A program made the translations under genes and the position numbers. From Pseudotabrizicola formosa (GTDB taxonomy: Bacteria; Pseudomonadota; Alphaproteobacteria; Rhodobacterales; Rhodobacteraceae), in contig NZ_PJOM01000003.1 in NCBI RefSeq assembly GCF_002900965.1, positions 496,001-560,000 of the forward strand: DNA of 64,000 nucleotides, in the 5' to 3' direction. Positions 1 to 64,000 of this stretch are shown here, in pieces (within the stretch, counting starts at the first letter, position 1; each line of letters begins with the position of its first letter). The notes below the pieces were generated by a model. The model was not told where the DNA came from. It was given only the letters and a program-made list of their open reading frames with translations, and searched no databases.

Positions 1-408
1 CCCGTGTCATCGCCTCTTTTGATCACCGCGCATGACGCTTTTGCCTATTTTGGCCGCGCCTTCGGGCTTGAGGTGGAAGGGGTGCAGGGCATTTCCACCG
101 ACTCCGAAGCCGGGCTGTCACGCATCGCGGAACTGGTCGATCTGCTGGTTGACCGGCAGGTGCCTGCGGTCTTTGTTGAAAGCTCGGTTTCTGACCGCGC
201 CTTGCGCGCCTTGATCGAGGGGGCGGCGGCGCGGGGCCACACCGTCCGCATCGGGGGGGAGCTGTTCTCCGACGCCATGGGCCCCGAGGGCAGCTATGAA
301 GGGACCTGGGTCGGCATGATGGATCATAACGCGACCACCATCGCCCGTGCTCTGGGCGGCACCGCGCCAGAGCGTGGGGCTTCAGGCAGATTGGCCGCAA
401 ATGGCTGA
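1..408 (+). CDS. Metal ABC transporter substrate-binding protein, 3' part only
   Basis: C-terminal 135 residues of a periplasmic metal-binding protein of the ZnuA/MntC/SitA cluster A-I family; the gene begins upstream of the window. What is seen is the second lobe, with the family string HDAFAYFGRAFG, then GISTDSEAG, and near the end YEGTWVGMMDHN, where the His in DHN and the earlier His and Asp are typical metal-ligand positions. It would hand Mn, Zn or Fe to the permeases encoded just downstream. Its stop overlaps the ATPase start by 8 bases, so the four genes form one operon. Which metal it carries cannot be told from this fragment. Confidence 0.9.
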   Translation, partial: PVSSPLLITAHDAFAYFGRAFGLEVEGVQGISTDSEAGLSRIAELVDLLVDRQVPAVFVESSVSDRALRALIEGAAARGHTVRIGGELFSDAMGPEGSYEGTWVGMMDHNATTIARALGGTAPERGASGRLAANG

Positions 409-1207
409 GGATGGCGCAGGCCACCGGCCGGTCCAGGCCGCCGACCAGATGGCGCTCCGGGTGCAGGGGCTGACCCTGCGCTATAATGAGGTGCTGGCGC
501 TGGACGGAGCCTCGGCGCAGTTTCCCATCGGCAGCATGACCGCCATCATCGGCCCCAACGGCGCGGGCAAGTCGACCTTTCTGAAATCCGTGCTTGGTCT
601 GGTCGCGGCAGCGGGCACGGTGGCGGCCTTTGGCGGGCCGGTGGCGCAGTCGATGCCCCGCATCGCCTATGTGCCGCAGCGCGCGGCAGTGGACTGGAGC
701 TTTCCGGTCCGGGTGATCGATGTCGTGCTGATGGGCTGTTATCGCAAGACCGGCCTGCTGGGCCTGATCGACGCCGCAACGTCTGCGCATGCCATGGCGG
801 CGCTCGCCCGCGTCGGCATGCAGGATTTCGCCCGCCGCCAGATTGGCGCGCTGTCGGGCGGCCAGCAGCAACGGGTGTTTCTGGCCCGGGCCTTGGCGCA
901 GGGGGCGGATCTGTTTTTGCTGGATGAACCCTTTGCCGGGGTTGATGCCGCGACCGAAGCTGCCATCATCGCGGTGCTGAAAGCCCTGCGCAAGGATGGC
1001 GCGACCATCATCGCTGTCCATCACGACCTCAGTTCGGTGGCCGCCTATTTTGACCGGGTGTTGCTGATGAACCGTCGTACCGTCGCCGAAGGTCCGGTTG
1101 CCACGACCTTCACCCGTGCGGCCCTTGCGCAGGCCTATGGCCCGGCCCTGATGCTTGATCCGACAGACCTGCGCAGCGAAGGCCCAACGGAAAGGCCTGC
1201 CGCATGA
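401..1207 (+). CDS. Metal ABC transporter ATP-binding protein
   Basis: ATPase of the Mn/Zn/Fe importer, 268 residues on the cytoplasmic face. Walker A GPNGAGKST is at residues 51-59, the Q-loop VPQRAAVDWSFPV near 91-103 (the PQR..DW pattern is typical of metal-type ABC ATPases), the signature LSGGQ at 151-155 and Walker B LFLLDEP at 171-177, followed by a switch His in VHHDL. The frame is open further upstream, but ATG 401 gives an 8-base overlap with the binding-protein gene and a normal family length. Its own stop overlaps the next start in an ATGA. Confidence 0.93.
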   Translation: MAEDGAGHRPVQAADQMALRVQGLTLRYNEVLALDGASAQFPIGSMTAIIGPNGAGKSTFLKSVLGLVAAAGTVAAFGGPVAQSMPRIAYVPQRAAVDWSFPVRVIDVVLMGCYRKTGLLGLIDAATSAHAMAALARVGMQDFARRQIGALSGGQQQRVFLARALAQGADLFLLDEPFAGVDAATEAAIIAVLKALRKDGATIIAVHHDLSSVAAYFDRVLLMNRRTVAEGPVATTFTRAALAQAYGPALMLDPTDLRSEGPTERPAA

Positions 1208-2061
1208 TCTGGCAGGCCCTGCTGCTGCAAGCCGGTTACAACGCCGCGCTGGTCAGCCTCGGGGCCGCCCTCTTGGGCGCTGCCGCTGGTGCGGCGGGGG
1301 CGTTTCTGACCCTGCGCCGCCGGGCGCTGATGTCGGATGCCATGGCCCATGCCACCTTGCCGGGCATTGGCCTTGCTTTTCTGGCCATGGTGGCGCTTGG
1401 CGGCGATGGGCGTTTTCTGCCCGGGCTGATGCTGGGCGCAGCGCTGACCGCTGCGGCAGGCCTTTGGGCGGTGCAGCGCCTTGCGCGCCAAATGCACGAA
1501 GACGCGGCCACCGGCGCGGTGCTGGCCAGCTTTTATGGCGCAGGAATCGTGATCCTGACCTTGATCCAGGGCCTTGGCACCGGGCGCCCGGCGGGGCTGG
1601 AAACCGTGCTCCTGGGCTCTACCGCGGGGATGCTGCGCGCGGATGCGCTGGTGATCGGTTTTGGCGGTCTGGCGGTGATCTGCGCGCTCTGGTCGCTGCG
1701 CCGCCCGCTGGCCATGGTGGCCTTTGATCCGCTTCATGCCCGGATGATGGGCGTGAACCCGCGCCGGATGGATGCGACGCTGATGGCGCTGGTGCTGGCG
1801 GTGGTCCTCGTCGGGTTGAACGTCACCGGGCTGATCCTGATCGTGGCGCTTCTGGTGACCCCTGCCGTCTCGGCCCGGATGTGGAGCACGACTGTCACCG
1901 GCACCGCAACCTTGTCGGCGGTGATCGGCGCGGTCTGCGGCTACATTGGTGCCGCGATCTCGGCCTCGGTGCCCGACCTTCCCACCGGTCCGGTGATCGT
2001 GCTGCTGGCAGCGGGTGGTTTTGGGCTGACGCTGCTGATCCGGGGACGCCGCGATGGATGA
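1204..2061 (+). CDS. Metal ABC transporter permease (first of two)
   Basis: Inner-membrane permease of the ABC-3 family, 285 residues with about eight hydrophobic segments. Family marks are LMSDAMAHATLPGIGLAF near residues 40-57 and GLNVTGLILIVALLVTPAVSA near 200-220. It is translationally coupled to the ATPase by ATGA at 1204-1207 and overlaps the second permease by 8 bases. Two different permease genes per operon, as in SitABCD and some TroABCD/MntABCD systems, suggest a heterodimeric channel. Mn or Fe is more usual than Zn for that layout, but this is inference. Confidence 0.9.
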   Translation: MIWQALLLQAGYNAALVSLGAALLGAAAGAAGAFLTLRRRALMSDAMAHATLPGIGLAFLAMVALGGDGRFLPGLMLGAALTAAAGLWAVQRLARQMHEDAATGAVLASFYGAGIVILTLIQGLGTGRPAGLETVLLGSTAGMLRADALVIGFGGLAVICALWSLRRPLAMVAFDPLHARMMGVNPRRMDATLMALVLAVVLVGLNVTGLILIVALLVTPAVSARMWSTTVTGTATLSAVIGAVCGYIGAAISASVPDLPTGPVIVLLAAGGFGLTLLIRGRRDG

Positions 2062-2923
2062 ATTCCTGCTGTTTTCCCTGCCGCCGATGCTGATCGCCTC
2101 GCTTGCCGCTATCGCCTGCGTGCTGCCGGGCAATTTCCTGTTGCTGTCGCGCCGCGCCATGCTGGGCGACGCCATGAGCCATGTGGTCCTGCCCGGGATC
2201 GTTGCCGCCTTTCTGCTGACGGGGTCAGGCAGCGGCGTGGTGATGGGGGCGGGGGCGCTGGCAGCGGCGGGCCTGTCGGCGCTGCTGATCGAATGGGTCA
2301 CCCGCCGCGCGCGGCTGGAGCCGGGGGCGGCGATGGCCGTGGTGTTCACCACGATGTTCGCGCTGGGCGTGGTCCTGTTGGAAACCACCGGCACATCCGG
2401 CGTGCATCTGGATGTCGAACACGCGCTTTATGGCAATCTGGAAAGCCTCATCTGGCTGGGGGGCCCCCCGCCCGAACTGCTGCGCCTTGCCCTCATCGCG
2501 ACGGGCCTTGCGCTTGCCCTGCGGCTGATCTGGCGGCCCCTTGTGCTTGCCACCTTCGACCCGGTGTTCGCACAGACCCAAGGCATCCCTGTCGGCTGGC
2601 TGCGCGCGGGCCTCACCGCCGCCACCGCCCTTGCCGCCGTGGCCGCCTTTCAGGCGGTAGGGTCCATCCTGACCATCGCCATGCTGATCTGCCCCGCCGC
2701 CTCTGCCCGGTTGCTGACCCGCACGCTGCCCGCCCAGATCATGGCCTCGCTCGGCTTCGCCGTCGCCTCGGCCCTGCTGGGCTATGTCCTTGCCGGCTAT
2801 GCGCCCTTGTGGCTGGGCCTGCCTTTCACCCTCTCGGCCTCTGGCATGATCGCCACGGTCTCCGGCCTCCTCCTGGCCCTGTCTGCGCTCATCGCTTCCC
2901 ATCTCGCCCGCGCCGCCCTATAA
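2054..2923 (+). CDS. Metal ABC transporter permease (second of two)
   Basis: Second ABC-3 permease, 289 residues, a paralogue of the one before it: the string [19 protein letters not shown] near residues 36-54 matches LMSDAMAHATLPGIG in its neighbour, and [21 protein letters not shown] near 198-218 matches the other conserved block. About eight membrane segments. It is the last gene of the importer operon. Only 29 bases separate its stop from hisB, with no obvious terminator, so read-through into the histidine genes is possible. Confidence 0.9.
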
Positions 2924-2952
2924 GGCGGCGAACCCAACGCGAGGGCAACCCG

Positions 2953-3540
2953 ATGCGCACCGCCGAAATCAGCCGCAAAACCGCCGAGACCGAGATCACC
3001 GTCGCGATCAATCTCGACGGCACCGGCCAGTATGATGTGAACACCGGCGTTGGCTTTTTCGACCATATGCTTGACCAGCTTGCCCGCCATGCGCTGATCG
3101 ACATCACCCTGCGTGCCAAGGGCGACCTGCACATCGACGATCACCACACGGTCGAAGACTGCGGCATTGCACTCGGTCAGGCGCTGGCACGGGCGCTGGG
3201 CGACAAAAAGGGCATCCGCCGCTACGGCCACTTTGCGCTGGCCATGGACGACACCCAGATCGGCTGCGCCCTGGACCTGTCGGCCCGGCCCTTCCTGGTC
3301 TGGAATGTCGATTTCCCGACCGCCAAGATCGGTACGTTTGATACCGAACTCGTGCGCGAATTCTTCCAGGGCTTTGCGACCCATGGCGGCATCACCCTGC
3401 ATGTCGACCGCATCCACGGGGTGAACAGCCACCACATTGCCGAGGCCGCGTTCAAAGCGACCGCCCGCGCCCTGCGCATGGCGGTGGAACCTGATCCGCG
3501 CATGGCAGGTCAACTCCCGTCCACCAAGGGCGCGCTCTGA
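2953..3540 (+). CDS. hisB: Imidazoleglycerol-phosphate dehydratase
   Basis: Sixth step of histidine synthesis: dehydrates imidazole glycerol phosphate to imidazole acetol phosphate. The protein has 195 residues, the monofunctional form without the phosphatase domain of the E. coli fusion. It carries both Mn-binding repeats, [13 protein letters not shown] plus [16 protein letters not shown] and [20 protein letters not shown]. The frame is open far upstream through the permease gene; ATG 2953 is chosen because the conserved [15 protein letters not shown] start follows it and GAGGG lies 7 bases ahead. hisH follows after 70 bases. Confidence 0.96.
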
Positions 3541-3541
3541 C

Positions 3542-3570
3542 CCATTATCTGTTCTGAAATATCCCCGCCG
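3542..3570 (+). repeat. Intergenic repeat copy 1 (his operon)
   Basis: Right after the hisB stop lies ATTATCTGTT, then CTGAAATATCCC and a GC-rich end. Nearly the same string follows the hisA stop at 6696-6724. Similar short repeats behind stop codons are common in Rhodobacterales genomes; the function is unknown. Confidence 0.6.
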
Positions 3571-3610
3571 GAGGCTCACACAGCTCCGCCGCGCGCAAAG
3601 GCCCAGAATC

Positions 3611-4249
3611 ATGCTCACCGTCCTCGTCGATTATGACAGCGGCAACCTCCACTCCGCCGAAAAAGCGTTTCAGCGCATGGCGGCCGAGACCGGTGGTGGA
3701 ACCATCCTCGTGACCTCCCGCCCCGAGGATGTCGCCCGTGCCGACCGGATCGTGCTGCCCGGCGACGGTGCCTTCCCGGCGTGCCGCCGCGCACTAGGCG
3801 ACGTTGGAGGGCTGTTCGAGGCGATTGAGGAGGCGGTGACACACAAGGCCCGTCCCTTCCTTGGCATCTGCGTCGGCATGCAGATGATGGCAAGCTGGGG
3901 CCGCGAATATTCGGACACCAGGGGTTTTGACTGGGTGCCAGGCGAAGTGGTGAAAATCACCCCCGCCGATCCGGCCCTGAAAGTGCCGCATATGGGCTGG
4001 AACGATCTGGTGATCGACCACCCGCACCCGGTGCTGGCGGGGATCGAAACCGGCGACCACGCCTATTTCGTCCATTCCTACCATTTCCGCGTCACCGACC
4101 CTGTCCAGCGTCTGGCCCATGTCGACTATGCCGGCGATGTCACCGCCATCATCGGGCGCGGAACCATGGTCGGCACCCAGTTCCACCCCGAAAAGTCGCA
4201 AGCGACCGGTCTGCGCCTGATTGCGAATTTCCTGCAATGGACGCCATGA
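3611..4249 (+). CDS. hisH: Imidazole glycerol phosphate synthase, glutaminase subunit
   Basis: Class I glutamine amidotransferase of 212 residues that frees ammonia from glutamine for HisF. The triad is visible: Cys87 in [11 protein letters not shown], and His192 with Glu194 in TQFHPEKS. The start ATG 3611 gives the conserved opening [15 protein letters not shown]; the open frame further upstream crosses hisB and is ignored. The partner hisF is 2.5 kb downstream in the same operon. The end overlaps the glutaminase gene by 4 or 13 bases depending on which ATG is used there. Confidence 0.96.
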
Positions 4250-5166
4250 CCCCGGTCGATCTGCAGCACATCCTTGACGCAATCGCACATGAGATGGCAG
4301 AGGCGACCGACCGCGGCAAACCTGCCACCTATATCCCCGAACTGGGCGATGTGGACCCCGGCCAATTCGGCATCGCCCTGTGCCTGCCCGGCGGCGAAAC
4401 CCTGCAGGCGGGCGATGCGCGCACGCCCTTCTCCATTCAGTCGATTTCCAAGGTCTTCACCCTCGCCATCGCCCTTGGTCGCCTGGGCGACAGCCTCTGG
4501 GCCCGCGTCGGGCGTGAACCTTCGGGGCTGGCCTTCAACTCCATCGTGGCGCTGGAGCATAACAACGGCATTCCGCGCAATCCTTTCGTCAATCCCGGCG
4601 CAATCGCGGTGACCGATGCCATCCTGCACGGCCTGCAGCCGCGCGATGTGCTGGCCGAACTTCTGCAATTCCTGCGCACGGCAGCCGAGGATGACAACAT
4701 CCATATCGACAAGGATGTGGCGCTGTCGGAACGCGCCCATGCGCATCGCAACATTGCCATGGCCGAATTCATGGCGGCCCATGGCAACATGCAAAACCCC
4801 ACGGCGCTGACCATCGGCACCTATTGCCATCAATGCGCGGTGGAGATGACCTGCGTGCAACTGGCCCGGGCCGGGCGCTTTCTGGCGGGTTTCGAGGATG
4901 CGCCGCGGCTGGTGTCGCCGTCCCGCGTGCGCCGGATCAATGCGCTGATGCTGACCTGTGGCCATTACGACGCCTCGGGCGATTTCGCCTATCAGGTGGG
5001 CCTGCCCGGCAAGTCCGGCGTGGGGGGCGGCATTCTTGCCATCGCACCGGGACAGGCCAGCATTGCCGTGTGGTCGCCGGGCCTGAACGAACAGGGCAAT
5101 TCCAAACTGGGGGCAGAGGCGATGGAGCGGTTGGCTCAGGCCACGGGCTGGTCGGTCTTTGGCTGA
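4237..5166 (+). CDS. glsA: Glutaminase A
   Basis: Hydrolyses glutamine to glutamate and ammonia. The protein has about 309 residues and is a beta-lactamase-fold serine enzyme, with the catalytic Ser-x-x-Lys at residues 69-72 in [10 protein letters not shown]; other family strings are [11 protein letters not shown] and GKSGVGGGI. Two starts are possible: ATG 4237, or ATG 4246, which makes an ATGA overlap with the hisH stop and may be the true one, three residues shorter. The gene sits between hisH and hisA, an unusual insertion. Its 3' end overlaps the Ada-domain gene on the other strand by 31 bases. Confidence 0.94.
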
Positions 5167-5372
5167 CCGCCACAACGCCTGCAGGCCCGCAACCCCGCCG
5201 CGACCGCCGTCTCGCGGCTGTCAAACAGCCGCACATTGCGGCGCAGGGGCGTGCGCGCGACGCAGCCGAAGCCGCAGAAGAGTCCGGTGCTTGTCACTCC
5301 GATCACCCCCGGCCGCGCCCGCCGCGCTACCAGATCCGCCCAGTCCTGATCTGTTATATGATGATCTGTCAT
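5136..5372 (-). CDS. Stand-alone Ada-type zinc-binding domain protein
   Basis: A 78-residue protein that is almost only the metal-binding N-terminal domain of Ada. Cys33, Cys37, Cys64 and Cys67 have the Ada spacing (C-x3-C ... C-x2-C), with the family strings [19 protein letters not shown] and [15 protein letters not shown]. In Ada one of these cysteines accepts methyl groups from DNA phosphotriesters. Here there is no AraC domain and no O6-methylguanine transferase domain, so the role (repair, regulation or metal sensing) is open. GGAG lies 7 bases before ATG 5372. It overlaps the end of glsA tail to tail. Confidence 0.8.
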
Positions 5373-5389
5373 GCCCGCGCTCCAAACTG

Positions 5390-5423
5390 AAAAGGCACGG
5401 CCAGGATGCCCTTGGCCGTGCCT
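5390..5423 (-). terminator. Intrinsic terminator after the DUF2147 gene
   Basis: Perfect 11-bp inverted repeat AGGCACGGCCA / TGGCCGTGCCT around a 9-base loop, followed on the minus strand by TTTTC. It lies 23 bases past the DUF2147 stop. Confidence 0.8.
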
Positions 5424-5445
5424 GTTGGCGACCCGAAGCCTGCGG

Positions 5446-5841
5446 TTAGTTTATTTTTTTCCAGTCCTGTTTGGAACAGATAAGTCCGCCCGCAACACAG
5501 CCCGACAGCTTCATGTTGCTGCCACTGATCGCGACCTTGCCCATGTAGACCTTGTTGTTCGAAGGTCGCCACACCTTGCCTTCATAGGCCCCATTGCCCT
5601 TTGCGGCCATGTCGCGCACCAGTTGCTTGCCAATGTTTTCCGATGCGTATTCGGACCCGGCCCTGAAGGTCTTTACTATGGTGCCGCAGAAATTTCCGCC
5701 GCAAGGCGCAATCTGCACATGGGCATATGCTCCGTCGTCTTCCTGTGTCTGCCACAGCCCGACAATCGGCTCGGCAAAGGCCGCGCCGCCTGCCACGACA
5801 AAAGCTGCCGCCAATGCCAGCCGTTTCGCGAATCTGTTCAT
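5446..5841 (-). CDS. Secreted DUF2147 family protein
   Basis: 131 residues with a signal peptide ([19 protein letters not shown], then AFA as the likely cleavage site), so probably periplasmic. The mature part matches DUF2147: [29 protein letters not shown], and [17 protein letters not shown]. The four cysteines of the mature protein could form disulphides. The start is ATG 5841 because CAGGGAGGAG, a very strong ribosome-binding site, lies 6 bases before it; the longer open frame has no signal sequence. DUF2147 proteins are envelope proteins of unknown function. The ribosome site is complementary to the hairpin loops at 17.6-18.2 kb (see findings). Confidence 0.85.
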
Positions 5842-5974
5842 GATGGGCTCCTCCCTGAAGCTGTCGCGATCATCGACAAACCGCCCACTGCCTTGCAAGC
5901 ATGACGTGGCGTTGCGGCCCTCTTGGCATCGGCGGCCTGCCATGCCAAAGGGGGGGAAAGTCAAAGGGTGCGCC

Positions 5975-6694
5975 ATGATCCTCTATCCTGCCATAGACCT
6001 GAAAGATGGCCAATGTGTCCGCCTGTTGCGCGGCGAGATGTCCGCCGCCACGGTCTTCGGCGATGATCCCGCCGCGCAGGCCGCCAAGTTCGAGGCTGCG
6101 GGCTGCACATGGCTGCACCTGGTTGATCTTAACGGGGCTTTTGCTGGCCAGCCGGTCAACGCGGCGGCGGTTGAGGCGATCCTGAACCGCATCACCGTCC
6201 CCGCCCAACTCGGCGGCGGCATCCGCGACATGGCCACCATCGAGATGTGGCTGGCCAAAGGTCTCGCCCGTGTCATTCTCGGCACCGTTGCGGTGGAAGA
6301 CCCGGACCTTGTGAAACAGGCGGCCCGTGCCTTTCCGGGGCAGGTCGCCGTCGGCATCGACGCCCGCAACGGCTTTGTCGCCACCAAGGGCTGGGCGCAT
6401 GAGACCACCGTGCAGGCCACCGACCTCGCCCGCAGCTTCGAGGATGCCGGCGTCGCCGCGATCATCTACACCGACATCGACCGCGACGGCGCAATGCAGG
6501 GCCCCAACATCTCGGCAACCGAGGCCCTCGCGCGCGCTGTCACGATCCCCGTGATCGCCAGCGGCGGCGTCTCCTCATTGGCCGACCTTGCGGCACTGAA
6601 GGCCACCGGGGTCATCGCAGGCGCCATCTCGGGCCGCGCGCTCTATGACGGGGCCATCGACCTCGCCACAGCCCTGAACAGGCTCAAAGACTGA
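5975..6694 (+). CDS. hisA: Phosphoribosylformimino-AICAR-phosphate isomerase
   Basis: Amadori isomerase of histidine synthesis that converts ProFAR to PRFAR. TIM barrel of 239 residues with the two half-barrel phosphate motifs (GGGIRD near 83-88, ASGGVSS near 193-199), the catalytic Asp in [16 protein letters not shown] and the second Asp in [13 protein letters not shown] 5975 gives the conserved first residues; the long upstream extension runs antisense to the DUF2147 gene. Homologous to HisF downstream. hisF begins 96 bases on. Confidence 0.96.
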
Positions 6695-6695
6695 T

Positions 6696-6724
6696 CATTA
6701 TCTGTTTCCAAATATCCCGGGGGG
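6696..6724 (+). repeat. Intergenic repeat copy 2 (his operon)
   Basis: ATTATCTGTTTCCAAATATC followed by a G-rich end, directly behind the hisA stop; partner of the copy behind hisB at 3542-3570. About 24 of 29 positions agree by eye, allowing one gap. Confidence 0.6.
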
Positions 6725-6790
6725 AGCGCGGCACGCGCGGGGGGCAGCGCCCCCCTTTCCCCGGCCCCCCACAGGCGCTAGGCTCTGCAT

Positions 6791-7552
6791 ATGCTCAAAA
6801 CCCGCATCATTCCCTGCCTTGATGTCGCTGATGGCCGCGTGGTCAAGGGCGTGAACTTCGTCAACCTGATCGACGCCGGCGACCCGGTCGCTGCCGCGCG
6901 CGCCTATGATGCGGCGGGCGCGGATGAGCTGACGTTCCTCGACATCCATGCCACCCATGAAAACCGGGGCACGATGTTCGATCTGGTGACCCGCACGGCG
7001 GAACAGTGCTTCATGCCGCTGACCGTTGGCGGCGGGGTGCGCACGCATCACGATGTGCGGGCACTGCTGCTGGCCGGGGCCGATAAGGTCAGCTTCAATT
7101 CGGCGGCGGTGGCAAACCCCGATGTGGTGGCCGATGCTGCCGACCGCTTCGGCAGCCAGTGCATCGTGGTGGCCATCGACGCCAAGACCGTCGCCCCCGG
7201 CAAATGGGAGATCTTTACCCATGGCGGCCGCAAACCCACCGGCATCGACGCGGTCGCCTTTGCCCGCACCGTAGCCGCCAAGGGCGCGGGAGAGATCCTG
7301 CTCACCAGCATGGACCGGGACGGCACCAAGGGCGGCTACAACCTGCCGCTGACCCGGGCCATTGCCGATGCGGTCAGCATTCCCGTCATCGCCTCGGGCG
7401 GGGTCGGGACGCTGGACCATCTGGTGGAAGGGGTAACCGACGGCCATGCAAGCGCCGTGCTCGCGGCCAGCATCTTCCACTTTGGCACGTTCACCATCGG
7501 TCAGGCCAAGGCTCATATGGCCGCAGCCGGTATCCCGGTGCGGCTGACATGA
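6791..7552 (+). CDS. hisF: Imidazole glycerol phosphate synthase, cyclase subunit
   Basis: TIM-barrel subunit of 253 residues that joins HisH-derived ammonia to PRFAR, giving imidazole glycerol phosphate and AICAR. Catalytic Asp11 is in [15 protein letters not shown] and the second Asp in [16 protein letters not shown]; phosphate loops are VGGGVRT and ASGGVGT. Length is normal. The stop overlaps the hisE start as ATGA at 7549-7552, so the two are translationally coupled. Confidence 0.97.
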
Positions 7553-7866
7553 CCGATACCCTCAACCGCCTTGCCGCCACAATCGCCGCGCGCAAGGGCG
7601 CGGACCCCGACTCAAGCTGGACCGCCAAACTGCTGGCCAAGGGCCCCGAGAAATGCGCCGAGAAATTCGGTGAAGAGGCAATTGAGGCGATCATCGAGGC
7701 GGTGAAGGGCGACCGCGCCAAACTGACATCCGAGGCAGCGGATGTGCTCTATCACCTGCTGGTGATGCTTGCGGCGCGTGATGTGGCGCTGACGGAAGTT
7801 CTGGCAGAACTCGACCGGCGCGAAGGCTTGTCCGGCCTGGCCGAAAAAGCTGCCCGGCAGCCCTGA
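7549..7866 (+). CDS. hisE: Phosphoribosyl-ATP pyrophosphatase
   Basis: Second step of histidine synthesis: hydrolyses phosphoribosyl-ATP to phosphoribosyl-AMP. The 105-residue all-alpha protein of the MazG-like fold has the metal-binding acidic run [14 protein letters not shown] and the later helix [14 protein letters not shown]. It is the separate form, not fused to HisI; no hisI lies in the window. It is the last gene of the operon, with a terminator 33 bases after the stop. Confidence 0.96.
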
Positions 7867-7898
7867 CCGCGGGTCTTCGTGCCCACCGGTCAGCAAGG

Positions 7899-7926
7899 AG
7901 CGCAAGGCTGCAAGCCGCGCTTTTTT
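7899..7926 (+). terminator. Intrinsic terminator of the his operon
   Basis: Stem of GCGC plus GGCT pairing with AGCC plus GCGC (two unpaired A on the left arm, 3-base loop), followed by six T at 7921-7926. It abuts the stop of the convergent gene at 7925. Confidence 0.82.
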
Positions 7927-8350
7927 ATCCCAGCCCAAGCCGGGGAATCTCGATGGCGGGGCAGCGGTTCATCACCACCTCCACCCCGCGCGCGCGGGCG
8001 CGTGCGGCGGCCGCCTCATCCTCGACGCCCAGCTGCATCCAGACGCAGACCAGTTCGGGAAACCGGGCCAAGGCGTCATCCACCACCGCGCCCGCCGCCT
8101 CGGACCGGCGGAAAATGTCCACCATGTCGACATGGCCCTCAATGTCGCCCAAACTGGCGCGCACCGTTTCCCCCAGCGCGATCTGCCCGGCCTGACCGGG
8201 GTTGACCGGGATCACGCGGTAGCCCTGCCGCGCCAGAAACGCCGCCACCCGATGGCTTGGCCGGTCCGGGTTGGGAGACCAGCCAACCAGTGCAATCGTG
8301 CGGCAGCGGGTCAGAAGCCCGGCGATGCGCGCGTCTTCGGTCTTGGTCAT
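7925..8350 (-). CDS. CoA-binding (YccU-like) protein
   Basis: 141 residues, one Rossmann-type CoA_binding domain. The opening IALVGWSPNPDRPSHRVAAFL and YRVIPVNPG form the nucleotide loop, and VDMVDIFRRSE is the conserved middle strand. Related YccU proteins bind CoA, but their job is not settled. The start is ATG 8350 with AGGTGA 5 bases before it. A terminator-like hairpin ends only about 11 bases upstream of the start codon, so expression may depend on read-through or anti-termination. Convergent with the his operon. Confidence 0.85.
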   Translation of the reverse strand: MTKTEDARIAGLLTRCRTIALVGWSPNPDRPSHRVAAFLARQGYRVIPVNPGQAGQIALGETVRASLGDIEGHVDMVDIFRRSEAAGAVVDDALARFPELVCVWMQLGVEDEAAAARARARGVEVVMNRCPAIEIPRLGLG

Positions 8351-8361
8351 CAGATCACCTG

Positions 8362-8398
8362 TAAAGAAAAAGGCGCCACGGGGGTAAGCCCGGGCGCC
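8362..8398 (-). terminator. Terminator-like hairpin directly before the CoA-binding gene
   Basis: GGCGCC at 8372-8377 pairs with GGCGCC at 8393-8398, with GGG/CCC inside, and the minus-strand product continues TTTTTCTTTAC. It would stop transcripts coming from the rRNA methyltransferase gene, yet it ends next to the ribosome-binding site of the following gene. Confidence 0.7.
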
Positions 8399-8489
8399 AG
8401 TCGCGGAACGAGGGACAGTGATTGAGAGGCGGGAGTTCCAGCCCGCATCCCCTCAACGTCAAATAGGCAGTTTTGTTCGGGCTTAAAGC

Positions 8490-9299
8490 TCATGTCGCGG
8501 TTTTGTGAACCAGCCGCTGGCTGGCTGCATAAAGCGACACTGCCGCCGCGTTTGAAACATTCAGACTGCCAAAGGCACCCGTGTAAGGAATCCGCGCCAG
8601 ATAATCGCAGGTCTCGCGGGTTTTTTCGCGCAATCCCGGCCCTTCGGCCCCCATCACCAGCGCGGTGGGGCGCTTGCTGGCCAGATCCAATGCGCCTTCC
8701 AGCGTGTGCTCGGCCTCGCCCTCCAGCCCGATCAGGATATATCCCATGTCGCGCAATTCCTGCATGGCATCGGACAGATTGCCCACCCGCAGATAGGGCT
8801 GGCGCTCCAGAGCACCGCTTGCGGTTTTCGCCAGGGCCCCGGTTTCCGGTGCCGAATGGTGGCGGGGGGCGATGACCGCCCGCGCGCCAAAGACCTCGGC
8901 GCTGCGCAGCACCGCACCCACGTTATGCGGATCGGTCACCCGGTCCAGAAGCACCACCAGCGGCGCGCCTGCGCCCGAAATCGCCACATCGGCCAGTTTG
9001 CCCCAATTCAGCGGGCGCACTTCCATCGCCGCGCCCTGATGCACCGAGCCTTCGTCGATCGGCACGTCGAACTTGCGCGGGTCAGCAATCTCGGGGTCGA
9101 TCCCCGACTGCGCCACGGCCTCTTCCAGCTTGTCGAGCGCATTTTTGGTCAGCACCAGCCGCAGCTTTTCACGCGCCGGATTGACCAGCGCATCGCGTAC
9201 CGCGTGCAGGCCGAACAGCCAGACGGTTTCCTTGGCCTCGGCCCGCTTGCCGCGTTCCTTGTCGATCACCCAGGTCGGTTTGGTGGTTCCGGTCTTCAT
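8490..9299 (-). CDS. rlmB: TrmH/RlmB-type RNA 2'-O-methyltransferase
   Basis: SPOUT methyltransferase of 269 residues, most like RlmB, which methylates the ribose of G2251 in 23S rRNA. An N-terminal substrate-binding domain (ETVWLFGLHAVRDAL) is followed by the three knot motifs: LLDRVTDPHNVGAVLRSAEV, ALVMGAEGPGLR and GSLNVSNAAAVSLY. RlmB is the best fit because of the L30e-like N-terminal domain, but TrmH-family members are hard to separate by eye. Divergent from the tRNA-Tyr gene, with 142 bases between. Confidence 0.88.
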   Translation of the reverse strand: MKTGTTKPTWVIDKERGKRAEAKETVWLFGLHAVRDALVNPAREKLRLVLTKNALDKLEEAVAQSGIDPEIADPRKFDVPIDEGSVHQGAAMEVRPLNWGKLADVAISGAGAPLVVLLDRVTDPHNVGAVLRSAEVFGARAVIAPRHHSAPETGALAKTASGALERQPYLRVGNLSDAMQELRDMGYILIGLEGEAEHTLEGALDLASKRPTALVMGAEGPGLREKTRETCDYLARIPYTGAFGSLNVSNAAAVSLYAASQRLVHKTAT

Positions 9300-9403
9300 C
9301 TCGCAGCCTTTGGTTTTTCAGTGGTGCAGAATGCGGCGGGGCGGGGGGGATGCGCAAGCCAAAACTCTTGGCGCTCCAATGCAATCGGTTTTGCATTCGG
9401 TGC

Positions 9404-9432
9404 TTGACGCCCCCCGGCCCCTTGGGTATTCC
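9404..9432 (+). promoter_or_regulatory. Probable sigma-70 promoter of tRNA-Tyr
   Basis: TTGACG at 9404-9409, a 17-base spacer, then TATTCC at 9427-9432. Transcription would begin a few bases before the mature tRNA at 9442. The -10 match is weak. Confidence 0.5.
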
Positions 9433-9441
9433 GCCCCCGTC

Positions 9442-9525
9442 GGGTGACGAGCTGCAAGGTGCGGCAGCGGACTGTAACTCCGCCGGGGCGACCCACGCCT
9501 GGTTCGATTCCAGGGTCACCCACCA
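9442..9525 (+). tRNA. tRNA-Tyr (GTA)
   Basis: Acceptor arms GGGTGAC and GTCACCC pair; the D stem is GCTG/CGGC; the anticodon stem GCGGA/TCCGC holds loop CTGTAAC with anticodon GTA; a long variable arm of about 14 bases marks a class II tRNA as expected for bacterial Tyr; the T stem CCTGG/CCAGG has loop TTCGATT; CCA is encoded at 9523-9525. Stand-alone transcription unit with its own promoter and terminator. Confidence 0.95.
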
Positions 9526-9553
9526 TGTTTCATGGGGATGACACCGACAAAAC

Positions 9554-9578
9554 AAACCGCCTTCGGGCGGTTTTTTTT
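9554..9578 (+). terminator. Intrinsic terminator of tRNA-Tyr
   Basis: AACCGCC-TTCG-GGCGGTT, a 7-bp stem with a stable UUCG tetraloop, followed by a run of T to 9578; 28 bases after the tRNA. Confidence 0.92.
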
Positions 9579-9716
9579 GGCGTTGCAATCGGAGGGATGG
9601 CGCGGCGTTCCCCCTTGGGACGCTGTTCCTCATTCTTGACAGATCAGGGCGCCATCCGCACGATCTGCGCGTAATTTCCTGCGACTCTCACGTTTCCTAG
9701 TTTTTAAGAGGTTCTT

Positions 9717-10043
9717 ATGGCCACTTTGTTCTGGCTTGCGCTTGCGACTTTGTTGACGATTATGGGCGATTATCTGATCAAGCTTGCAACGCTGTCACCG
9801 CAGGGTCTGCGGTCGGCACAGTTTGCGATCGGGGCACTGTGTTATGGGGCCCCTGCCGTTGCTTGGTATGCTTTGATGCAGACCCATAGCCTTGCAATGG
9901 TCGCGGTGCTGTATTCCACCGCCACGCTGATCCTGCTGACCTTGCTGGGTGTAATGGTGTTTCGGGAAAGTTTCGGCCTGCGCGATGGGCTTGGCGTGAC
10001 CCTTGCGCTTGCGGCCGTGCTGGTGATGCACAAGCCGGAATGA
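9717..10043 (+). CDS. Small EamA/SMR-like membrane protein
   Basis: 108 residues, four hydrophobic helices at about 4-22, 33-55, 57-79 and 86-104, the size and layout of a small multidrug resistance (SMR) or half-size DMT transporter. Seen strings include GDYLIKLAT and AVLYSTATLILLTLLGVMVFRE, the latter like the glycine-rich third helix plus FxE motif of DMT proteins. The Glu14 of true SMR drug exporters is not found at its place (Asp18 in helix 1 may stand in), so a drug substrate is not supported. It stands alone between two tRNA genes. Confidence 0.75.
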   Translation: MATLFWLALATLLTIMGDYLIKLATLSPQGLRSAQFAIGALCYGAPAVAWYALMQTHSLAMVAVLYSTATLILLTLLGVMVFRESFGLRDGLGVTLALAAVLVMHKPE

Positions 10044-10099
10044 TGGTCGCTTCGCACAAATGAAAAAGGGCAGCGAATGCTGCCCGTTTCAGACCGAAA

Positions 10100-10174
10100 T
10101 GGAGCGGGCGAGGCGATTCGAACGCCCGACCCTAACCTTGGCAAGGTTATGCTCTACCCCTGAGCTACGCCCGC
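10100..10174 (-). tRNA. tRNA-Gly (GCC)
   Basis: On the minus strand the acceptor arms GCGGGCG and CGCCCGC pair; D stem GCTC/GAGC; anticodon stem TAACC/GGTTA with loop TTGCCAA and anticodon GCC; T stem GGGCG/CGCCT with loop TTCGAAT (last pair G-T); discriminator T and encoded CCA at 10100-10102. Confidence 0.95.
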
Positions 10175-10272
10175 ACCGTTTCGGTAAGCGGTGATTTAGG
10201 GGATGGCGCGGGTGCCTGCAAGAGGAAAATGCACGGCCCGCCGCATTTTTCGCGCCGTCTTGTCTGGCGGCT

Positions 10273-10303
10273 GAAAGAAAGGCCCCGTCCCAAGGGCGGG
10301 GCC
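10273..10303 (-). terminator. Intrinsic terminator of pyruvate carboxylase
   Basis: GGCCCCG at 10281-10287 pairs with CGGGGCC at 10297-10303, followed on the minus strand by TTTCTTTC; 22 bases past the pyc stop. Confidence 0.85.
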
Positions 10304-10325
10304 TTCAAGCATCTGGAATATTTAC

Positions 10326-13300
10326 CTATTCCAGTTCGACGAGCAAATCCTTGGCGTCGATCTGGCTGCCCGCCTGCACATGAATCGCCTTGATCACGGC
10401 CTCTCGGTCGGCGTGCAGCCCGGTTTCCATCTTCATCGCCTCGATGGTCAGCAGCAAATCGCCTGCCCGCACCGTCTGGCCCACACTGACCGCGATGCTG
10501 GCCACTGACCCCGGCATTGGCGCGCCGATATGGGCGGCATTGCCCTCGGCCGCCTTTGGGCGCGCCGCGGTCTTGGCCTTGACGGCACGGTTGGGCACAC
10601 GGATCACCCGTGGCTGGCCGTTCAGCTCGAAGAACACTTTCACATCGCCGTCTTCCGATACATCGCCCACCGCCTGCAGCCGGATTTCCAGCGTCTTGCC
10701 GGGGTCGATTTCGGCGGTGATTTCCTCGCCCGAGGCCATGCCGTAAAAGAATGTGCGGGTCGGCAGCACCCGCACCGGGCCATAGAGCCGGTGGCGGGCG
10801 CGGTAATCCATGAAGACCTTGGGGTACATCAGATATCCGTTCAGGTCTTCCTCATCCAGCATCTCGCCATCGGCCTCGTCCTGGCCCAGATGCAGTTCCT
10901 GCGCCAGCTTGGCCCGCACCTCATCCAGATCGACCGGGGGCAAGGTCTTGCCCGGCCGTTCGGTCAGCGGGGCCTCGCCTTTCAGCACCTTTTTCAGGAT
11001 GCCTTCGGGCCAACCGCCATGCGGCTGCCCCAGACTGCCCCGGAGCATATCGACCACCGAGTCGGGGAAGGCCAGTTCGACCGACGGGTCTTCCACCTGC
11101 GCCCGGCTCAACCCTTGCGCCACCATGATCAGCGCCATGTCACCCACCACTTTTGAGGATGGCGTGACCTTCACGATATCGCCGAACATCTGGTTGGCAT
11201 CGGCATAGGCCTGCGCCACCTCGGGCCAACGGTCCTCCAGCCCCAAGGACCGCGCCTGCGCTTTCAGGTTGGTGAACTGGCCGCCGGGCATTTCGTGCAG
11301 ATAAACCTCCGATGCCGGGGCAGGGGTGCCCGATTCGAAGGCGGCATATTGCGCGCGGACCTGTTCCCAATAGTTGGAAATCTCGCGGATCGCGGCGATG
11401 TCCAGCCCGGTGTCGCGCTCGGTATGGCGCAAGGCCTCGACAATGGACCCAAGGCAGGGCTGCGACGTTCCGCCCGAAAACGCATCCATTGCCGCATCCA
11501 CCGCATCCACCCCGGCGTCACAGGCGGCCAGAATCGTCGCCGCCGCCGCGCCACTGGTGTCATGGGTGTGGAAATGCACCGGCAGGCCCACCTCCTGCTT
11601 CAATGCCTTGATCAGCACCCGCGCCGCCGCCGGCTTCAGCAGGCCGGCCATATCCTTCAGGCCAAGGATATGCGCGCCCGCCCCCTTCAGCTCGCGCGCG
11701 CGCTCGACGTAGTATTTCAGATCGTATTTCGCGCGGTCCGGGTCCAGCAGATCGCCGGTATAGCAGATGCTGCCTTCGCAGACCTTGTTGGAGTCGAGCA
11801 CGGCATCCATCGCCACGCGCATGTTTTCCACCCAGTTCAGGCTGTCGAACACGCGGAACACGTCTACCCCGGTTTCCGCCGCCTGTTTGACAAAGGCCTG
11901 CACAACATTGTCAGGGTAATTGGTGTATCCCACACCGTTGCTGGCGCGCAGCAGCATCTGGGTCATCAGGTTCGGCATCTGCGCACGCAGGTCGCGCAGC
12001 CGCTGCCACGGGCATTCCTGCAAGAAGCGGTAGGCCACGTCGAACGTGGCCCCCCCCCAGCATTCCACGCTGAACAGTTGCGGCAGATGGGCGGCATAGG
12101 CAGGGGCCACCTTGATCATGTCGATCGACCGCATCCGCGTGGCCAGCAGCGACTGGTGGCCGTCGCGCATGGTGGTGTCGGTGATCAGCACCTTGGTCTG
12201 CGCGCGCATCCAGTCTGCCACCGCCTGCGGGCCCTTTTGCTCCAGCAGGTTGCGGGTTCCCATGGCCGGTTCCGCCCGCACCTTTGGCGCCTTGGGCGCC
12301 TTGGCCTCGGCCGCGGGCTTGGCGCGCCCCGCCGTTTCCGGATGCCCGTTCACGGTGATATCAGCGATATAGGTCAGGATCTTGGTTGCCCGGTCGCGCC
12401 GCTTGCGGAAAGCAAACAGGTCCGGCGTCGTGTCGATGAATTTGGTGGTATAGCTGTCATCAAGGAATGTCGGGTGCTGCAACAGGTTGATGACGAATTC
12501 GATATTTGTCGCCACGCCCCGGATGCGGAATTCGCGCAGCGCCCGGTCCATCCGCGCAATGGCCTTTTCCGGCGTCTGCGCATGGGCGGTGACCTTGACC
12601 AGCAACGAATCATAATAGCGCGTGATCACCCCCCCCGCATAGGCGGTGCCGCCATCCAGCCGGATGCCATTGCCGGTGGCCGAGCGATAGGCCGTCAACC
12701 GCCCGTAATCGGGGATGAAGTTGTTGAGCGGATCTTCGGTGGTGACCCGGCATTGCAGCGCATGGCCGTTCAGCTTGACCCCGGTCTGATCGGCCACACC
12801 GGTGGCCTCGGCCAGCGGTTTGCCCTCGGCGATCAGAATCTGCGCCTGCACAATATCGATGCCGGTGACTTCCTCGGTGACGGTGTGCTCCACCTGCACG
12901 CGCGGGTTCACTTCGATGAAATAGAATTTCTCATCATCCATATCCATCAGGAACTCGACCGTTCCGGCGCATTCGTAATTCACATGGGCACAGATCTTGC
13001 GCGCCATCTCGCAGACCTCGGCGCGCTGTGCTTCGGTCAGATACGGGGCAGGGGCCCGCTCCACCACCTTCTGGTTGCGGCGCTGTACGGTGCAATCGCG
13101 CTCCCACAGGTGATAGATCTGGCCCTGCTTGTCGCCCAGGATCTGCACCTCGACATGGCGGGCGCGCAGGATCATCTTTTCCAGATAGCCTTCACCATTG
13201 CCAAAGGCCGCCTCTGCCTCGCGCCGGCCTTCGCGGACCTTGGCTTCCAGCTCTTCCTCGGACGCAATCGGCCGCATGCCGCGACCGCCGCCGCCCCAGC

Positions 13301-13787
13301 TGGCCTTGAGCATCAGCGGATAGCCAACCGCCTTGGCCTCGGCCTTGATCGCCGCCATATCCTCGCCCAGCACTTCGGTCGCCGGAATCACCGGCACCCC
13401 GGCCTCGATGGCCACCCGCCGCGCCGATGCCTTGTCGCCAAGGGCGCGCATCGTCTCCGCCCGTGGCCCGATGAAGGTGATCCCGGCCTGATCGCAGGCA
13501 TCGACAAAATCCGGGTTTTCCGACAGCAGGCCGTACCCGGGGTGGATCGCATCCGCGCCGCACATCCGGGCCACGCGGATGATTTCCGGGATCGACAGGT
13601 AAGCCCCCACCGGCGACAGGCCCTCGCCGATCCGGTAGGCTTCATCGGCCTTGAACCGGTGCAGCGACAGCTTGTCCTCTTCGGCAAAGACCGCCACCGT
13701 CTTTTTGCCCATTTCATTGGCGGCCCTCATCACCCGGATGGCGATTTCGCCCCGGTTGGCGACAAGGATCTTGCGGAATTCGGGCAT
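10326..13787 (-). CDS. pyc: Pyruvate carboxylase
   Basis: Biotin enzyme of 1153 residues that makes oxaloacetate from pyruvate, bicarbonate and ATP, refilling the TCA cycle. Domain order is complete: biotin carboxylase (ILVANRGEIAIRVMRAA at the start, HPGYGLLSEN, the glycine-rich ATP loop SWGGGGRGM, FIEVNPRVQVEHTVTE), carboxyltransferase (TTMRDGHQSLLATRMRS with metal ligands, later HFHTHDTSGAAAAT), the PC tetramerisation region, and a C-terminal biotin carrier with Lys1119 in IEAMKMETG. Length is typical of the single-chain alpha4 type. It is a lone gene, divergent from the helicase gene 228 bases away. Confidence 0.98.
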   Translation of the reverse strand: MPEFRKILVANRGEIAIRVMRAANEMGKKTVAVFAEEDKLSLHRFKADEAYRIGEGLSPVGAYLSIPEIIRVARMCGADAIHPGYGLLSENPDFVDACDQAGITFIGPRAETMRALGDKASARRVAIEAGVPVIPATEVLGEDMAAIKAEAKAVGYPLMLKASWGGGGRGMRPIASEEELEAKVREGRREAEAAFGNGEGYLEKMILRARHVEVQILGDKQGQIYHLWERDCTVQRRNQKVVERAPAPYLTEAQRAEVCEMARKICAHVNYECAGTVEFLMDMDDEKFYFIEVNPRVQVEHTVTEEVTGIDIVQAQILIAEGKPLAEATGVADQTGVKLNGHALQCRVTTEDPLNNFIPDYGRLTAYRSATGNGIRLDGGTAYAGGVITRYYDSLLVKVTAHAQTPEKAIARMDRALREFRIRGVATNIEFVINLLQHPTFLDDSYTTKFIDTTPDLFAFRKRRDRATKILTYIADITVNGHPETAGRAKPAAEAKAPKAPKVRAEPAMGTRNLLEQKGPQAVADWMRAQTKVLITDTTMRDGHQSLLATRMRSIDMIKVAPAYAAHLPQLFSVECWGGATFDVAYRFLQECPWQRLRDLRAQMPNLMTQMLLRASNGVGYTNYPDNVVQAFVKQAAETGVDVFRVFDSLNWVENMRVAMDAVLDSNKVCEGSICYTGDLLDPDRAKYDLKYYVERARELKGAGAHILGLKDMAGLLKPAAARVLIKALKQEVGLPVHFHTHDTSGAAAATILAACDAGVDAVDAAMDAFSGGTSQPCLGSIVEALRHTERDTGLDIAAIREISNYWEQVRAQYAAFESGTPAPASEVYLHEMPGGQFTNLKAQARSLGLEDRWPEVAQAYADANQMFGDIVKVTPSSKVVGDMALIMVAQGLSRAQVEDPSVELAFPDSVVDMLRGSLGQPHGGWPEGILKKVLKGEAPLTERPGKTLPPVDLDEVRAKLAQELHLGQDEADGEMLDEEDLNGYLMYPKVFMDYRARHRLYGPVRVLPTRTFFYGMASGEEITAEIDPGKTLEIRLQAVGDVSEDGDVKVFFELNGQPRVIRVPNRAVKAKTAARPKAAEGNAAHIGAPMPGSVASIAVSVGQTVRAGDLLLTIEAMKMETGLHADREAVIKAIHVQAGSQIDAKDLLVELE

Positions 13788-14015
13788 CGGTCACTCCATC
13801 AAAGAGGTGGCGGCGGCGCGGCAATGGCGCGGCATTGCGTCTCACTCTATTGGCGCTGCACTGCAGCGCAAGGGCGCTGTGCGGCCAGAGCCTAAAGTTT
13901 GCAACTTTTGCACCAGCGGCGCGCGCGCCGCGATATTCCGCTTTCCGCGGGTGAAAATGTGAACAAGTCACGAACAGACGCTTTTCATCCCGCCAATCCG
14001 GCGTATAAATGGCTC

Positions 14016-16394
14016 ATGACCGATTGGGATGAAAATGATGCCTTCGAGGCCGCCACCGCACCGCAGCCCGTGCCGCTGTCGCAGCGCGCCATGGCCGCCC
14101 GGCCCGCGCCCTATCTGGATGACCTGAACCCCGCCCAACGCGCGGCGGTCGAGGCGCTGGATGGCCCGGTCCTGATGCTGGCAGGCGCCGGAACCGGCAA
14201 GACCAAGGCGCTGACCAGCCGTATCGTGCACCTTCTGAACACCCAGCGCGCCCGTCCGAATGAAATCCTGTCGGTGACCTTCACCAACAAGGCCGCGCGC
14301 GAGATGAAAGAGCGCGTCGGCCGCCTGCTGGGCCAGGTGGCCGAAGGCATGCCATGGATGGGCACCTTCCACTCGCTGTCGGTGAAAATCCTGCGCCGTC
14401 ATGCCGAACTGGCGGGCCTCAAGCCAAATTTCACCATTCTGGACACCGACGATCAGATCCGCTTGCTCAAGCAACTGATCGCCGCCGCCGATATTGACGA
14501 AAAACGCTGGCCCGCCCGGATGTTGGCCGGGATGATCGACGGCTGGAAGAATCGCGCGCTGACGCCGATGAACGTGCCATCGGCCGAGGCGTCGGGTTTC
14601 AACAACATGGGGACCGAGCTTTACGCCGCCTATCAGGATCGTCTGCGCACGCTCAATGCCACCGATTTCGGCGACCTTCTGCTGCATTGCGTCACCATCT
14701 TTCAGGCCCACCCCGATGTGCTGGGCCAGTACCAGCGCTGGTTCCGCTATATTCTGGTGGATGAATATCAGGATACCAACGTCTGCCAATACCTCTGGCT
14801 GCGCCTCTTGGCGCAATCGCACAAGAACATCTGCTGTGTGGGTGATGACGACCAGTCCATCTACGGCTGGCGCGGGGCCGAGGTCGGCAATATCCTGCGG
14901 TTCGAAAAGGACTTTCCCGGCGCGACCGTGATCAAGCTGGAACAGAACTACCGCTCCACCGCCCATATCCTCGCCGCCGCAAGCGGAGTGATTTCCGCCA
15001 ACAAGGGCCGCCTTGGCAAAACCCTGTGGACGGCGGGGGAGCCGGGCGAAAAGGTGCGCCTGATCGGCCATTGGGATGGGGAGGAAGAGGCGCGCTGGAT
15101 CGGGGAGGAGGCCGAGGCCGTGCAACGCGGCACCCGTGGCATGGGTCCGGTCAGCCTTGATCATCAGGCGATTCTGGTCCGCGCCTCACACCAGATGCGC
15201 GCCTTCGAGGACCGCTTCCTGACCATCGGCCTGCCCTACCGCGTCATCGGCGGCCCGCGCTTTTACGAGCGCCTCGAAATCCGCGACGCCATGGCTTATT
15301 TCCGCCTCGCCGTCTCGCCCGAGGATGATCTGGCCTTTGAGCGGATCATCAACACCCCCAAGCGGGGCCTAGGTGACAAGGCGCAGGGCGACATCCAGCG
15401 CATGGCGCGCGCCGCCGGTGTGCCGCTCTTGGATGGCGCGCGCGAGGCGGTGGCCAAGGGCACGATCGGCGGCAAGGGCGGCGGCCAGCTGCGCCAGTTC
15501 GTCGAAGGGGTGGACCGCTGGCACGCTGCCACACTGGTACCCGAATACAACCACATCGCCCTCGCCGAGCAGATCCTCGACGAATCGGGCTACACCGCCA
15601 TGTGGCAGAACGACAAGACACCGGAAGGACCGGGCCGTCTGGAAAATCTCAAGGAACTGGTCAAGGCGCTGGAACAGTTCGACAATCTTCAAGGCTTTCT
15701 CGAACACGTCAGCCTGATCATGGACAACGAGACCGAAGAGGCGTCGGAAAAGATTTCGATCATGACCCTGCACGCCGCCAAGGGCCTCGAATTCCCCGTG
15801 GTCTTTCTGCCGGGGTGGGAAGACGGGCTGTTTCCCAGCCAGCGCAGCATGGACGAATCGGGGCTGAAGGGCGTCGAGGAAGAACGTCGCCTGGCTTACG
15901 TCGGCATCACCCGCGCGGAAGAGCTGTGCACCATCAGCTTTGCCTCCAACCGCCGGGTCTATGGCCAGTGGCAAAGCCAGCTGCCCTCGCGTTTCATCGA
16001 CGAACTGCCGCCTGAGCATGTCGAGGTGCTCACCCCGCCCGGCCTTTACGGCGGCGGCTTTGGCGCCGCAGCCCCCGTCGGCTTCGGCTCCGGGCTGGAA
16101 GAGCGGGTGTCAAAGGCCGATGTCTACAACTCCCCCGGCTGGCGCCGCTTGCAGGCCGGTCAATCGACCCGGCCCATGCAGCAGCCAAAGGAATCGCGCC
16201 ACGTCACCATCGATGCCGAGGCGATTTCCGCCTTCACCATCGGTGACCGGGTGTTCCACCAGAAATTCGGCTACGGCCATGTGACCGACATCGAAGGCGA
16301 CAAGCTGGACGTTGATTTTGAACACGCGGGCGCAAAGAAACTCGTCGCCCGCTTTGTCACCCCCGCCGCGCAGGCCGATGACGTGCCGTTCTGA
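14016..16394 (+). CDS. uvrD: UvrD/PcrA-type superfamily 1 DNA helicase
   Basis: ATP-driven 3'-5' DNA helicase of 792 residues, acting in nucleotide-excision and mismatch repair. Walker A AGAGTGKT is at 56-63; others seen are TFTNKAAREM (Ia), VDEYQDTN (Walker B), GDDDQSIYGWRGA (III), QNYRS (IV), MTLHAAKGLEFPVVF (V) and EERRLAYVGITRAEE (VI). The C-terminus carries a PcrA/UvrD Tudor-like domain (FTIGDRVFHQKFGYGHVTDIEGDKLDVDF), which contacts RNA polymerase in PcrA. The frame is open 39 codons further up, but ATG 14016 is taken as the start because the upstream part is not conserved-looking. Tail to tail with benE. Confidence 0.95.
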   Translation: MTDWDENDAFEAATAPQPVPLSQRAMAARPAPYLDDLNPAQRAAVEALDGPVLMLAGAGTGKTKALTSRIVHLLNTQRARPNEILSVTFTNKAAREMKERVGRLLGQVAEGMPWMGTFHSLSVKILRRHAELAGLKPNFTILDTDDQIRLLKQLIAAADIDEKRWPARMLAGMIDGWKNRALTPMNVPSAEASGFNNMGTELYAAYQDRLRTLNATDFGDLLLHCVTIFQAHPDVLGQYQRWFRYILVDEYQDTNVCQYLWLRLLAQSHKNICCVGDDDQSIYGWRGAEVGNILRFEKDFPGATVIKLEQNYRSTAHILAAASGVISANKGRLGKTLWTAGEPGEKVRLIGHWDGEEEARWIGEEAEAVQRGTRGMGPVSLDHQAILVRASHQMRAFEDRFLTIGLPYRVIGGPRFYERLEIRDAMAYFRLAVSPEDDLAFERIINTPKRGLGDKAQGDIQRMARAAGVPLLDGAREAVAKGTIGGKGGGQLRQFVEGVDRWHAATLVPEYNHIALAEQILDESGYTAMWQNDKTPEGPGRLENLKELVKALEQFDNLQGFLEHVSLIMDNETEEASEKISIMTLHAAKGLEFPVVFLPGWEDGLFPSQRSMDESGLKGVEEERRLAYVGITRAEELCTISFASNRRVYGQWQSQLPSRFIDELPPEHVEVLTPPGLYGGGFGAAAPVGFGSGLEERVSKADVYNSPGWRRLQAGQSTRPMQQPKESRHVTIDAEAISAFTIGDRVFHQKFGYGHVTDIEGDKLDVDFEHAGAKKLVARFVTPAAQADDVPF

Positions 16395-16412
16395 CAGGAA
16401 AGCGGCGCGCGC

Positions 16413-17558
16413 TCAGGCCCGCTTCACCCGTTCCATCGCATAGATCACCAGCCCGGCAATCAGCCCCCAGAACGCCGCCCCCACGCCAAACACCGCCACG
16501 CCCGAACCGCCCACCGCCAGCGTGATCGTTGCGGCAAAGCGTGTGTCGGGCGCCGCATAGGCTCCGGCCAGTGCGCCCGTCAGCGCGCCCAGCAATGCCA
16601 GTGCGACCAAGGCCACCATCACCTGCGGCGGCAGGGCCCCCAGCAGCAGCAGGATCAGCGGGGATCCCAGCCCCAGCAGCACCCAGGCCAACGCGTAAAC
16701 CAACCCGACCTTCCAGCGCTGGCTGCGGTCGGGATGCACATCATCGCCCATGCAGATGGCCGCCGTGATCGCCGCCATGCTGATCGTATGGGCTCCGAAC
16801 ACAGCCGACACTGCTGACAATCCGCCAGTCACGGCCAAGCCCTGCGTCACGGGCGGCTCATAGCCCGCCGCCCGCATCACGGCAAACCCGGGCAGGTTCT
16901 GGCTTGCCATCGTCACCAGATACAGCGGCAGGCCCAGGCCGATCATCACCCCGATGTCCCACTCGGGCGGGATGAACTCCAGCCTCGGTGCCGGAAAGGT
17001 CAGCGCGGGCAGATCCGTCGCGCCGGTACCGAACGCCAGCGCCACCCCGGCTGCCAGTGCCGCCAGCACCGCCAGGGCCGGGTTCCACAGCCGCACCAGC
17101 GCAAAGACCGCGACCATGGGCAAAACCAGTGCGGGCCGCTGCTGCGCGGCCACCGCCCCTTGCAGGCAGAACGGCAACAACACCCCCGCCAGCATGGCCG
17201 CCGCGATTCCATCCGGGATGGCCGCCACCAACCGGCCCAGCGGCTTTACCGCTGCCGTCAGCGCCACCAATCCGCCCGCCAGCACGAAGGCCCCCACCGC
17301 CTGCGGCATGGTGAGTCCGCTGGTCGCCGCGATCAGGGCCGCCCCCGTGGTCGACCAGGCAAGCACCACCGGCACCCTGTTCCACGCCGAAAGACCGGCC
17401 GAGCCGATGGCCTTGGCCAGCGCAATCGCCAGCACCCAGCTGGCGGTCTGCGCCGGGGTTGCCCCGACGGCCAAGGCCGCCGCCAGCACCAGCGCAATGG
17501 TAGATCCATAGCCGACAAGCGCCGCGACAACTGCCGCTGAAATCAAGGAAATCCGCAT
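16413..17558 (-). CDS. benE: BenE-family benzoate/H+ symporter-like permease
   Basis: Membrane protein of 381 residues with 11-12 hydrophobic segments. Family strings include SWVLAIALAKAIGSAGLSAW, PDGIAAAMLAGVLLPFCL, GLPLYLVTMASQNLPGFAV and GAHTISMAAITAAICMGDDVHPD. BenE members take up benzoate with protons; no benzoate-degradation gene is nearby, so the substrate is uncertain. ATG 17558 is chosen since the frame further upstream only reads through the hairpin array. It lies just downstream of that array on the same strand, without a clear terminator between, so it could share the array transcript. Confidence 0.88.
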   Translation of the reverse strand: MRISLISAAVVAALVGYGSTIALVLAAALAVGATPAQTASWVLAIALAKAIGSAGLSAWNRVPVVLAWSTTGAALIAATSGLTMPQAVGAFVLAGGLVALTAAVKPLGRLVAAIPDGIAAAMLAGVLLPFCLQGAVAAQQRPALVLPMVAVFALVRLWNPALAVLAALAAGVALAFGTGATDLPALTFPAPRLEFIPPEWDIGVMIGLGLPLYLVTMASQNLPGFAVMRAAGYEPPVTQGLAVTGGLSAVSAVFGAHTISMAAITAAICMGDDVHPDRSQRWKVGLVYALAWVLLGLGSPLILLLLGALPPQVMVALVALALLGALTGALAGAYAAPDTRFAATITLAVGGSGVAVFGVGAAFWGLIAGLVIYAMERVKRA

Positions 17559-17583
17559 AATGCCCCCATTTGCCGCGACTATT

Positions 17584-17597
17584 CCGGTCTGCACCGG
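17584..17597 (-). other. Small hairpin between array and benE
   Basis: CCGGT-CTGC-ACCGG, a 5-bp inverted repeat in the 64 bases between the last array copy and the benE start. No T run follows on either strand. Confidence 0.4.
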
Positions 17598-17622
17598 CAA
17601 CCGCAACCCCTGAAACTGAAAA

Positions 17623-17656
17623 CGGCGACGCCCAGGGAGGAGGAGGGGCGCCGCCG
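17623..17656 (-). repeat. Array hairpin 12 (last copy, nearest benE)
   Basis: Stem CGGCG-A-CGCCC / GGGCG-C-CGCCG, ten pairs with the same A-C mismatch as hairpins 6 and 8; full loop motif. Confidence 0.88.
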
Positions 17657-17670
17657 CATCATTCACAACC

Positions 17671-17693
17671 GACCCCAGGGAGGAGGAGGGGGC
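17671..17693 (-). repeat. Array hairpin 11 (weak stem)
   Basis: Loop motif with CCCC/GGGG and an outer G-C pair only; the rest of the stem is lost. Confidence 0.65.
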
Positions 17694-17704
17694 CAGCGTA
17701 TCCG

Positions 17705-17744
17705 GGAACCCGAACCCCAGGGAGGAGGAGGGGGCGCAAGTTCC
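17705..17744 (-). repeat. Array hairpin 10
   Basis: Inner CCCC/GGGG and outer GGAAC/GTTCC pairs with an internal loop between them; full loop motif. Confidence 0.75.
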
Positions 17745-17752
17745 GCTTTTCA

Positions 17753-17784
17753 GTCCGACCCCAGGGAGGAGGAGAGGGCAAGAC
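17753..17784 (-). repeat. Array hairpin 9 (weak stem)
   Basis: Full loop motif AGGGAGGAGGAG, but only CCC/GGG next to it and GTC/GAC outside an internal loop. Probably a decaying copy. Confidence 0.65.
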
Positions 17785-17821
17785 CGAACCAGTGTAAGGG
17801 TCAAACCCTTAAATTTCGGTT

Positions 17822-17855
17822 GCGGCGACCCCAGGGAGGAGGAGGGGGCCGCCGC
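17822..17855 (-). repeat. Array hairpin 8
   Basis: Stem GCGGCG-A-CCCC / GGGG-C-CGCCGC, identical in stem and loop to hairpin 6, offset 122 bases. Confidence 0.9.
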
Positions 17856-17864
17856 TGATCCGAC

Positions 17865-17888
17865 CGGCTCAGGGAGGAGGAGGAGCCG
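17865..17888 (-). repeat. Array hairpin 7
   Basis: 6-bp stem CGGCTC / GAGCCG. Duplicate of hairpin 5, offset 122 bases, with a compensatory pair change at 17869/17884. Confidence 0.9.
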
Positions 17889-17943
17889 TTCGAACTGTGG
17901 TGAGGGTCAAGACCATGCTGGCCATGCCCCCGGAATTTCGGGC

Positions 17944-17977
17944 GCGGCGACCCCAGGGAGGAGGAGGGGGCCGCCGC
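17944..17977 (-). repeat. Array hairpin 6
   Basis: Stem GCGGCG-A-CCCC / GGGG-C-CGCCGC: ten pairs with one A-C mismatch. Same hairpin as number 8. Confidence 0.9.
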
Positions 17978-17986
17978 TGATCCGAC

Positions 17987-18010
17987 CGGCCCAGGGAGGA
18001 GGAGGGGCCG
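17987..18010 (-). repeat. Array hairpin 5
   Basis: 6-bp stem CGGCCC / GGGCCG, extended by CGA/TCG beyond one mismatch. Counterpart of hairpin 7; the two differ by a T-A to C-G exchange in the stem. Confidence 0.9.
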
Positions 18011-18058
18011 TTCGAACTGTGGTGAGGGACAGACCCGCAGGTCACCCTCGAATGATCC

Positions 18059-18093
18059 GCGGCACCCTCAGGGAGGAGGAGAAAGGGTGCCGC
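18059..18093 (-). repeat. Array hairpin 4
   Basis: Perfect 10-bp stem GCGGCACCCT / AGGGTGCCGC with 15-base loop CAGGGAGGAGGAGAA. Confidence 0.92.
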
Positions 18094-18102
18094 TGTTCCG
18101 AC

Positions 18103-18128
18103 CGGTCTCCGGGAGGAGGTAGAGACCG
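18103..18128 (-). repeat. Array hairpin 3
   Basis: Perfect 7-bp stem CGGTCTC / GAGACCG with loop CGGGAGGAGGTA. Between hairpins 2 and 3 a separate small hairpin AGAGC-GTTA-GCTCT lies at 18142-18155. Confidence 0.9.
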
Positions 18129-18165
18129 TCCGTATAACGTAAGAGCGTTAGCTCTGTATTAAAGG

Positions 18166-18199
18166 GCGTCGGCATCAGGGAGGAGGTTGATGCCGACGC
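18166..18199 (-). repeat. Array hairpin 2
   Basis: Perfect 11-bp stem GCGTCGGCATC / GATGCCGACGC with 12-base loop AGGGAGGAGGTT. The longest stem in the array. Confidence 0.92.
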
Positions 18200-18207
18200 T
18201 TTTGCTA

Positions 18208-18236
18208 CGGGCCCCAGGGAGGAGGAGGGGGCCCCG
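18208..18236 (-). repeat. Array hairpin 1 (nearest the DUF1127 gene)
   Basis: CGGGCCCC pairs with GGGGCCCCG (one bulged base) around AGGGAGGAGGAG. It starts 10 bases after the DUF1127 stop. Confidence 0.85.
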
Positions 18237-18245
18237 CAAAGAAAT

Positions 18246-18461
18246 TCACTTGCCGTAGGCAGCCTCGTTGGCCACGCGCGTGATCATGGTGCGGTGAATG
18301 CCCAGATCAGCCAGTTCGCGGTTCGACAGCGCCTGCAGTTCCCGCACGGTCTGTTTGAACACCCGGCGCCGTTCCAGACCGACGCGAATGGTTTTCACAA
18401 TGGCCGCAGCCCGGTCAGCAATACCGTAGGACGCGGTACGCGATGAGTTTACATATGCCAT
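18246..18461 (-). CDS. DUF1127 small protein, CcaF1-like
   Basis: 71 residues, basic, with the DUF1127 core in its second half (RRRVFKQTVRELQALSNREL, then ADLGIHRTMI). In R. sphaeroides the DUF1127 protein encoded just ahead of the CcsR RNAs (CcaF1) binds RNA and helps their maturation; same position and same strand here make this the probable counterpart. GAGAGG lies about 10 bases before ATG 18461. A heat-shock-sigma-like promoter sits about 60 bases upstream of the start. DUF1127 proteins have many paralogues, so the link rests mainly on context. Confidence 0.9.
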   Translation of the reverse strand: MAYVNSSRTASYGIADRAAAIVKTIRVGLERRRVFKQTVRELQALSNRELADLGIHRTMITRVANEAAYGK

Positions 18462-18519
18462 AGCTGTTTAGCCTCTCGATTTCGGTTCGGTTGCAGCGTT
18501 CTGCCGCTTTGTTAGGGGT

Positions 18520-18548
18520 AACATGGGGCAAATGCTGCATCTGCACAA
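18520..18548 (-). promoter_or_regulatory. RpoH-like promoter of the DUF1127/sRNA array unit
   Basis: On the minus strand TTGTGC (18543-18548), 14 bases, then CCCCATGTT (18520-18528). The -10 fits the sigma-32 form CCCCATnT and the spacing is right; the -35 is only TTG plus. R. sphaeroides transcribes its CcsR locus from RpoHI/RpoHII promoters, which agrees. Confidence 0.6.
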
Positions 18549-18717
18549 TAGGGCGGTTGCGCAATGCTGCCATGCAGAACCCGCATGGCTTAACGTCACA
18601 GAAACGTCATTATTTACAGCATCTTCGCGCAAATTTTGAGCGTTTGGTCAAGCAATCCTTGAGCTTTCGTGCAAAGATCGCAACTGTGCTGCAAGGACAG
18701 GCAAAAGGAAAACAACC

Positions 18718-19803
18718 ATGGGTGTCTCGCGCGAAACGGTGATGGCGGCGCTGGCCGGAATCGCCCTGCCCGGCGGCGGAAACCTTGTGTCGCAAGACAT
18801 GATCCGGGCGCTGACCATCGACGATGCCGAGGCCGGGGCAACCGTGCGATTCGTGATCGAGGCTGCGAGCCCGGAGGCGGCGCGTCAGATGTCCGCTGTG
18901 CAGGCACAGGCCGAGGTTGCCTTGCGCGCGCTGCCCGGTGTGGTGGCCGTACAGGCTGTCACCACCGCCCACGGCCCTGCCACCAAGCCTGCAGCCCCCA
19001 GCCTGAAGATCGGCCAGCACCCGACACCGCAGCAGGGCGGGCCGCAAAAGCTGACCGGAATCGACCGGATCATTGCCATTGGCTCGGGCAAAGGGGGGGT
19101 GGGCAAATCCACGGTCTCGTCAAACCTCGCCGTGGCCCTTGCCCGGCAAGGCCGCCGCGTCGGCCTGCTGGATGCCGATATCTATGGCCCCAGTCAGCCG
19201 CGCATGATGGGGGTCAACCGCCGCCCCGCCAGCCCCGATGGCAAGATCATCGAACCGGTCATTGCCCATGGTGTCACCATGATGTCCTTGGGCCTGATGC
19301 TCAAGGCGGATGAGGCCGTGATCTGGCGCGGTCCGATGATCATGGGCGCGTTGCAGCAACTGCTCACGCAGGTGGCCTGGGGAGAGCTGGACATCCTGCT
19401 GATCGACCTGCCCCCCGGCACCGGTGACATCCAGCTGACCCTGTGCCAGCGCACGCAACTGACCGGCGCCATCGTTGTGTCAACTCCGCAGGACGTGGCG
19501 CTGCTGGATGCGCGCAAGGCACTGGATATGTTCCTCAAGCTTAAAACCCCTGTGCTCGGCCTGATCGAAAACATGTCGACCTTCTGCTGTCCCAACTGCG
19601 GACATGAGACGCAGATCTTTGGCCATGGCGGGGTCAAGGCCGATGCCGCCCGGCTCGATCTGCCCTTCCTGGGGGAATTGCCGCTGACCCTTGCCGTGCG
19701 CGAGGCCGGCGACTCCGGCACCCCCATCGCCGCCACCGATGCGCCAGAGGCAGAGGCCTATGCCCGGCTTGCCCACCGCCTGATCGCCGGCGGCATGGCG
19801 TGA
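18718..19803 (+). CDS. mrp: Mrp/ApbC-type Fe-S cluster carrier ATPase
   Basis: P-loop scaffold of 361 residues that binds an Fe-S cluster and passes it to apoproteins. An N-terminal MIP18-like (DUF59) domain (residues 1-85) leads to the deviant Walker [11 protein letters not shown] at 122-131, then [31 protein letters not shown] and the cluster motif CPNC near 282-285. ATG 18718 fits the family; a purine-rich AGGAAAAC precedes it. Monocistronic, divergent from the DUF1127 unit. A 10-bp stem-loop follows it. Confidence 0.94.
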
Positions 19804-19830
19804 CCGGCCTGCTGGGGTGAAGCCTGCACC

Positions 19831-19854
19831 GGGACGGGGTGGGACGATCCGGGA
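19831..19854. promoter_or_regulatory. Three GGGAC boxes at exact 10-bp spacing
   Basis: GGGAC begins at 19831, 19841 and 19851. This is the spacing of MraZ operators, but it lies 600 bases before mraZ, right behind mrp. Further GGGA pairs at 10-bp spacing begin at 19883/19893 and 19996/20006. Confidence 0.4.
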
Positions 19855-19894
19855 CCGCCCGTTCACGCCGAATCACAGAACCGGGATTTTCTGG

Positions 19895-19920
19895 GAAACC
19901 GGGGTGAAAACCCCGGTTTC
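19895..19920 (+). terminator. Stem-loop after mrp, possible terminator
   Basis: Perfect 10-bp stem GAAACCGGGG / CCCCGGTTTC with loop TGAAAA. The downstream tract TGGCATTTCAT is only mildly T-rich, so termination is likely but not certain. Confidence 0.6.
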
Positions 19921-20034
19921 TGGCATTTCATGGTGATCTTCCTGTCACAAAAGGCCAATTTCCATCCTGTGCCGCAAAATAGTTGGCGGGTGGCCGGGAA
20001 ACGGCGGGAAAATCTGTCCTCACTATATATAGCG

Positions 20035-20060
20035 TTCACGTGGACGTGATTGCCTATAGT
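20035..20060 (+). promoter_or_regulatory. Possible dcw cluster promoter
   Basis: TATAGT at 20055-20060 is the best -10 in the region; TTCACG at 20035 is a poor -35 with short spacing (14). Offered only as the most likely place of initiation, about 55 bases before the MraZ boxes. Confidence 0.3.
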
Positions 20061-20114
20061 TTGCTGAAATCTTTGCATTCATGCCGCTAGATGCTGTTCC
20101 AAACCCGCCACGCC

Positions 20115-20178
20115 GCCCTGATTGTCCCGGTCGCGCCCAAAAATTCCCGTTGCTTCCCAGATCATCCCATGGCATCCC
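20115..20178 (+). promoter_or_regulatory. MraZ operator: seven boxes at 10-bp spacing
   Basis: The triplet CCC preceded by T or G starts at 20116, 20126, 20136, 20146, 20156, 20166 and 20176, a perfect 10-bp period over seven turns. On the minus strand this is GGGA or GGGC every 10 bases. E. coli MraZ binds TGGGN boxes with the same period ahead of its own gene, so this is very probably the autorepression site of the dcw cluster. Confidence 0.75.
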
Positions 20179-20352
20179 TTGGTCATCGAAACGGGCAGTA
20201 CGAACAGCAGCGGCAGCTTCAAGACCGCAAACAGGCGAAACAGTCAGGCTTCATACAGGCAACCCCGTTTAGACAAACAGATCCGGCGCGCGAGCGAGCA
20301 GACATCTCCCCCAGGTGGCGCGCGTAGCTGGACGCCCAGCGATGGGACAGGC

Positions 20353-20386
20353 GGCGGATCGAGCAGTGGCAGCAGCTCGGTCCGCC
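20353..20386 (+). terminator. Strong hairpin before mraZ, probable leader terminator
   Basis: GGCGGATCGAGC pairs with GCTCGGTCCGCC (12 pairs, one G-T) around a 10-base loop; GTATTCATTTCT follows. It could end the leader RNA and let only part of the transcripts enter the dcw cluster. Confidence 0.65.
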
Positions 20387-20453
20387 GTATTCATTTCTGG
20401 CCCCCGCAACGGGGTCACCTCGACGGAAAGGGACGGGCGAAAGCTCAGGCAAT

Positions 20454-20966
20454 ATGTCGGACATGTTTCGCGGTGAATACTACCAGAAGGTAGATTCCAA
20501 GGCCCGGGTTTTGATCCCGGCACCGTTCCGACGTGTCCTCGATGCCGGCGATCCCCGCACATCCGACACCCCCCGCACCCGCATGATCATCGTTTATGGT
20601 GGCAAGAACCGCCAGTTCTGCGACTGCTATTCGATGGCAGGGGCCGATGCGCTGGCCCGCTGGGTCGAAACCATTCCCTTGGGCAGCAAAGACCGGATCA
20701 AGGCCGAACGTGACCTGATCACCCGCTCTGCCACCGTCGAAATCGACGATGATGGCCGCATCGTCCTGCCCGGACCGGTGCGCGAAAAGCTGGGGATCAC
20801 GCCCGACATGATCAAGGAAGGCGTCGAATCCGCCCTGGCCGGTGCGACCGACCGTTTTTCGCTGTGGCGCGCCGATGCCTACCGCGACGTCTTCGGCGAT
20901 GATGATGAGGACGATGACGGCGAAGATGCGCTTGCGGTGGTTGGCCGTTATCCAAAGGTCGGGTGA
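20454..20966 (+). CDS. mraZ: Transcriptional regulator MraZ
   Basis: DNA-binding repressor of its own dcw operon, 170 residues, active as a ring-shaped oligomer. Two AbrB-like half-domains: [20 protein letters not shown] near 4-23 and [21 protein letters not shown] near 93-113. The C-terminal tail is unusually acidic ([11 protein letters not shown]). It is the first gene of the division and cell-wall cluster. The stop overlaps the rsmH start by one base (TGATG). The likely operator is 275 bases upstream. Confidence 0.96.
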
Positions 20967-21970
20967 TGACAGAGGCAGGCGATCAGCAACAGGGTCGCGC
21001 CCCGCATATCCCGGTGCTTTTGCGCCCCATTCTGGACCTGTGCGCGCCCATCGGCGGGGTGTGGCTGGATGGCACCTTCGGGGCAGGGGGCTATGCCCGC
21101 GCCCTGCTGGAGGCCGGGGCCGATGTCATCGGCGTCGACCGCGACCCGATGGCGCTGGACATGGCGCAAAGCTGGCGTGGCAGCTATGGCGACCGGCTGA
21201 CGCTGGTGGCGGGCACCTTTTCGAGCCTCGACCAATATGCCCCCAAACCGCTTGACGGTGTGGTGCTGGATCTGGGCGTCAGCTCGATGCAGCTCGATCA
21301 GGCCGAGCGCGGGTTTTCCTTCATGAAAGACGGCCCGCTCGACATGCGGATGTCGCAAGATGGCCCCTCTGCCGCCGATCTGGTGAACACGGCCGATGAA
21401 ACCCGTATCGCCGATATCCTGTACCACTACGGCGAGGAACGCGCCTCGCGCCGCATTGCCAGATCCATCGTCGAACACCGCGCCCGGGCCCCCATCGAGA
21501 CCACCCTGCAACTGGCTGAAATCGTTGCCCGCTGCCTGCCGCGCCCCAAACCCGGCCAAAGCCATCCGGCCACCCGCAGCTTTCAGGCCATCCGCATTGC
21601 CGTTAACACCGAATTCACCGAACTGGCCGAAGGGCTGATGGCGGCGGAACGCGCGCTCAAACCCGGCGGGTTGCTGGCCGTGGTCAGCTTTCACAGCCTG
21701 GAAGACCGCATCGTCAAGCGCTTCTTCCAGCTGGCCTCGGGCACCGAAGCCAATGCCAACCGTTATGCGCCGCAAACCGCGCTGAACACCGCGCGGTTCG
21801 ACATCGTGACCAAACGTGCCGTTGGCCCTGATGACGCCGAGCTTGCCGAAAACCCGCGCGCGCGGTCGGCCAAGCTGCGCATCGGGCGTCGCACCACGGC
21901 CCCGGCCCAAAGCCTTGATCCGTCAGAGCTTGGCCTGCCAGAACCGCCCCAGAAGAAAGGACGCCGCTGA
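20966..21970 (+). CDS. rsmH: 16S rRNA (cytosine1402-N4)-methyltransferase
   Basis: SAM-dependent enzyme (former MraW), 334 residues. The SAM site reads [19 protein letters not shown] followed by GVDRD; later [21 protein letters not shown] and [16 protein letters not shown] are fully typical. A GTG one codon earlier (20963) is possible, but ATG 20966 makes the normal one-base coupling to mraZ. The end overlaps ftsL by one base. Confidence 0.96.
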
Positions 21971-22332
21971 TGCGCCCCGTCATCTATGTTCTGACCTTCA
22001 TTGCCGTGCTGGGCCTTGGGTTCTGGGCCTACCGCGAACATTATGATACGCGGCAAGCCCTGCGTGACGTGTCCGGCCTGAACGCTGAAATCGCCAGCCT
22101 GCGTGAGGCGCTTGCCCTGCAGCGCGCCGAATGGGCCTATCTCAACCGGCCCGACCGTTTGCGCGAACTGGCCTCGCTCAACTTCGAACGTCTGGGCCTG
22201 ATGCCGCTGGAACCCACGCAATTTGGCGATGCCGCCAATCTGTCTTACCCGGCGGTCGAGGAATTCTTCGGCGATATCAACAATTCGGTCATGGTGACCG
22301 GCCAGTTGAACCCAGAGGAGGAACCGCTGTGA
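21970..22332 (+). CDS. ftsL: Cell division protein FtsL
   Basis: Bitopic septal protein of 120 residues: a membrane helix at about 3-21, then a periplasmic heptad segment (TRQALRDVSGLNAEIASLRE), then the conserved PDRLRELASLNFERLGLMPL. It works with FtsB and FtsQ to activate FtsW and FtsI. Identified by position and layout, as FtsL sequences vary. Its stop overlaps the ftsI GTG. Confidence 0.9.
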   Translation: MRPVIYVLTFIAVLGLGFWAYREHYDTRQALRDVSGLNAEIASLREALALQRAEWAYLNRPDRLRELASLNFERLGLMPLEPTQFGDAANLSYPAVEEFFGDINNSVMVTGQLNPEEEPL

Positions 22333-24122
22333 CCCGCACCCCCCTCCGCCCGCTTGCCCGCATTCTCAAGGCCCGCGCTCAGGGCGAAAACCCCGATGTG
22401 ATCGAGCGCGAAAACCTGCGCCTGCGCCATGAACAGCAGCGCGACGCGTCACGCAACCGCGCCGAGGTGCGGCTGCTGATCCTTGGCTTTGCCTTCTTTG
22501 TGGCGTTTTCGGCCATCGGGGCGCGCATGGGCATTGTCGCCACCACCGAAGCCGCCGAGCCGCGCTCTTTTGCATCGGGCGCAGAAATCCTTGCCCAACG
22601 CGCCGATATCACTGACCGCAACGGTCGGGTGCTGGCAACAAACATGCTGACCCATGCGCTTTATGCGCATCCGAAAGACATGGTGGACCCGGCCCGCGTC
22701 GCAGGTGAACTGGCTGCGATCTTCCCCGAGATGAACGCCGAAGACCTGACCCGCCGCTTCACCGATGGCCGCAGCTTCATGTGGCTGCGCAAGGTGCTGT
22801 CGCCCGAACAGATGCAGGCCGTGCACGACATCGGCGATCCGGGCCTGTTGTTCGGCCCGCGCGAGATGCGGCTGTATCCCAACGGCCAGCTTGCCGCGCA
22901 TGTGCTGGGCGGTACCTCTTTCGGGGCCGAAGGCGTTCATTCTGCTGAAGTCATCGGCACTGCCGGGGTCGAGCGCGCGCTTGACGCCCGGTTGCGTGAC
23001 CCCGCCCTGTCGGCCACACCGCTGGAACTGTCCATCGACCTGACGGTGCAGGCGGCTGTCGAAGAGATTCTCGACGCCGGCATCACCATGATGAACGCCA
23101 AGGGCGGCGCCGCCATCATCATGGATGTACGCACCGGCGAGCTGTTGTCACTCGCCAGCCTTCCGGCCTTCGACCCCAACAACCGGCCCAACCCTGTGCT
23201 GCCCAAGGATGCCGAACCCGGCGACAGCCCGCTGTTCAACCGCGCGGTGCAGGGGGTGTACGAACTGGGCTCCACCTTCAAGATCTTCACAACGGCACAG
23301 GCGATGGAACTGGGCCTCGTCGGCCCCGATACCATGGTAGATGCCGATGCGCCGATGCGCTGGGGCAGACATCTGATCAAGGAATTTCAGGGCAAGAACT
23401 ATGGACCGCTGGCATCGGTCACCGATGTGATCGTGAAGTCGTCGAATGTCGGCACCGCGCGGCTGGCGCTTCAGATCGGCGGATTGCGCCAGCAAGCCTT
23501 CCTCAAATCCTTGGGCTTTTTCGATGCGACGCCGGTGGAACTGACCGAAGCGCCGGGGGCCAAACCGCTTTTGCCCGCGCGATGGCCCGATATCGTGACC
23601 ATCACCACATCCTATGGCCATGGCATGTCGGCCAGCCCGCTGCACCTGGCAACCGCTTATGCGACCATCGCCAACGGGGGAATCACCGTAAAGCCGACGC
23701 TGGTGAAACAGACCGGTCCGCGCCCCGGCGTGCGGGTGATGCGCGAAGACGTGGCGAAAGAGTCGGTGATGATGCTGCGCAAGGTCGTGACCGAAGGCAC
23801 CGCCAGCTTGGCCGAAGTGCCGGGCTATGAGGTCGCAGGCAAGACCGGCACCGCCGACAAGCCAAAGCGGACGGGCGGCTATTACAAAGACAAGGTGATC
23901 AACACCTTCGCTTCGGTCTTCCCGGCCTCCGACCCGCGCTATGTGGTGCTTGTCACGCTGGATGAACCGGTGGAAACCTCGGGCACCGAACCCCGCCGCA
24001 CCGCAGGGTGGACCGCCGTTCCGGTTGCAGCCGAGATCACAAGGCGCATTGCCCCGCTGCTGGATATCCGGCCGGTGGTTGAAGCGCCCCCCCTTGATCA
24101 GCTAACAGCCGTCCGGAACTAG
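22329..24122 (+). CDS. ftsI: Septal peptidoglycan transpeptidase FtsI (PBP3)
   Basis: Class B penicillin-binding protein of 597 residues that crosslinks septal peptidoglycan with FtsW. Membrane anchor near 48-70; dimerisation domain; transpeptidase with Ser315-x-x-Lys318 (GSTFK), Ser371-Ser-Asn373, and Lys505-Thr-Gly507. The start is GTG 22329, overlapping the ftsL stop as GTGA; the open frame reaches further up inside ftsL and is discounted. murE follows after 11 bases. Confidence 0.96.
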   Translation: MTRTPLRPLARILKARAQGENPDVIERENLRLRHEQQRDASRNRAEVRLLILGFAFFVAFSAIGARMGIVATTEAAEPRSFASGAEILAQRADITDRNGRVLATNMLTHALYAHPKDMVDPARVAGELAAIFPEMNAEDLTRRFTDGRSFMWLRKVLSPEQMQAVHDIGDPGLLFGPREMRLYPNGQLAAHVLGGTSFGAEGVHSAEVIGTAGVERALDARLRDPALSATPLELSIDLTVQAAVEEILDAGITMMNAKGGAAIIMDVRTGELLSLASLPAFDPNNRPNPVLPKDAEPGDSPLFNRAVQGVYELGSTFKIFTTAQAMELGLVGPDTMVDADAPMRWGRHLIKEFQGKNYGPLASVTDVIVKSSNVGTARLALQIGGLRQQAFLKSLGFFDATPVELTEAPGAKPLLPARWPDIVTITTSYGHGMSASPLHLATAYATIANGGITVKPTLVKQTGPRPGVRVMREDVAKESVMMLRKVVTEGTASLAEVPGYEVAGKTGTADKPKRTGGYYKDKVINTFASVFPASDPRYVVLVTLDEPVETSGTEPRRTAGWTAVPVAAEITRRIAPLLDIRPVVEAPPLDQLTAVRN

Positions 24123-24133
24123 GGGGACATGAC

Positions 24134-25627
24134 ATGGCACCGCAACGGGCACATCCTCGCGCACCCCGCCGCGCGACTCTGGCAGATCTGGGTCTGACGC
24201 CGCGGGCCGGTGCCAATCCCGTGATCCTCGGGCTTACGGTCGACAGCCGGGCGGTGCAGCCCGGTTTTCTCTTTGCGGCCCTGCCCGGCAGCCGGGTGCA
24301 TGGGGCCAGCTTCGCGGCCACCGCGCTGGAGCAGGGGGCCGCTGCCATCCTGACCGATGCCGCCGGTGCCCGCCTGCTGCCCTCCGGACCCACCCCGGTT
24401 GTGGTGGTCGAAGACGCGCGTGAGGCGCTGGCCCGCGCGGCCAGCCTGTGGTTCATGGCCCAGCCCGCCCGCATGGTCGCCGTCACCGGGACCAACGGCA
24501 AGACCTCGGTCGCCACCTTCACCCGCCAGATCTGGGAAGCGCTGGACCACCCCGCCATCAACATCGGCACAACGGGGGTCGAGGGCGCATGGACCGCCCC
24601 TTCGGCCTATACCACGCCAGATGCCATCACGCTGCACGCGATGCTGGCGCAGGCAGCTGCGGCGGGCGTGACCCATGGCGCGATGGAGGCCTCCTCCCAC
24701 GGCCTTGACCAGCGCCGGATGGATGGCGTGCGCCTGTGTGCCGCCGGCTTCACCAATCTGACGCAGGACCATCTGGATTACCACGGCACCATGGAGGCCT
24801 ATCTGGCCGCCAAATCCGCCTTGTTCTCGCGTCTCTTGCCCGATGACGCGGTGGCCGTGGTCAACCTGAACGGCGCGCATGGCTCAGAGATTGTGGAGCT
24901 CTGCCTTGACCGGGGTCTGCCCACCATGACGATCGGCCATGGCCAGGGCGCCGATCTGCGCCTGCTGTCGCACCGCTATGACGCCACCGGGCAGGATCTG
25001 CGCTTTTCCTGGCAGGGCCAGCCGCACATGACCCGCCTGAACCTTGTGGGCGGGTTTCAGGCCGAGAACGTGGCCCTCGGGGCGGGCCTCGCCATCGCCT
25101 CGGGGGACAACCCGCAGGCAGTCTTTGCCACCTTCCCGAAACTCACCGGCGTGCGCGGCCGCATGCAACTGGCCGCCACGCGCAGCAACGGTGCGGCCGT
25201 CTATGTCGATTATGCCCACACGCCAGACGCCATCGAGACCGCGCTCAAGGCGCTTCGCCCGCATGTCATGGGCCGGATCATCATCGTCTTCGGCGCAGGC
25301 GGCGACCGTGACACCACCAAGCGCCCCCTGATGGGGGCCGCCGCCGCCGCCCATGCCGATGTGCTCTTCGTCACCGATGACAACCCCCGCTCCGAGGACC
25401 CCGCCAGCATCCGCGCCGCCATCCTGGCCGCCTGCCCGGAGGCCACCGAGGTCGGCGACCGCGCCGAGGCCATCCTGCGCGGTGTCGATGCCCTGCAACC
25501 CGGCGATGCCCTGCTGATCGCGGGCAAGGGGCACGAAACCGGCCAGACCATCGGGGGCCAGGTCTACCCGTTTGATGATGTCGAACAGGCCAGCGTCGCT
25601 GTCGCCGCCCTTGATGGGGTGATCTGA
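24134..25627 (+). CDS. murE: UDP-MurNAc-tripeptide synthetase (meso-Dap adding)
   Basis: Mur ligase of 497 residues that adds meso-diaminopimelate to UDP-MurNAc-L-Ala-D-Glu. P-loop VTGTNGKTSVATF near 116-128; GVTHGAMEASSHGLDQRRMDG; the Dap-recognition motif DNPRSEDP points to meso-Dap rather than lysine; the C-terminal GKGHETGQ is also seen. One-base overlap with murF (TGATG). Confidence 0.96.
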   Translation: MAPQRAHPRAPRRATLADLGLTPRAGANPVILGLTVDSRAVQPGFLFAALPGSRVHGASFAATALEQGAAAILTDAAGARLLPSGPTPVVVVEDAREALARAASLWFMAQPARMVAVTGTNGKTSVATFTRQIWEALDHPAINIGTTGVEGAWTAPSAYTTPDAITLHAMLAQAAAAGVTHGAMEASSHGLDQRRMDGVRLCAAGFTNLTQDHLDYHGTMEAYLAAKSALFSRLLPDDAVAVVNLNGAHGSEIVELCLDRGLPTMTIGHGQGADLRLLSHRYDATGQDLRFSWQGQPHMTRLNLVGGFQAENVALGAGLAIASGDNPQAVFATFPKLTGVRGRMQLAATRSNGAAVYVDYAHTPDAIETALKALRPHVMGRIIIVFGAGGDRDTTKRPLMGAAAAAHADVLFVTDDNPRSEDPASIRAAILAACPEATEVGDRAEAILRGVDALQPGDALLIAGKGHETGQTIGGQVYPFDDVEQASVAVAALDGVI

Positions 25628-27072
25628 TGGTGCCCGCGCTCTGGACATCTGCCGATGCCGTGGCCGCCACCGGCGCCCTCACCACCACCGCGTGGCAGGC
25701 CACAGGCGTCTCGATCGACACCCGCACCCTGCGCCCCGGAGACCTGTTCGTGGCGCTCAAAGACCTGCGCGACGGGCATGATTTCGTGGCGCAAGCCCTT
25801 GCCAAAGGCGCGGCCGCCGCCGTGGTCACACACCGTCCGGCGGGCGTTGCCGAAGACGCCCCGCTGCTGATCGTCCCCGATGTTTTGCGCGCACTGGAAC
25901 AGCTTGGCACCTTCGCCCGCGCCCGCACCCGGGCCAAGGTTGTCGGCGTCACCGGCTCGGTCGGCAAGACATCGACCAAGGAAATGCTCCGCGCCATCCT
26001 TGGCGGCCAGGGCAAGGTCCATGCCGCAGAGGCCAGCTATAACAACCACTGGGGTGTGCCGCTGACGCTGGCCCGCATGCCGCAGGACGCCGACTTCGCC
26101 GTGATCGAGATCGGCATGAACCACCCCGGCGAAATCGCCCCTCTGGCGCGCATGGCGCAACCGCATGTGATCCTGATCACCATTGTCGCCCCGGCCCATC
26201 TGGAGGCGTTCCCGGATGTTGACGCCATCGCGCAGGAAAAGGCCGCCATCATGGAGGGCCTTCTGCCGGGCGGCACCGCGATCCTGAATGCCGACCTGCC
26301 CACCACGCCGATCCTGCTGGCCAAGGCCGCAGACAGCGGTGCCAGGGCGGTGCTGTTTGGCGCCAGCCCCGGCGCGCGCTACCACATGGACCACGCCGAC
26401 ATCACCGATGATGCCACCGTCGTCCGCGCCACCCGCAACGGGCTGCCGCTTCTGTTCAAGGTCCGCACCCCCGGCAAGCATTTTGCGCTCAATGCGCTGG
26501 GGGCGCTGGCCGTTGCCGATGCCCTTGGCTGTGATGCCACCATCGCCGCCTGCGATATCGGCAACTGGCAGCCACCGCTGGGGCGCGGCACGCGCGAAAC
26601 CATCCTGCTCGACCGCATTGACGAAACCAGCTTTCAACTGATCGACGACGCCTTCAACGCCAATCCCGCCTCGATGGCGGCCAGTCTCGACGTGCTCATC
26701 GCGGCGCAGCCTGAAAACGGGGTCGGCCGTGTGGGGCAGGGCCGCCGCATCGCCGTTCTGGGCGACATGCTGGAACTGGGGCCGACAGAGACCGCGCTTC
26801 ATGTCGCCATCGCCCGTCATCCGGGGCTGGCGGCGATCCAGACCATCCATTGCGTCGGTCCGCGCATGCGGGCCCTGCACATGGCCTTGCCGCGCCCGCA
26901 GCGCGGCGAATGGGTCGAAACCGCCGCCGATCTCGCCGCCCATGCCCGCCAGCTGGTGGATGCAGGCGACATCGTTCTGGTCAAGGGCTCCAAAGGGTCA
27001 AAGGTCAGCCTCGTCGTTGACGCCCTGCGCAAAATGGGTCAAGGCAGCGCCTCCACAGAAGGGACCGCCTGA
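25627..27072 (+). CDS. murF: UDP-MurNAc-tripeptide D-alanyl-D-alanine ligase
   Basis: Last cytoplasmic Mur ligase, 481 residues; adds D-Ala-D-Ala to complete the pentapeptide. P-loop VGVTGSVGKTSTKEML, then SYNNHWGVPLTLARMP and EIGMNHPGEI, and DDAFNANPASM in the C-terminal part. The last residues run into the mraY start with no spacing: TGA and ATG are adjacent at 27070-27075. Confidence 0.96.
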   Translation: MVPALWTSADAVAATGALTTTAWQATGVSIDTRTLRPGDLFVALKDLRDGHDFVAQALAKGAAAAVVTHRPAGVAEDAPLLIVPDVLRALEQLGTFARARTRAKVVGVTGSVGKTSTKEMLRAILGGQGKVHAAEASYNNHWGVPLTLARMPQDADFAVIEIGMNHPGEIAPLARMAQPHVILITIVAPAHLEAFPDVDAIAQEKAAIMEGLLPGGTAILNADLPTTPILLAKAADSGARAVLFGASPGARYHMDHADITDDATVVRATRNGLPLLFKVRTPGKHFALNALGALAVADALGCDATIAACDIGNWQPPLGRGTRETILLDRIDETSFQLIDDAFNANPASMAASLDVLIAAQPENGVGRVGQGRRIAVLGDMLELGPTETALHVAIARHPGLAAIQTIHCVGPRMRALHMALPRPQRGEWVETAADLAAHARQLVDAGDIVLVKGSKGSKVSLVVDALRKMGQGSASTEGTA

Positions 27073-28155
27073 ATGCTATATCTGCTGACCGAGTTTTCTG
27101 GCGGAGGGGATGTTTTCAACCTCTTTCGCTACATCACCTTCCGTGCCGGCGGGGCGTTCCTGACTGCCTTGATCTTTGGCTTCATGTTCGGCCAGCCCCT
27201 GATCAACATCCTGCGCCGCAAGCAGGGCAAGGGTCAGCCGATCCGCGATGACGGTCCGGCCTCGCATTTCGTCAAGGCGGGCACGCCCACCATGGGGGGG
27301 TTGCTGATCCTGTCGGCGCTCTTGTTTTCCACCCTGCTCTGGGCACGGCTCGACAATCCTTATGTCTGGATCGTGTTGCTGGTCACCATCGCCTTTGGTC
27401 TGATCGGCTTTGCCGATGACTATGCCAAGGTCACCAAACAGACCACCAAAGGCGTCTCGGGCAAGGTCCGCTTTTCGGCCGGTCTCGGGATTGCGGCGCT
27501 GGCCACCTTTGCCGCCGCCAGCTTCCATCCGCCTGAACTCACCAGTCAGCTGGCCTTTCCCTTCCTCAAGGATCTGCTGCTGAACCTGTCGGTCTTCTTC
27601 ATTCCCTTCGGAATGATCGTCATCGTGGGCTCCGCCAATGCGGTCAACCTGACCGATGGGCTCGACGGATTGGCCATCATGCCGGTGATGATCGCCGCAG
27701 GCACCTTTGGCGTGATCGCCTATGTCGTCGGCAATTTCAATTACACCAGCTACCTTGGCGTGCATTTTGTGCCCGGCACCGGCGAGCTTCTGATCTTTTG
27801 CGCTGCCCTGTTCGGCGGCGGCATGGGGTTTTTGTGGTACAACGCGCCGCCAGCAGCGGTGTTCATGGGCGACACCGGCAGCCTTGCCTTGGGCGGGGCG
27901 CTGGGGGCGATCGCGGTCTGCACCAAGCATGAAATCGTGCTGGCCATCGTCGGCGGCCTGTTCGTGGTCGAGGCGCTCTCGGTGATCATTCAGGTGCTCT
28001 ACTTCAAGAGCACCGGCAAACGCGTCTTCCTGATGGCCCCGATCCACCACCATTTCGAGAAAAAAGGCTGGGCCGAACCCCAGATCGTGATCCGCTTCTG
28101 GATCATCAGCCTGATCCTCGCGCTGATCGGTCTGGCGACGCTCAAGGTGCGGTGA
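27073..28155 (+). CDS. mraY: Phospho-MurNAc-pentapeptide transferase
   Basis: Membrane enzyme of 360 residues with about ten helices; makes lipid I on undecaprenyl phosphate. Conserved strings: [24 protein letters not shown] (Mg-binding Asp pair), [25 protein letters not shown] and the cytoplasmic loop [14 protein letters not shown] 248-base gap with repeats and then a non-cell-wall gene separate it from murD. Confidence 0.97.
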
Positions 28156-28204
28156 TCAGACCGCTTGGCAGGCTCCACACCAGCCCCATGCGCGCGCTTG
28201 ACCC

Positions 28205-28276
28205 GCCGCATCGACCCGGCAGCCGCCGTAGGGTGGTCCGTTCTTCGCGGCACGCGACGGTTGACCCACCATCCGG
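28205..28276. repeat. REP-like imperfect palindrome
   Basis: GCCGTAGGGTGG at the left and CCACCATCCGGGCG at the right frame a centre CGCGGCACGCGACGG. It resembles the GTAGGGTGG...CCACC family of small palindromic repeats seen in many proteobacterial intergenic regions. Confidence 0.45.
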
Positions 28277-28295
28277 GCGCAACATGTCAGCTTCG

Positions 28296-28318
28296 GTAGG
28301 GCGGGGTTCACCCCGCCC
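28296..28318. repeat. Palindromic repeat GTAGGGCGGGG, copy 1
   Basis: GTA followed by the perfect stem GGGCGGGG-TTCA-CCCCGCCC. The reverse complement occurs again behind bamD at 44020-44042. Could also act as a stem-loop after mraY. Confidence 0.7.
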
Positions 28319-28403
28319 CCCATTTGTTAAAAATCCCCTAACATCAACATGCCAACCCCTTGATATCATTTATCCCGCATCCCTGTAACACTGTGGGCAG
28401 CCC

Positions 28404-29066
28404 TTGAAAGAATCCGATCTCTACCTGCCGGTCAAAGCCTTCCTCGAAGCGCAAGGCTATACCGTCAAGGCCGAGGTCGGGGCGGCAGATGTCATGGCCT
28501 GCCGCGACCCGGAACCGCCGGTGATCGTCGAGCTCAAGACCGCCCTCACCCTGCCCCTGATCCTGCAGGGCGTGGCGCGGCAGGGGCTGTTTGACCACGT
28601 CTACCTCGCCGTGCCCCAGCCCAGGCGCTGGACCCACCGCTACCGCGACCTGACGGCCCTTTTGCGTCGCCTTGGCCTCGGCCTGTTGACGGTCCATGCA
28701 GGCAGGGTCGAACCACATCTCGATCCCGCCCCCTATCAGCCCCGCAAGAACACCACGAAGGCGGCGCGTCTGCTGCGCGAGTTCCACAAGCGGCAGGGCG
28801 ACCCCAACATCGGCGGCACCACCGGCATCAAGCGGATGACCGCCTACCGCCAGGATGCCCTGCGCCTTGCCGCGGCGCTGGCACCCTTGGCCGAAGGCAC
28901 CGGCCCCGCCGCCCTCGCGCGCGCCACCGGGGTCTTGCGGGCGGGTGCCATCCTGCGGGACAATCATTATGGCTGGTTCGATCACCCCGCCAAGGGCCGC
29001 TACACCTTGTCCGCCACCGGGCATGCCGCCCTCTTCCAAGATGCGCCGCCATCCCCTATCCCGTGA
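28404..29066 (+). CDS. DUF2161 protein, putative PD-(D/E)XK phosphodiesterase
   Basis: 220 residues. The first part matches the restriction-endonuclease-like core: LYLPVKAFLEAQGYTVKAE, then VGAADVMACRD and PPVIVELKTAL, so Asp near residue 27 and the ExK of VELK form the expected metal site. The C-terminal third (ALAEGTGPAALARATGVLRA, then YGWFDHPAKGRYTLSATG) looks like a winged-helix or DNA-binding segment. Function is unknown; DUF2161 is annotated as a putative phosphodiesterase. The start is TTG 28404. It sits between mraY and murD, though it has no known cell-wall role. Confidence 0.75.
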   Translation: MKESDLYLPVKAFLEAQGYTVKAEVGAADVMACRDPEPPVIVELKTALTLPLILQGVARQGLFDHVYLAVPQPRRWTHRYRDLTALLRRLGLGLLTVHAGRVEPHLDPAPYQPRKNTTKAARLLREFHKRQGDPNIGGTTGIKRMTAYRQDALRLAAALAPLAEGTGPAALARATGVLRAGAILRDNHYGWFDHPAKGRYTLSATGHAALFQDAPPSPIP

Positions 29067-29090
29067 GGGATCAATGAAAAGGGGCGGCAG

Positions 29091-30503
29091 ATGATTCCAG
29101 TCAAGGGCTACGCAGGCGCAAAGGTCGCCGTTCTGGGCCTCGGCCGGTCTGGCCTCGCCACCGCCCGCGCGCTGATCGCGGGCGGGGCGGAGCCGTTGCT
29201 GTGGGACGACAGCCCCGAGGCGCGCGCCGCCGCCGAAGCCGAGGGCTTCACCCTGACCGACCTGGGCCGCGCCAACGCCTTCGACGGGGTGGCCTGCCTG
29301 ATCACCAGCCCGGGCATCCCGCACCTCTATCCCGCCCCCAACAAGATCCTCGCCCGCGCGCTCGCCGAAGGGGTGCCGCTGGACAATGACATCGGCCTGT
29401 TCTTCCGCAGCTTCGCCGCGTCGGACTGGGAAGATTTCGAGGTGATGCCCCGCGTGGTCTGCGTGACCGGGTCGAACGGCAAGTCCACCACCACGGCGCT
29501 GATCCATCATATTCTGGAGGTCGCGGGCCGACCCGTGCAGATGGCGGGCAACATCGGCAAGGGGGTGCTGTCGATCGACCCCGCACAGGATGGCGAGGTT
29601 GTGGTGCTGGAACTGTCCAGCTATCAGACCGATCTGGCCCGGGCGCTGACCCCGGATGTCGCGGTCTTCACCAACCTGTCGCCCGATCATCTGGACCGGC
29701 ACCATGGCATGGGCGGCTATTTCGCAGCCAAGCGGCGCCTGTTTTCCGAAGGCGGGCCCGACCGGGCGGTGATAGGGGTGGATGAGGTAGAGGGACAGTT
29801 TCTGGCCAATCAGATGGGCATGGGGCCGCTGGATGACCGGGTGATCCGCATCTCTTCGGGGCAAAAGCTGGACCAGTTTGGCTGGAGCGTCTTTGCCCGC
29901 AAGGGCTTTTTGTCGGAATGGCGCAAGGGGCGGCAGGTGGCCAGCATCGACCTGCGCGACGTGTCGGGCCTGCCGGGGGCGCATAACCACCAGAATGCCT
30001 GCGCGGCCTATGCCGCCACCCGCGCGCTGGGGATCGCGCCCAAGCTGATCGAGGGGGCGTTCCAGTCCTTTGCCGGGCTGCCGCACCGCAGTCAGCTGGT
30101 GGCCGAGCGTGGCGGGGTTCGCTTCATCAACGACTCGAAGGCCACCAATGTTGACAGCGCGGCCAAGGCGCTGCAGGCCTTCCCACGCATCCGCTGGATT
30201 GCCGGGGGGATGGGCAAGGACGGCGGGATTGCCGGGTTGCAGCCCTGTCTCGGCTCGGTAGTGAAAGCCTATCTGATCGGCCATTCGGCCCGCGACTTTG
30301 CCTTGCAGCTGGGCGATACCGCGCATGACATCTGCGAGACCATGGCCAAGGCGGTGGCAAGTGCCGCGGCTGAGGCCCAGCCGGGCGAGGTGGTGCTGCT
30401 GGCCCCGGCGGCTGCCAGTTTTGATCAGTATCCCAACTTCGAAAAACGGGGCGAGGATTTTGTGGCGCAGGTCCATGCACTGATCGCGGCGGCGGGCAGT
30501 TAG
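29091..30503 (+). CDS. murD: UDP-MurNAc-L-alanine:D-glutamate ligase
   Basis: Second Mur ligase, 470 residues; adds D-glutamate. An N-terminal Rossmann part ([17 protein letters not shown]) binds the UDP substrate; P-loop [37 protein letters not shown], then [16 protein letters not shown] and [22 protein letters not shown] shortly before ATG 29091 is the ribosome site. A 353-base gap follows it. Confidence 0.96.
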
Positions 30504-30856
30504 TCTTTCCCGGCGACCGTCATCCGCTGCGACTGGGGCGGCTTTGCCATATAGGGCAAGGACATCGGGCCAGATCTTTGCGCGCGGCTGACACCAGCGA
30601 CCGGCAAGCGCCTTGGCGAGCCAGGCCCTGCGCCACAGATCCCTTTGGCGGAACGTTTCGGGCAAGGCGGCCATCCGTGGCGGCATGGTGGGCCGAAGGG
30701 TGGCGCGGCGGCCGGCTTTTGCCCCGAGTCTCGGGGGGGTGCCACACGCGTGGTGGCACCGCTTTGTGCTGGCTTTGCGGCCCGGCATTGAGTAGAGTTT
30801 TAGACAGACCCGGCTAACGGGCAATCGGCAGTGCAGGCATTACAGGCGGTTTTCCC
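30504..30856. other. Gap between murD and ftsW
   Basis: No supported gene. It holds the inverted repeat GGTGCCAC / GTGGCACC at about 30736-30758 around a 7-base centre; no T run follows, so it is not an obvious terminator. The minus strand is open here and reads a tryptophan- and arginine-rich stretch, but the frame continues antisense to murD. The ftsW ribosome site is not clear. Confidence 0.6.
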
Positions 30857-32020
30857 ATGACTGAAATGGTCTATGGCTCCAGTCCCGTTCGGGTGACAGA
30901 GCCGGTGATTCCTCGTTGGTGGCGCACCATCGACAAATGGTCGCTGACAGCGATCATGGTGTTGTTCGGCATCGGCTTGCTGCTGGGGCTTGCGGCATCC
31001 GTGCCCTTGGCCAGCCGGAACGGCTTGAATGACTTCTATTACGTTCAACGTCAGGCGGTGTTCGGCGTGATTGCGCTGTTGACCATGGCGGGGGTGTCGA
31101 TGATGCCGCCGGTGATGATCCGGCGGCTGGGGGTGATCGGCTTTGCCGGGTCCTTTGTCGCCCTGATGCTGCTGCCGATGTTTGGCACCGATTTCGGCAA
31201 GGGGGCGGTGCGCTGGTTTTCCTTTGGCTTCGCATCGGTCCAGCCATCCGAGTTTCTGAAGCCGGGCTTCATGGTGATCGTGGCCTGGCTGATGGCGGCG
31301 GGGCAGGATCTGAACGGCCCACCCGGCAAATCGGTGTCCTTTGGCCTGACGGTGGCGGTCATCCTGCTGCTGGTCATTCAGCCCGACTTTGGTCAGGCAG
31401 CGCTGATCCTGTTCGGCTGGGGCGTGATCTATTTCGTGGCCGGCGCACCGATGACCCTGATTGCGATCATTATCGGGCTGGTCAGCTTTGGCGGCACCAT
31501 CGCCTATGAAAGTTCCGAGCATTTTGCCCGGCGGATTGACGGCTTTCTGAACCCCGAGATCGACCCGCGCAGCCAGATTGGCTATGCCACCAATGCCATT
31601 CAGGAAGGCGGCTTCTTTGGTGTCGGCGTCGGCGAGGGCCAGGTGAAATGGACTCTGCCCGACGCGCATACCGACTTCATCATCGCGGTCGCGGCCGAAG
31701 AATATGGGCTGATTCTTGTCCTCGTCATTCTGGCGCTGTACGGCACCATCGTGGTGCGGTCGCTGTTCCGCTTGATGCGGGAACGTGACCCGTTCATCCG
31801 GCTGGCGGGCACCGGGCTGGCCTGCATCTTTGGCGTGCAGGCGATGATCAACATGGGCGTGGCGGTGCGCTTGCTGCCCGCAAAGGGGATGACGCTGCCC
31901 TTTGTGAGTTATGGCGGGTCGTCGGTGATTGCAGCGGGCATCACGATGGGCATGCTGCTGGCCTTGACCCGCACCCGCCCGCAGGGTGAGATTGGTGATA
32001 TCCTGCGCAGGGGGCGGTAA
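30857..32020 (+). CDS. ftsW: Septal peptidoglycan glycosyltransferase FtsW
   Basis: SEDS-family polymerase of lipid II at the septum, 387 residues, about ten helices. Typical blocks: [54 protein letters not shown] with [14 protein letters not shown], and [17 protein letters not shown] near the end. Works in complex with FtsI. Overlaps murG by one base. Confidence 0.96.
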
Positions 32021-33135
32021 TGGCGCGCGGACCTTTGCTTCTGATCGCGGCGGGCGGCACCGGCGGCCACATGTTCCCGGCGCAGGCGCTGGCCGAAGCG
32101 ATGGTGCGCAAGGGCTGGAGGGTGAAGCTTTCGACCGATGCCCGCGGCGCGCGCTATGCGGGGGGCTTTCCGCATGTGGTGGCGGTGGAGCAGATGGCTT
32201 CGGCCACATTCGCGCGCGGCGGTCTGCTGGCGCGGGCGGCGGTGCCCTTTCGCATTGCCGGCGGTGTGTTGGGCGCCGTGTTCGGCCAGCTGCGCGACAA
32301 GCCTGCGGTGGTGGTGGGCTTTGGCGGCTATCCGACGATTCCGGCGCTGGCGGCGGCCTGGGTGCTGCGGCGGCCAAGAATGATCCATGAACAGAACGGC
32401 GTGCTGGGGCGGGTGAACACGCTGTTTGCGTCGCGTGTCGACCGGGTGGCCTGTGGCACCTGGCCGACGGATCTGCCCGAGGGCGTGGCGGGGGTTCACA
32501 CCGGCAACCCGGTGCGGCTGGCGGTTCTGGACCGGGCTGGCGCGGGCTATATCGCGCCCGGGGATTACCCGATGTCCTTGGTGGTGATTGGCGGAAGCCA
32601 GGGCGCGCGCATCTTGTCGGATATGGTGCCGGCCGCGGTGGCGCTGCTGCCCGAGGCGCTCCGACGCAACCTGCGGGTGGCGCATCAGGCCCGGGCCGAA
32701 GATACCGACCGGGTGGTGGCGGCGTATGAAGAGGCGGGCATCCGGGCCGAGGTGCAACCCTTCTTTGCCGATATTCCGGCGCGGCTGAGCGAAGCGCAGC
32801 TGGTGGTGTCTCGGTCGGGCGCGTCGTCGATTGCCGATATTTCGGTGATCGGACGGCCGGCAATCCTGATTCCCTACGCTGCGGCGACGGGGGATCACCA
32901 GAGCGCCAATGCGCGCGGGCTGTCCGGAGCCGGGGCGGCGATCGTGATCCCGGAAAAGCTGCTTGACGCCACAGGCCTCAGCGGCCACATGGCAGCGGTG
33001 CTGTCGCAGCCCGAGGCTGCCAGCCGGATGGCCGCCAATGCCCTGGCGCAGGGCCGTCCCGATGCCACCGACCGCTTGGTGGCACTTGTCGAGGCGCTTG
33101 CCTCTGAGCCTGAAACCAAAGGAACCCAGCCATGA
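32020..33135 (+). CDS. murG: UDP-GlcNAc:lipid I GlcNAc transferase
   Basis: Membrane-associated GT28 enzyme of 371 residues that makes lipid II. First glycine loop [49 protein letters not shown]; second domain GGSQGARI and the UDP-GlcNAc site [20 protein letters not shown]. Overlaps murC by 4 bases (ATGA). Confidence 0.96.
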
Positions 33136-34544
33136 ATGCTGCCACCAAATTGCCGCTGGAACTGGGGCCGATCCACTTTGTCGGGATCGGCGGCATCGGC
33201 ATGTCGGGCATTGCCGAGGTGCTCATGACCCTTGGCTATAGCGTGCAAGGATCGGACTCCAAGGCCAGCAAGATCACTGACCGGCTGGTGTCGCTGGGGG
33301 CCACGGTGTTTGAGGGGCAGGCGGCGGAAAATATCGGCAACGCGGCGGTGATCGTGATTTCCTCTGCCATCAGAAAGGGCAACCCCGAGCTGGAAGAGGC
33401 ACGGCGGCGCAAGCTGCCGGTGGTGCGCCGGGCGGAGATGCTGGCGGAACTGATGCGGATGCGGTCCAACATCGCGGTGGCGGGCACGCATGGCAAGACC
33501 ACGACGACGACGATGGTGGCGACGCTTCTGGACAAGGGCGGGTTTGACCCCACGGTGATCAACGGTGGGGTGATCCATTCCTATGGGTCGAACGCGCGCG
33601 CCGGGGCAGGCGAGTGGATGGTGGTGGAGGCGGACGAGTCGGATGGTTCGTTCAACCGCCTGCCCGCGACAATTGCCATCGTCACCAACATCGACCCCGA
33701 GCATATGGAGCATTGGGGCAGCTTTGATGCGCTGCGCAAAGGCTTTCTTGATTTCGTGTCGAACATCCCGTTCTACGGTCTGGCGGTGTGCTGCACGGAT
33801 CATCCTGAGGTTCAGGCTTTGGTCGGGCGCGTGGCGGACCGGCGGATTGTCACCTTTGGCTTCAACGCGCAGGCCGATGTGCGGGCGGTGAACCTGAGGT
33901 TCGAAAATGGCAGCGCCTATTTTGATGTGCTGCTGAATAACGAGGATGAAGGTTCGAAGATTGAAGGCTGTGTCCTGCCGATGCCCGGGGATCACAATGT
34001 GTCGAACGCATTGTCGGCCATTGCCGTTGCGCGGCACCTTGGGATGAAGAAAGACGAAATCCGCGAGGCCTTGGCCAGCTTTGCCGGGGTGAACCGGCGC
34101 TTTACCAAGGTGGCCGAGGTGAATGGCGTGACCATCATCGACGATTACGGCCACCACCCCGTCGAGATTGCCGCCGTTCTGCGCGCCGCGCGGCAATCGA
34201 CCAAGGGGCGGGTCATCGCCGTCCACCAACCTCACCGCTACAGCCGGTTGTCCAGCCTGTTCGAAGATTTCTGCACCTGCTTCAATGAGGCGGATGTCGT
34301 GGCCATTTCAGAGGTCTATTCGGCGGGTGAGGACCCCATTGCCGGTGCCAGCCGCGATGATCTGGTGGCCGGGCTTATCGCGCATGGCCACCGCCATGCC
34401 CGCGCGGTGATTGATGAGGCTGATCTGACGCGCCTGTTCCGGGAACAGGCCCGCCCGGGCGACATGTTTGTCTGCCTTGGGGCAGGCACGATCAGCGTCT
34501 GGGCCAACAACCTGCCGGCCAAGCTGGTGGAGAAGGCTGCATGA
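33132..34544 (+). CDS. murC: UDP-MurNAc:L-alanine ligase
   Basis: First Mur ligase, 470 residues. N-terminal [19 protein letters not shown] for UDP-MurNAc; P-loop [35 protein letters not shown]; the C-terminal [10 protein letters not shown] and HQPHRYSRL. The 4-base overlap with the DUF2484 gene keeps the translational chain going. Confidence 0.97.
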
Positions 34545-34798
34545 TCAGCGCGCTTGGTGCCGCATTGCTCTGGCTGGTTGCCGCGAATGTCGTGGCAATG
34601 CTGCCCAGCCGTGATCACCATTGGCGTGCGGCCTACGCCCTGATTGCCGTCGGCATTCCACTCGTGGGCTGGGTTACGGCGCAAAACGGCCCGGTTTGGG
34701 GCATGCTGATCCTTGCGGCCGGAGCCAGCGTGTTGCGCTGGCCGCTGATCCATCTTTTGCGCTGGTTGCGCAGCAAGACCGGAACCCCGGCAGAGTGA
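34541..34798 (+). CDS. DUF2484 family small membrane protein
   Basis: 85 residues with two to three hydrophobic helices (about 3-19, 31-46, 50-66) and a basic tail. Matches DUF2484, which in Rhodobacterales is regularly found right behind murC, suggesting a cell-envelope role, though none is proven. Coupled to murC by ATGA at 34541-34544. The next gene is convergent, 7 bases away. Confidence 0.82.
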
Positions 34799-34805
34799 TC
34801 TGCCC

Positions 34806-35105
34806 TCAGGCGCGGCCTTGATCGGGAGCAGGCGGATAGGGTTCCGCCCGGAGCGGATCAACTTCGCGCGCTGCCGCGCTCGGGTCCATTGTCGGACTTG
34901 CAGGCCGGGTCAGCGGAGGCGTTGCCCGCATGCGGCGCACGTTCCACAAGCCGAAAGGCACGCCAAGGCCGACCCCAATGAGAACCGCAACGGCAAAGAG
35001 TTGCCAGCCGTAGTAACCCGCCGTCAGGCCCGCAATCACAACAACCCCGGCGATGCAGCCGATGACCAGCGGAAGGATGGTGGATCGCAGGTATGGAAAA
35101 GCCAT
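34806..35105 (-). CDS. Small membrane protein of unknown function
   Basis: 99 residues, two membrane helices at about 8-29 and 33-52, then a proline-rich, probably soluble tail. Not recognised. The start is ATG 35105 because AAAGGAGA lies 7 bases before it; the longer open frame has no such site. It faces the opposite way to the whole dcw cluster and so needs its own promoter. It splits murC-DUF2484 from murB. Confidence 0.65.
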   Translation of the reverse strand: MAFPYLRSTILPLVIGCIAGVVVIAGLTAGYYGWQLFAVAVLIGVGLGVPFGLWNVRRMRATPPLTRPASPTMDPSAAAREVDPLRAEPYPPAPDQGRA

Positions 35106-35368
35106 TGCCGGTCTCCTTTTAAGTCTGTGTTGGACTTGGTCAACGCGTGCAGGGGCAGTCGCGTTCCCTGTTGAATTTCCTCTGGGTGCCCGAGGCAGGG
35201 CGCTGACCAATGCTCCTGTGCGGGATGTGCTCAACGCGTTCTGGCACCACATCTGCGCAGCGTCTGGAGAAGATTTGCCGGAACCTTGGCGCGCTTGAGC
35301 CGTTTGTCCTGTGTACGGCAGGCGAAAAGGTCACTGGTGACCGGGCCTGCCCTAAAGGAGGACTTGCT

Positions 35369-35752
35369 ATGCAAACCCAATCTTTTGCGGACAGCGCATC
35401 GACCAATCACACCGGCAGCAGCCTGATTTCGGGCAAGGCCATTCAGGGCACGCGGGTGTACAGCCCGGCCGGTGAAGAGCTTGGACATATCGAGGATGTC
35501 ATGATCGACGCCACGTCCGGCAAAACCGTTTACGGCGTTCTGGAATTCGGCGGCTTTTTGGGAATCGGCAGCGACCACCACGCGATTCCCTTTGGCAAGC
35601 TGAAGTATGATACGGCGCGCGAAGGCTATGTCACCGATCTGACCAAAGAACAGCTCGAGAATGCCCCGAAGCAGGACGAAAGCTGGCGCGAAAACCGTGA
35701 CTGGCAGCAGCGCAGCCATGACTATTACGGGGTGGCCCCCTACTGGCTGTGA
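35369..35752 (+). CDS. PRC-barrel domain protein
   Basis: 127 residues, one PRC-barrel: LISGKAIQGTRVYSPAGEEL, GHIEDVMIDATSGKTVYGVL and DHHAIPFGKLKYD. Such soluble barrels occur in stress-related and photosynthetic proteins of this group. AAAGGAGGAC stands 8 bases before ATG 35369, one of the strongest ribosome sites in the window. It has its own terminator, so it is an inserted unit within the dcw cluster rather than part of it. Confidence 0.82.
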   Translation: MQTQSFADSASTNHTGSSLISGKAIQGTRVYSPAGEELGHIEDVMIDATSGKTVYGVLEFGGFLGIGSDHHAIPFGKLKYDTAREGYVTDLTKEQLENAPKQDESWRENRDWQQRSHDYYGVAPYWL

Positions 35753-35817
35753 TGCCGCAAGATTGCTGGCACCCGGATTGATACTCCGGGTTTGAACAGA
35801 ATTTTGGCGAACCTAGG

Positions 35818-35845
35818 GCGGGCGCAGCAAGGCTGCGCCCGCTTT
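35818..35845 (+). terminator. Intrinsic terminator after the PRC-barrel gene
   Basis: Perfect 11-bp stem GCGGGCGCAGC / GCTGCGCCCGC with loop AAG, then TTTGGTCT. It would separate murB and the genes behind it from upstream transcription. Confidence 0.8.
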
Positions 35846-35926
35846 GGTCTGTGGCCAGATGTCGGACTGGTATGATCTTGGCCGGGGGGACTTGTCTTCG
35901 GTGGGCGGGCGCGGCTACCAAGGGGC

Positions 35927-36847
35927 ATGACCCAGACCCTTCCCACCCCGCGCGGCACGCTGACGTCCAACCGGTCTTTGGCCGATCTGACCTGGCTCAG
36001 GGTCGGTGGTCCGGCAGACTGGCTGTTCCAGCCGGCGGATGTCGATGATCTTGCGGCGTTTCTGGCTGCGGTGCCGGCAGATGTGCCGGTGTTTCCGATG
36101 GGCGTGGGGTCGAACCTGATTGTCCGCGACGGCGGACTGCGGGGCGTGGTGATCCGCTTGGGCCGGGGCTTCAACGGGATCGATATTGACGAAAATCGCG
36201 TGCACGCCGGTGCGGCGGCGCTGGACGCGCATGTGGCGCGCCGGGCCGCCGAGGCGGGCCTGGATCTGACATTTCTGCGCACCATCCCGGGCAGCATCGG
36301 CGGCGCGGTGCGGATGAATGCCGGATGCTACGGGTCTTATGTCGCGGATGTGCTGGAAGAGGTGCGTGTTGTGTTGCGGACCGGGCAGGTGGTCGATTTG
36401 CCGGCATCGGCCTTGGCCCTGCGCTATCGCCAATCAGACTTGCCCGATGGTGCGGTGGTGATCCGTGCCACGTTCCGGGCCCAGCAAGGTGACCCGGACG
36501 CCTTGGAGGCGCGGATGGCAGAGCAGATTGCAAAGCGCGACGCCAGCCAGCCGGTGAAAGACCGCAGCGCGGGATCGACGTTCCGCAATCCGGTGGGGCA
36601 TTCCTCCACCGGACGGGCCGATGACAGCCACGCGCTGAAGGCCTGGAAAGTCATCGATGACGCCGGGATGCGGGGGGCAAGGCTTGGCGGCGCGCAGATG
36701 AGCCCGATGCATTCCAATTTCCTGATCAACACCGGCGGGGCAACTGCCGCCGATCTTGAAAATCTGGGCGAGGCGGTACGAAAAAAGGTTTTCCAAACCA
36801 GTGGGATCACGTTAGAATGGGAAATCATGCGGATTGGTGAAGCGTAA
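35927..36847 (+). CDS. murB: UDP-N-acetylenolpyruvoylglucosamine reductase
   Basis: FAD enzyme of 306 residues that reduces UDP-GlcNAc-enolpyruvate to UDP-MurNAc. FAD region [20 protein letters not shown], then [20 protein letters not shown]; the catalytic Ser is in [11 protein letters not shown] and the end has [17 protein letters not shown]. Type I by the STFRNP motif. ddl follows after 59 bases. Confidence 0.96.
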
Positions 36848-36906
36848 CGGCCAACAATCCGCAAAATAACAAGAACAAGGGTCCAAAGTGACCCGAGAGG
36901 CAGTAA

Positions 36907-37824
36907 ATGGCGGGTGCATCTGGCAAGGTGTCCTGCGTGGCGGTGATCATGGGTGGGCCATCCGCAGAGCGGGAGGTTTCCTTATCCACGGGCAATGCCT
37001 GTGGAAACGCGCTGCGCGAGGCGGGATTTCAAGTGGTCGAGGTCGATGCTGGCCCGGACCTGCCCGCACGTCTGGCAGATATTTCCCCCGATGTGGTGTT
37101 CAACGCCCTGCATGGCCGCTGGGGTGAAGACGGTTGCGTACAGGGTATGCTGGAATGGTTGCACATTCCTTACACGCATTCCGGGGTGCTGGCGTCGTCT
37201 CTGGCGATGGACAAGCAGCGTACCAAGGAGATTTACCGTGCCGCCGGTCTGCCGGTGGCGGAGTCGGTGATTGTGCCACGGGAAGCGGTCGAGGCCGGGC
37301 ATGTGCTGGCACCGCCCTATGTGGTCAAGCCCAACAACGAGGGCTCATCGGTCGGGGTGTATATCGTTCATCCCGGCAGCAACGCGCCGCGCTTGTCGGC
37401 GGAAATGCCCGCGACGGTGATGGTTGAAGCCTATGCGCCTGGACGGGAACTGTCGATTTCGGTGATGGGCGACCGGGCACTGTGCGTGACAGATATCATC
37501 ACCGACGGCTGGTATGACTACGACGCCAAATACAAACCGGGTGGCAGCCGTCATCAGGTGCCCGCGCAGATCCCGGCTGAGATCGAGGCTGCCTGTCTGG
37601 ACTATGCGCTGCGCGCGCACCGGGCGCTGGGATGCCGGGGCCTGAGCCGCACCGATATCCGCTGGGATGAAAGCCGGGGGCTTGACGGCTTGATCCTGCT
37701 GGAAACCAACACGCAGCCGGGGATGACGCCCACATCGCTTTCGCCTGAACAGGCGGCGCATATGGGCATCCCGTTTCCCGAACTGTGCCGCTGGATCGTG
37801 GAGGATGCGTCATGCAACCGCTGA
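36907..37824 (+). CDS. ddl: D-alanine-D-alanine ligase
   Basis: ATP-grasp ligase of 305 residues supplying D-Ala-D-Ala for MurF. N-terminal VAVIMGGPSAEREVSLSTG, GVLASSLAMDKQRTKEIYRA, the ATP loop VVKPNNEGSSVGVYIV, and the metal-binding end ETNTQPGMTPTSLSPEQA. Its last 13 bases overlap the ftsQ start. Confidence 0.96.
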   Translation: MAGASGKVSCVAVIMGGPSAEREVSLSTGNACGNALREAGFQVVEVDAGPDLPARLADISPDVVFNALHGRWGEDGCVQGMLEWLHIPYTHSGVLASSLAMDKQRTKEIYRAAGLPVAESVIVPREAVEAGHVLAPPYVVKPNNEGSSVGVYIVHPGSNAPRLSAEMPATVMVEAYAPGRELSISVMGDRALCVTDIITDGWYDYDAKYKPGGSRHQVPAQIPAEIEAACLDYALRAHRALGCRGLSRTDIRWDESRGLDGLILLETNTQPGMTPTSLSPEQAAHMGIPFPELCRWIVEDASCNR

Positions 37825-38720
37825 ACGCGCCGCGCCGTCCTCCCTTGGCGGCCATTCCGCTGCGCCGCGATCCGGCCCCGACGAAATGGGCCTACCGGAT
37901 GCAGCGGCTGTGGCTGACGCCGCTGTTTCGGGTGATGTTCCGGGTTGGGCTGCCAACCTTTGTGCTGGTCTCGACCGTTGGCATATTTCTGGCCGATCAG
38001 GACCGGCGTGACATGATTGCCGGCGGGATCACCGAGATCCGGACGCAATTTCAGAACCGGCCAGAGTTCATGGTGGGGCTGATTTCGGTGACCGGTGCCT
38101 CGCCCGAACTGGCAGATGCTGTGCGGGCCCGGCTGGATCTGAAACTGCCGCAGTCGTCGTTTGACATTGATCTGGCGGCGGCGCGGGCGCGCATTCAGGA
38201 GCTGGACGCGATTGCGCGCGCCGACCTAATCGTGCGGTCGGGGGGCGTGCTGGAAGTGGCGATCACCGAGCGCGAACCGGCGCTGCTCTGGCGCACGGAT
38301 GACGGGATTGAGATGCTGGATGCCACCGGGCACCGGGTGGCCAGTCTTGCCGCCCGCAGTGACCGGCCTGACCTGCCGATCATCGCGGGCGACGCCGCCG
38401 ACAGTGCGACACCAGAGGCGCTGGCCTTGTTGCAGGCTGCGGCCCCGATCGCCTCGCGCGTGCGCGGGCTGGTCCGGGTGGGGGAGCGGCGCTGGGATGT
38501 GGTGCTGGACCGCAACCAGCGCATCCTGCTGCCACAGGAGCAGCCGATTGCCGCCATCGAACGGCTGATTGCCCTGCATCAGGCGGGGGATCTTCTGGGC
38601 CGGGATATCCTTGCCGTAGACCTGAGAACAGAACACCGACCCGTGTTGCGACTGGCGCCCTATGCGCTGAATCAGTTGCGGCAATCACAGGGCATCGACA
38701 CCAGCGGGAGCGAGCTATGA
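37812..38720 (+). CDS. ftsQ: Cell division protein FtsQ
   Basis: Bitopic division protein of 302 residues: cytoplasmic tail of about 45 residues, one membrane helix near 46-66, then a POTRA domain starting at FMVGLISVTGASPELADAV and the FtsQ domain (EREPALLWRTDDGIEMLDATG). Recruits FtsB/FtsL. ATG 37812 is preferred to the longer frame, which runs inside ddl. Overlaps ftsA by 4 bases. Confidence 0.93.
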   Translation: MQPLNAPRRPPLAAIPLRRDPAPTKWAYRMQRLWLTPLFRVMFRVGLPTFVLVSTVGIFLADQDRRDMIAGGITEIRTQFQNRPEFMVGLISVTGASPELADAVRARLDLKLPQSSFDIDLAAARARIQELDAIARADLIVRSGGVLEVAITEREPALLWRTDDGIEMLDATGHRVASLAARSDRPDLPIIAGDAADSATPEALALLQAAAPIASRVRGLVRVGERRWDVVLDRNQRILLPQEQPIAAIERLIALHQAGDLLGRDILAVDLRTEHRPVLRLAPYALNQLRQSQGIDTSGSEL

Positions 38721-40048
38721 CCGACCTTTATCAGGCGCAACGCGCCATGCGGAACATGCGCCGTGCCGCCATGCAACGCGGCGTCATTGCCATTCTGGAC
38801 ATCGGCACCTCGAAAATCGCCTGCCTGATCCTGCGGTTTGACGGGATCGATAGCTTCGGTGACGATGCTGTGGGGCCGATGGCGGGGCAATCGTCGTTCC
38901 GGGTGATCGGCGCAGCTACCACACGGTCGCGCGGGGTGCGCTTTGGCGAAATCACCGTGATGGCGGAAACCGAACGCGCCGTGCGCACTGCCGTGCAGGC
39001 CGCGCAGAAGATGGCCAATGTGCGCGTCGATCACGTAATCGCCTGCTTCTCGGGTGCTGAACCCCGCAGCTATGGGCTGGCCGGGGAGATTGATCTGGAA
39101 GATTCGGTCGTGACCGAACAGGATGTCGCCCGGGTGCTGGCCGCCTGCGACGTGCCCGATATCGGGCCGGACCGAGAGGTGCTGCACGCGCAGCCGGTGA
39201 ACTTTGCTCTCGACCACCGGTCCGGCCTTGGCGATCCGCGCGGCCAGATCGGCAACCGGCTGGCGACCGACATGCACTTGCTGTCGATTGATGGCAATGT
39301 GGTCCAGAACATCCTGCACTGCATCCAGCGCTGCGATCTGGAACTGGCGGGGATGGCGTCTTCGGCCTATGTCTCCGGCATCTCGGCTTTGGTCGAGGAT
39401 GAGCAGGAACTGGGCGCAGCCTGCATCGACATGGGCGGCGGGTCGACTGGCCTTTCCGTTTTCATCAAGAAGCATATGATCTTTGCGGATGCCGTGCGGA
39501 TGGGCGGCGATCACGTCACCAGCGACATCTCGAAGGGCTTGATGGTGCCGATGGCAGTGGCTGAACGCATCAAGACCAAGCATGGCGGTGTGCAGGCGAC
39601 CGGCATGGACGACCGCGAGATGATCGAGGTCGGCGGCGATTCCGGCGACTGGGAAAAGGACCGCCGTCAGGTCAGCCGGGCCGAACTGATCGGCATCATG
39701 CGGCCACGCGTCGAGGAAATTCTGGAAGAGGTTCGCGCGCGGCTGGACGCGGCGGGCTTTGACAGCCTGCCAAGTCAGCAGATCGTGTTGACCGGCGGCG
39801 CAAGCCAGATCCCGGGGCTTGACGGTTTGGCCAGCCGCATTCTGGGTCAGCGGGTGCGTTTGGGCCGTCCGCTGCGGGTTCAGGGGCTGCCACAGGCGGC
39901 GACGGGGGCGGCGTTCTCGTCGACGGTGGGCCTGTGTCTGTTCGCAGCCCACCCGCAGGATGAATGGTGGGATTTCGAGATTCCGACCGAACGCTACCCG
40001 GCCCGATCGCTCAAGCGCGTGGTAAAGTGGTTCAAAGACAACTGGTAA
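38717..40048 (+). CDS. ftsA: Cell division protein FtsA
   Basis: Actin-like ATPase of 443 residues tethering FtsZ to the membrane. Phosphate-1 loop AILDIGTSKIACLILRF, the SHS2/1C insertion, phosphate-2 ACIDMGGGSTGLSVF, and LTGGASQIPGLDGLASRILG. The C-terminal stretch PARSLKRVVKWFKDNW is the amphipathic membrane-binding helix. ftsZ lies 230 bases on, with its own promoter likely between. Confidence 0.95.
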   Translation: MTDLYQAQRAMRNMRRAAMQRGVIAILDIGTSKIACLILRFDGIDSFGDDAVGPMAGQSSFRVIGAATTRSRGVRFGEITVMAETERAVRTAVQAAQKMANVRVDHVIACFSGAEPRSYGLAGEIDLEDSVVTEQDVARVLAACDVPDIGPDREVLHAQPVNFALDHRSGLGDPRGQIGNRLATDMHLLSIDGNVVQNILHCIQRCDLELAGMASSAYVSGISALVEDEQELGAACIDMGGGSTGLSVFIKKHMIFADAVRMGGDHVTSDISKGLMVPMAVAERIKTKHGGVQATGMDDREMIEVGGDSGDWEKDRRQVSRAELIGIMRPRVEEILEEVRARLDAAGFDSLPSQQIVLTGGASQIPGLDGLASRILGQRVRLGRPLRVQGLPQAATGAAFSSTVGLCLFAAHPQDEWWDFEIPTERYPARSLKRVVKWFKDNW

Positions 40049-40125
40049 CCCCCACATTCTGTGTTGACGGCGAAATCCCGCTGAAAAAAGCGGAGTGATA
40101 CCCCATATTTTGTGGGTTATTGACG
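40048..40125 (+). repeat. Imperfect direct repeat ahead of ftsZ
   Basis: ACCCCCACATTCTGTG then TTGACG (to 40069), and ACCCCATATTTTGTGGG then TTGACG (to 40125). About 56 bases apart. Both end in a -35-like TTGACG but neither has a good -10 at the right distance. Confidence 0.45.
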
Positions 40126-40134
40126 CTTTTTTAA

Positions 40135-40163
40135 GTGACGACTGACGGGCTTGCGGATATTCT
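40135..40163 (+). promoter_or_regulatory. Possible ftsZ promoter
   Basis: GTGACG (40135-40140), a 17-base spacer and TATTCT (40158-40163); each hexamer fits the sigma-70 consensus at four of six positions. It lies 115 bases before the ftsZ start. Confidence 0.4.
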
Positions 40164-40278
40164 AACTGTTAATTCGGGGAAAGACGCGTCCGGGACAGGC
40201 GCATTGCCCCCGATCAGGAAATCAGACGCGGTGGCACCAAGACCTCTGGCGGCGCAACAAAAGACAGGCGGATAGGCA

Positions 40279-41913
40279 ATGGCACTCAACTTCATCGTGA
40301 ACGCGCAGCGCGAAGAGCTGAAGCCCCGGATCACCGTGTTTGGTGTCGGGGGGGCTGGCGGCAACGCGGTCAACAACATGATCGAGCAGAACCTTGAAGG
40401 GGTCGAGTTCGTTGTGGCGAACACCGACGCGCAGGCGCTGCAGCAGTCGAAGGCCACCTCCAAGATCCAGATGGGCATCAAGGCGACCGAGGGTCTGGGG
40501 GCAGGGGCCCGTCCGACCGTGGGCGCTGCTGCTGCCGAGGAAACCATCGAGGAAATCGTTGATCATCTGGCCGGTGCGCATATGTGCTTTATCACCGCTG
40601 GCATGGGCGGCGGCACCGGCACCGGGGCGGCCCCGATCATCGCGCAGGCCGCGCGTGAATTGGGTGTGCTGACCGTGGGCGTGGTGACCAAACCCTTCCA
40701 GTTCGAAGGCGCCAAGCGGATGAAGCAGGCCGAGGACGGGATCGAGGCCCTGCAAAAGGTGGTCGATACGCTGATCATCATTCCGAACCAGAATCTGTTC
40801 CGTCTGGCCAATGAACGCACCACCTTTACCGAAGCCTTCGCCATGGCCGATGACGTGCTGTATCAGGGCGTCAAGGGCGTGACCGACCTGATGGTGCGGC
40901 CGGGCCTGATCAACCTCGACTTCGCCGACGTGCGCGCCGTGATGGACGAGATGGGCAAGGCGATGATGGGCACGGGCGAAGCCAGCGGTGAGGATCGTGC
41001 AGTTCAGGCGGCAGAGAAGGCGATTGCCAACCCGCTCTTGGATGAAATCAGCCTGAATGGTGCCAAGGGTGTGCTGATCAACATCACCGGTGGCTATGAT
41101 CTTACCCTGTTCGAACTGGATGAAGCCGCAAACATCATCCGCGAAAAGGTCGATCCGGATGCGAACATCATCGTGGGCTCCACGCTGGATGTGAACATGG
41201 AAGGCATGCTGCGCGTGTCGGTTGTGGCGACCGGCATCGATGTTGCTGTGGCAAAGGCGGAAACCCCCGTGGCGCGCCGGTCGATGGCTGCCCCGCTGCC
41301 GTCGCACCTGACCGCTCCGGTTGAGGCTCCGGCTCCGCAGCCTGCGGCTTATGCACCGGTCCAGCAGCCCGCACCGGCACCGCAGCCGGTTCAGCCTGCG
41401 GCACAGCAGCCGCAACCGCAGCTCTTTGATGCCGTGGCTGCGCGTGCACCCTATGCGCCGCAGGCCGATGACCACAGCGATGAGCTGCCGGAACCAGCCT
41501 ACCGTCCGCAACCGGCTGCCACGGCCCCATCGCGCGGCGTGCCGATGCATGACGACGCAGCGGCCTTTGTTGCCCCCCGCCCACGTGCCGCCGGCACGCC
41601 TTCGCCCGAAGCGCTGGCCCGGTTGCAGGCGGCCGTGTCGCGCGCTCCGGGGCAATCCGCGGCCCCGCGCCCGGCCGCCGCAGCCCCCCAGCCGGCCGGT
41701 GGCCAGAAGGCCGTCGAGCAGGCCCGGCCCCGCTTTGGCATCGGTTCGCTGATCAACCGCATGGCTGGTGGCGGTCACGAACCGCAGACGGCCGAGCGCG
41801 CCGCGCCGGCCCGCCAGCAACCGCCGGTGACATCCTATGACGAAGAGCCGGAACTGAGCGCCGATCAGGAACGGATTGAGATTCCAGCCTTTCTTCGTCG
41901 GCAGGCGAACTGA
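40279..41913 (+). CDS. ftsZ: Cell division protein FtsZ
   Basis: Tubulin-like GTPase that forms the Z-ring; 544 residues. GTP-binding core: [18 protein letters not shown] near 17-34, the signature [12 protein letters not shown], and the T7 loop [11 protein letters not shown]. The core ends near 320. A long Pro/Ala/Gln-rich linker of roughly 180 residues follows, then the short conserved tail [13 protein letters not shown] that binds FtsA and others. The long linker is usual for alphaproteobacteria. Strong terminator 23 bases past the stop. Confidence 0.98.
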
Positions 41914-41936
41914 TACAGAGCTGTAACAATTGCAGG

Positions 41937-41970
41937 AAAGCCCGCGGATTCCGCGGGCTTTTTTGTTTTT
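41937..41970 (+). terminator. Intrinsic terminator of ftsZ
   Basis: AAAGCCCGCGG-ATT-CCGCGGGCTTT, 11 pairs, running into TTTTTTGTTTTT. Strong end of the dcw transcript. Confidence 0.95.
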
Positions 41971-42023
41971 TATCAGTAACTTGCAGCCGTTTCTGATTGT
42001 CGTTTTCCGACATAAAGCGTGAA

Positions 42024-42052
42024 TTGGCTTTTGAGGGCTGAGTCCTTAATTC
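42024..42052 (+). promoter_or_regulatory. Possible lpxC promoter
   Basis: TTGGCT (42024-42029), 17 bases, TAATTC (42047-42052). It follows the ftsZ terminator, so lpxC needs a promoter here. Confidence 0.4.
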
Positions 42053-42125
42053 AATATCAACAACTATGGCATCCTGCGACCTCCCGCCGGGTGCATCCGA
42101 TCCATCGAAGACCAGAGGTCTGACT

Positions 42126-43046
42126 GTGCAGAATACGCTGAAATCCGCTGTGGTGTTTGAAGGTCGGGGTCTGCACTCCGGCGCGCCCGTGCGCATGGTG
42201 GTGCGGCCTGCTTCGGCAGATTACGGGATCTGGTTCAAGCGCACCGACATCCTGTCTGGCGACCCGATGATCGCTGCGCGTTGGGATCAGGTGGTGCCGT
42301 CGCGCCTGTGTACGCTGATCCGCAACGACTCGGGGACGGAAGTTTCCACGATCGAGCATGTGATGGCCGCCCTTGCGGGCTGCGCGATCCACAATGCGGT
42401 GATCGAGATTGATGGCCCCGAAGTGCCGATCCTTGACGGTTCCGCCCTGGCCTTTGTGGATGGCTTTCTGGCCAAGGGGTTGATCGAGCAAGCCGCACCG
42501 GTGCGGGCGATCCGGGTCGTGAAGCCGGTCGAGGTGACAGAGGGTGAGGCCTTGGCGCGTCTGGACCCGGCGGATATGCTGGAAATCGACTTTTCCATCC
42601 AGTTCGATGAGGCTGCAATCGGATTTCAGGCCAAGCATCTGAACCTGGCCAATGGCACCTTTGTCCGCGAATTGGCTGACAGCCGCACGTTTTGCCGTCA
42701 GTCTGATGTCGATGCCATGCGGGCGCGGGGGCTTGCCCTTGGCGGTACGCTGGACAATGCGGTGGTGTTCGAGGGCGATCGTGTCTTGTCGCCGGGCGGC
42801 TTGCGGCACGAGGATGAACCCGTGCGCCACAAGATGCTGGATGCCATGGGTGATCTCTATCTGGCAGGCGGGCCGATTCTGGGGCGCTATACCGGCATCC
42901 GCGCCGGGCATGCGATGACCAACCGGTTGCTGGTTGCGCTGTTCGCCGATCCGACCGCCTGGCGGATGGTGGAATGCAGCGCGCTGACCGTGGGAAAGCT
43001 GCCCGGCGTGGGCGTGCATCGCAGCGACCTTCCCGCAACGGCCTGA
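42126..43046 (+). CDS. lpxC: UDP-3-O-acyl-N-acetylglucosamine deacetylase
   Basis: Zinc enzyme for the committed step of lipid A synthesis. With GTG 42126 as start it has 306 residues and the usual opening QNTLKSAVVFEGRGLHSG; AGAGG lies 7 bases before it. ATG 42066 would add 20 unlike residues and is less likely. Zinc ligands are His78 (TIEHVMAALAG), His235 and Asp239 (RHKMLDAMGD). It marks the organism as an LPS-bearing Gram-negative. Confidence 0.95.
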   Translation: MQNTLKSAVVFEGRGLHSGAPVRMVVRPASADYGIWFKRTDILSGDPMIAARWDQVVPSRLCTLIRNDSGTEVSTIEHVMAALAGCAIHNAVIEIDGPEVPILDGSALAFVDGFLAKGLIEQAAPVRAIRVVKPVEVTEGEALARLDPADMLEIDFSIQFDEAAIGFQAKHLNLANGTFVRELADSRTFCRQSDVDAMRARGLALGGTLDNAVVFEGDRVLSPGGLRHEDEPVRHKMLDAMGDLYLAGGPILGRYTGIRAGHAMTNRLLVALFADPTAWRMVECSALTVGKLPGVGVHRSDLPATA

Positions 43047-43159
43047 CAGGGTTATGATCGTCGGTGCAAAGGCGTTTTGCGCAGCGGATTTTTCTGTGCT
43101 AGGACGTCTGCAACTAGGCGGAAACCGCGCGACATCTTGCGCAGGTTTCGGGTGGATTG

Positions 43160-44014
43160 ATGGATAGGCAGACGATGGCAGTCGGAAAATCGGGCGCGAA
43201 ATGGCTGGGCATCGCGCTCGTTTTGTCAGTTCTTGCGGCCTGTGGATCGCGGACGCAAGAGCGGTCGCTGGAAAGCTTCACGGCGGAAGAGATCTACAAA
43301 CAGGGCGAGCTGGAGCTGGAAACCGGGCGAAAGCCTGAAGGTGCAATCCGCTACTTCCAGGAAGTTGAGCGGCTCTATCCCTATTCCGAATGGGCCAAGC
43401 GGTCGTTGATCATGCAGGCGTTCAGCCAGCACAAGGCGGGTGAGTATGAAGAGGCGCGCTCCACAGCGCAGCGCTTTCTGGACACCTATCCGGGCGATGA
43501 TGATGCAGCCTACGCCTCTTATCTGATGGCGCTGTCCTACTACGACCAGATCGACGAAGTCGGCCGCGATCAGGGCCTGACATTTCAGGCGCTGCAAGCA
43601 ATGCGCGGCGTGATCGAGCAATATCCCGACAGCGACTATGCCCGCTCGGCCATGCTGAAATTCGAACTTGCTTTCGACCATCTGGCTGGCAAGGAAATGG
43701 AAATCGGCCGGTATTATCTGAAACGGCGCAACTATACGGCGGCGATCAACCGGTTCCGCACCGTTGTGCAGGATTTTCAGACCACCACGCACACGGCCGA
43801 GGCATTGCACCGTCTGGTTGAGGCCTATCTGGGTCTGGGCTTGACTGCCGAGGCGCAGACCGCAGCGGCGATCCTTGGATACAACTACCAGTCCTCGCCG
43901 TTCTACGACGACAGCTTCCGTTTGCTGAAGGGCCGCGGGCTTGCGCCCGAGGCGCAGGGCGACAGCTGGCTGAGTCAGGTGTACCGCCAGATGATCCGGG
44001 GCGAATGGCTGTGA
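43160..44014 (+). CDS. bamD: Outer-membrane assembly lipoprotein BamD
   Basis: Part of the BAM complex that inserts beta-barrel proteins; about 284 residues. Lipoprotein signal with lipobox LAAC (VLSVLAACGSRT), so it is anchored by Cys. Tetratricopeptide repeats follow: YKQGELELETGRKPEGAIRY, FLDTYPGDDDAAYASYLMAL, YYLKRRNYTAAINRFRTVV. ATG 43160 is used; ATG 43175 is also possible and would give a shorter signal peptide. recN begins 36 bases after the stop. Confidence 0.92.
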   Translation: MDRQTMAVGKSGAKWLGIALVLSVLAACGSRTQERSLESFTAEEIYKQGELELETGRKPEGAIRYFQEVERLYPYSEWAKRSLIMQAFSQHKAGEYEEARSTAQRFLDTYPGDDDAAYASYLMALSYYDQIDEVGRDQGLTFQALQAMRGVIEQYPDSDYARSAMLKFELAFDHLAGKEMEIGRYYLKRRNYTAAINRFRTVVQDFQTTTHTAEALHRLVEAYLGLGLTAEAQTAAAILGYNYQSSPFYDDSFRLLKGRGLAPEAQGDSWLSQVYRQMIRGEWL

Positions 44015-44019
44015 TCATG

Positions 44020-44042
44020 GCGGGGTGAACCCCGCCCTACGG
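44020..44042. repeat. Palindromic repeat GTAGGGCGGGG, copy 2 (inverted)
   Basis: GGCGGGGTGAACCCCGCCC followed by TAC is the reverse complement of the copy at 28296-28318. It fills the 36 bases between bamD and recN. Confidence 0.7.
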
Positions 44043-44050
44043 GAAAATCT

Positions 44051-45691
44051 ATGCTTCGCTCGCTCGACATCCGCGATGTGCTGATCATCGACCGGTTGAC
44101 CCTTGAACTGGGGCCGGGACTGAATGTGCTGACGGGTGAGACCGGGGCAGGAAAATCGATCCTGCTGGATGCACTGGGCTTTGTGCTGGGCTGGCGGGGC
44201 AGGGCAGAGCTGGTGCGCGCCGGGGCTGCGCAGGGTGAAGTGACGGCGGTGTTCGATCTGCCACCGGGACATGCGGCCCGCGCCGTGCTGGAAGAGGCCG
44301 GGATCGAAGCCGAAGATGACCTGTTCCTGCGCCGGGTGAACACCGCAGATGGCCGCAAGACTGCCTTTGTGAATGATCGCCGGGTGTCGGGCGAGGTGTT
44401 GCGGGCGCTGTCGGACGTGCTGGTGGAACTGCACGGTCAGCACGATGATCGGGGATTGCTGAACCCGCGCGGGCACCGGGCGCTACTGGATACCTTTGCC
44501 GGGATTGACCTGACCGCCGCGCGGGCGGCATGGGGCGCGGCGCGCGTGGCGCGCACCGCATTGGCACAGGCCGAGGCTGCGCTTGCGGCGGCGCGGGCCG
44601 AGGAAGATTTTCTGCGCCACGCGGTGGCGGAACTGGACAAACTCGCCCCTGAGCCGGGCGAAGAGGCGGTGCTGGACGCACGCCGGCGCACGATGCAGGG
44701 GGCAGAGCGTATCCGGGCTGATGTGGCGCGCGCCTTGCAGATGCTGTCCGAAGACGGGGCCGAGGCTGCCTTGCGTGACGCCACCCGCTGGCTTGAAGGG
44801 GCGTCTGACAAGGCCGAGGGCGCGCTGGAGGCACCGCTGGCGGCCATCGGTCGGGCTCTGATCGAATTGTCGGATGCGCAGGCCGGGGTCGAGGCGTGTC
44901 TGGCGGGTCTGGACGTCAATCCCGGAGACCTGGAGGCGGTGGAAGAGCGTTTGTTTGCCATTCGCGCTTTGGCCCGCAAGCATGGGGTGCTGCCCGATGA
45001 TCTGGGGGGCTTTGCGCAAGACTTGCGGTCACGTCTGCTGGCGCTGGACAATGGCGCGGCGGGGATCGGGGCGCTGGAAAAGACGCTGGCCGAAGCGGAA
45101 GCCGCCTGGCGTGCCGAGGCGGCGCGGCTGACCGCGGCGCGGGTTGAGGCCGCCGCGCGGCTGGACCGGGCAATGGCGGCGGAACTGGCACCGCTGAAGA
45201 TGGAGCGAGCGGTCTTTGCCACGGAAGTGACCCGCAGTGATGGCGGGCCCGAAGGGGCGGATGACGTCACCTTTACCGTTGCAACCAACCCCGGGGCGCC
45301 TTCTGGCGCGCTGAACAAGATCGCTTCGGGGGGGGAACTGAGCCGGTTCCTGCTGGCGCTGAAAGTCTGCCTGACCGCGCAGACCGAAGGCCTTACAATG
45401 ATTTTTGACGAAATCGACCGGGGCGTTGGCGGAGCGACTGCCGATGCGGTTGGTCGGCGGTTGAAGCTGCTGTCCGACACCGCCCAAGTGCTTGTGGTGA
45501 CCCATAGCCCGCAGGTGGCGGCGCTGGGTGCACATCACTGGCGTGTGGAAAAGCGGGTGCAGGACGGCCAGACCCTCTCGACCGTGCTGCCCCTTTCGGC
45601 AGCGGAACGGGTGGAGGAAATCGCACGGATGCTGTCCGGCGACACTGTCAGCGACGCCGCGCGCGAGGCGGCACGGGCCCTGCTGGGTTAA
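44051..45691 (+). CDS. recN: DNA repair protein RecN
   Basis: SMC-like ATPase for double-strand break repair; 546 residues. Walker A VLTGETGAGKSILLDALGFV near 31-50; the LHGQHDDRGLLNP motif; a coiled-coil middle rich in Ala, Glu and Arg; then the signature ASGGELSRFLLALKVCL and Walker B TMIFDEIDRGVGGATADAVG; the end has VVTHSPQVAALGAHHW. Tail to tail with the next gene, 6 bases apart. Confidence 0.96.
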   Translation: MLRSLDIRDVLIIDRLTLELGPGLNVLTGETGAGKSILLDALGFVLGWRGRAELVRAGAAQGEVTAVFDLPPGHAARAVLEEAGIEAEDDLFLRRVNTADGRKTAFVNDRRVSGEVLRALSDVLVELHGQHDDRGLLNPRGHRALLDTFAGIDLTAARAAWGAARVARTALAQAEAALAAARAEEDFLRHAVAELDKLAPEPGEEAVLDARRRTMQGAERIRADVARALQMLSEDGAEAALRDATRWLEGASDKAEGALEAPLAAIGRALIELSDAQAGVEACLAGLDVNPGDLEAVEERLFAIRALARKHGVLPDDLGGFAQDLRSRLLALDNGAAGIGALEKTLAEAEAAWRAEAARLTAARVEAAARLDRAMAAELAPLKMERAVFATEVTRSDGGPEGADDVTFTVATNPGAPSGALNKIASGGELSRFLLALKVCLTAQTEGLTMIFDEIDRGVGGATADAVGRRLKLLSDTAQVLVVTHSPQVAALGAHHWRVEKRVQDGQTLSTVLPLSAAERVEEIARMLSGDTVSDAAREAARALLG

Positions 45692-45697
45692 CAGGTC

Positions 45698-46084
45698 TCA
45701 GCTTTCAACCATCGCGAAAGTGGCGGTCAGGGCTTGCCAGCCATCGCCTTTTGCGGCCAGCACGGCGGTCAGCAGCGCGCCAATGCGGGGCAGTTCGGCC
45801 CCTGTGGCATCGCGCAATCCGGTGACGACGTAACGCTGATGCAGGATGGCTGCCCCGGGACCAATCGGGCGCAAAGTGGTTTTTCCGCTCACCAGCCGGG
45901 CCATGCGCGACAAGCCACTGAATTCCTGCCGGATGCCTTCGATGATCTGCTTGCGGCCTTCGGCCCAATGGCCAGTGAGGGCGTGAAAGCTGCCATCTTC
46001 GGCAAACAGCGCGGCGATGCCTTCGGCGTTCTGACTGCCGAAAGCGTTTGCGAAAGCCCGGGGGAAATCTGCAGGATCGCTCAT
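45698..46084 (-). CDS. SnoaL/NTF2-like protein
   Basis: 128 residues, one NTF2-like cone domain: FANAFGSQNAEGIAALFAED then GSFHALTGHWAEGRKQIIEG, the typical layout of SgcJ/EcaC and DUF4440 proteins. Such proteins bind small ligands or catalyse isomerase-type steps; no substrate can be inferred. The 106 bases upstream of its start hold nothing recognised. Confidence 0.75.
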   Translation of the reverse strand: MSDPADFPRAFANAFGSQNAEGIAALFAEDGSFHALTGHWAEGRKQIIEGIRQEFSGLSRMARLVSGKTTLRPIGPGAAILHQRYVVTGLRDATGAELPRIGALLTAVLAAKGDGWQALTATFAMVES

Positions 46085-46190
46085 CGCCGGACCAGCACCA
46101 GGCGCGACTGGCCAGAGCGTTTCCTATTTGGCGCGGAATGGGGATGGGGGGTGTCAGGGCTCACAAGCGTCCTCCGGCTGAGGCGTCAAC

Positions 46191-46853
46191 CTACTGCGCG
46201 GCGGCAGCCGCTGCAACCGGTGCCAGGGCGGTGGCAAGGTCGCCGTAGCCGGTAAACCGCCGCTGATAGGCAAGGTTCAGCCGGCGGGCACAGTCCATCG
46301 CCTTGGCGTCCAGCGCCGGGTCATCGGTCTGGGCCTGATAGATCAAGGTCGTGTAATGGCCGAAATACATGTCCCGCAATTCTGGATGCCGGTCCAGGCC
46401 CATGGGGCGCCAGACAAAGGCATCGAATTGGCGCACCAGAAAATCGGTCAGGTAAAAGGCGGTGAACTCGACATCGGCCTTGGCGGCAAAGGCCGCGTTC
46501 CCCTCGAAAAAACTGTAGCAATGCGGGCCTTCGATCATCTGCACCCCAAGCTTGGCGCATTTGGCCTGCAACAAACCGCCGGTGCCGCAATCGGCGTAGA
46601 CGATGAAGATGTCATCATAGGCGGCGCGGTGGGTGCAGACCGCTTGCTCCACCGCGGCAGGAATCCGGTCGGGCCAGAGGTGCAGGTTTGCAGGCAGGCA
46701 TTGAAGGTCCAGATGCGCCCAGCCGTTCAGGCGTTTGAGGGCAAGGATTTCATGGGCAAGGGCCCCACAGGCGATCAAGAGGGTCCGCCCCTGGCCTGTG
46801 GCTGCAAGTCCGGCGCGGGTCAGGGTCGCATCATCGGGTGGCGTCAGCGCCAC
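46191..46853 (-). CDS. DUF1638 family protein
   Basis: 220 residues from GTG 46853. Family strings: LIACGALAHEILALKRLNGW, LDLQCLPANLHLWPDRIPAA, VYADCGTGGLLQA and IEGPHCYSFFEGNAAF. Function is unknown; DUF1638 genes tend to occur near corrinoid methyltransferase genes, as here. The frame is open much further up but without an ATG; GTG 46853 overlaps the small upstream gene by 10 bases and gives the usual length, so coupled translation is likely. Confidence 0.8.
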   Translation of the reverse strand: MALTPPDDATLTRAGLAATGQGRTLLIACGALAHEILALKRLNGWAHLDLQCLPANLHLWPDRIPAAVEQAVCTHRAAYDDIFIVYADCGTGGLLQAKCAKLGVQMIEGPHCYSFFEGNAAFAAKADVEFTAFYLTDFLVRQFDAFVWRPMGLDRHPELRDMYFGHYTTLIYQAQTDDPALDAKAMDCARRLNLAYQRRFTGYGDLATALAPVAAAAAAQ

Positions 46854-46999
46854 TGCCGCAGGCCCAGCATCAGGCTGGCGGACAGCGCGGCAAGGGCGAC
46901 GGCCATCATCGGCACCTGCGCCCAGAAGGCCAAAGCCAGCGTGGCACCAGCCGCGGCAATCACGAACACAAGCATCATCAGAAACAAGGGAAGGGGCAT
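46844..46999 (-). CDS. 51-residue membrane protein upstream of DUF1638
   Basis: Short gene: ATG 46999, stop at 46844-46846, 51 residues. Two hydrophobic helices (about 4-26 and 30-47) and a basic end LRQWR. AGAGGAGAG 5 bases before the ATG is a strong ribosome site. Its stop overlaps the DUF1638 GTG start by 10 bases, so the two are likely translated together. No family recognised. Confidence 0.7.
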   Translation of the reverse strand: MPLPLFLMMLVFVIAAAGATLALAFWAQVPMMAVALAALSASLMLGLRQWR

Positions 47000-47065
47000 T
47001 CGACTCTCCTCTACCTGTCATGAATGTGGCGCTTGGTTGGGGGATTGCCAAGCCCCAAGGCAAGA

Positions 47066-47099
47066 AAAAGCCCCGCACGTCAGGGACGCCGGGACTTTT
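47066..47099 (-). terminator. Terminator after the corrinoid protein gene
   Basis: AAAAG-C-CCCG pairs with CGGG-A-CTTTT, with a further small inner pairing; the minus strand continues as a T-rich run. It lies 17 bases past the corrinoid gene and ahead of the small-protein/DUF1638 pair. Confidence 0.7.
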
Positions 47100-47115
47100 G
47101 CAAAGGGATGTCGCC

Positions 47116-47811
<696 letters not shown>

Positions 47812-47971
47812 TGGGGTGCGCTCCTGCGGCGGGGTCTCTTGCAGTCTGCATGGGGCCAAACGCCCGATGCCACTTTCCGGTTTACGACATGCCCGGATTG
47901 AAAGCCGACAGCGCAGGAAACCGGCAGGTATTGGCTTGCAGTTTGTTCGTGAAATGTTCATGTTTGGGCGC

Positions 47972-49060
47972 ATGTCAGAGCCTGATCCCACCTTGCTGCC
48001 CGGACATCGGGTCCGCGCGCGCGGCGCGGCGTCGAATGCGGCGGGCCGCTTCGAGCCGCAGGCGCGGGTGAGGGTGGATGACGGTTGGGATATCGCGGAA
48101 GACGCGCGGTTGCTGCGCACCGAAATCAGGGCAGAGCGGCCCCGGTCGGCGCTGACTTACAATCGATCGCCGGATCTGCCGTTCGACCGGTCGGTGAATC
48201 CGTATCGGGGCTGCGAGCATGGCTGCATCTACTGCTTTGCCCGGCCCAGCCACGCTTTCCTGAACCTGTCACCGGGGCTGGATTTCGAGACAAAGCTGAT
48301 TGCCCGGCCCGGCATTGCCAATGTGCTGGCCGATGAGTTGCGGGCAAGGGCCTATCAGGTGGCACCGGTGGCTCTGGGCACCAACACCGACCCCTATCAG
48401 CCCTGCGAGACCGAGCATCAGCTGATGCGGCAGGTGCTGCAGGTGCTGTCTGCCTTCAACCATCCGACCGCGATCACCACCAAGGGCACGTTGATCGAAC
48501 GTGACCTCGACATCCTGGCCCCGATGGCCGCCAAGGGGCTGCTGCGCGTGGGGATTTCGGTGACCACTCTGGATGCGGATCTGTCGCGGCGGCTGGAGCC
48601 GCGCGCCCCGGCACCGATGCGGCGCCTGGCGGTGATCCGGCGCTTGTCAGAGGCCGGCGTTCCCGTGCGGGCCATGCTTGCTCCGGTCATTCCCGGCCTG
48701 ACCGATCATGAGCTGGAACCGCTGTTGACCGCCTGCCGCGAAGCGGGCGCACAGGCCGCCAGCTGGATCGCGCTGCGCCTGCCGCGTGAGGTGTCGCCGC
48801 TGTTTCAGGATTGGCTGGCGCAGCATGTGCCGGACCGGGCGGCCAAGGTGATGGCGCGGGTGCGCGAGATGCACGGCGGGCAGGACTATGACGCGCAATG
48901 GGGAAGGCGGATGCGGGGGGAAGGGGTCTGGGCCGACCTGATTGCGCAACGCTTCGACAAGGCTGTGGCGCGGCTGGGGCTGGTCAAGGGGATGCCGCCC
49001 CTGCGCTGCGATCTGTTTGCGCCGCCGCCCCGGGCGGGGGATCGGCAGGCGCTGCTCTGA
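47972..49060 (+). CDS. PA0069-family radical SAM protein
   Basis: 362 residues. The 4Fe-4S motif CEHGCIYC follows the family string NPYRGC; then FARPSHAFLNLSPGLDFETK, GTNTDPYQPCE and ITTKGTLIERD. These match the PA0069/SplB-like radical SAM group, whose reaction is unknown. ATG 47972 chosen (MSEPDPTLLPGHRVRARG); two ATGs up to 18 bases earlier are possible. Divergent from the corrinoid gene, convergent with the homocysteine methyltransferase gene. Confidence 0.85.
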   Translation: MSEPDPTLLPGHRVRARGAASNAAGRFEPQARVRVDDGWDIAEDARLLRTEIRAERPRSALTYNRSPDLPFDRSVNPYRGCEHGCIYCFARPSHAFLNLSPGLDFETKLIARPGIANVLADELRARAYQVAPVALGTNTDPYQPCETEHQLMRQVLQVLSAFNHPTAITTKGTLIERDLDILAPMAAKGLLRVGISVTTLDADLSRRLEPRAPAPMRRLAVIRRLSEAGVPVRAMLAPVIPGLTDHELEPLLTACREAGAQAASWIALRLPREVSPLFQDWLAQHVPDRAAKVMARVREMHGGQDYDAQWGRRMRGEGVWADLIAQRFDKAVARLGLVKGMPPLRCDLFAPPPRAGDRQALL

Positions 49061-49119
49061 CCCGCGCGGCGGGCCCCTGACCCTTTGGGCCGGGTGTGAT
49101 CGCTGCCGAATGTCCGGTC

Positions 49120-50136
49120 TCAGCCGCGGCGGTTGCGGCGTTCGCGCTTGGGGTCGTTCGTGGTGTCGCCGGTGCCGTCCGAAGCCGAGGAAAAGCCGCC
49201 CAACTTGGCCGATATATCCTCCAGCGTCGGGCGCGGACCCATGGGGGTATCTTCCAGGGCTTTGCGCATCGCCTTCAGATGCTCGGGCATGGTGCCGCAG
49301 CAGCCGCCGATGATGCGCGCACCCGCGTCGCGGGCCAGCACGGCATATTCCCCCATCAGCTCGGGTGTGCCGTCGTAATGGATGTGTCCGTCGTGATATT
49401 TCGGGATACCGGCATTGCCCTTCGCGATGATCGGGCGCGCGCTGCCGGTGGAGACAAAGCCCAGCACGGTGCGCATCAGATCCGACGCGCCCACACCGCA
49501 ATTGGCCCCGAAGGCCAGCGGCGGGTTGGCCAGCTTTTCGACCATCTCTGCCATTGCGGCAGAGGTGGTGCCCATCATGGTGCGGCCTGCAGTGTCAAAG
49601 CTCATTGTGCCGCACCAGGGCATCCCGGCCAGTGCGGCGGCTTCGGCCGCAGCCTTGTATTCTTCGGGCGCAGAGATGGTTTCCACCCAGAGCACATCGG
49701 CCCCGCCTGCCTTGAGCCCTTCGGCCTGTTCATGGAACATCTCGACCGCAAGCGCATGCGTAAGCGTGCCCATCGGCTCGAAAATCTCACCTGTGGGGCC
49801 GACAGATCCCGCCACCACGACGGTCCGGCCCGAGGCATCGGCAATATCGCGTGCCAGTGCCGCGCCGACGCGGTTCAGCTCATGGACGCGGTCCTGCGCC
49901 TGATGCAGTTTCAATCGGCTGGCATTGCCGCCAAAGGTATTGGTCAGGAAAATATCCGAGCCGGACTCAACTGCGCCGCGATAGAGTTTGCGGATATTGT
50001 CTGGCTGGTCGATGTTCCAGAACTCGGGCGGTTCGCCCGAAGACAGGCCCATGTTGAACAGGTTGGTCCCTGTCGCGCCATCGGCCATCAGCCAGTCACG
50101 GACAGCAAGCAGCTTGGAAAGGGCGTCCTGGGGCAT
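49120..50136 (-). CDS. Homocysteine S-methyltransferase (separate domain protein)
   Basis: 338 residues, only the Hcy-binding TIM barrel: LMADGATGTNLFNMG at the start, LTNTFGGNASRL, AGSVGPTGE, and zinc ligands Cys213 (GANCG), Cys279 and Cys280 (GGCCGT). It methylates homocysteine to methionine using a methyl-corrinoid protein or a betaine-type donor. With the corrinoid protein at 47116-47811 it resembles the split methionine synthase reported from marine Rhodobacterales. The arginine-rich end RERRNRRG is probably disordered. Confidence 0.88.
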   Translation of the reverse strand: MPQDALSKLLAVRDWLMADGATGTNLFNMGLSSGEPPEFWNIDQPDNIRKLYRGAVESGSDIFLTNTFGGNASRLKLHQAQDRVHELNRVGAALARDIADASGRTVVVAGSVGPTGEIFEPMGTLTHALAVEMFHEQAEGLKAGGADVLWVETISAPEEYKAAAEAAALAGMPWCGTMSFDTAGRTMMGTTSAAMAEMVEKLANPPLAFGANCGVGASDLMRTVLGFVSTGSARPIIAKGNAGIPKYHDGHIHYDGTPELMGEYAVLARDAGARIIGGCCGTMPEHLKAMRKALEDTPMGPRPTLEDISAKLGGFSSASDGTGDTTNDPKRERRNRRG

Positions 50137-50227
50137 CGTGACCTCGGTATGGGGGAAGGGGACTCTGGTAGATAAAGAGCAGGGCGCTCTGCCGGGGGCA
50201 CCCCCCGGCTGAGTGCCCCGGCCGGTG

Positions 50228-50542
50228 TCAGATTTCGGACATCAGCTGTGCTTTGGCAACCGGCAGAAGCTCGGCCATTTTCAGGCGGATGTCGTCAGCA
50301 CTGGCCTTGCCGGCCAGATCTGCGGCGACCTTGCGCACCACATCCTCGATGCCTGCCTCTTCGAAATCGGCTTCAACAACCGTGATCGCATAGGCCGACG
50401 CCGCTTCACCGGAGAGGCCCATCAGCTCTGCCGCCCAAAGGCCCACAAGTTTGTTGCGGCGCGCTTCGGCGCGGAATTGCATTTCTGCATCATGGGCAAA
50501 CTTGTTTTCAAACGCATTTTCGCGGTCATCGAAGCTGGTCAT
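50228..50542 (-). CDS. F1-ATPase inhibitor, zeta subunit (DUF1476)
   Basis: 104 residues from ATG 50542. The opening TSFDDRENAFENKFAHDAEM, then FRAEARRNKLVGLWAAELMG is the DUF1476 hallmark. In Paracoccus denitrificans this zeta subunit inserts its N-terminal helix into F1 and blocks ATP hydrolysis. An alphaproteobacterial marker. The open frame further upstream is not used. Divergent from purC. Confidence 0.92.
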   Translation of the reverse strand: MTSFDDRENAFENKFAHDAEMQFRAEARRNKLVGLWAAELMGLSGEAASAYAITVVEADFEEAGIEDVVRKVAADLAGKASADDIRLKMAELLPVAKAQLMSEI

Positions 50543-50760
50543 GGGCGGCCCTTTGATTGAAGATCTGCAGCCCCTGATATGCCCGTCCCACCGAGTCGCC
50601 GCAAGGGGGGGATGGCTTTGCCCCTGCGCAACGCAGGTGCGCGTCTTTTGGAGCCTTGCGGCCATCGGCTTGCAGCGGGGGGCGGCTTCACGTATAGGCC
50701 AGTCAAAGCCAGTTGGGGCGGTGCTTCACCGCCCCTTACTGCATTTGTCGCGGAGAGTTC

Positions 50761-51531
50761 ATGGCACGGCGCAAGAAGGTCTATGAGGGCAAGACGAAGA
50801 TCCTCTATGACGGTCCGGAACCCGGCACTTTGATCCAGTATTTCAAGGATGAAGGCATCTCATCCGAAGCTCCGGTGACCAGCGAGGCCAAGGGCACCGA
50901 AGGCAAGGGCGTGCTGAACAACCGGCTGTCCGAGTTTTTCATGACCGGTCTGAACAGCATTGGCGTGCCGACTCATTTCATCAAGCGGCTGAACATGCGC
51001 GAGCAGCTGGTGCGGATGGCCGAGATCCTGCCGCTGGAAGTGGTGGTGCGCAACTTTGCCGCTGGCGAACTGTCGTCCAAGCTGGGGATTCCCGAAGGCA
51101 CAGCGCTGCCGCGTCCGATTGTGGAATATTACTACAAGGATGACCGGCTGTCCTCGCCCATGGTGGCCGAAGAGCATATCGTGGCCTTCGGCTGGGCCAG
51201 CCAGCAGGATCTGGATGATGTGGTGGCGCTGGCGCTGCGGGTGAATGATTTCCTGTCAGGTGTGATGATGGGCGTGGGCGTGCGTCTGGCCGATTTCCGC
51301 ATCGAGGTCGGCCGGGTCTGGGAGGGCGATTTCATGCGTCTGATCATCGCCGACGAAATCAGCCCCGACAATTGCCGGCTTTGGGATATGCGGCCGGTGA
51401 TTGATCGCGGCGATGGTCAACCGGTGGCCGAGCCGGGACCGATGGCCGATGTCTATACGGAACTCGCGCGGCGGCTGGGGGTTTTGCCCACCAACGTGAC
51501 CCATACGCCGAAGCCGACGCTGATCAATTAG
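50761..51531 (+). CDS. purC: SAICAR synthetase
   Basis: Purine synthesis: joins CAIR and aspartate with ATP; 256 residues. MARRKKVYEGKTKILYDGPE at the start, ATP loop, EVVVRNFAAGELSSKLGIPE, and ADFRIEVGRVWEG with IADEISPDNCRLWD. ATG 50761 gives the conserved start. purS follows after 134 bases. Confidence 0.96.
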   Translation: MARRKKVYEGKTKILYDGPEPGTLIQYFKDEGISSEAPVTSEAKGTEGKGVLNNRLSEFFMTGLNSIGVPTHFIKRLNMREQLVRMAEILPLEVVVRNFAAGELSSKLGIPEGTALPRPIVEYYYKDDRLSSPMVAEEHIVAFGWASQQDLDDVVALALRVNDFLSGVMMGVGVRLADFRIEVGRVWEGDFMRLIIADEISPDNCRLWDMRPVIDRGDGQPVAEPGPMADVYTELARRLGVLPTNVTHTPKPTLIN

Positions 51532-51665
51532 CTGGGCCCGGTGCAGCGCCGCGCCGGTCTGCGCCTGGTGACCCCCGCACGCCCCCTTGCTCCGACGGGG
51601 AGGGGGCGATAAGGGAGGTGCGGACTCCGGTCAGCCCCAATCTCGTCAGTCAATGAGGAAGTGCC

Positions 51666-51905
51666 ATGAAAGCCCGCGTCACCGTCATGCTGAAGAACGG
51701 CGTTCTGGATGTGCAGGGCGAGGCCGTGCGCCACGCGCTTGGCACCCTTGGCTTTGCCGGGGTCGATGGTGTCCGCCAGGGCAAGGTGATCGAGCTGGAT
51801 CTGGCCGAGCGGGATGCGGCCAAGGCCGAGGCTGATGTGAAAGCGATGTGCGACAAGCTGCTGGCCAATACCGTGATCGAATCCTACCGCGTCGAGATTC
51901 TCTAA
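51666..51905 (+). CDS. purS: Phosphoribosylformylglycinamidine synthase subunit PurS
   Basis: 79 residues, the small bridging subunit of the PurLQS complex. MKARVTVMLKNGVLDVQGEA, then HALGTLGFAGVDGVRQGKVI and CDKLLANTVIESYRVEI are typical. GAGGAAG before ATG 51666. purQ is not next door but at 62.8-63.4 kb on the other strand. Confidence 0.95.
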   Translation: MKARVTVMLKNGVLDVQGEAVRHALGTLGFAGVDGVRQGKVIELDLAERDAAKAEADVKAMCDKLLANTVIESYRVEIL

Positions 51906-51972
51906 GCGGCCAACGGTGCCGCAGGACAGGGCGCGCCTCTTCCGGATAGGGCGATCAGACAGAAGATGACCG

Positions 51973-53319
51973 TCAGTTCCGCTTGGCAAGGTGCAGGCGG
52001 AGCCCGTTTGCGGCGCGCACCGTAAGGTGGGCGACAGGAACCGGCACGTCGCCTGCGATGGGTGTGAACTGCCAGTGGCGGACCAGATGCGCCAGCAGCA
52101 GCGGGCCCTCGACCATGGCAAACCCGGCACCGGGGCACACGCGGGGGCCTGCCGAGAACGGCAGATAGGCGTCACGCGCACAGATTTTGGTTTCCGCGCG
52201 CGACCAACGGTCGGGGTCGAAGCCGTCGGGGTTGGTCCAGAGCCGCTCGTGCCGGTGCAGGTGCCAGGGCGACAGCACGATCTGTGCACCCGGTGTGATC
52301 GCGCGGTCGCGGAAGGTTTCCGGGCAGCGGTTCTCACGCACCATCATCGGCACCGGCGGATAGAGCCGAAGGGTTTCGCGGAACACGTCGCGTGTGAATT
52401 TCAGGCGGGACATGGCGGCGAAATCGGCCTGTTCGGGCAGCAAGGCCGCCTCTGCCGCGACACGGTCCTGTGCGTCCGGATGGGTGGCCAGCAGATAGAG
52501 CGCCCAGGCAAGGGCAGAGGCGCTGGTTTCATGGCCCGCCAGAAAGAAGATGGCGACCTGATCGACCATCTCCTCGGTGCTGAAGACCTCCCCGGTCTGT
52601 GGGTCGGGGGTCTGCATGATCTTTGTGGCCAGATCATCGGGGGCAGCGCCTGCGGCGATCTGCGCTGCGCGTGCGGTGGCCAGTTCTGTGATCAGGGCGC
52701 GGATCCTTGCCGCGGCCGCGCGCGTTGTGCGCCGGTGCAGGCGGGGGAACCAGTGCGGCAGGGGCAGGAAGGCGGCCAGGTTCAGGATGGGCTGGCTGCG
52801 CTGATAGGCGCGGAAAGCGTGAAACACGGCCTGTGCGGTCTGATCCTCGATAGGAATGGAAAATAGCGTGCGGAAGATCACGTCGGCGGCGGCATGGCTG
52901 GTTTCTGCTTCGATTTCAACCGTACCAGTCCGCAGGCGGGAGGTGGCGGCCTCGGCCGCCTGCCACATGGCGGGGAAGCTGTCACGCAGCCGACCGCCTT
53001 CAAAGGCCGGGTCGATGATGCGGCGCTGCCTCTCCCAGACCGTGCCATTCGTCACAAAGACCGACTTGCCCAACAGCGGGGCCAGTCCTTCGCGGATGCG
53101 GTCCGACTTCGGGAAGTCTTGCGGGCGGGATTTCAGAACCAGATCAATGAGGTCTGGGTCATTGCACAGGTAACTTCTGAAAAATGGCGTGCGGAATTCG
53201 GCCATCCATGCCCGGTAGAGCCGCGCTGGTTGCGCCGACAGGATGTCGTGCCGGAACAGCTGCAGATGCCGCCAGAGCGAAACGCGGTCAGGACGCGGGA
53301 TGGGTTTGGGCGGGGTCAT
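51973..53319 (-). CDS. Cytochrome P450
   Basis: Heme monooxygenase of 448 residues, soluble type. I-helix FLAGHETSASALAWAL, ExxR in FRETLRLYPPVP, the PERF-like region DPDRWSR, and heme Cys395 in FSAGPRVCPG. The family looks like the CYP102/CYP4-related bacterial fatty-acid or alkane group, but the substrate is unknown. No ferredoxin or reductase gene is near. Its ATG overlaps the stop of the upstream hydrolase gene by 4 bases (53316-53319), so the two are coupled. Confidence 0.93.
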   Translation of the reverse strand: MTPPKPIPRPDRVSLWRHLQLFRHDILSAQPARLYRAWMAEFRTPFFRSYLCNDPDLIDLVLKSRPQDFPKSDRIREGLAPLLGKSVFVTNGTVWERQRRIIDPAFEGGRLRDSFPAMWQAAEAATSRLRTGTVEIEAETSHAAADVIFRTLFSIPIEDQTAQAVFHAFRAYQRSQPILNLAAFLPLPHWFPRLHRRTTRAAAARIRALITELATARAAQIAAGAAPDDLATKIMQTPDPQTGEVFSTEEMVDQVAIFFLAGHETSASALAWALYLLATHPDAQDRVAAEAALLPEQADFAAMSRLKFTRDVFRETLRLYPPVPMMVRENRCPETFRDRAITPGAQIVLSPWHLHRHERLWTNPDGFDPDRWSRAETKICARDAYLPFSAGPRVCPGAGFAMVEGPLLLAHLVRHWQFTPIAGDVPVPVAHLTVRAANGLRLHLAKRN

Positions 53320-54548
53320 GCCGTGGTGGTATAGCGGTTGATGGGGGTTCGGATACGGCTTTTTGACGGGGCGCGCTTGGCATAGCGCGCGCCAAGGGTC
53401 TGCGGCCCGGCGGTGATCTGGAAATAATCGTAATCCCCGGGCCGGTCAAAGGCACAAAGGTACTGGAAATGCAGGCGGAAAAACCGCCATCGCAAGGCCT
53501 TCCAGCGCGCGGGCGACAGGGTTTGGCTGAAGGCGGCCGAGATCACCAGCGGCCAGCGTTGCCCGGGCGGGGCCACGCCAGAGACCGCGACCGGGTCGCA
53601 GAGCGCAAAGGCGCAGCCGTCGCCGGGGGCGGTGACATCGACCCATGTCAGGTCATCGCGCGTAGACAGATAGGCCAGATCGCCGCGCAAGCGCGTGGCA
53701 CCGGGCAGAAAGCTGACCATCGGCACCACCTGGCCCAGCGACAGAAAGGCCAGCGGCGGGTGGTTTGCGGGCAGCCCTGCGCGGATCAGGTCGGCCAGGA
53801 TGGACACCCCCAGATGCGCGCCCGAGGAATGGCCGACCACCAGCACCTCATCACAATCACTGGTCAGCGCGGCGCGCAAGATGGAACCAAACTCCGTGAT
53901 CCGTGCCTCCAGCGCCGGGGGATTGGCCCCGTGCCATTGGGCGGAGAAGGCGTAGTCGTGCATCAGGTAATAGGCAAAGATCCTGTTATCATGGGCCTTG
54001 AACCAGTGCAGGATGAAAGGAATGGGGATCAGCCCGGCCACGATCAGGGCGGGATGGGTGAAGGCGGCAAGGAGGCAGCCAAACCCCCAGCCCAAGGCGC
54101 AGGCCAAGGCCAGTTGACCAAGCAGAACCACGATCGGATAGAGCGCGGCAATCACCGGCCCCTTGCGCAGCCGCATCAGCCGGAACAGCGCGCCCGAGGC
54201 GATATAGGTCCATGCGGTGCGGATCAGCTGGGCATAGGTGGCGGGGATGGAATGTGACATGCTGCCCCGCACGATGTCGGACCAGACCAGCACGTCTATG
54301 TCGGCCTGTGCGTGCTGGCCGTTCATGCTGTAGTGCACGCGCCAGCCATAGGGGCCGGTGGTGGCCTTGGGCTGCACCGTAATGGCATAGCCGGAAACCT
54401 CTGCCTGTTCGGCGGATTCGCGGCGGTACAACTCGCGGTAGCGGCGGGGATGGATCGGGTCGTAGCCAGGGATATAGAACACCCGGCGGCGAAAGGGCGC
54501 GCTGCCCGGTCCCGTGGGGTTCGTCTGTGGTGCTTGCGGTTTGGTCAT
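53316..54548 (-). CDS. Membrane-bound alpha/beta hydrolase-like protein
   Basis: 410 residues. The nucleophile elbow VVGHSSGAHLGVSILADLI gives the Gly-His-Ser-x-Gly of lipases and esterases; two or three hydrophobic segments (PIVVLLGQLALACALGWGF, then HPALIVAGLIPIPFIL) lie before it. The start FYIPGYDPIHPRRYRELYRR is unusual. An acid and a final His cannot be placed safely. Coupled to the P450 gene, it probably acts in the same lipid- or ester-related path. Confidence 0.75.
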   Translation of the reverse strand: MTKPQAPQTNPTGPGSAPFRRRVFYIPGYDPIHPRRYRELYRRESAEQAEVSGYAITVQPKATTGPYGWRVHYSMNGQHAQADIDVLVWSDIVRGSMSHSIPATYAQLIRTAWTYIASGALFRLMRLRKGPVIAALYPIVVLLGQLALACALGWGFGCLLAAFTHPALIVAGLIPIPFILHWFKAHDNRIFAYYLMHDYAFSAQWHGANPPALEARITEFGSILRAALTSDCDEVLVVGHSSGAHLGVSILADLIRAGLPANHPPLAFLSLGQVVPMVSFLPGATRLRGDLAYLSTRDDLTWVDVTAPGDGCAFALCDPVAVSGVAPPGQRWPLVISAAFSQTLSPARWKALRWRFFRLHFQYLCAFDRPGDYDYFQITAGPQTLGARYAKRAPSKSRIRTPINRYTTTA

Positions 54549-54601
54549 CCACGCTCCTGCTCTGGCAGTCTAGGCGGGGAGTCCGGCGAATATAAGGGGT
54601 C

Positions 54602-55360
54602 TTAGCCCAGCAGCGGGATACCAAAGCGATCGAAGGTTTCGAGCAGCCACCAGCTGAAATCGGTGAAGGCCCCGGTCACCAGCGCAAGACCCACCACCAG
54701 CAGCAGGATGCCCATGACCCGTTCGATCATCTTCATATGCGGTTTCAGGCGCTGCATCAGGCCCATGGAGCGTTCCACAAACAGTGCGGCCAGCAGGAAG
54801 GGCAGGCCAAGGCCGAGAGCATAGATCCCCAGCAGCACCGTGCCGCGCTGCACAGAGCCTTCCTGTGCGGCCAGAGACAGGATCGCGCCCAGTTGCGGGC
54901 CGATGCAGGGGGTCCAGCCAAAGGCAAAGGCAAGGCCAAGGACATAGGCCCCAAAGGCCGTGCCGCCGCGGTCGCCCGCATCCAGCCGGGCTTCCCGGTC
55001 CAGCACAGGAATGCGGAACAGGCCAAGAAAATGCAGGCCGAAGATGATGACCACCACGCCGGAAATGCGCGAGAACAGCACCTGATTTTGCAGGAAGAAC
55101 GCGCCAAAGACCGAAGCCGTGAACCCCAGAAGCAGGAAGACCGTCGACAGGCCCAAGACAAAGAACAGCGCAGGAAGAATCACCCGACGCCGCGCGGTCG
55201 CATTGTCGCGCATGTCGCCCATCGAGATCCCACCCATATAGGCCAGATAGGGTGGCACGATGGGCAGCACGCATGGTGACAGGAACGACAGCACGCCTGC
55301 CATCAGCGCGATCAGCATGGCGGGCAGCAAGGCTGCGTCAATCAGATCGATTCCAAACAT
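54602..55360 (-). CDS. ccdA: Thiol-disulphide reductant transporter CcdA
   Basis: Six-helix membrane protein of 252 residues that passes electrons from thioredoxin to periplasmic partners for cytochrome c maturation. The redox cysteines are in SFLSPCVLPIVPPYLAYMGG and GWTPCIGPQLGA, both with the conserved Pro. Stands between rne and the hydrolase gene on the same strand. Confidence 0.93.
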   Translation of the reverse strand: MFGIDLIDAALLPAMLIALMAGVLSFLSPCVLPIVPPYLAYMGGISMGDMRDNATARRRVILPALFFVLGLSTVFLLLGFTASVFGAFFLQNQVLFSRISGVVVIIFGLHFLGLFRIPVLDREARLDAGDRGGTAFGAYVLGLAFAFGWTPCIGPQLGAILSLAAQEGSVQRGTVLLGIYALGLGLPFLLAALFVERSMGLMQRLKPHMKMIERVMGILLLVVGLALVTGAFTDFSWWLLETFDRFGIPLLG

Positions 55361-55458
55361 GGGTGTCCCCTTCGGCCGAAGTGATAGCTTGGTCGGCGGC
55401 GCGCGTCACGGGGGCGGGGTGTCACATCGGCGTGGCTTTGGTGAAACAACCGCGCATG

Positions 55459-55492
55459 ACACAGGGCGGCAGGAGATCCTGCCGCCCTGTGT
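55459..55492 (-). terminator. 16-bp stem-loop after rne
   Basis: ACACAGGGCGGCAGGA and TCCTGCCGCCCTGTGT pair perfectly around two bases. The minus strand then reads CATGCGCGGTTGTTTC, so the T run is displaced. Probable terminator or 3'-end stabiliser of rne mRNA. Confidence 0.6.
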
Positions 55493-55505
55493 ATCCTGTG
55501 ATGGG

Positions 55506-58208
55506 TCAGCGACCCAGGGACCACCAGCCTTTGCGCTTGGGCTTGGCCGGGCTTTCGTCCTCTGCCTGCACAGGTTCGGCGGCAGGTTCGGTGGCGTTGA
55601 CGACGGGGTCTGCCACAGCGGCAGACGGCTCTGCCTGTGGGGCCGGCGCAGGCTCTGGCTGGGGCTGCGCCGGTGGTTCGGCAGCCAGCACAGACGCGGT
55701 CTCTGTCACGATCTCTGCCAGCGTCTCTGGCGCAGCTTCTGTCACAGTGTCTGGCGTGGTGGCTTGCGGTGCTTCAACCTCTGCCACCTTTGGCTTGCGG
55801 CTGCGGCTGCGCTTTTTCGGCGCTTCCGGCTCAGCCTCGGGGGCAGGGTCCGGCAGTGCAGCGGGCGCTGAACCGGTCTGATCCACCGCGCCTTCGGCCA
55901 AGGCGGCCTTGGGCTTGCGGCTGCGGCTGCGCGTCGGCTTTTTCGGGGCCTCGGCGGCTTCTACGGTCTCGGGGACGTCAGTGCTGGCGACCGCAGCGGG
56001 CGATGCCACTGGTTCTGCCGGGGTTTCTGCAGCCTCGGCCTCTTCCTCGTCGTCGGATTCGCCATCTTCGGCCACTGCATTGCCATCAGCATCGGTGCCA
56101 TTCGCTCCGGCACCTTTGCGGCGACGCCGACGGCGACGCTTTTTCTTGGTGCCGTCGCCTTCGCGGGCCTCGGGCCGGGCGCTTGCCTTTTCTGCCGGCT
56201 CTGCCTCGGCTTCAACCTCGTCTTCGACATCCTCCTCGATCGGCAGATCGTCGTCTTCCTCTTCCGCCACCGGCGCGCCCATCAGGCTGGAATTGCCCGA
56301 GATCACCGACCCCGGTTCCGGCACCACGCGCAGAGCGGTCTTGAACTTTTCGATGGTGTAATCGGGGCTGATCATCGACGGATCGGCCTCCATCCGCACG
56401 GCCATGCCATAGCGGGCCTCGATCAGCGCGATATGTTCGCGCTTTTGGTTGATCAGGTAGTTGATGATCCCGACCGGGGCCTTGAGCAGCACTTCTTTCG
56501 ACCGCTTGCGCGTGCCTTCCTCTTCCAGGGCGCGCAGCACCTGCAGCGCCATGGAATCATCGGACCGGATCAGCCCGGTGCCATGGCAATGCGAGCAGGG
56601 CTGGGTGGTGGATTCAAGCATGCCGGGGCGGAGGCGCTGGCGGCTCATCTCCATCAGGCCAAAGCCCGAAATGCGGCCCACCTGAATGCGGGCGCGGTCG
56701 GTTTTCAGCTTGTCTTTCAGCCGCTTCTCGACGGCGGCGTTGTTGCGACGCTCTTCCATGTCGATGAAATCGATCACGATCAGGCCGGCAAGGTCGCGCA
56801 GGCGCAGCTGGCGGGCCACCTCTTCGGCGGCCTCCAGGTTGGTTTTCAGCGCCGTCTCTTCAATGGAGCCTTCTTTCGTCGCGCGGCCCGAGTTCACGTC
56901 GATGGCGACCAGCGCCTCGGTGATGCCGATGACGATATAGCCGCCCGATTTCAGCTGCACGGTCGGGTTGAACATGCCCCCCAGATAGCCTTCGACCTGA
57001 TGACGGGCGAAAAGCGGGGTCGGGTCCTGATACAGCTGCACTGCGCGGGCATGGCTGGGCATGATCATGCGCATGAAGTCTTTGGCAACGCGGAAGCCTT
57101 CGGCCCCTTCGACCAGAACCTCGTCGATCTCGCGGTTGTACAGGTCGCGGATCGAACGTTTGATCAGGTTGCCCTCTTCATAGATCGGGGCGGGGGCGAT
57201 GGATTTCAGCGTCAGCTCGCGGATCTGTTCCCACAGGCGCATCAGGTATTCGTAATCGCGCTTGATTTCCGCCTTGGTGCGCTTGGCACCCGCAGTGCGG
57301 ATGATCAGGCCGGCACCTTCCGGCACTTCGATCTCGCCCGCGATTTCCTTGAGCTTCTTGCGGTCGGGCGCATTGGTGATCTTGCGGCTGATGCCGCCAC
57401 CGCGTGCGGTGTTGGGCATGAGCACACAGTAGCGACCGGCGAGGCTGAGGTAGGTCGTCAGCGCGGCCCCCTTGTTGCCGCGTTCTTCCTTTACCACCTG
57501 CACCAGCATGATCTGGCGGACCTTGATCACTTCCTGGATCTTGTAGCGACGGGCGCGCGGCTTGCGCGGCGCGCTGATTTCTTCAGAGACATCCTCCTCG
57601 GCGATGGATTCAATCTCATCGTCGGTGTCCGAGGCATGGTCCATGGCGCGGTAGGGGGTTTCACCGTTGCCATTGCCGTTGGTGTCGCCGTTGCCGTGCT
57701 CCGATCCATGGTCGTGGTCATGCGCCTCATCGTCGTGTCCGTCGGACCCGTTGACCAGTGCAGCCGCATCGTCGCTCTGATCTTCGTCCAGATCGACCAC
57801 ATCCATGCCCGCCGGGCCGGAGGTTGTGGCATCCTGCGCCTTGGCTTCTTCAGCGGCGGGCTTGGGACGGGGCGACCGGCGGCGCGAGCGGCGGTTTTCT
57901 TCCTCTTCCTCGGCGCGGGCATAGGCGCGTTCTTCTTCGATCAGCGCTTTGCGGTCAGCGACCGGGATCTGGTAATAATCGGGATGAATTTCGGCAAAAG
58001 CCAGAAATCCGTGCCGGTTGCCGCCGTAATCGACGAAAGCCGCCTGAAGCGAGGGTTCGACCCGCGTTATCTTGGCAAGGTAGATGTTCCCTGCAAGCTG
58101 GCGTTTGTTGACGGTTTCAAAGTCAAATTCCTCGACCTTGTTTCCGTCGACCACCACGACCCGGGTTTCCTCGGGGTGGGTGGCATCAATAAGCATTTTC
58201 TTGGCCAT
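55506..58208 (-). CDS. rne: Ribonuclease E
   Basis: Main endoribonuclease for mRNA decay and sRNA/rRNA processing; 900 residues from ATG 58208 (MAKKMLIDATHPEETRVV). The S1 domain is split by an acidic, low-complexity insertion at about 95-222, containing RSRRRSPRPKP, many Asp/His and an Asn-Gly run; this insert is usual in alphaproteobacteria. Catalytic core: VAIDVNSGRATKEGSIEETA, LIVIDFIDMEERRN, and the zinc-link CSHCHGTG. The C-terminal third is disordered, with basic patches (KKKRRRRRRRKGAGA) that would bind RNA. The open frame before ATG 58208 crosses a strong leader hairpin and is not used. Confidence 0.95.
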   Translation of the reverse strand: MAKKMLIDATHPEETRVVVVDGNKVEEFDFETVNKRQLAGNIYLAKITRVEPSLQAAFVDYGGNRHGFLAFAEIHPDYYQIPVADRKALIEEERAYARAEEEEENRRSRRRSPRPKPAAEEAKAQDATTSGPAGMDVVDLDEDQSDDAAALVNGSDGHDDEAHDHDHGSEHGNGDTNGNGNGETPYRAMDHASDTDDEIESIAEEDVSEEISAPRKPRARRYKIQEVIKVRQIMLVQVVKEERGNKGAALTTYLSLAGRYCVLMPNTARGGGISRKITNAPDRKKLKEIAGEIEVPEGAGLIIRTAGAKRTKAEIKRDYEYLMRLWEQIRELTLKSIAPAPIYEEGNLIKRSIRDLYNREIDEVLVEGAEGFRVAKDFMRMIMPSHARAVQLYQDPTPLFARHQVEGYLGGMFNPTVQLKSGGYIVIGITEALVAIDVNSGRATKEGSIEETALKTNLEAAEEVARQLRLRDLAGLIVIDFIDMEERRNNAAVEKRLKDKLKTDRARIQVGRISGFGLMEMSRQRLRPGMLESTTQPCSHCHGTGLIRSDDSMALQVLRALEEEGTRKRSKEVLLKAPVGIINYLINQKREHIALIEARYGMAVRMEADPSMISPDYTIEKFKTALRVVPEPGSVISGNSSLMGAPVAEEEDDDLPIEEDVEDEVEAEAEPAEKASARPEAREGDGTKKKRRRRRRRKGAGANGTDADGNAVAEDGESDDEEEAEAAETPAEPVASPAAVASTDVPETVEAAEAPKKPTRSRSRKPKAALAEGAVDQTGSAPAALPDPAPEAEPEAPKKRSRSRKPKVAEVEAPQATTPDTVTEAAPETLAEIVTETASVLAAEPPAQPQPEPAPAPQAEPSAAVADPVVNATEPAAEPVQAEDESPAKPKRKGWWSLGR

Positions 58209-58641
58209 AACATTCCATTGCGCCTGCCACGCAGCAAACCCCCTGGCGGACCAGAGGGGCATTGATACGAGGAAAGGCGTCTTGTTCGGGCGGGCGTTCG
58301 CGTCAGGCGTGACGGCGGGATGCCCATTGGGCACCCCACGCCGTCTATCGTCTTTGTCGCGCGCGTCATCGCGGTTCAACTCTGAGGGGCGATTGGCCCC
58401 CCACCTTTAAAAGGCCCGTTCATCCAAAGACTTGCGGGCAATGACAACAGCCTTGCGGCCGATCCGGCTGCTTGCCTTTGCGTCGCGCTTCATCGCGTCG
58501 GCCTTGGCAGGCAGAGAATTCCGTGCAGGGAAAACCCATGCTCGCCAACCCTAGCGGGAAAGCGCGCGCAAGGGCAATGGGCAATTTTACGGCAGGTGCG
58601 GCCTTTGCAACCCGAGCGGGCAGGCCAGGCGCGGCATTTGT
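58209..58641 (-). promoter_or_regulatory. rne leader region
   Basis: 433 bases without a gene between ppk2 and rne. A strong hairpin lies at 58311-58345: GACGGCG with TGCCC pairs to GGGCA with CGCCGTC around ATT, near 15 pairs. In E. coli the rne leader folds into hairpins through which RNase E controls its own mRNA; this may be the local equivalent. No clear promoter was found. Confidence 0.55.
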
Positions 58642-59559
58642 TCAGTATTTCGCGGGCACATACAGCTCCGGCGGCAGGACGGCGCGTTCGTAATCGGGGT
58701 TGAACACGCGTTCGGGCAGGTGAACCTCTTCGTGGGGGACCGGTTCATACGGGATCAGGCCCAACAGATGGTCGATACAGTTCAGTCGCGCGCGCTTCTT
58801 GTCGTTGCCTTCCACGATGTACCATGGCGCTTCGGGGATGTTGGTGCGCGCCATCATCTCCTCTTTCGCCTTGGTGTACTGTTCCCACCGCACGCGGCTT
58901 TGCAGATCCATCGGCGACAGTTTCCACTGTTTCATCGGGTCGTGGATGCGCATGAGAAACCGCATCTGCTGTTCTTCATCGGTGATCGAAAACCAGTATT
59001 TGATCACAGTGATGCCAGACCGTACCAGCATGCGCTCAAACTCCGGCACGTCGTGGAAGAATTGTTCCACTTGTTCTTCACTGGCAAAGCCCATCACCCG
59101 TTCGACCCCGGCGCGGTTGTACCAGCTGCGGTCAAACAGCACGATCTCGCCGCCGGCAGGTAAGTGCGGCACATAGCGCTGGAAATACCATTGCGATTTT
59201 TCGCGATCCGATGGGGCCGGCAGCGCAACCGCGCGCACCACGCGAGGGTTCAGCCTCTGGGTCAGGCGCTTGATCACGCCGCCCTTGCCCGCGCTGTCGC
59301 GGCCTTCAAAGATCACCACGACCTTTTTCTTGTGATATTGCACCCAGTCCTGAAGCTTGATGAGCTCGGACTGCATGCGGATCAGCGCATGGAAGTATTC
59401 GTGACGGTCGATCGTGTTCGGATGCTTTTCCTTGTAGATCCGCGAGATTTCCAGCGACAACTGGGCATCTTCCAGCTCCAGCTCGAAGTCTTCGTCAAAG
59501 GTGTCGGCCAGTTCAGCCTGAAGCCAGTCTTGCGCAGGAGAAGTCATCGTCGTGGTCAC
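58642..59559 (-). CDS. ppk2: Polyphosphate kinase 2
   Basis: PPK2 family, about 305 residues: uses polyphosphate to phosphorylate nucleotides, mostly GDP or ADP. Walker A VVIFEGRDSAGKGGVIKRL, the lid-region string DREKSQWYFQRYVPHLPAGG, Walker B VLFDRSWYNRAGVERVMGF, and MDLQSRVRWEQYTKAKEEM. The start is uncertain: GTG 59559 fits the AAAGG ribosome site; GTG 59568 or ATG 59547 are alternatives. Single-domain class. Confidence 0.9.
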   Translation of the reverse strand: MTTTMTSPAQDWLQAELADTFDEDFELELEDAQLSLEISRIYKEKHPNTIDRHEYFHALIRMQSELIKLQDWVQYHKKKVVVIFEGRDSAGKGGVIKRLTQRLNPRVVRAVALPAPSDREKSQWYFQRYVPHLPAGGEIVLFDRSWYNRAGVERVMGFASEEQVEQFFHDVPEFERMLVRSGITVIKYWFSITDEEQQMRFLMRIHDPMKQWKLSPMDLQSRVRWEQYTKAKEEMMARTNIPEAPWYIVEGNDKKRARLNCIDHLLGLIPYEPVPHEEVHLPERVFNPDYERAVLPPELYVPAKY

Positions 59560-59624
59560 GGCGGGCACCTTTCAGGGATGTCCCGCCGTGATAGCTTTGG
59601 CTGTGTAACAGCAGTGCGACGGGA

Positions 59625-60953
59625 TCAGGTATAATCCTGCCGCTGCAAGCCGTATTTTGCCATCTTTTCATTCAGCGTCCGGCGCGGCAGGCACAATTCA
59701 TCCATGACCGCGACGATGCTGCCCTTGTGGCGGCGCATGGTGTTGTCGATCAGCATTTTCTCGAAGCTTTCGACATATTCCTTGAGCGGCTTGCCTTCGG
59801 TGGTCATCGCCGGGCCCGAGGCCTCGTTATCGGCCATCAGCAGGCTGGCGATGGAGCCTGACCCGCGCCGGTTCTGCAGCACGGCGCGTTCGGCGATGTT
59901 GACCAACTGGCGTACATTGCCCGGCCATGGGGCCTGCAACAGCTGTGCCGCCTCTTGCGCGGTGACCTGCGGGGCCTCGCAACCGTATTCCTCGGCAAAT
60001 TGCTCGGACATGCGGGTGAACAGGGTCAGAATATCCTCACCACGCGACCGCAGCGGCGGGCACAGGATCGTCATTGCCCCAAGCCGGTAGAACAGATCGG
60101 CGCGCAGGATATCTTCCAGCGTCTTGTCCGCGGCATGTTCATTGCAGATCGCGATGATCCGCGTTTCAGGCGGCGTGCCGGACTCGTTGATCAGGGTCAG
60201 CAGACGGGCCTGCAGCGAATGGCTCAGGGCCTCGACATCCTCCAGACACAGGGTGCCGCCGCGGGCTTCTTCTACCAGGGGGATCGTGCCATCCTCGGCC
60301 GGGCCGAAGAGTTTGGCCGACAACTGGTCTTCGGACCAAGCCGCACAAGAGATGGTGACGAACTTCTTGGACGCGCGCGGCCCCACCGCATGCAGCGCAT
60401 GGGCGACCAGTGTCTTGCCGGTGCCGGTTTCGCCGTCGATCAGAACGTGGCTGTCCGCCTGACCAAGATCAAGGATATCCTCGCGCAGACGCTCCATCAC
60501 CGGGCTGCCGCCGATCAGCTTTTTCATCAGCACCGACCCATCGGACAATTCGCGGCGCAGCGCGCGGTTGTCCAGAGTCAGGCGGCGGGCCAGCGTGGCC
60601 TTTTTCGCCAGTTCGGTCATCCGGTCGGGATTGAACGGCTTTTCCAGAAAATCATAGGCCCCGACCCGCATTGCCTCGACCGCCATCGGCACATCACCGT
60701 GGCCGGTGATCATGATGACGGGCAGGCCGGAATCCATGCTCATCAGACGTTTCAGAAACGCCATGCCATCCATGCCCGGCATCTTGATGTCGCTGACGAC
60801 AACACCGGCGAAATCGGCACTGATACCCTTGAGCGCCTCTTCGGCACTGGCATAGGTTTCGGTGTCAAAGCCCGACAGGGCCAGCCACTGACTGATCGAT
60901 TGACGCATATCGGCTTCGTCATCGACGATGGCCACTTTCATTGCGCGCGACAT
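59625..60953 (-). CDS. dctD: DctD-like response regulator lacking the sigma-54 loop
   Basis: NtrC-type regulator of 442 residues, partner of DctB for C4-dicarboxylate uptake. Receiver domain with acceptor Asp55 (VVSDIKMPGMDG); AAA+ domain with Walker A GETGTGKT at 174-181; C-terminal Fis-like helix-turn-helix (MDELCLPRRTLNEKMAKYGL). The GAFTGA loop that contacts sigma-54 is absent: after LFG the sequence is PAEDGTIPL. Walker B reads LCLEDV in place of LFLDEI. Rhodobacter NtrC, which also lacks GAFTGA, works with sigma-70. TGAGG before ATG 60953; 7 bases behind dctB. Confidence 0.88.
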   Translation of the reverse strand: MSRAMKVAIVDDEADMRQSISQWLALSGFDTETYASAEEALKGISADFAGVVVSDIKMPGMDGMAFLKRLMSMDSGLPVIMITGHGDVPMAVEAMRVGAYDFLEKPFNPDRMTELAKKATLARRLTLDNRALRRELSDGSVLMKKLIGGSPVMERLREDILDLGQADSHVLIDGETGTGKTLVAHALHAVGPRASKKFVTISCAAWSEDQLSAKLFGPAEDGTIPLVEEARGGTLCLEDVEALSHSLQARLLTLINESGTPPETRIIAICNEHAADKTLEDILRADLFYRLGAMTILCPPLRSRGEDILTLFTRMSEQFAEEYGCEAPQVTAQEAAQLLQAPWPGNVRQLVNIAERAVLQNRRGSGSIASLLMADNEASGPAMTTEGKPLKEYVESFEKMLIDNTMRRHKGSIVAVMDELCLPRRTLNEKMAKYGLQRQDYT

Positions 60954-60960
60954 GAAGACC

Positions 60961-62730
60961 TCATTCCGCAGCTTCCTGCTCATTTGCTGGCCTCATCAGA
61001 GGCAGTTGCATTTCAAAGACCGCGCCGCCACCTGCGGCATTGCGCGCGGTCAACCGGCCGCCCAGATCGCCAACGATGCCGCTGGAGATCGCAAGACCAA
61101 GGCCAACGCCCTCGCCGGGTTTCTTGGTGGTGTAGAAGGGCTCGAACAGGTTATCCAGATCGGCAATCCCGTGCCCGTTGTCGCGCACCATCAGCATGGC
61201 GGTATCGCCTTGGCTGAGGATCAGGTCAATCTGGGGCCCCTGACGATCCTTTGTGGCATCCAGCGCATTGCGCAGAAGGTTGATGATCACCTGTTCCAGC
61301 CGGATGCGGTCGGCCATGACCATCACCGGCTGGCGGGGCAGGGTGCGGGTGATCTTGACCACACGCGCCTTGAGCTGGGGCTCCATCATTGACAGGGCCG
61401 AACTGAGCGCCTGACGCAGATCCACCGGCTCGAACGCCTCACCGCCCTTGCGGGCATAGGATTTCAGCTGGCGGGTGATGGCGCCCATCCGCTCGATCAG
61501 GTCGTCGATCCGTTGGAACGACGACAGCGCCTCTTCGGGACGGCGGCGCTGCAACAGAAGGCGCGCCCCGGCCAGATAGGTTTTCATCGCGGCCAGCGGC
61601 TGGTTCAGCTCGTGGCTGACGGCAGCCGACATTTCCCCCAAAGCCGCAAGTTTGGACGATTGCGCCAGCGTCAGCTCGGCCACGGCCAGATCTTTCTGGA
61701 CCTTTTCGCGTTCTGCGATCTCTCGCTGAAGCCGGGCGTTGAGCAGGCGCAGCTCGGCCGACTCCCGCTGAAAACTCATGCTTTGTGACCAGGCCTTGCG
61801 CGACAGGGCATAGAAGGTCAGCGCCAGCAGGATGGCAAAGCCCATGATCTCGAGCGCCAGCACGCCGTTGACCCGTTCCCGCACCGAATCGTAGGCGGTA
61901 AAGGTCACCATGCGCCAGCCCCGGAACGGCACCCGGGCTTCGGTCTTCATGACCGCCTGACCGGACAGATAAGCATCAGGCGGGTTCTGCGCCCAGTCTG
62001 CCGTGGCCTGCAGCGCGCGGCCAATGGCGGTGGGGGCTTCACGCGCCGCCATCGCCTCGGCCAGCGGCAGGCCGCGCCAGCGGGGCTCGGTGGCAAGGAT
62101 GACAGTGCCTTCGCTGTCGGTTACCAGCACGGCATCCTGAAACCCGGTCCAGGCGCGTTCGTATTTCAACAGGTCGACCGCCACAGCGATCACCCCGACG
62201 GGGCGCCCGTCCACGATGATCGACCGGGAGTAGGTGAAATCAAAACCCGCCGTGCCGCGGCGTGCCACGGTGAAGATGGTATCCTTGGCGCGCAAGGCAT
62301 CGACGTAGAAACTTTCGGTGCGGTAGGGTGTGCCCAGCAGGTTGCGGTTGGTGGCCCCGACCACCCGGCCATCGCGGTCCATCAGCATGATGGACGCCAC
62401 GCCGATTTCGGACTGCACCTTGATCAGGCGCTGCGAGGTCTGGGAAAAATTGCCACTCCGCAACGCTTCGCCAAAGGCCGGATCGGTGGACAGCAGCAGT
62501 GGCACCACCGAGGTTCTTTGCAGTTCGGAAATCATATTGCCGGAATACAGCGCCAGGCGCAGGTCGGCCCGGTTGCGCGTGGTTTCCGAAAACCTTTCGG
62601 TCAGCCAGCGGTTGGTCACCAGCACCACGCCGATGGCCAGCACGACCATCAGAGCGATCACCAGTTTGACCGGCCAGGAAATTCCCTGTGCGTCTTCGCC
62701 CTGGTCTGTTTGATACCGTGTGTCCGCCAT
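60961..62730 (-). CDS. dctB: C4-dicarboxylate sensor histidine kinase DctB
   Basis: 589 residues. Membrane helix near 20-42, a periplasmic double-PAS sensor (IMLMDRDGRVVGATNRNLLG and YSRSIIVDGRPVGVIAVAVD), a second helix near 305, a coiled coil, then the kinase: phospho-His in AAVSHELNQPLAAMKTYLAG, N box NLLRNALDATKD, G1 MVRDNGHGI, G2 KPGEGVGLGLAI. Strong match to DctB. No dctP/Q/M transporter is in the window. Confidence 0.92.
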   Translation of the reverse strand: MADTRYQTDQGEDAQGISWPVKLVIALMVVLAIGVVLVTNRWLTERFSETTRNRADLRLALYSGNMISELQRTSVVPLLLSTDPAFGEALRSGNFSQTSQRLIKVQSEIGVASIMLMDRDGRVVGATNRNLLGTPYRTESFYVDALRAKDTIFTVARRGTAGFDFTYSRSIIVDGRPVGVIAVAVDLLKYERAWTGFQDAVLVTDSEGTVILATEPRWRGLPLAEAMAAREAPTAIGRALQATADWAQNPPDAYLSGQAVMKTEARVPFRGWRMVTFTAYDSVRERVNGVLALEIMGFAILLALTFYALSRKAWSQSMSFQRESAELRLLNARLQREIAEREKVQKDLAVAELTLAQSSKLAALGEMSAAVSHELNQPLAAMKTYLAGARLLLQRRRPEEALSSFQRIDDLIERMGAITRQLKSYARKGGEAFEPVDLRQALSSALSMMEPQLKARVVKITRTLPRQPVMVMADRIRLEQVIINLLRNALDATKDRQGPQIDLILSQGDTAMLMVRDNGHGIADLDNLFEPFYTTKKPGEGVGLGLAISSGIVGDLGGRLTARNAAGGGAVFEMQLPLMRPANEQEAAE

Positions 62731-62777
62731 GCGCGGGACTCTAGGCCCAGCTTACGACCGCCTCAAGCTCTGGCCGG

Positions 62778-63446
62778 TCAGGCAAGCGCCATCCCGCCCA
62801 TCAATGACCGGAACATCCCGGCCCCGTCGGTGCCGCCGTGAACCGGCTCGCAGGCGCGTTCCGGATGCGGCATCATGCCCAGCACGCGACGGTTGGCAGA
62901 CAGCACCCCGGCGATGTCTGCCATCGAGCCATTGGGGTTCTGTTCATAGGTAAAGGCGATGCGGTCTTCGCCCTGCAAGCGGGCCAGACCTTCGGCATCA
63001 ATCGTATAATTGCCGTCATGATGCGCGATCGGGATCTGGATATCCTGCCCCCGCCCATACTCGGCGGTATAGGCGCTGTCGGTGGTCTCCACTCGCAGCG
63101 TCACCTGCTTGCAGGCGAATTTCAGACCGGCGTTGCGCATCAGCGCGCCCGGCAGCAAGCCCATTTCCGTCAACACCTGAAACCCGTTGCAAATGCCCAG
63201 CACAAAGCCGCCCGCTGCCGCATGCGCCTTGATCGCCGGGGCAATCGGAGACTGTGCTGCAATTGCGCCGCAGCGCAGATAATCGCCAAAGGAAAAGCCG
63301 CCCGGCACGCCCACCACATCCACCCCATGGGGCAAGTCGGTGTCCTTGTGCCAGATCCGAGTCACCTGAAAGCCGGCCTGATCAAAAGCGGTGGCCAGAT
63401 CCCGGTCGCAGTTCGAACCGGGGAAGGTGATGACGGCGGCTTTCAT
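62778..63446 (-). CDS. purQ: Phosphoribosylformylglycinamidine synthase subunit PurQ
   Basis: Class I glutaminase of 222 residues that feeds ammonia to PurL. MKAAVITFPGSNCDRDLATA at the start, catalytic Cys in FVLGICNGFQVL, and His-x-Glu in MMPHPERACEP. ATG 63446 is chosen; the frame upstream overlaps the next gene and is not used. Parted from purS by 11 kb and on the opposite strand. Confidence 0.95.
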   Translation of the reverse strand: MKAAVITFPGSNCDRDLATAFDQAGFQVTRIWHKDTDLPHGVDVVGVPGGFSFGDYLRCGAIAAQSPIAPAIKAHAAAGGFVLGICNGFQVLTEMGLLPGALMRNAGLKFACKQVTLRVETTDSAYTAEYGRGQDIQIPIAHHDGNYTIDAEGLARLQGEDRIAFTYEQNPNGSMADIAGVLSANRRVLGMMPHPERACEPVHGGTDGAGMFRSLMGGMALA

Positions 63447-63517
63447 GGGACTCTCCCTGAGGATGCGATGCGATGGCCATAGCGCAAGCGGCGTGCCGCT
63501 TCCAGTCCGGGAATTGG

Positions 63518-63736
63518 CTATTTGCGCTGATAATGGCGCAAGACAAACACCCGGATTGCCGAGGCCAGCCCTTCGTCGCCCTGACGGCCCGCGTCGATGC
63601 GGGCCGCAAGGGCGTTCACCGTTTCGCCTTGTTCTGCGGCAATGGCGCGGAAAGCCTCCCAGAAGCTGGCCTCCAGCGACACGCTGGTGCGGTGGCCGTG
63701 CAAGGTGAGCGAGTGTTTCATGGGCCGGGCTGTCAT
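63518..63736 (-). CDS. Ribbon-helix-helix domain protein
   Basis: 72 residues. SLTLHGHRTSVSLEASFWEA is the beta strand and first helix of the RHH_4 family (ribbon-helix-helix, seen in Rhizobiales and Rhodobacterales next to purQ or fumC). Likely a small DNA-binding dimer; target unknown. ATG 63736 has AGGA 7 bases ahead; ATG 63721 is the other option. 71 bases upstream of purQ on the same strand. Confidence 0.8.
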   Translation of the reverse strand: MTARPMKHSLTLHGHRTSVSLEASFWEAFRAIAAEQGETVNALAARIDAGRQGDEGLASAIRVFVLRHYQRK

Positions 63737-63889
63737 GGCACGATCCTATCGCCCCACGGTGGCGGAGCAAAGGGCCGATGCAGCAGCGACCGCTGCCGCA
63801 TGAGCGCAGGTCGCGGGAACCGAAGACAGGCGGCAGGGTTGGCTGTCAGAGCATTTTCACAAAACGCCTGCCGAAGGGGACCAAGACCC

Positions 63890-64000
63890 ATGCTGCCTGT
63901 TGCCACCTATCGCCTGCAACTGCGCGAGGGCGTGACCTTTGACCGGGTGATCGCCGATCTGGACGCGATTGCGCGGCTGGGGATCAGCCATCTTTACCTG
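63890..64000 (+). CDS. treY: Malto-oligosyltrehalose synthase, 5' part
   Basis: First 37 residues of a GH13 enzyme, cut by the window end. MLPVATYRLQLREGVTFDRV, then LDAIARLGISHLYL is the standard opening of TreY, which turns the reducing end of maltodextrins into trehalose. AAGGGGA stands 9 bases before ATG 63890. A role in trehalose formation for osmotic stress is expected, but other GH13 members cannot be excluded on so little sequence. Confidence 0.78.
   Translation, partial: MLPVATYRLQLREGVTFDRVIADLDAIARLGISHLYL

Follow-up and report, generated by a model that had tools for sequence, protein, structure and literature searches.

How many regulatory RNAs does a row of twelve similar hairpins behind a DUF1127 gene stand for, and is such a row unusual? 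The locus that raises this question lies in a window of 64,000 nucleotides (the whole stretch of DNA analysed) and was read in the initial annotation as a minus-strand array of CcsR/cuckoo kind, well above the four known in Rhodobacter sphaeroides and expected, if every copy is cut out, to give twelve regulators from one promoter. The identity, the strand and the CcaF1-like DUF1127 context are borne out by the analysis; the record and the number of regulators are not. Judged by sequence, the locus is a further member of the known CcsR/cuckoo 'CIN1' kind, in Pseudotabrizicola-like Rhodobacteraceae, and we put at roughly 0.8 the probability that it is a ccaF1-CcsR locus whose stress transcript is processed to about five anti-Shine-Dalgarno RNAs.

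The twelve exact copies of GGGAGGAGG (+) at 17635-18225, as first annotated, are far above chance: counting both strands, the whole window holds 14 matches where 0.64 would be expected, and 0 of 100 shuffles got to 14. Two stray copies lie outside the array, at 15103-15111 (+), inside a large ORF (13899-16394), and at 24690-24698 (-). For the minus strand of 17600-18250 the predicted folding energy is -303.7 kcal/mol (z = -6.5 relative to 20 shuffled sequences), and CCUCCUCCC lies in the loop of every hairpin. Single folds in which the motif is kept open give all twelve hairpins stems of 10-15 base pairs and loops of 10-13 nt, so that the earlier description of three of them as standing on short or interrupted stems was too pessimistic; several stems contain an interruption of one to four bases. 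The nine loop bases are identical across the array hairpins while the stems vary.

The motif gaps (39, 67, 40, 77, 38, 84, 38, 70, 44, 42 and 43) form two tiers, which group the hairpins as 2+2+2+2+4 in RNA order, and the same tiers dominate the family, where, of 958 gaps in 130 arrays, 629 measure 35-49 nt and 231 measure 60-84 nt. Small motif-free hairpins are predicted in all four inter-unit spacers. Given this spacing, and since the Rfam model for CcsR1 (RF02791, 83 nt, gathering score 65.3) comprises two hairpins, the twelve hairpins probably represent five units and thus about five RNAs rather than twelve regulators, although the four-hairpin unit could be cleaved further. The two-tier spacing is compatible with RNase E maturation into separate two-hairpin RNAs.

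In RNA order, the first array hairpin begins 5 nt past the stop codon of the 71-aa DUF1127 gene. Unit 1, CcsR1 (18166-18240, -), consists of hairpin 1 (18201-18240) and hairpin 2 (18166-18199) and is identified by RF02791, covariation and its stems. A covariance-model search had been proposed as a check, and RF02791 accepts unit 1 at 73.2 bits, above gathering and thus as CcsR1; it is the single array unit to score so, four further places giving 42.3-56.5 bits (E 7e-13 to 1.1e-8), below gathering, and one more 19 bits. A motif-free spacer hairpin, AGAGC-TAAC-GCTCT (18142-18155, -), is seen in sequence and fold between units 1 and 2. Unit 2 (hairpins 3 and 4; 18054-18132, -) is placed by alignment, by its stems and by an RF02791 match of 56.5 bits (E 7e-13, below gathering). 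Unit 3 (hairpins 5 and 6; 17939-18017, -; 44.5 bits) is a near-copy of unit 4 (hairpins 7 and 8; 17817-17895, -; 48.6 bits), hairpins 5 and 6 being 96% identical to 7 and 8, and both units score below gathering. Unit 5 (17617-17788, -) contains hairpins 9-12 at a spacing of 42-44 nt and is defined by spacing and folds, with RF02791 scores of 42.3 bits for hairpins 11-12 and 19 bits for hairpins 9-10.

Covariation supports the pairing in unit 1. In an alignment of 35 hand-picked loci with a first gap of 36-43 nt (35 of 36, L016 being omitted as a duplicate of L203), compensatory double changes are found in 20 of 22 pairs, and 94.3% of the cells are paired against 79.7% after shuffling, a level reached by 0 of 500 shuffles; sliding the partner by 1-3 columns brings pairing down to 39-54%. 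The alignment contains 49 G-U cells and 9 A-C cells, an excess that favours the minus strand as the RNA. The array combines adjacent hairpins, CCUCCUCCC in each loop (12/12) and compensated variable stems in unit 1, as in the cuckoo RNA/CcsR family, with a short, same-strand DUF1127 gene directly upstream, as in a CIN1 locus. For unit 2 (13 loci) 6 of 19 pairs show compensatory double changes. Ten chosen loci were aligned over the four-hairpin end; only 10 of 45 pairs covary there, and the RNAalifold consensus finds hairpins 9 and 12 but mispairs the middle two. Single folds were used for the terminal hairpins instead.

Hairpin 12 (17617-17661, -) has a G+C-rich stem running into TTTT, and is probably motif hairpin and intrinsic terminator in one, as its sequence and the statistics of such T runs suggest. 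In 64 of 130 arrays the last motif hairpin has a T4 run where its stem ends, against 19 of 958 other motif hairpins. An extra terminator-like hairpin stands at most 170 nt downstream in 27 of the 130 (5 of 129 for an upstream control stretch), and for 11 of them, including that of the R. sphaeroides-like locus, the loop is by eye a shortened motif. From these two features, the terminator of many arrays seems itself to belong to the repeat family.

Immediately upstream in RNA order, as the initial annotation had it, an ORF at 18246-18461 (-) encodes the CcaF1-like DUF1127 protein of 71 aa (PF06568, 46.6 bits, cut-off 23.3), a small protein of RNA-binding type. Before it lies a conserved promoter-like block, ATTGTGCAGATGCAGCA-TTTG-CCCCATGT (18521-18549, -), with an RpoH/sigma-32-like -10 element. 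Across 34 upstream regions (the window, 27 named loci and 6 others) TTGTGCA..NGCAG is present in all, followed after 4-8 nt by NCCCATNT in 27, of which 23 have CCCCATNT; the exceptions are L034, L036, L039, L054, L066, L073 and L087. We take CCCCATNT to fit the sigma-32 -10 consensus. On this consensus, and on the promoter published for the CcsR locus, the block looks like an RpoH-type promoter. Passages of PMC3320616 and PMC10253847 describe that published promoter as RpoHI/II-dependent. The genome has the 17-nt promoter core ATTGTGCANNYGCAGMA three times: once ahead of each of the two DUF1127-hairpin operons, and once before a LacI-like regulator gene (named by eye), a match that is without the CCCCATGT element and was taken as chance. 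Upstream of the promoter block, at 18560-18589 (-), the inverted repeat CCATGC...GCATGG, with CAGCATTGC behind it, resembles a regulator site, and its loose form CATGC-N5-9-GCAT is found in 29 of the 34 regions. The array is flanked downstream by a BenE family transporter gene (16413-17558, -; TIGR00843, 262.8 bits) and divergently by an ApbC/Mrp-like Fe-S carrier gene (18718-19803, +; best NCBIfam match ApbC, below cut-off), both outside it. The locus shows synteny: among 80 named loci the ApbC-like gene is present in 61 and the BenE-like gene in 21.

The second of these operons (G000:C7:1409241-1409674; about 1742-2175 of L193) is a mini-array with a promoter block as at the main locus. It contains the one further RF02791-like place of the genome (G000:C7:1409597-1409674, 38.3 bits, below cut-off), preceded by a second DUF1127 gene of 86 aa (PF06568, 32.5 bits), and consists of one exact CCUCCUCCC hairpin and a terminator hairpin with the degenerate loop GTCCTCCCCC. 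Counterparts lie in nine other genus genomes, and of the 10 places, that of the window's own genome among them, 8 retain the nine-base motif exactly.

Copy number was compared across 394 Rhodobacteraceae genomes, about one per genus. RF02791 matches at E <= 0.001 in 324 of them, 18 above cut-off, against one of 14 control genomes with a sub-threshold match, and the exact-motif pair pattern is present in 295. A reversed control pattern was unclean, with 8 matches in G311 and 3 in the window's own genome, because C-rich sequence near the motif can match it. Twenty of the 394 genomes have more close one-strand pairs than the window's seven, counted per genome and not per array. Of 130 distinct arrays with at least three motifs, 27 have at least 12 hairpins, 18 have more than 12 and the largest has 26, in a set biased upward by about 15 genomes chosen for high counts and by many near relatives. 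The 80 named loci, a less biased set, include 66 with at least three motifs behind the gene, 12 with at least 12 and 6 with none; the median is 8 hairpins among the 66 and 7 over all 80, where contig ends shorten some. In another less biased sample, 49 genomes taken in listing order and each with at least one motif pair, 41 loci hold 42 arrays with three motifs or more; their median is 5, and three arrays have at least 12 hairpins. These counts (27/130, 12/80 and 3/42) rule out that twelve is exceptional: the window lies in the upper range for Rhodobacteraceae and holds no record. The largest array, L092 (G165:C1:333000-338000), has 26 motif hairpins with recurring gaps of 42, 47 and 51, as if a unit of three hairpins, about 140 nt long, had been repeated in tandem. 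Literature titles and abstracts on CcsR, cuckoo and CIN1 gave no description of family-wide array sizes, and we make no claim that such a census is unpublished.

Closer to the window, the nearest named relatives are Pseudotabrizicola (L008-L013), with DUF1127 proteins 94-96% identical and 12, 12, 13, 10, 16 and 12 hairpins, respectively (L012 contains N). In the wider genus group, 15 members including the window have 7 to 16 hairpins; the sixteenth genus genome, G405, which is fragmented, gave no match. Comparison hairpin by hairpin reveals counterparts of window units 1 and 2 and of the four-hairpin end in the near species, and the central two-hairpin unit (hairpins 5-6/7-8) is present once in L011 and L014, twice in the window, L008, L009 and L013, and three times in L010. 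The L012 array is rearranged, and L010, L012, L205 and L207 miss one unit 1 hairpin in its exact form. We tentatively propose, while thinking it somewhat doubtful, that the array may act as an evolvable dose dial, with its ends, the first unit and a terminal RNA of several hairpins that serves also as terminator, kept and its middle unit gained or lost (1-3 copies in near Pseudotabrizicola species, 3-26 hairpins in the family), and with seven units, not four, in R. sphaeroides. As copy number differs among close relatives with otherwise similar arrays, a dose effect of anti-Shine-Dalgarno RNAs would be directly testable.

For the mechanism we rely on R. sphaeroides, where passages of PMC10253847, PMC8307010, PMC7866481 and PMC3320616 describe co-transcription of CcsR with ccaF1, RNase E processing and flhR as a target, and passages of PMC7866481, PMC8625941 and PMC8307010 the processing, induction and silencing by CcsR1-4. 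By analogy, one RpoH-type stress promoter would transcribe the DUF1127 mRNA together with its twelve-hairpin 3' part, and RNase E would cleave in the spacers to leave four CcsR RNAs of two hairpins each and a fifth RNA of four hairpins, the last of which would be the transcription terminator. The exposed loops would pair with purine-rich Shine-Dalgarno stretches of target mRNAs and block their translation, as is described in passages of PMC10746234 for NfeR1, a relative with identical loops that silences ntrB through them. Duplication or loss of the central unit between species would then shift the dose and leave the loops unchanged.

Identical loops on varying stems, and an array as large as 26 hairpins, might also be expected of an unprocessed or partly processed multi-hairpin RNA that soaks up CcaF1, Hfq or RNase E, in which case the number of hairpins would count over the number of RNAs. 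CcaF1 is described as binding RNA and affecting CcsR maturation (in passages of PMC10253847) and the CcsR RNAs as Hfq-dependent or Hfq-interacting (in passages of PMC7866481 and PMC8307010), both of which would suit such a titrator. We nevertheless consider it improbable, as the flhR target and separate CcsR RNAs are published for R. sphaeroides (passages of PMC10253847 and PMC8307010) and it is the loop that is conserved, not any particular stem sequence. Still less likely, to the point of being very hard to credit, is that the hairpins serve chiefly to stabilise the 3' end of the DUF1127 mRNA and have no activity in trans: they do lie in its 3' untranslated part and the last is terminator-like, but a pure stabiliser needs no conserved loop, whereas here the nine bases of the loop stay constant and the stems vary in a compensated way, and the published passages present the CcsR RNAs as separate and stress-induced. 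That the GGGAGGAGG strand is translated or binds protein as DNA can be set aside, since, although open frames cross parts of the array, no more than 3 of the 11 motif gaps are divisible by three, a count that speaks against a coding repeat, and covariation and the G-U excess point to a minus-strand RNA.

If the loops of the processed CcsR-like RNAs act on Shine-Dalgarno sequences, perfect partners for them are few. The 9-nt loop complement precedes an ATG at four places in the genome, one within the array itself and two yielding ORFs of 11 and 28 aa, and an 8-nt complement at 18; with perfect complements this rare, broad anti-Shine-Dalgarno action would rest mostly on partial pairing. The one sizeable gene with the full complement GGGAGGAGG is propionate-CoA-ligase-like (L189), and a search for 9-nt matches found the complement before this gene in 7 of 16 genus genomes, own included (L189, L217, L229, L234, L244, L245 and L246); for the ortholog L245 the best NCBIfam match is PRK10524, whose cut-off of 955 bits is not reached (707 bits). 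Among family orthologs (30 loci, 4 without a start) a complement of at least 7 nt is present in 18 of 26, compared with 0 of 78 ORFs of the window, a rough background set with spurious ORFs among them. When 61 genomes were searched (5 unused, 2 more without a start), such complements were found in 21 of 31 genomes with at least two motif pairs, 4 of 13 intermediate genomes and 2 of 10 with neither pairs nor RF02791, the outer groups differing at Fisher p = 0.012 with kinship ignored. A control acetate-CoA-ligase paralog shows the same trend (6 of 9 against 1 of 9, p = 0.02, kinship likewise ignored; 2 of 20 dropped and some starts doubtful). General Shine-Dalgarno strength may therefore explain the complements, and the propionate-CoA-ligase-like gene is only a lead as a CcsR target; no target is claimed.

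The known system closest to the window is CcsR1-4/RSs0680a-d of Rhodobacter (Cereibacter) sphaeroides (RF02791), which likewise stands behind a 71-aa DUF1127 gene, ccaF1 (RSP_6037), and has two-hairpin units with CCUCCUCCC loops, an RpoH-like promoter block and a terminator hairpin at the end. The four CcsR in the published passages are four RNAs (PMC10253847, PMC8307010), and RSs0680a (CcsR1) is given two stem loops (PMC3927594). Setting twelve against four thus compared hairpins with RNAs. According to the Billenkamp 2015 abstract the other three RNAs reportedly also have two hairpins each, which makes the published number about eight hairpins. With the false record removed, what is gained is a family-wide frame for CcsR-like RNAs, in which hairpin number varies widely. 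Within it, the window's five units (12 hairpins) stand against the four published RNAs and against seven units (14 hairpins) at locus L093 (G051:C4:691000-693500) of a 2.4.1-like assembly, G051, a plasmid piece of which shows 100% identity to plasmids on record for Cereibacter sphaeroides 2.4.1. Units 3-7 of that array, five in all, are nearly identical, and motif-pair matches in four other genomes of its genus indicate four units in three (one with the locus on two contigs) and five in one; seven rather than the published four may be a difference of strain, assembly or naming. Unit 1 of L093 aligns with unit 1 of the window. The last unit of the window has four hairpins with the exact motif in the terminator, whereas the terminator loop of the R. 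sphaeroides-like locus is degenerate.

The ar14/NfeR1/SmelA075/SmelA099 RNAs of rhizobia, with three or four hairpins, carry the same anti-Shine-Dalgarno loops, and NfeR1 differs in having its own promoter (passages of PMC3927594 and PMC10746234 for the former, of PMC10746234 for the latter). The Rfam model of ar14 (RF02344), which has a U-rich tail, matches the window units at 43-48 bits (best 48.0), under its gathering score of 58.8. NfeR1 is not known to stand behind a DUF1127 gene. The cuckoo RNA family and its CIN1 locus are said, after Reinkensmeier and Giegerich 2015, to have 2-4 adjacent hairpins per RNA and a DUF1127 neighbour. The locus shares with this family the variable stems, the constant loop and the DUF1127 neighbour, and the one difference found is the number of units.
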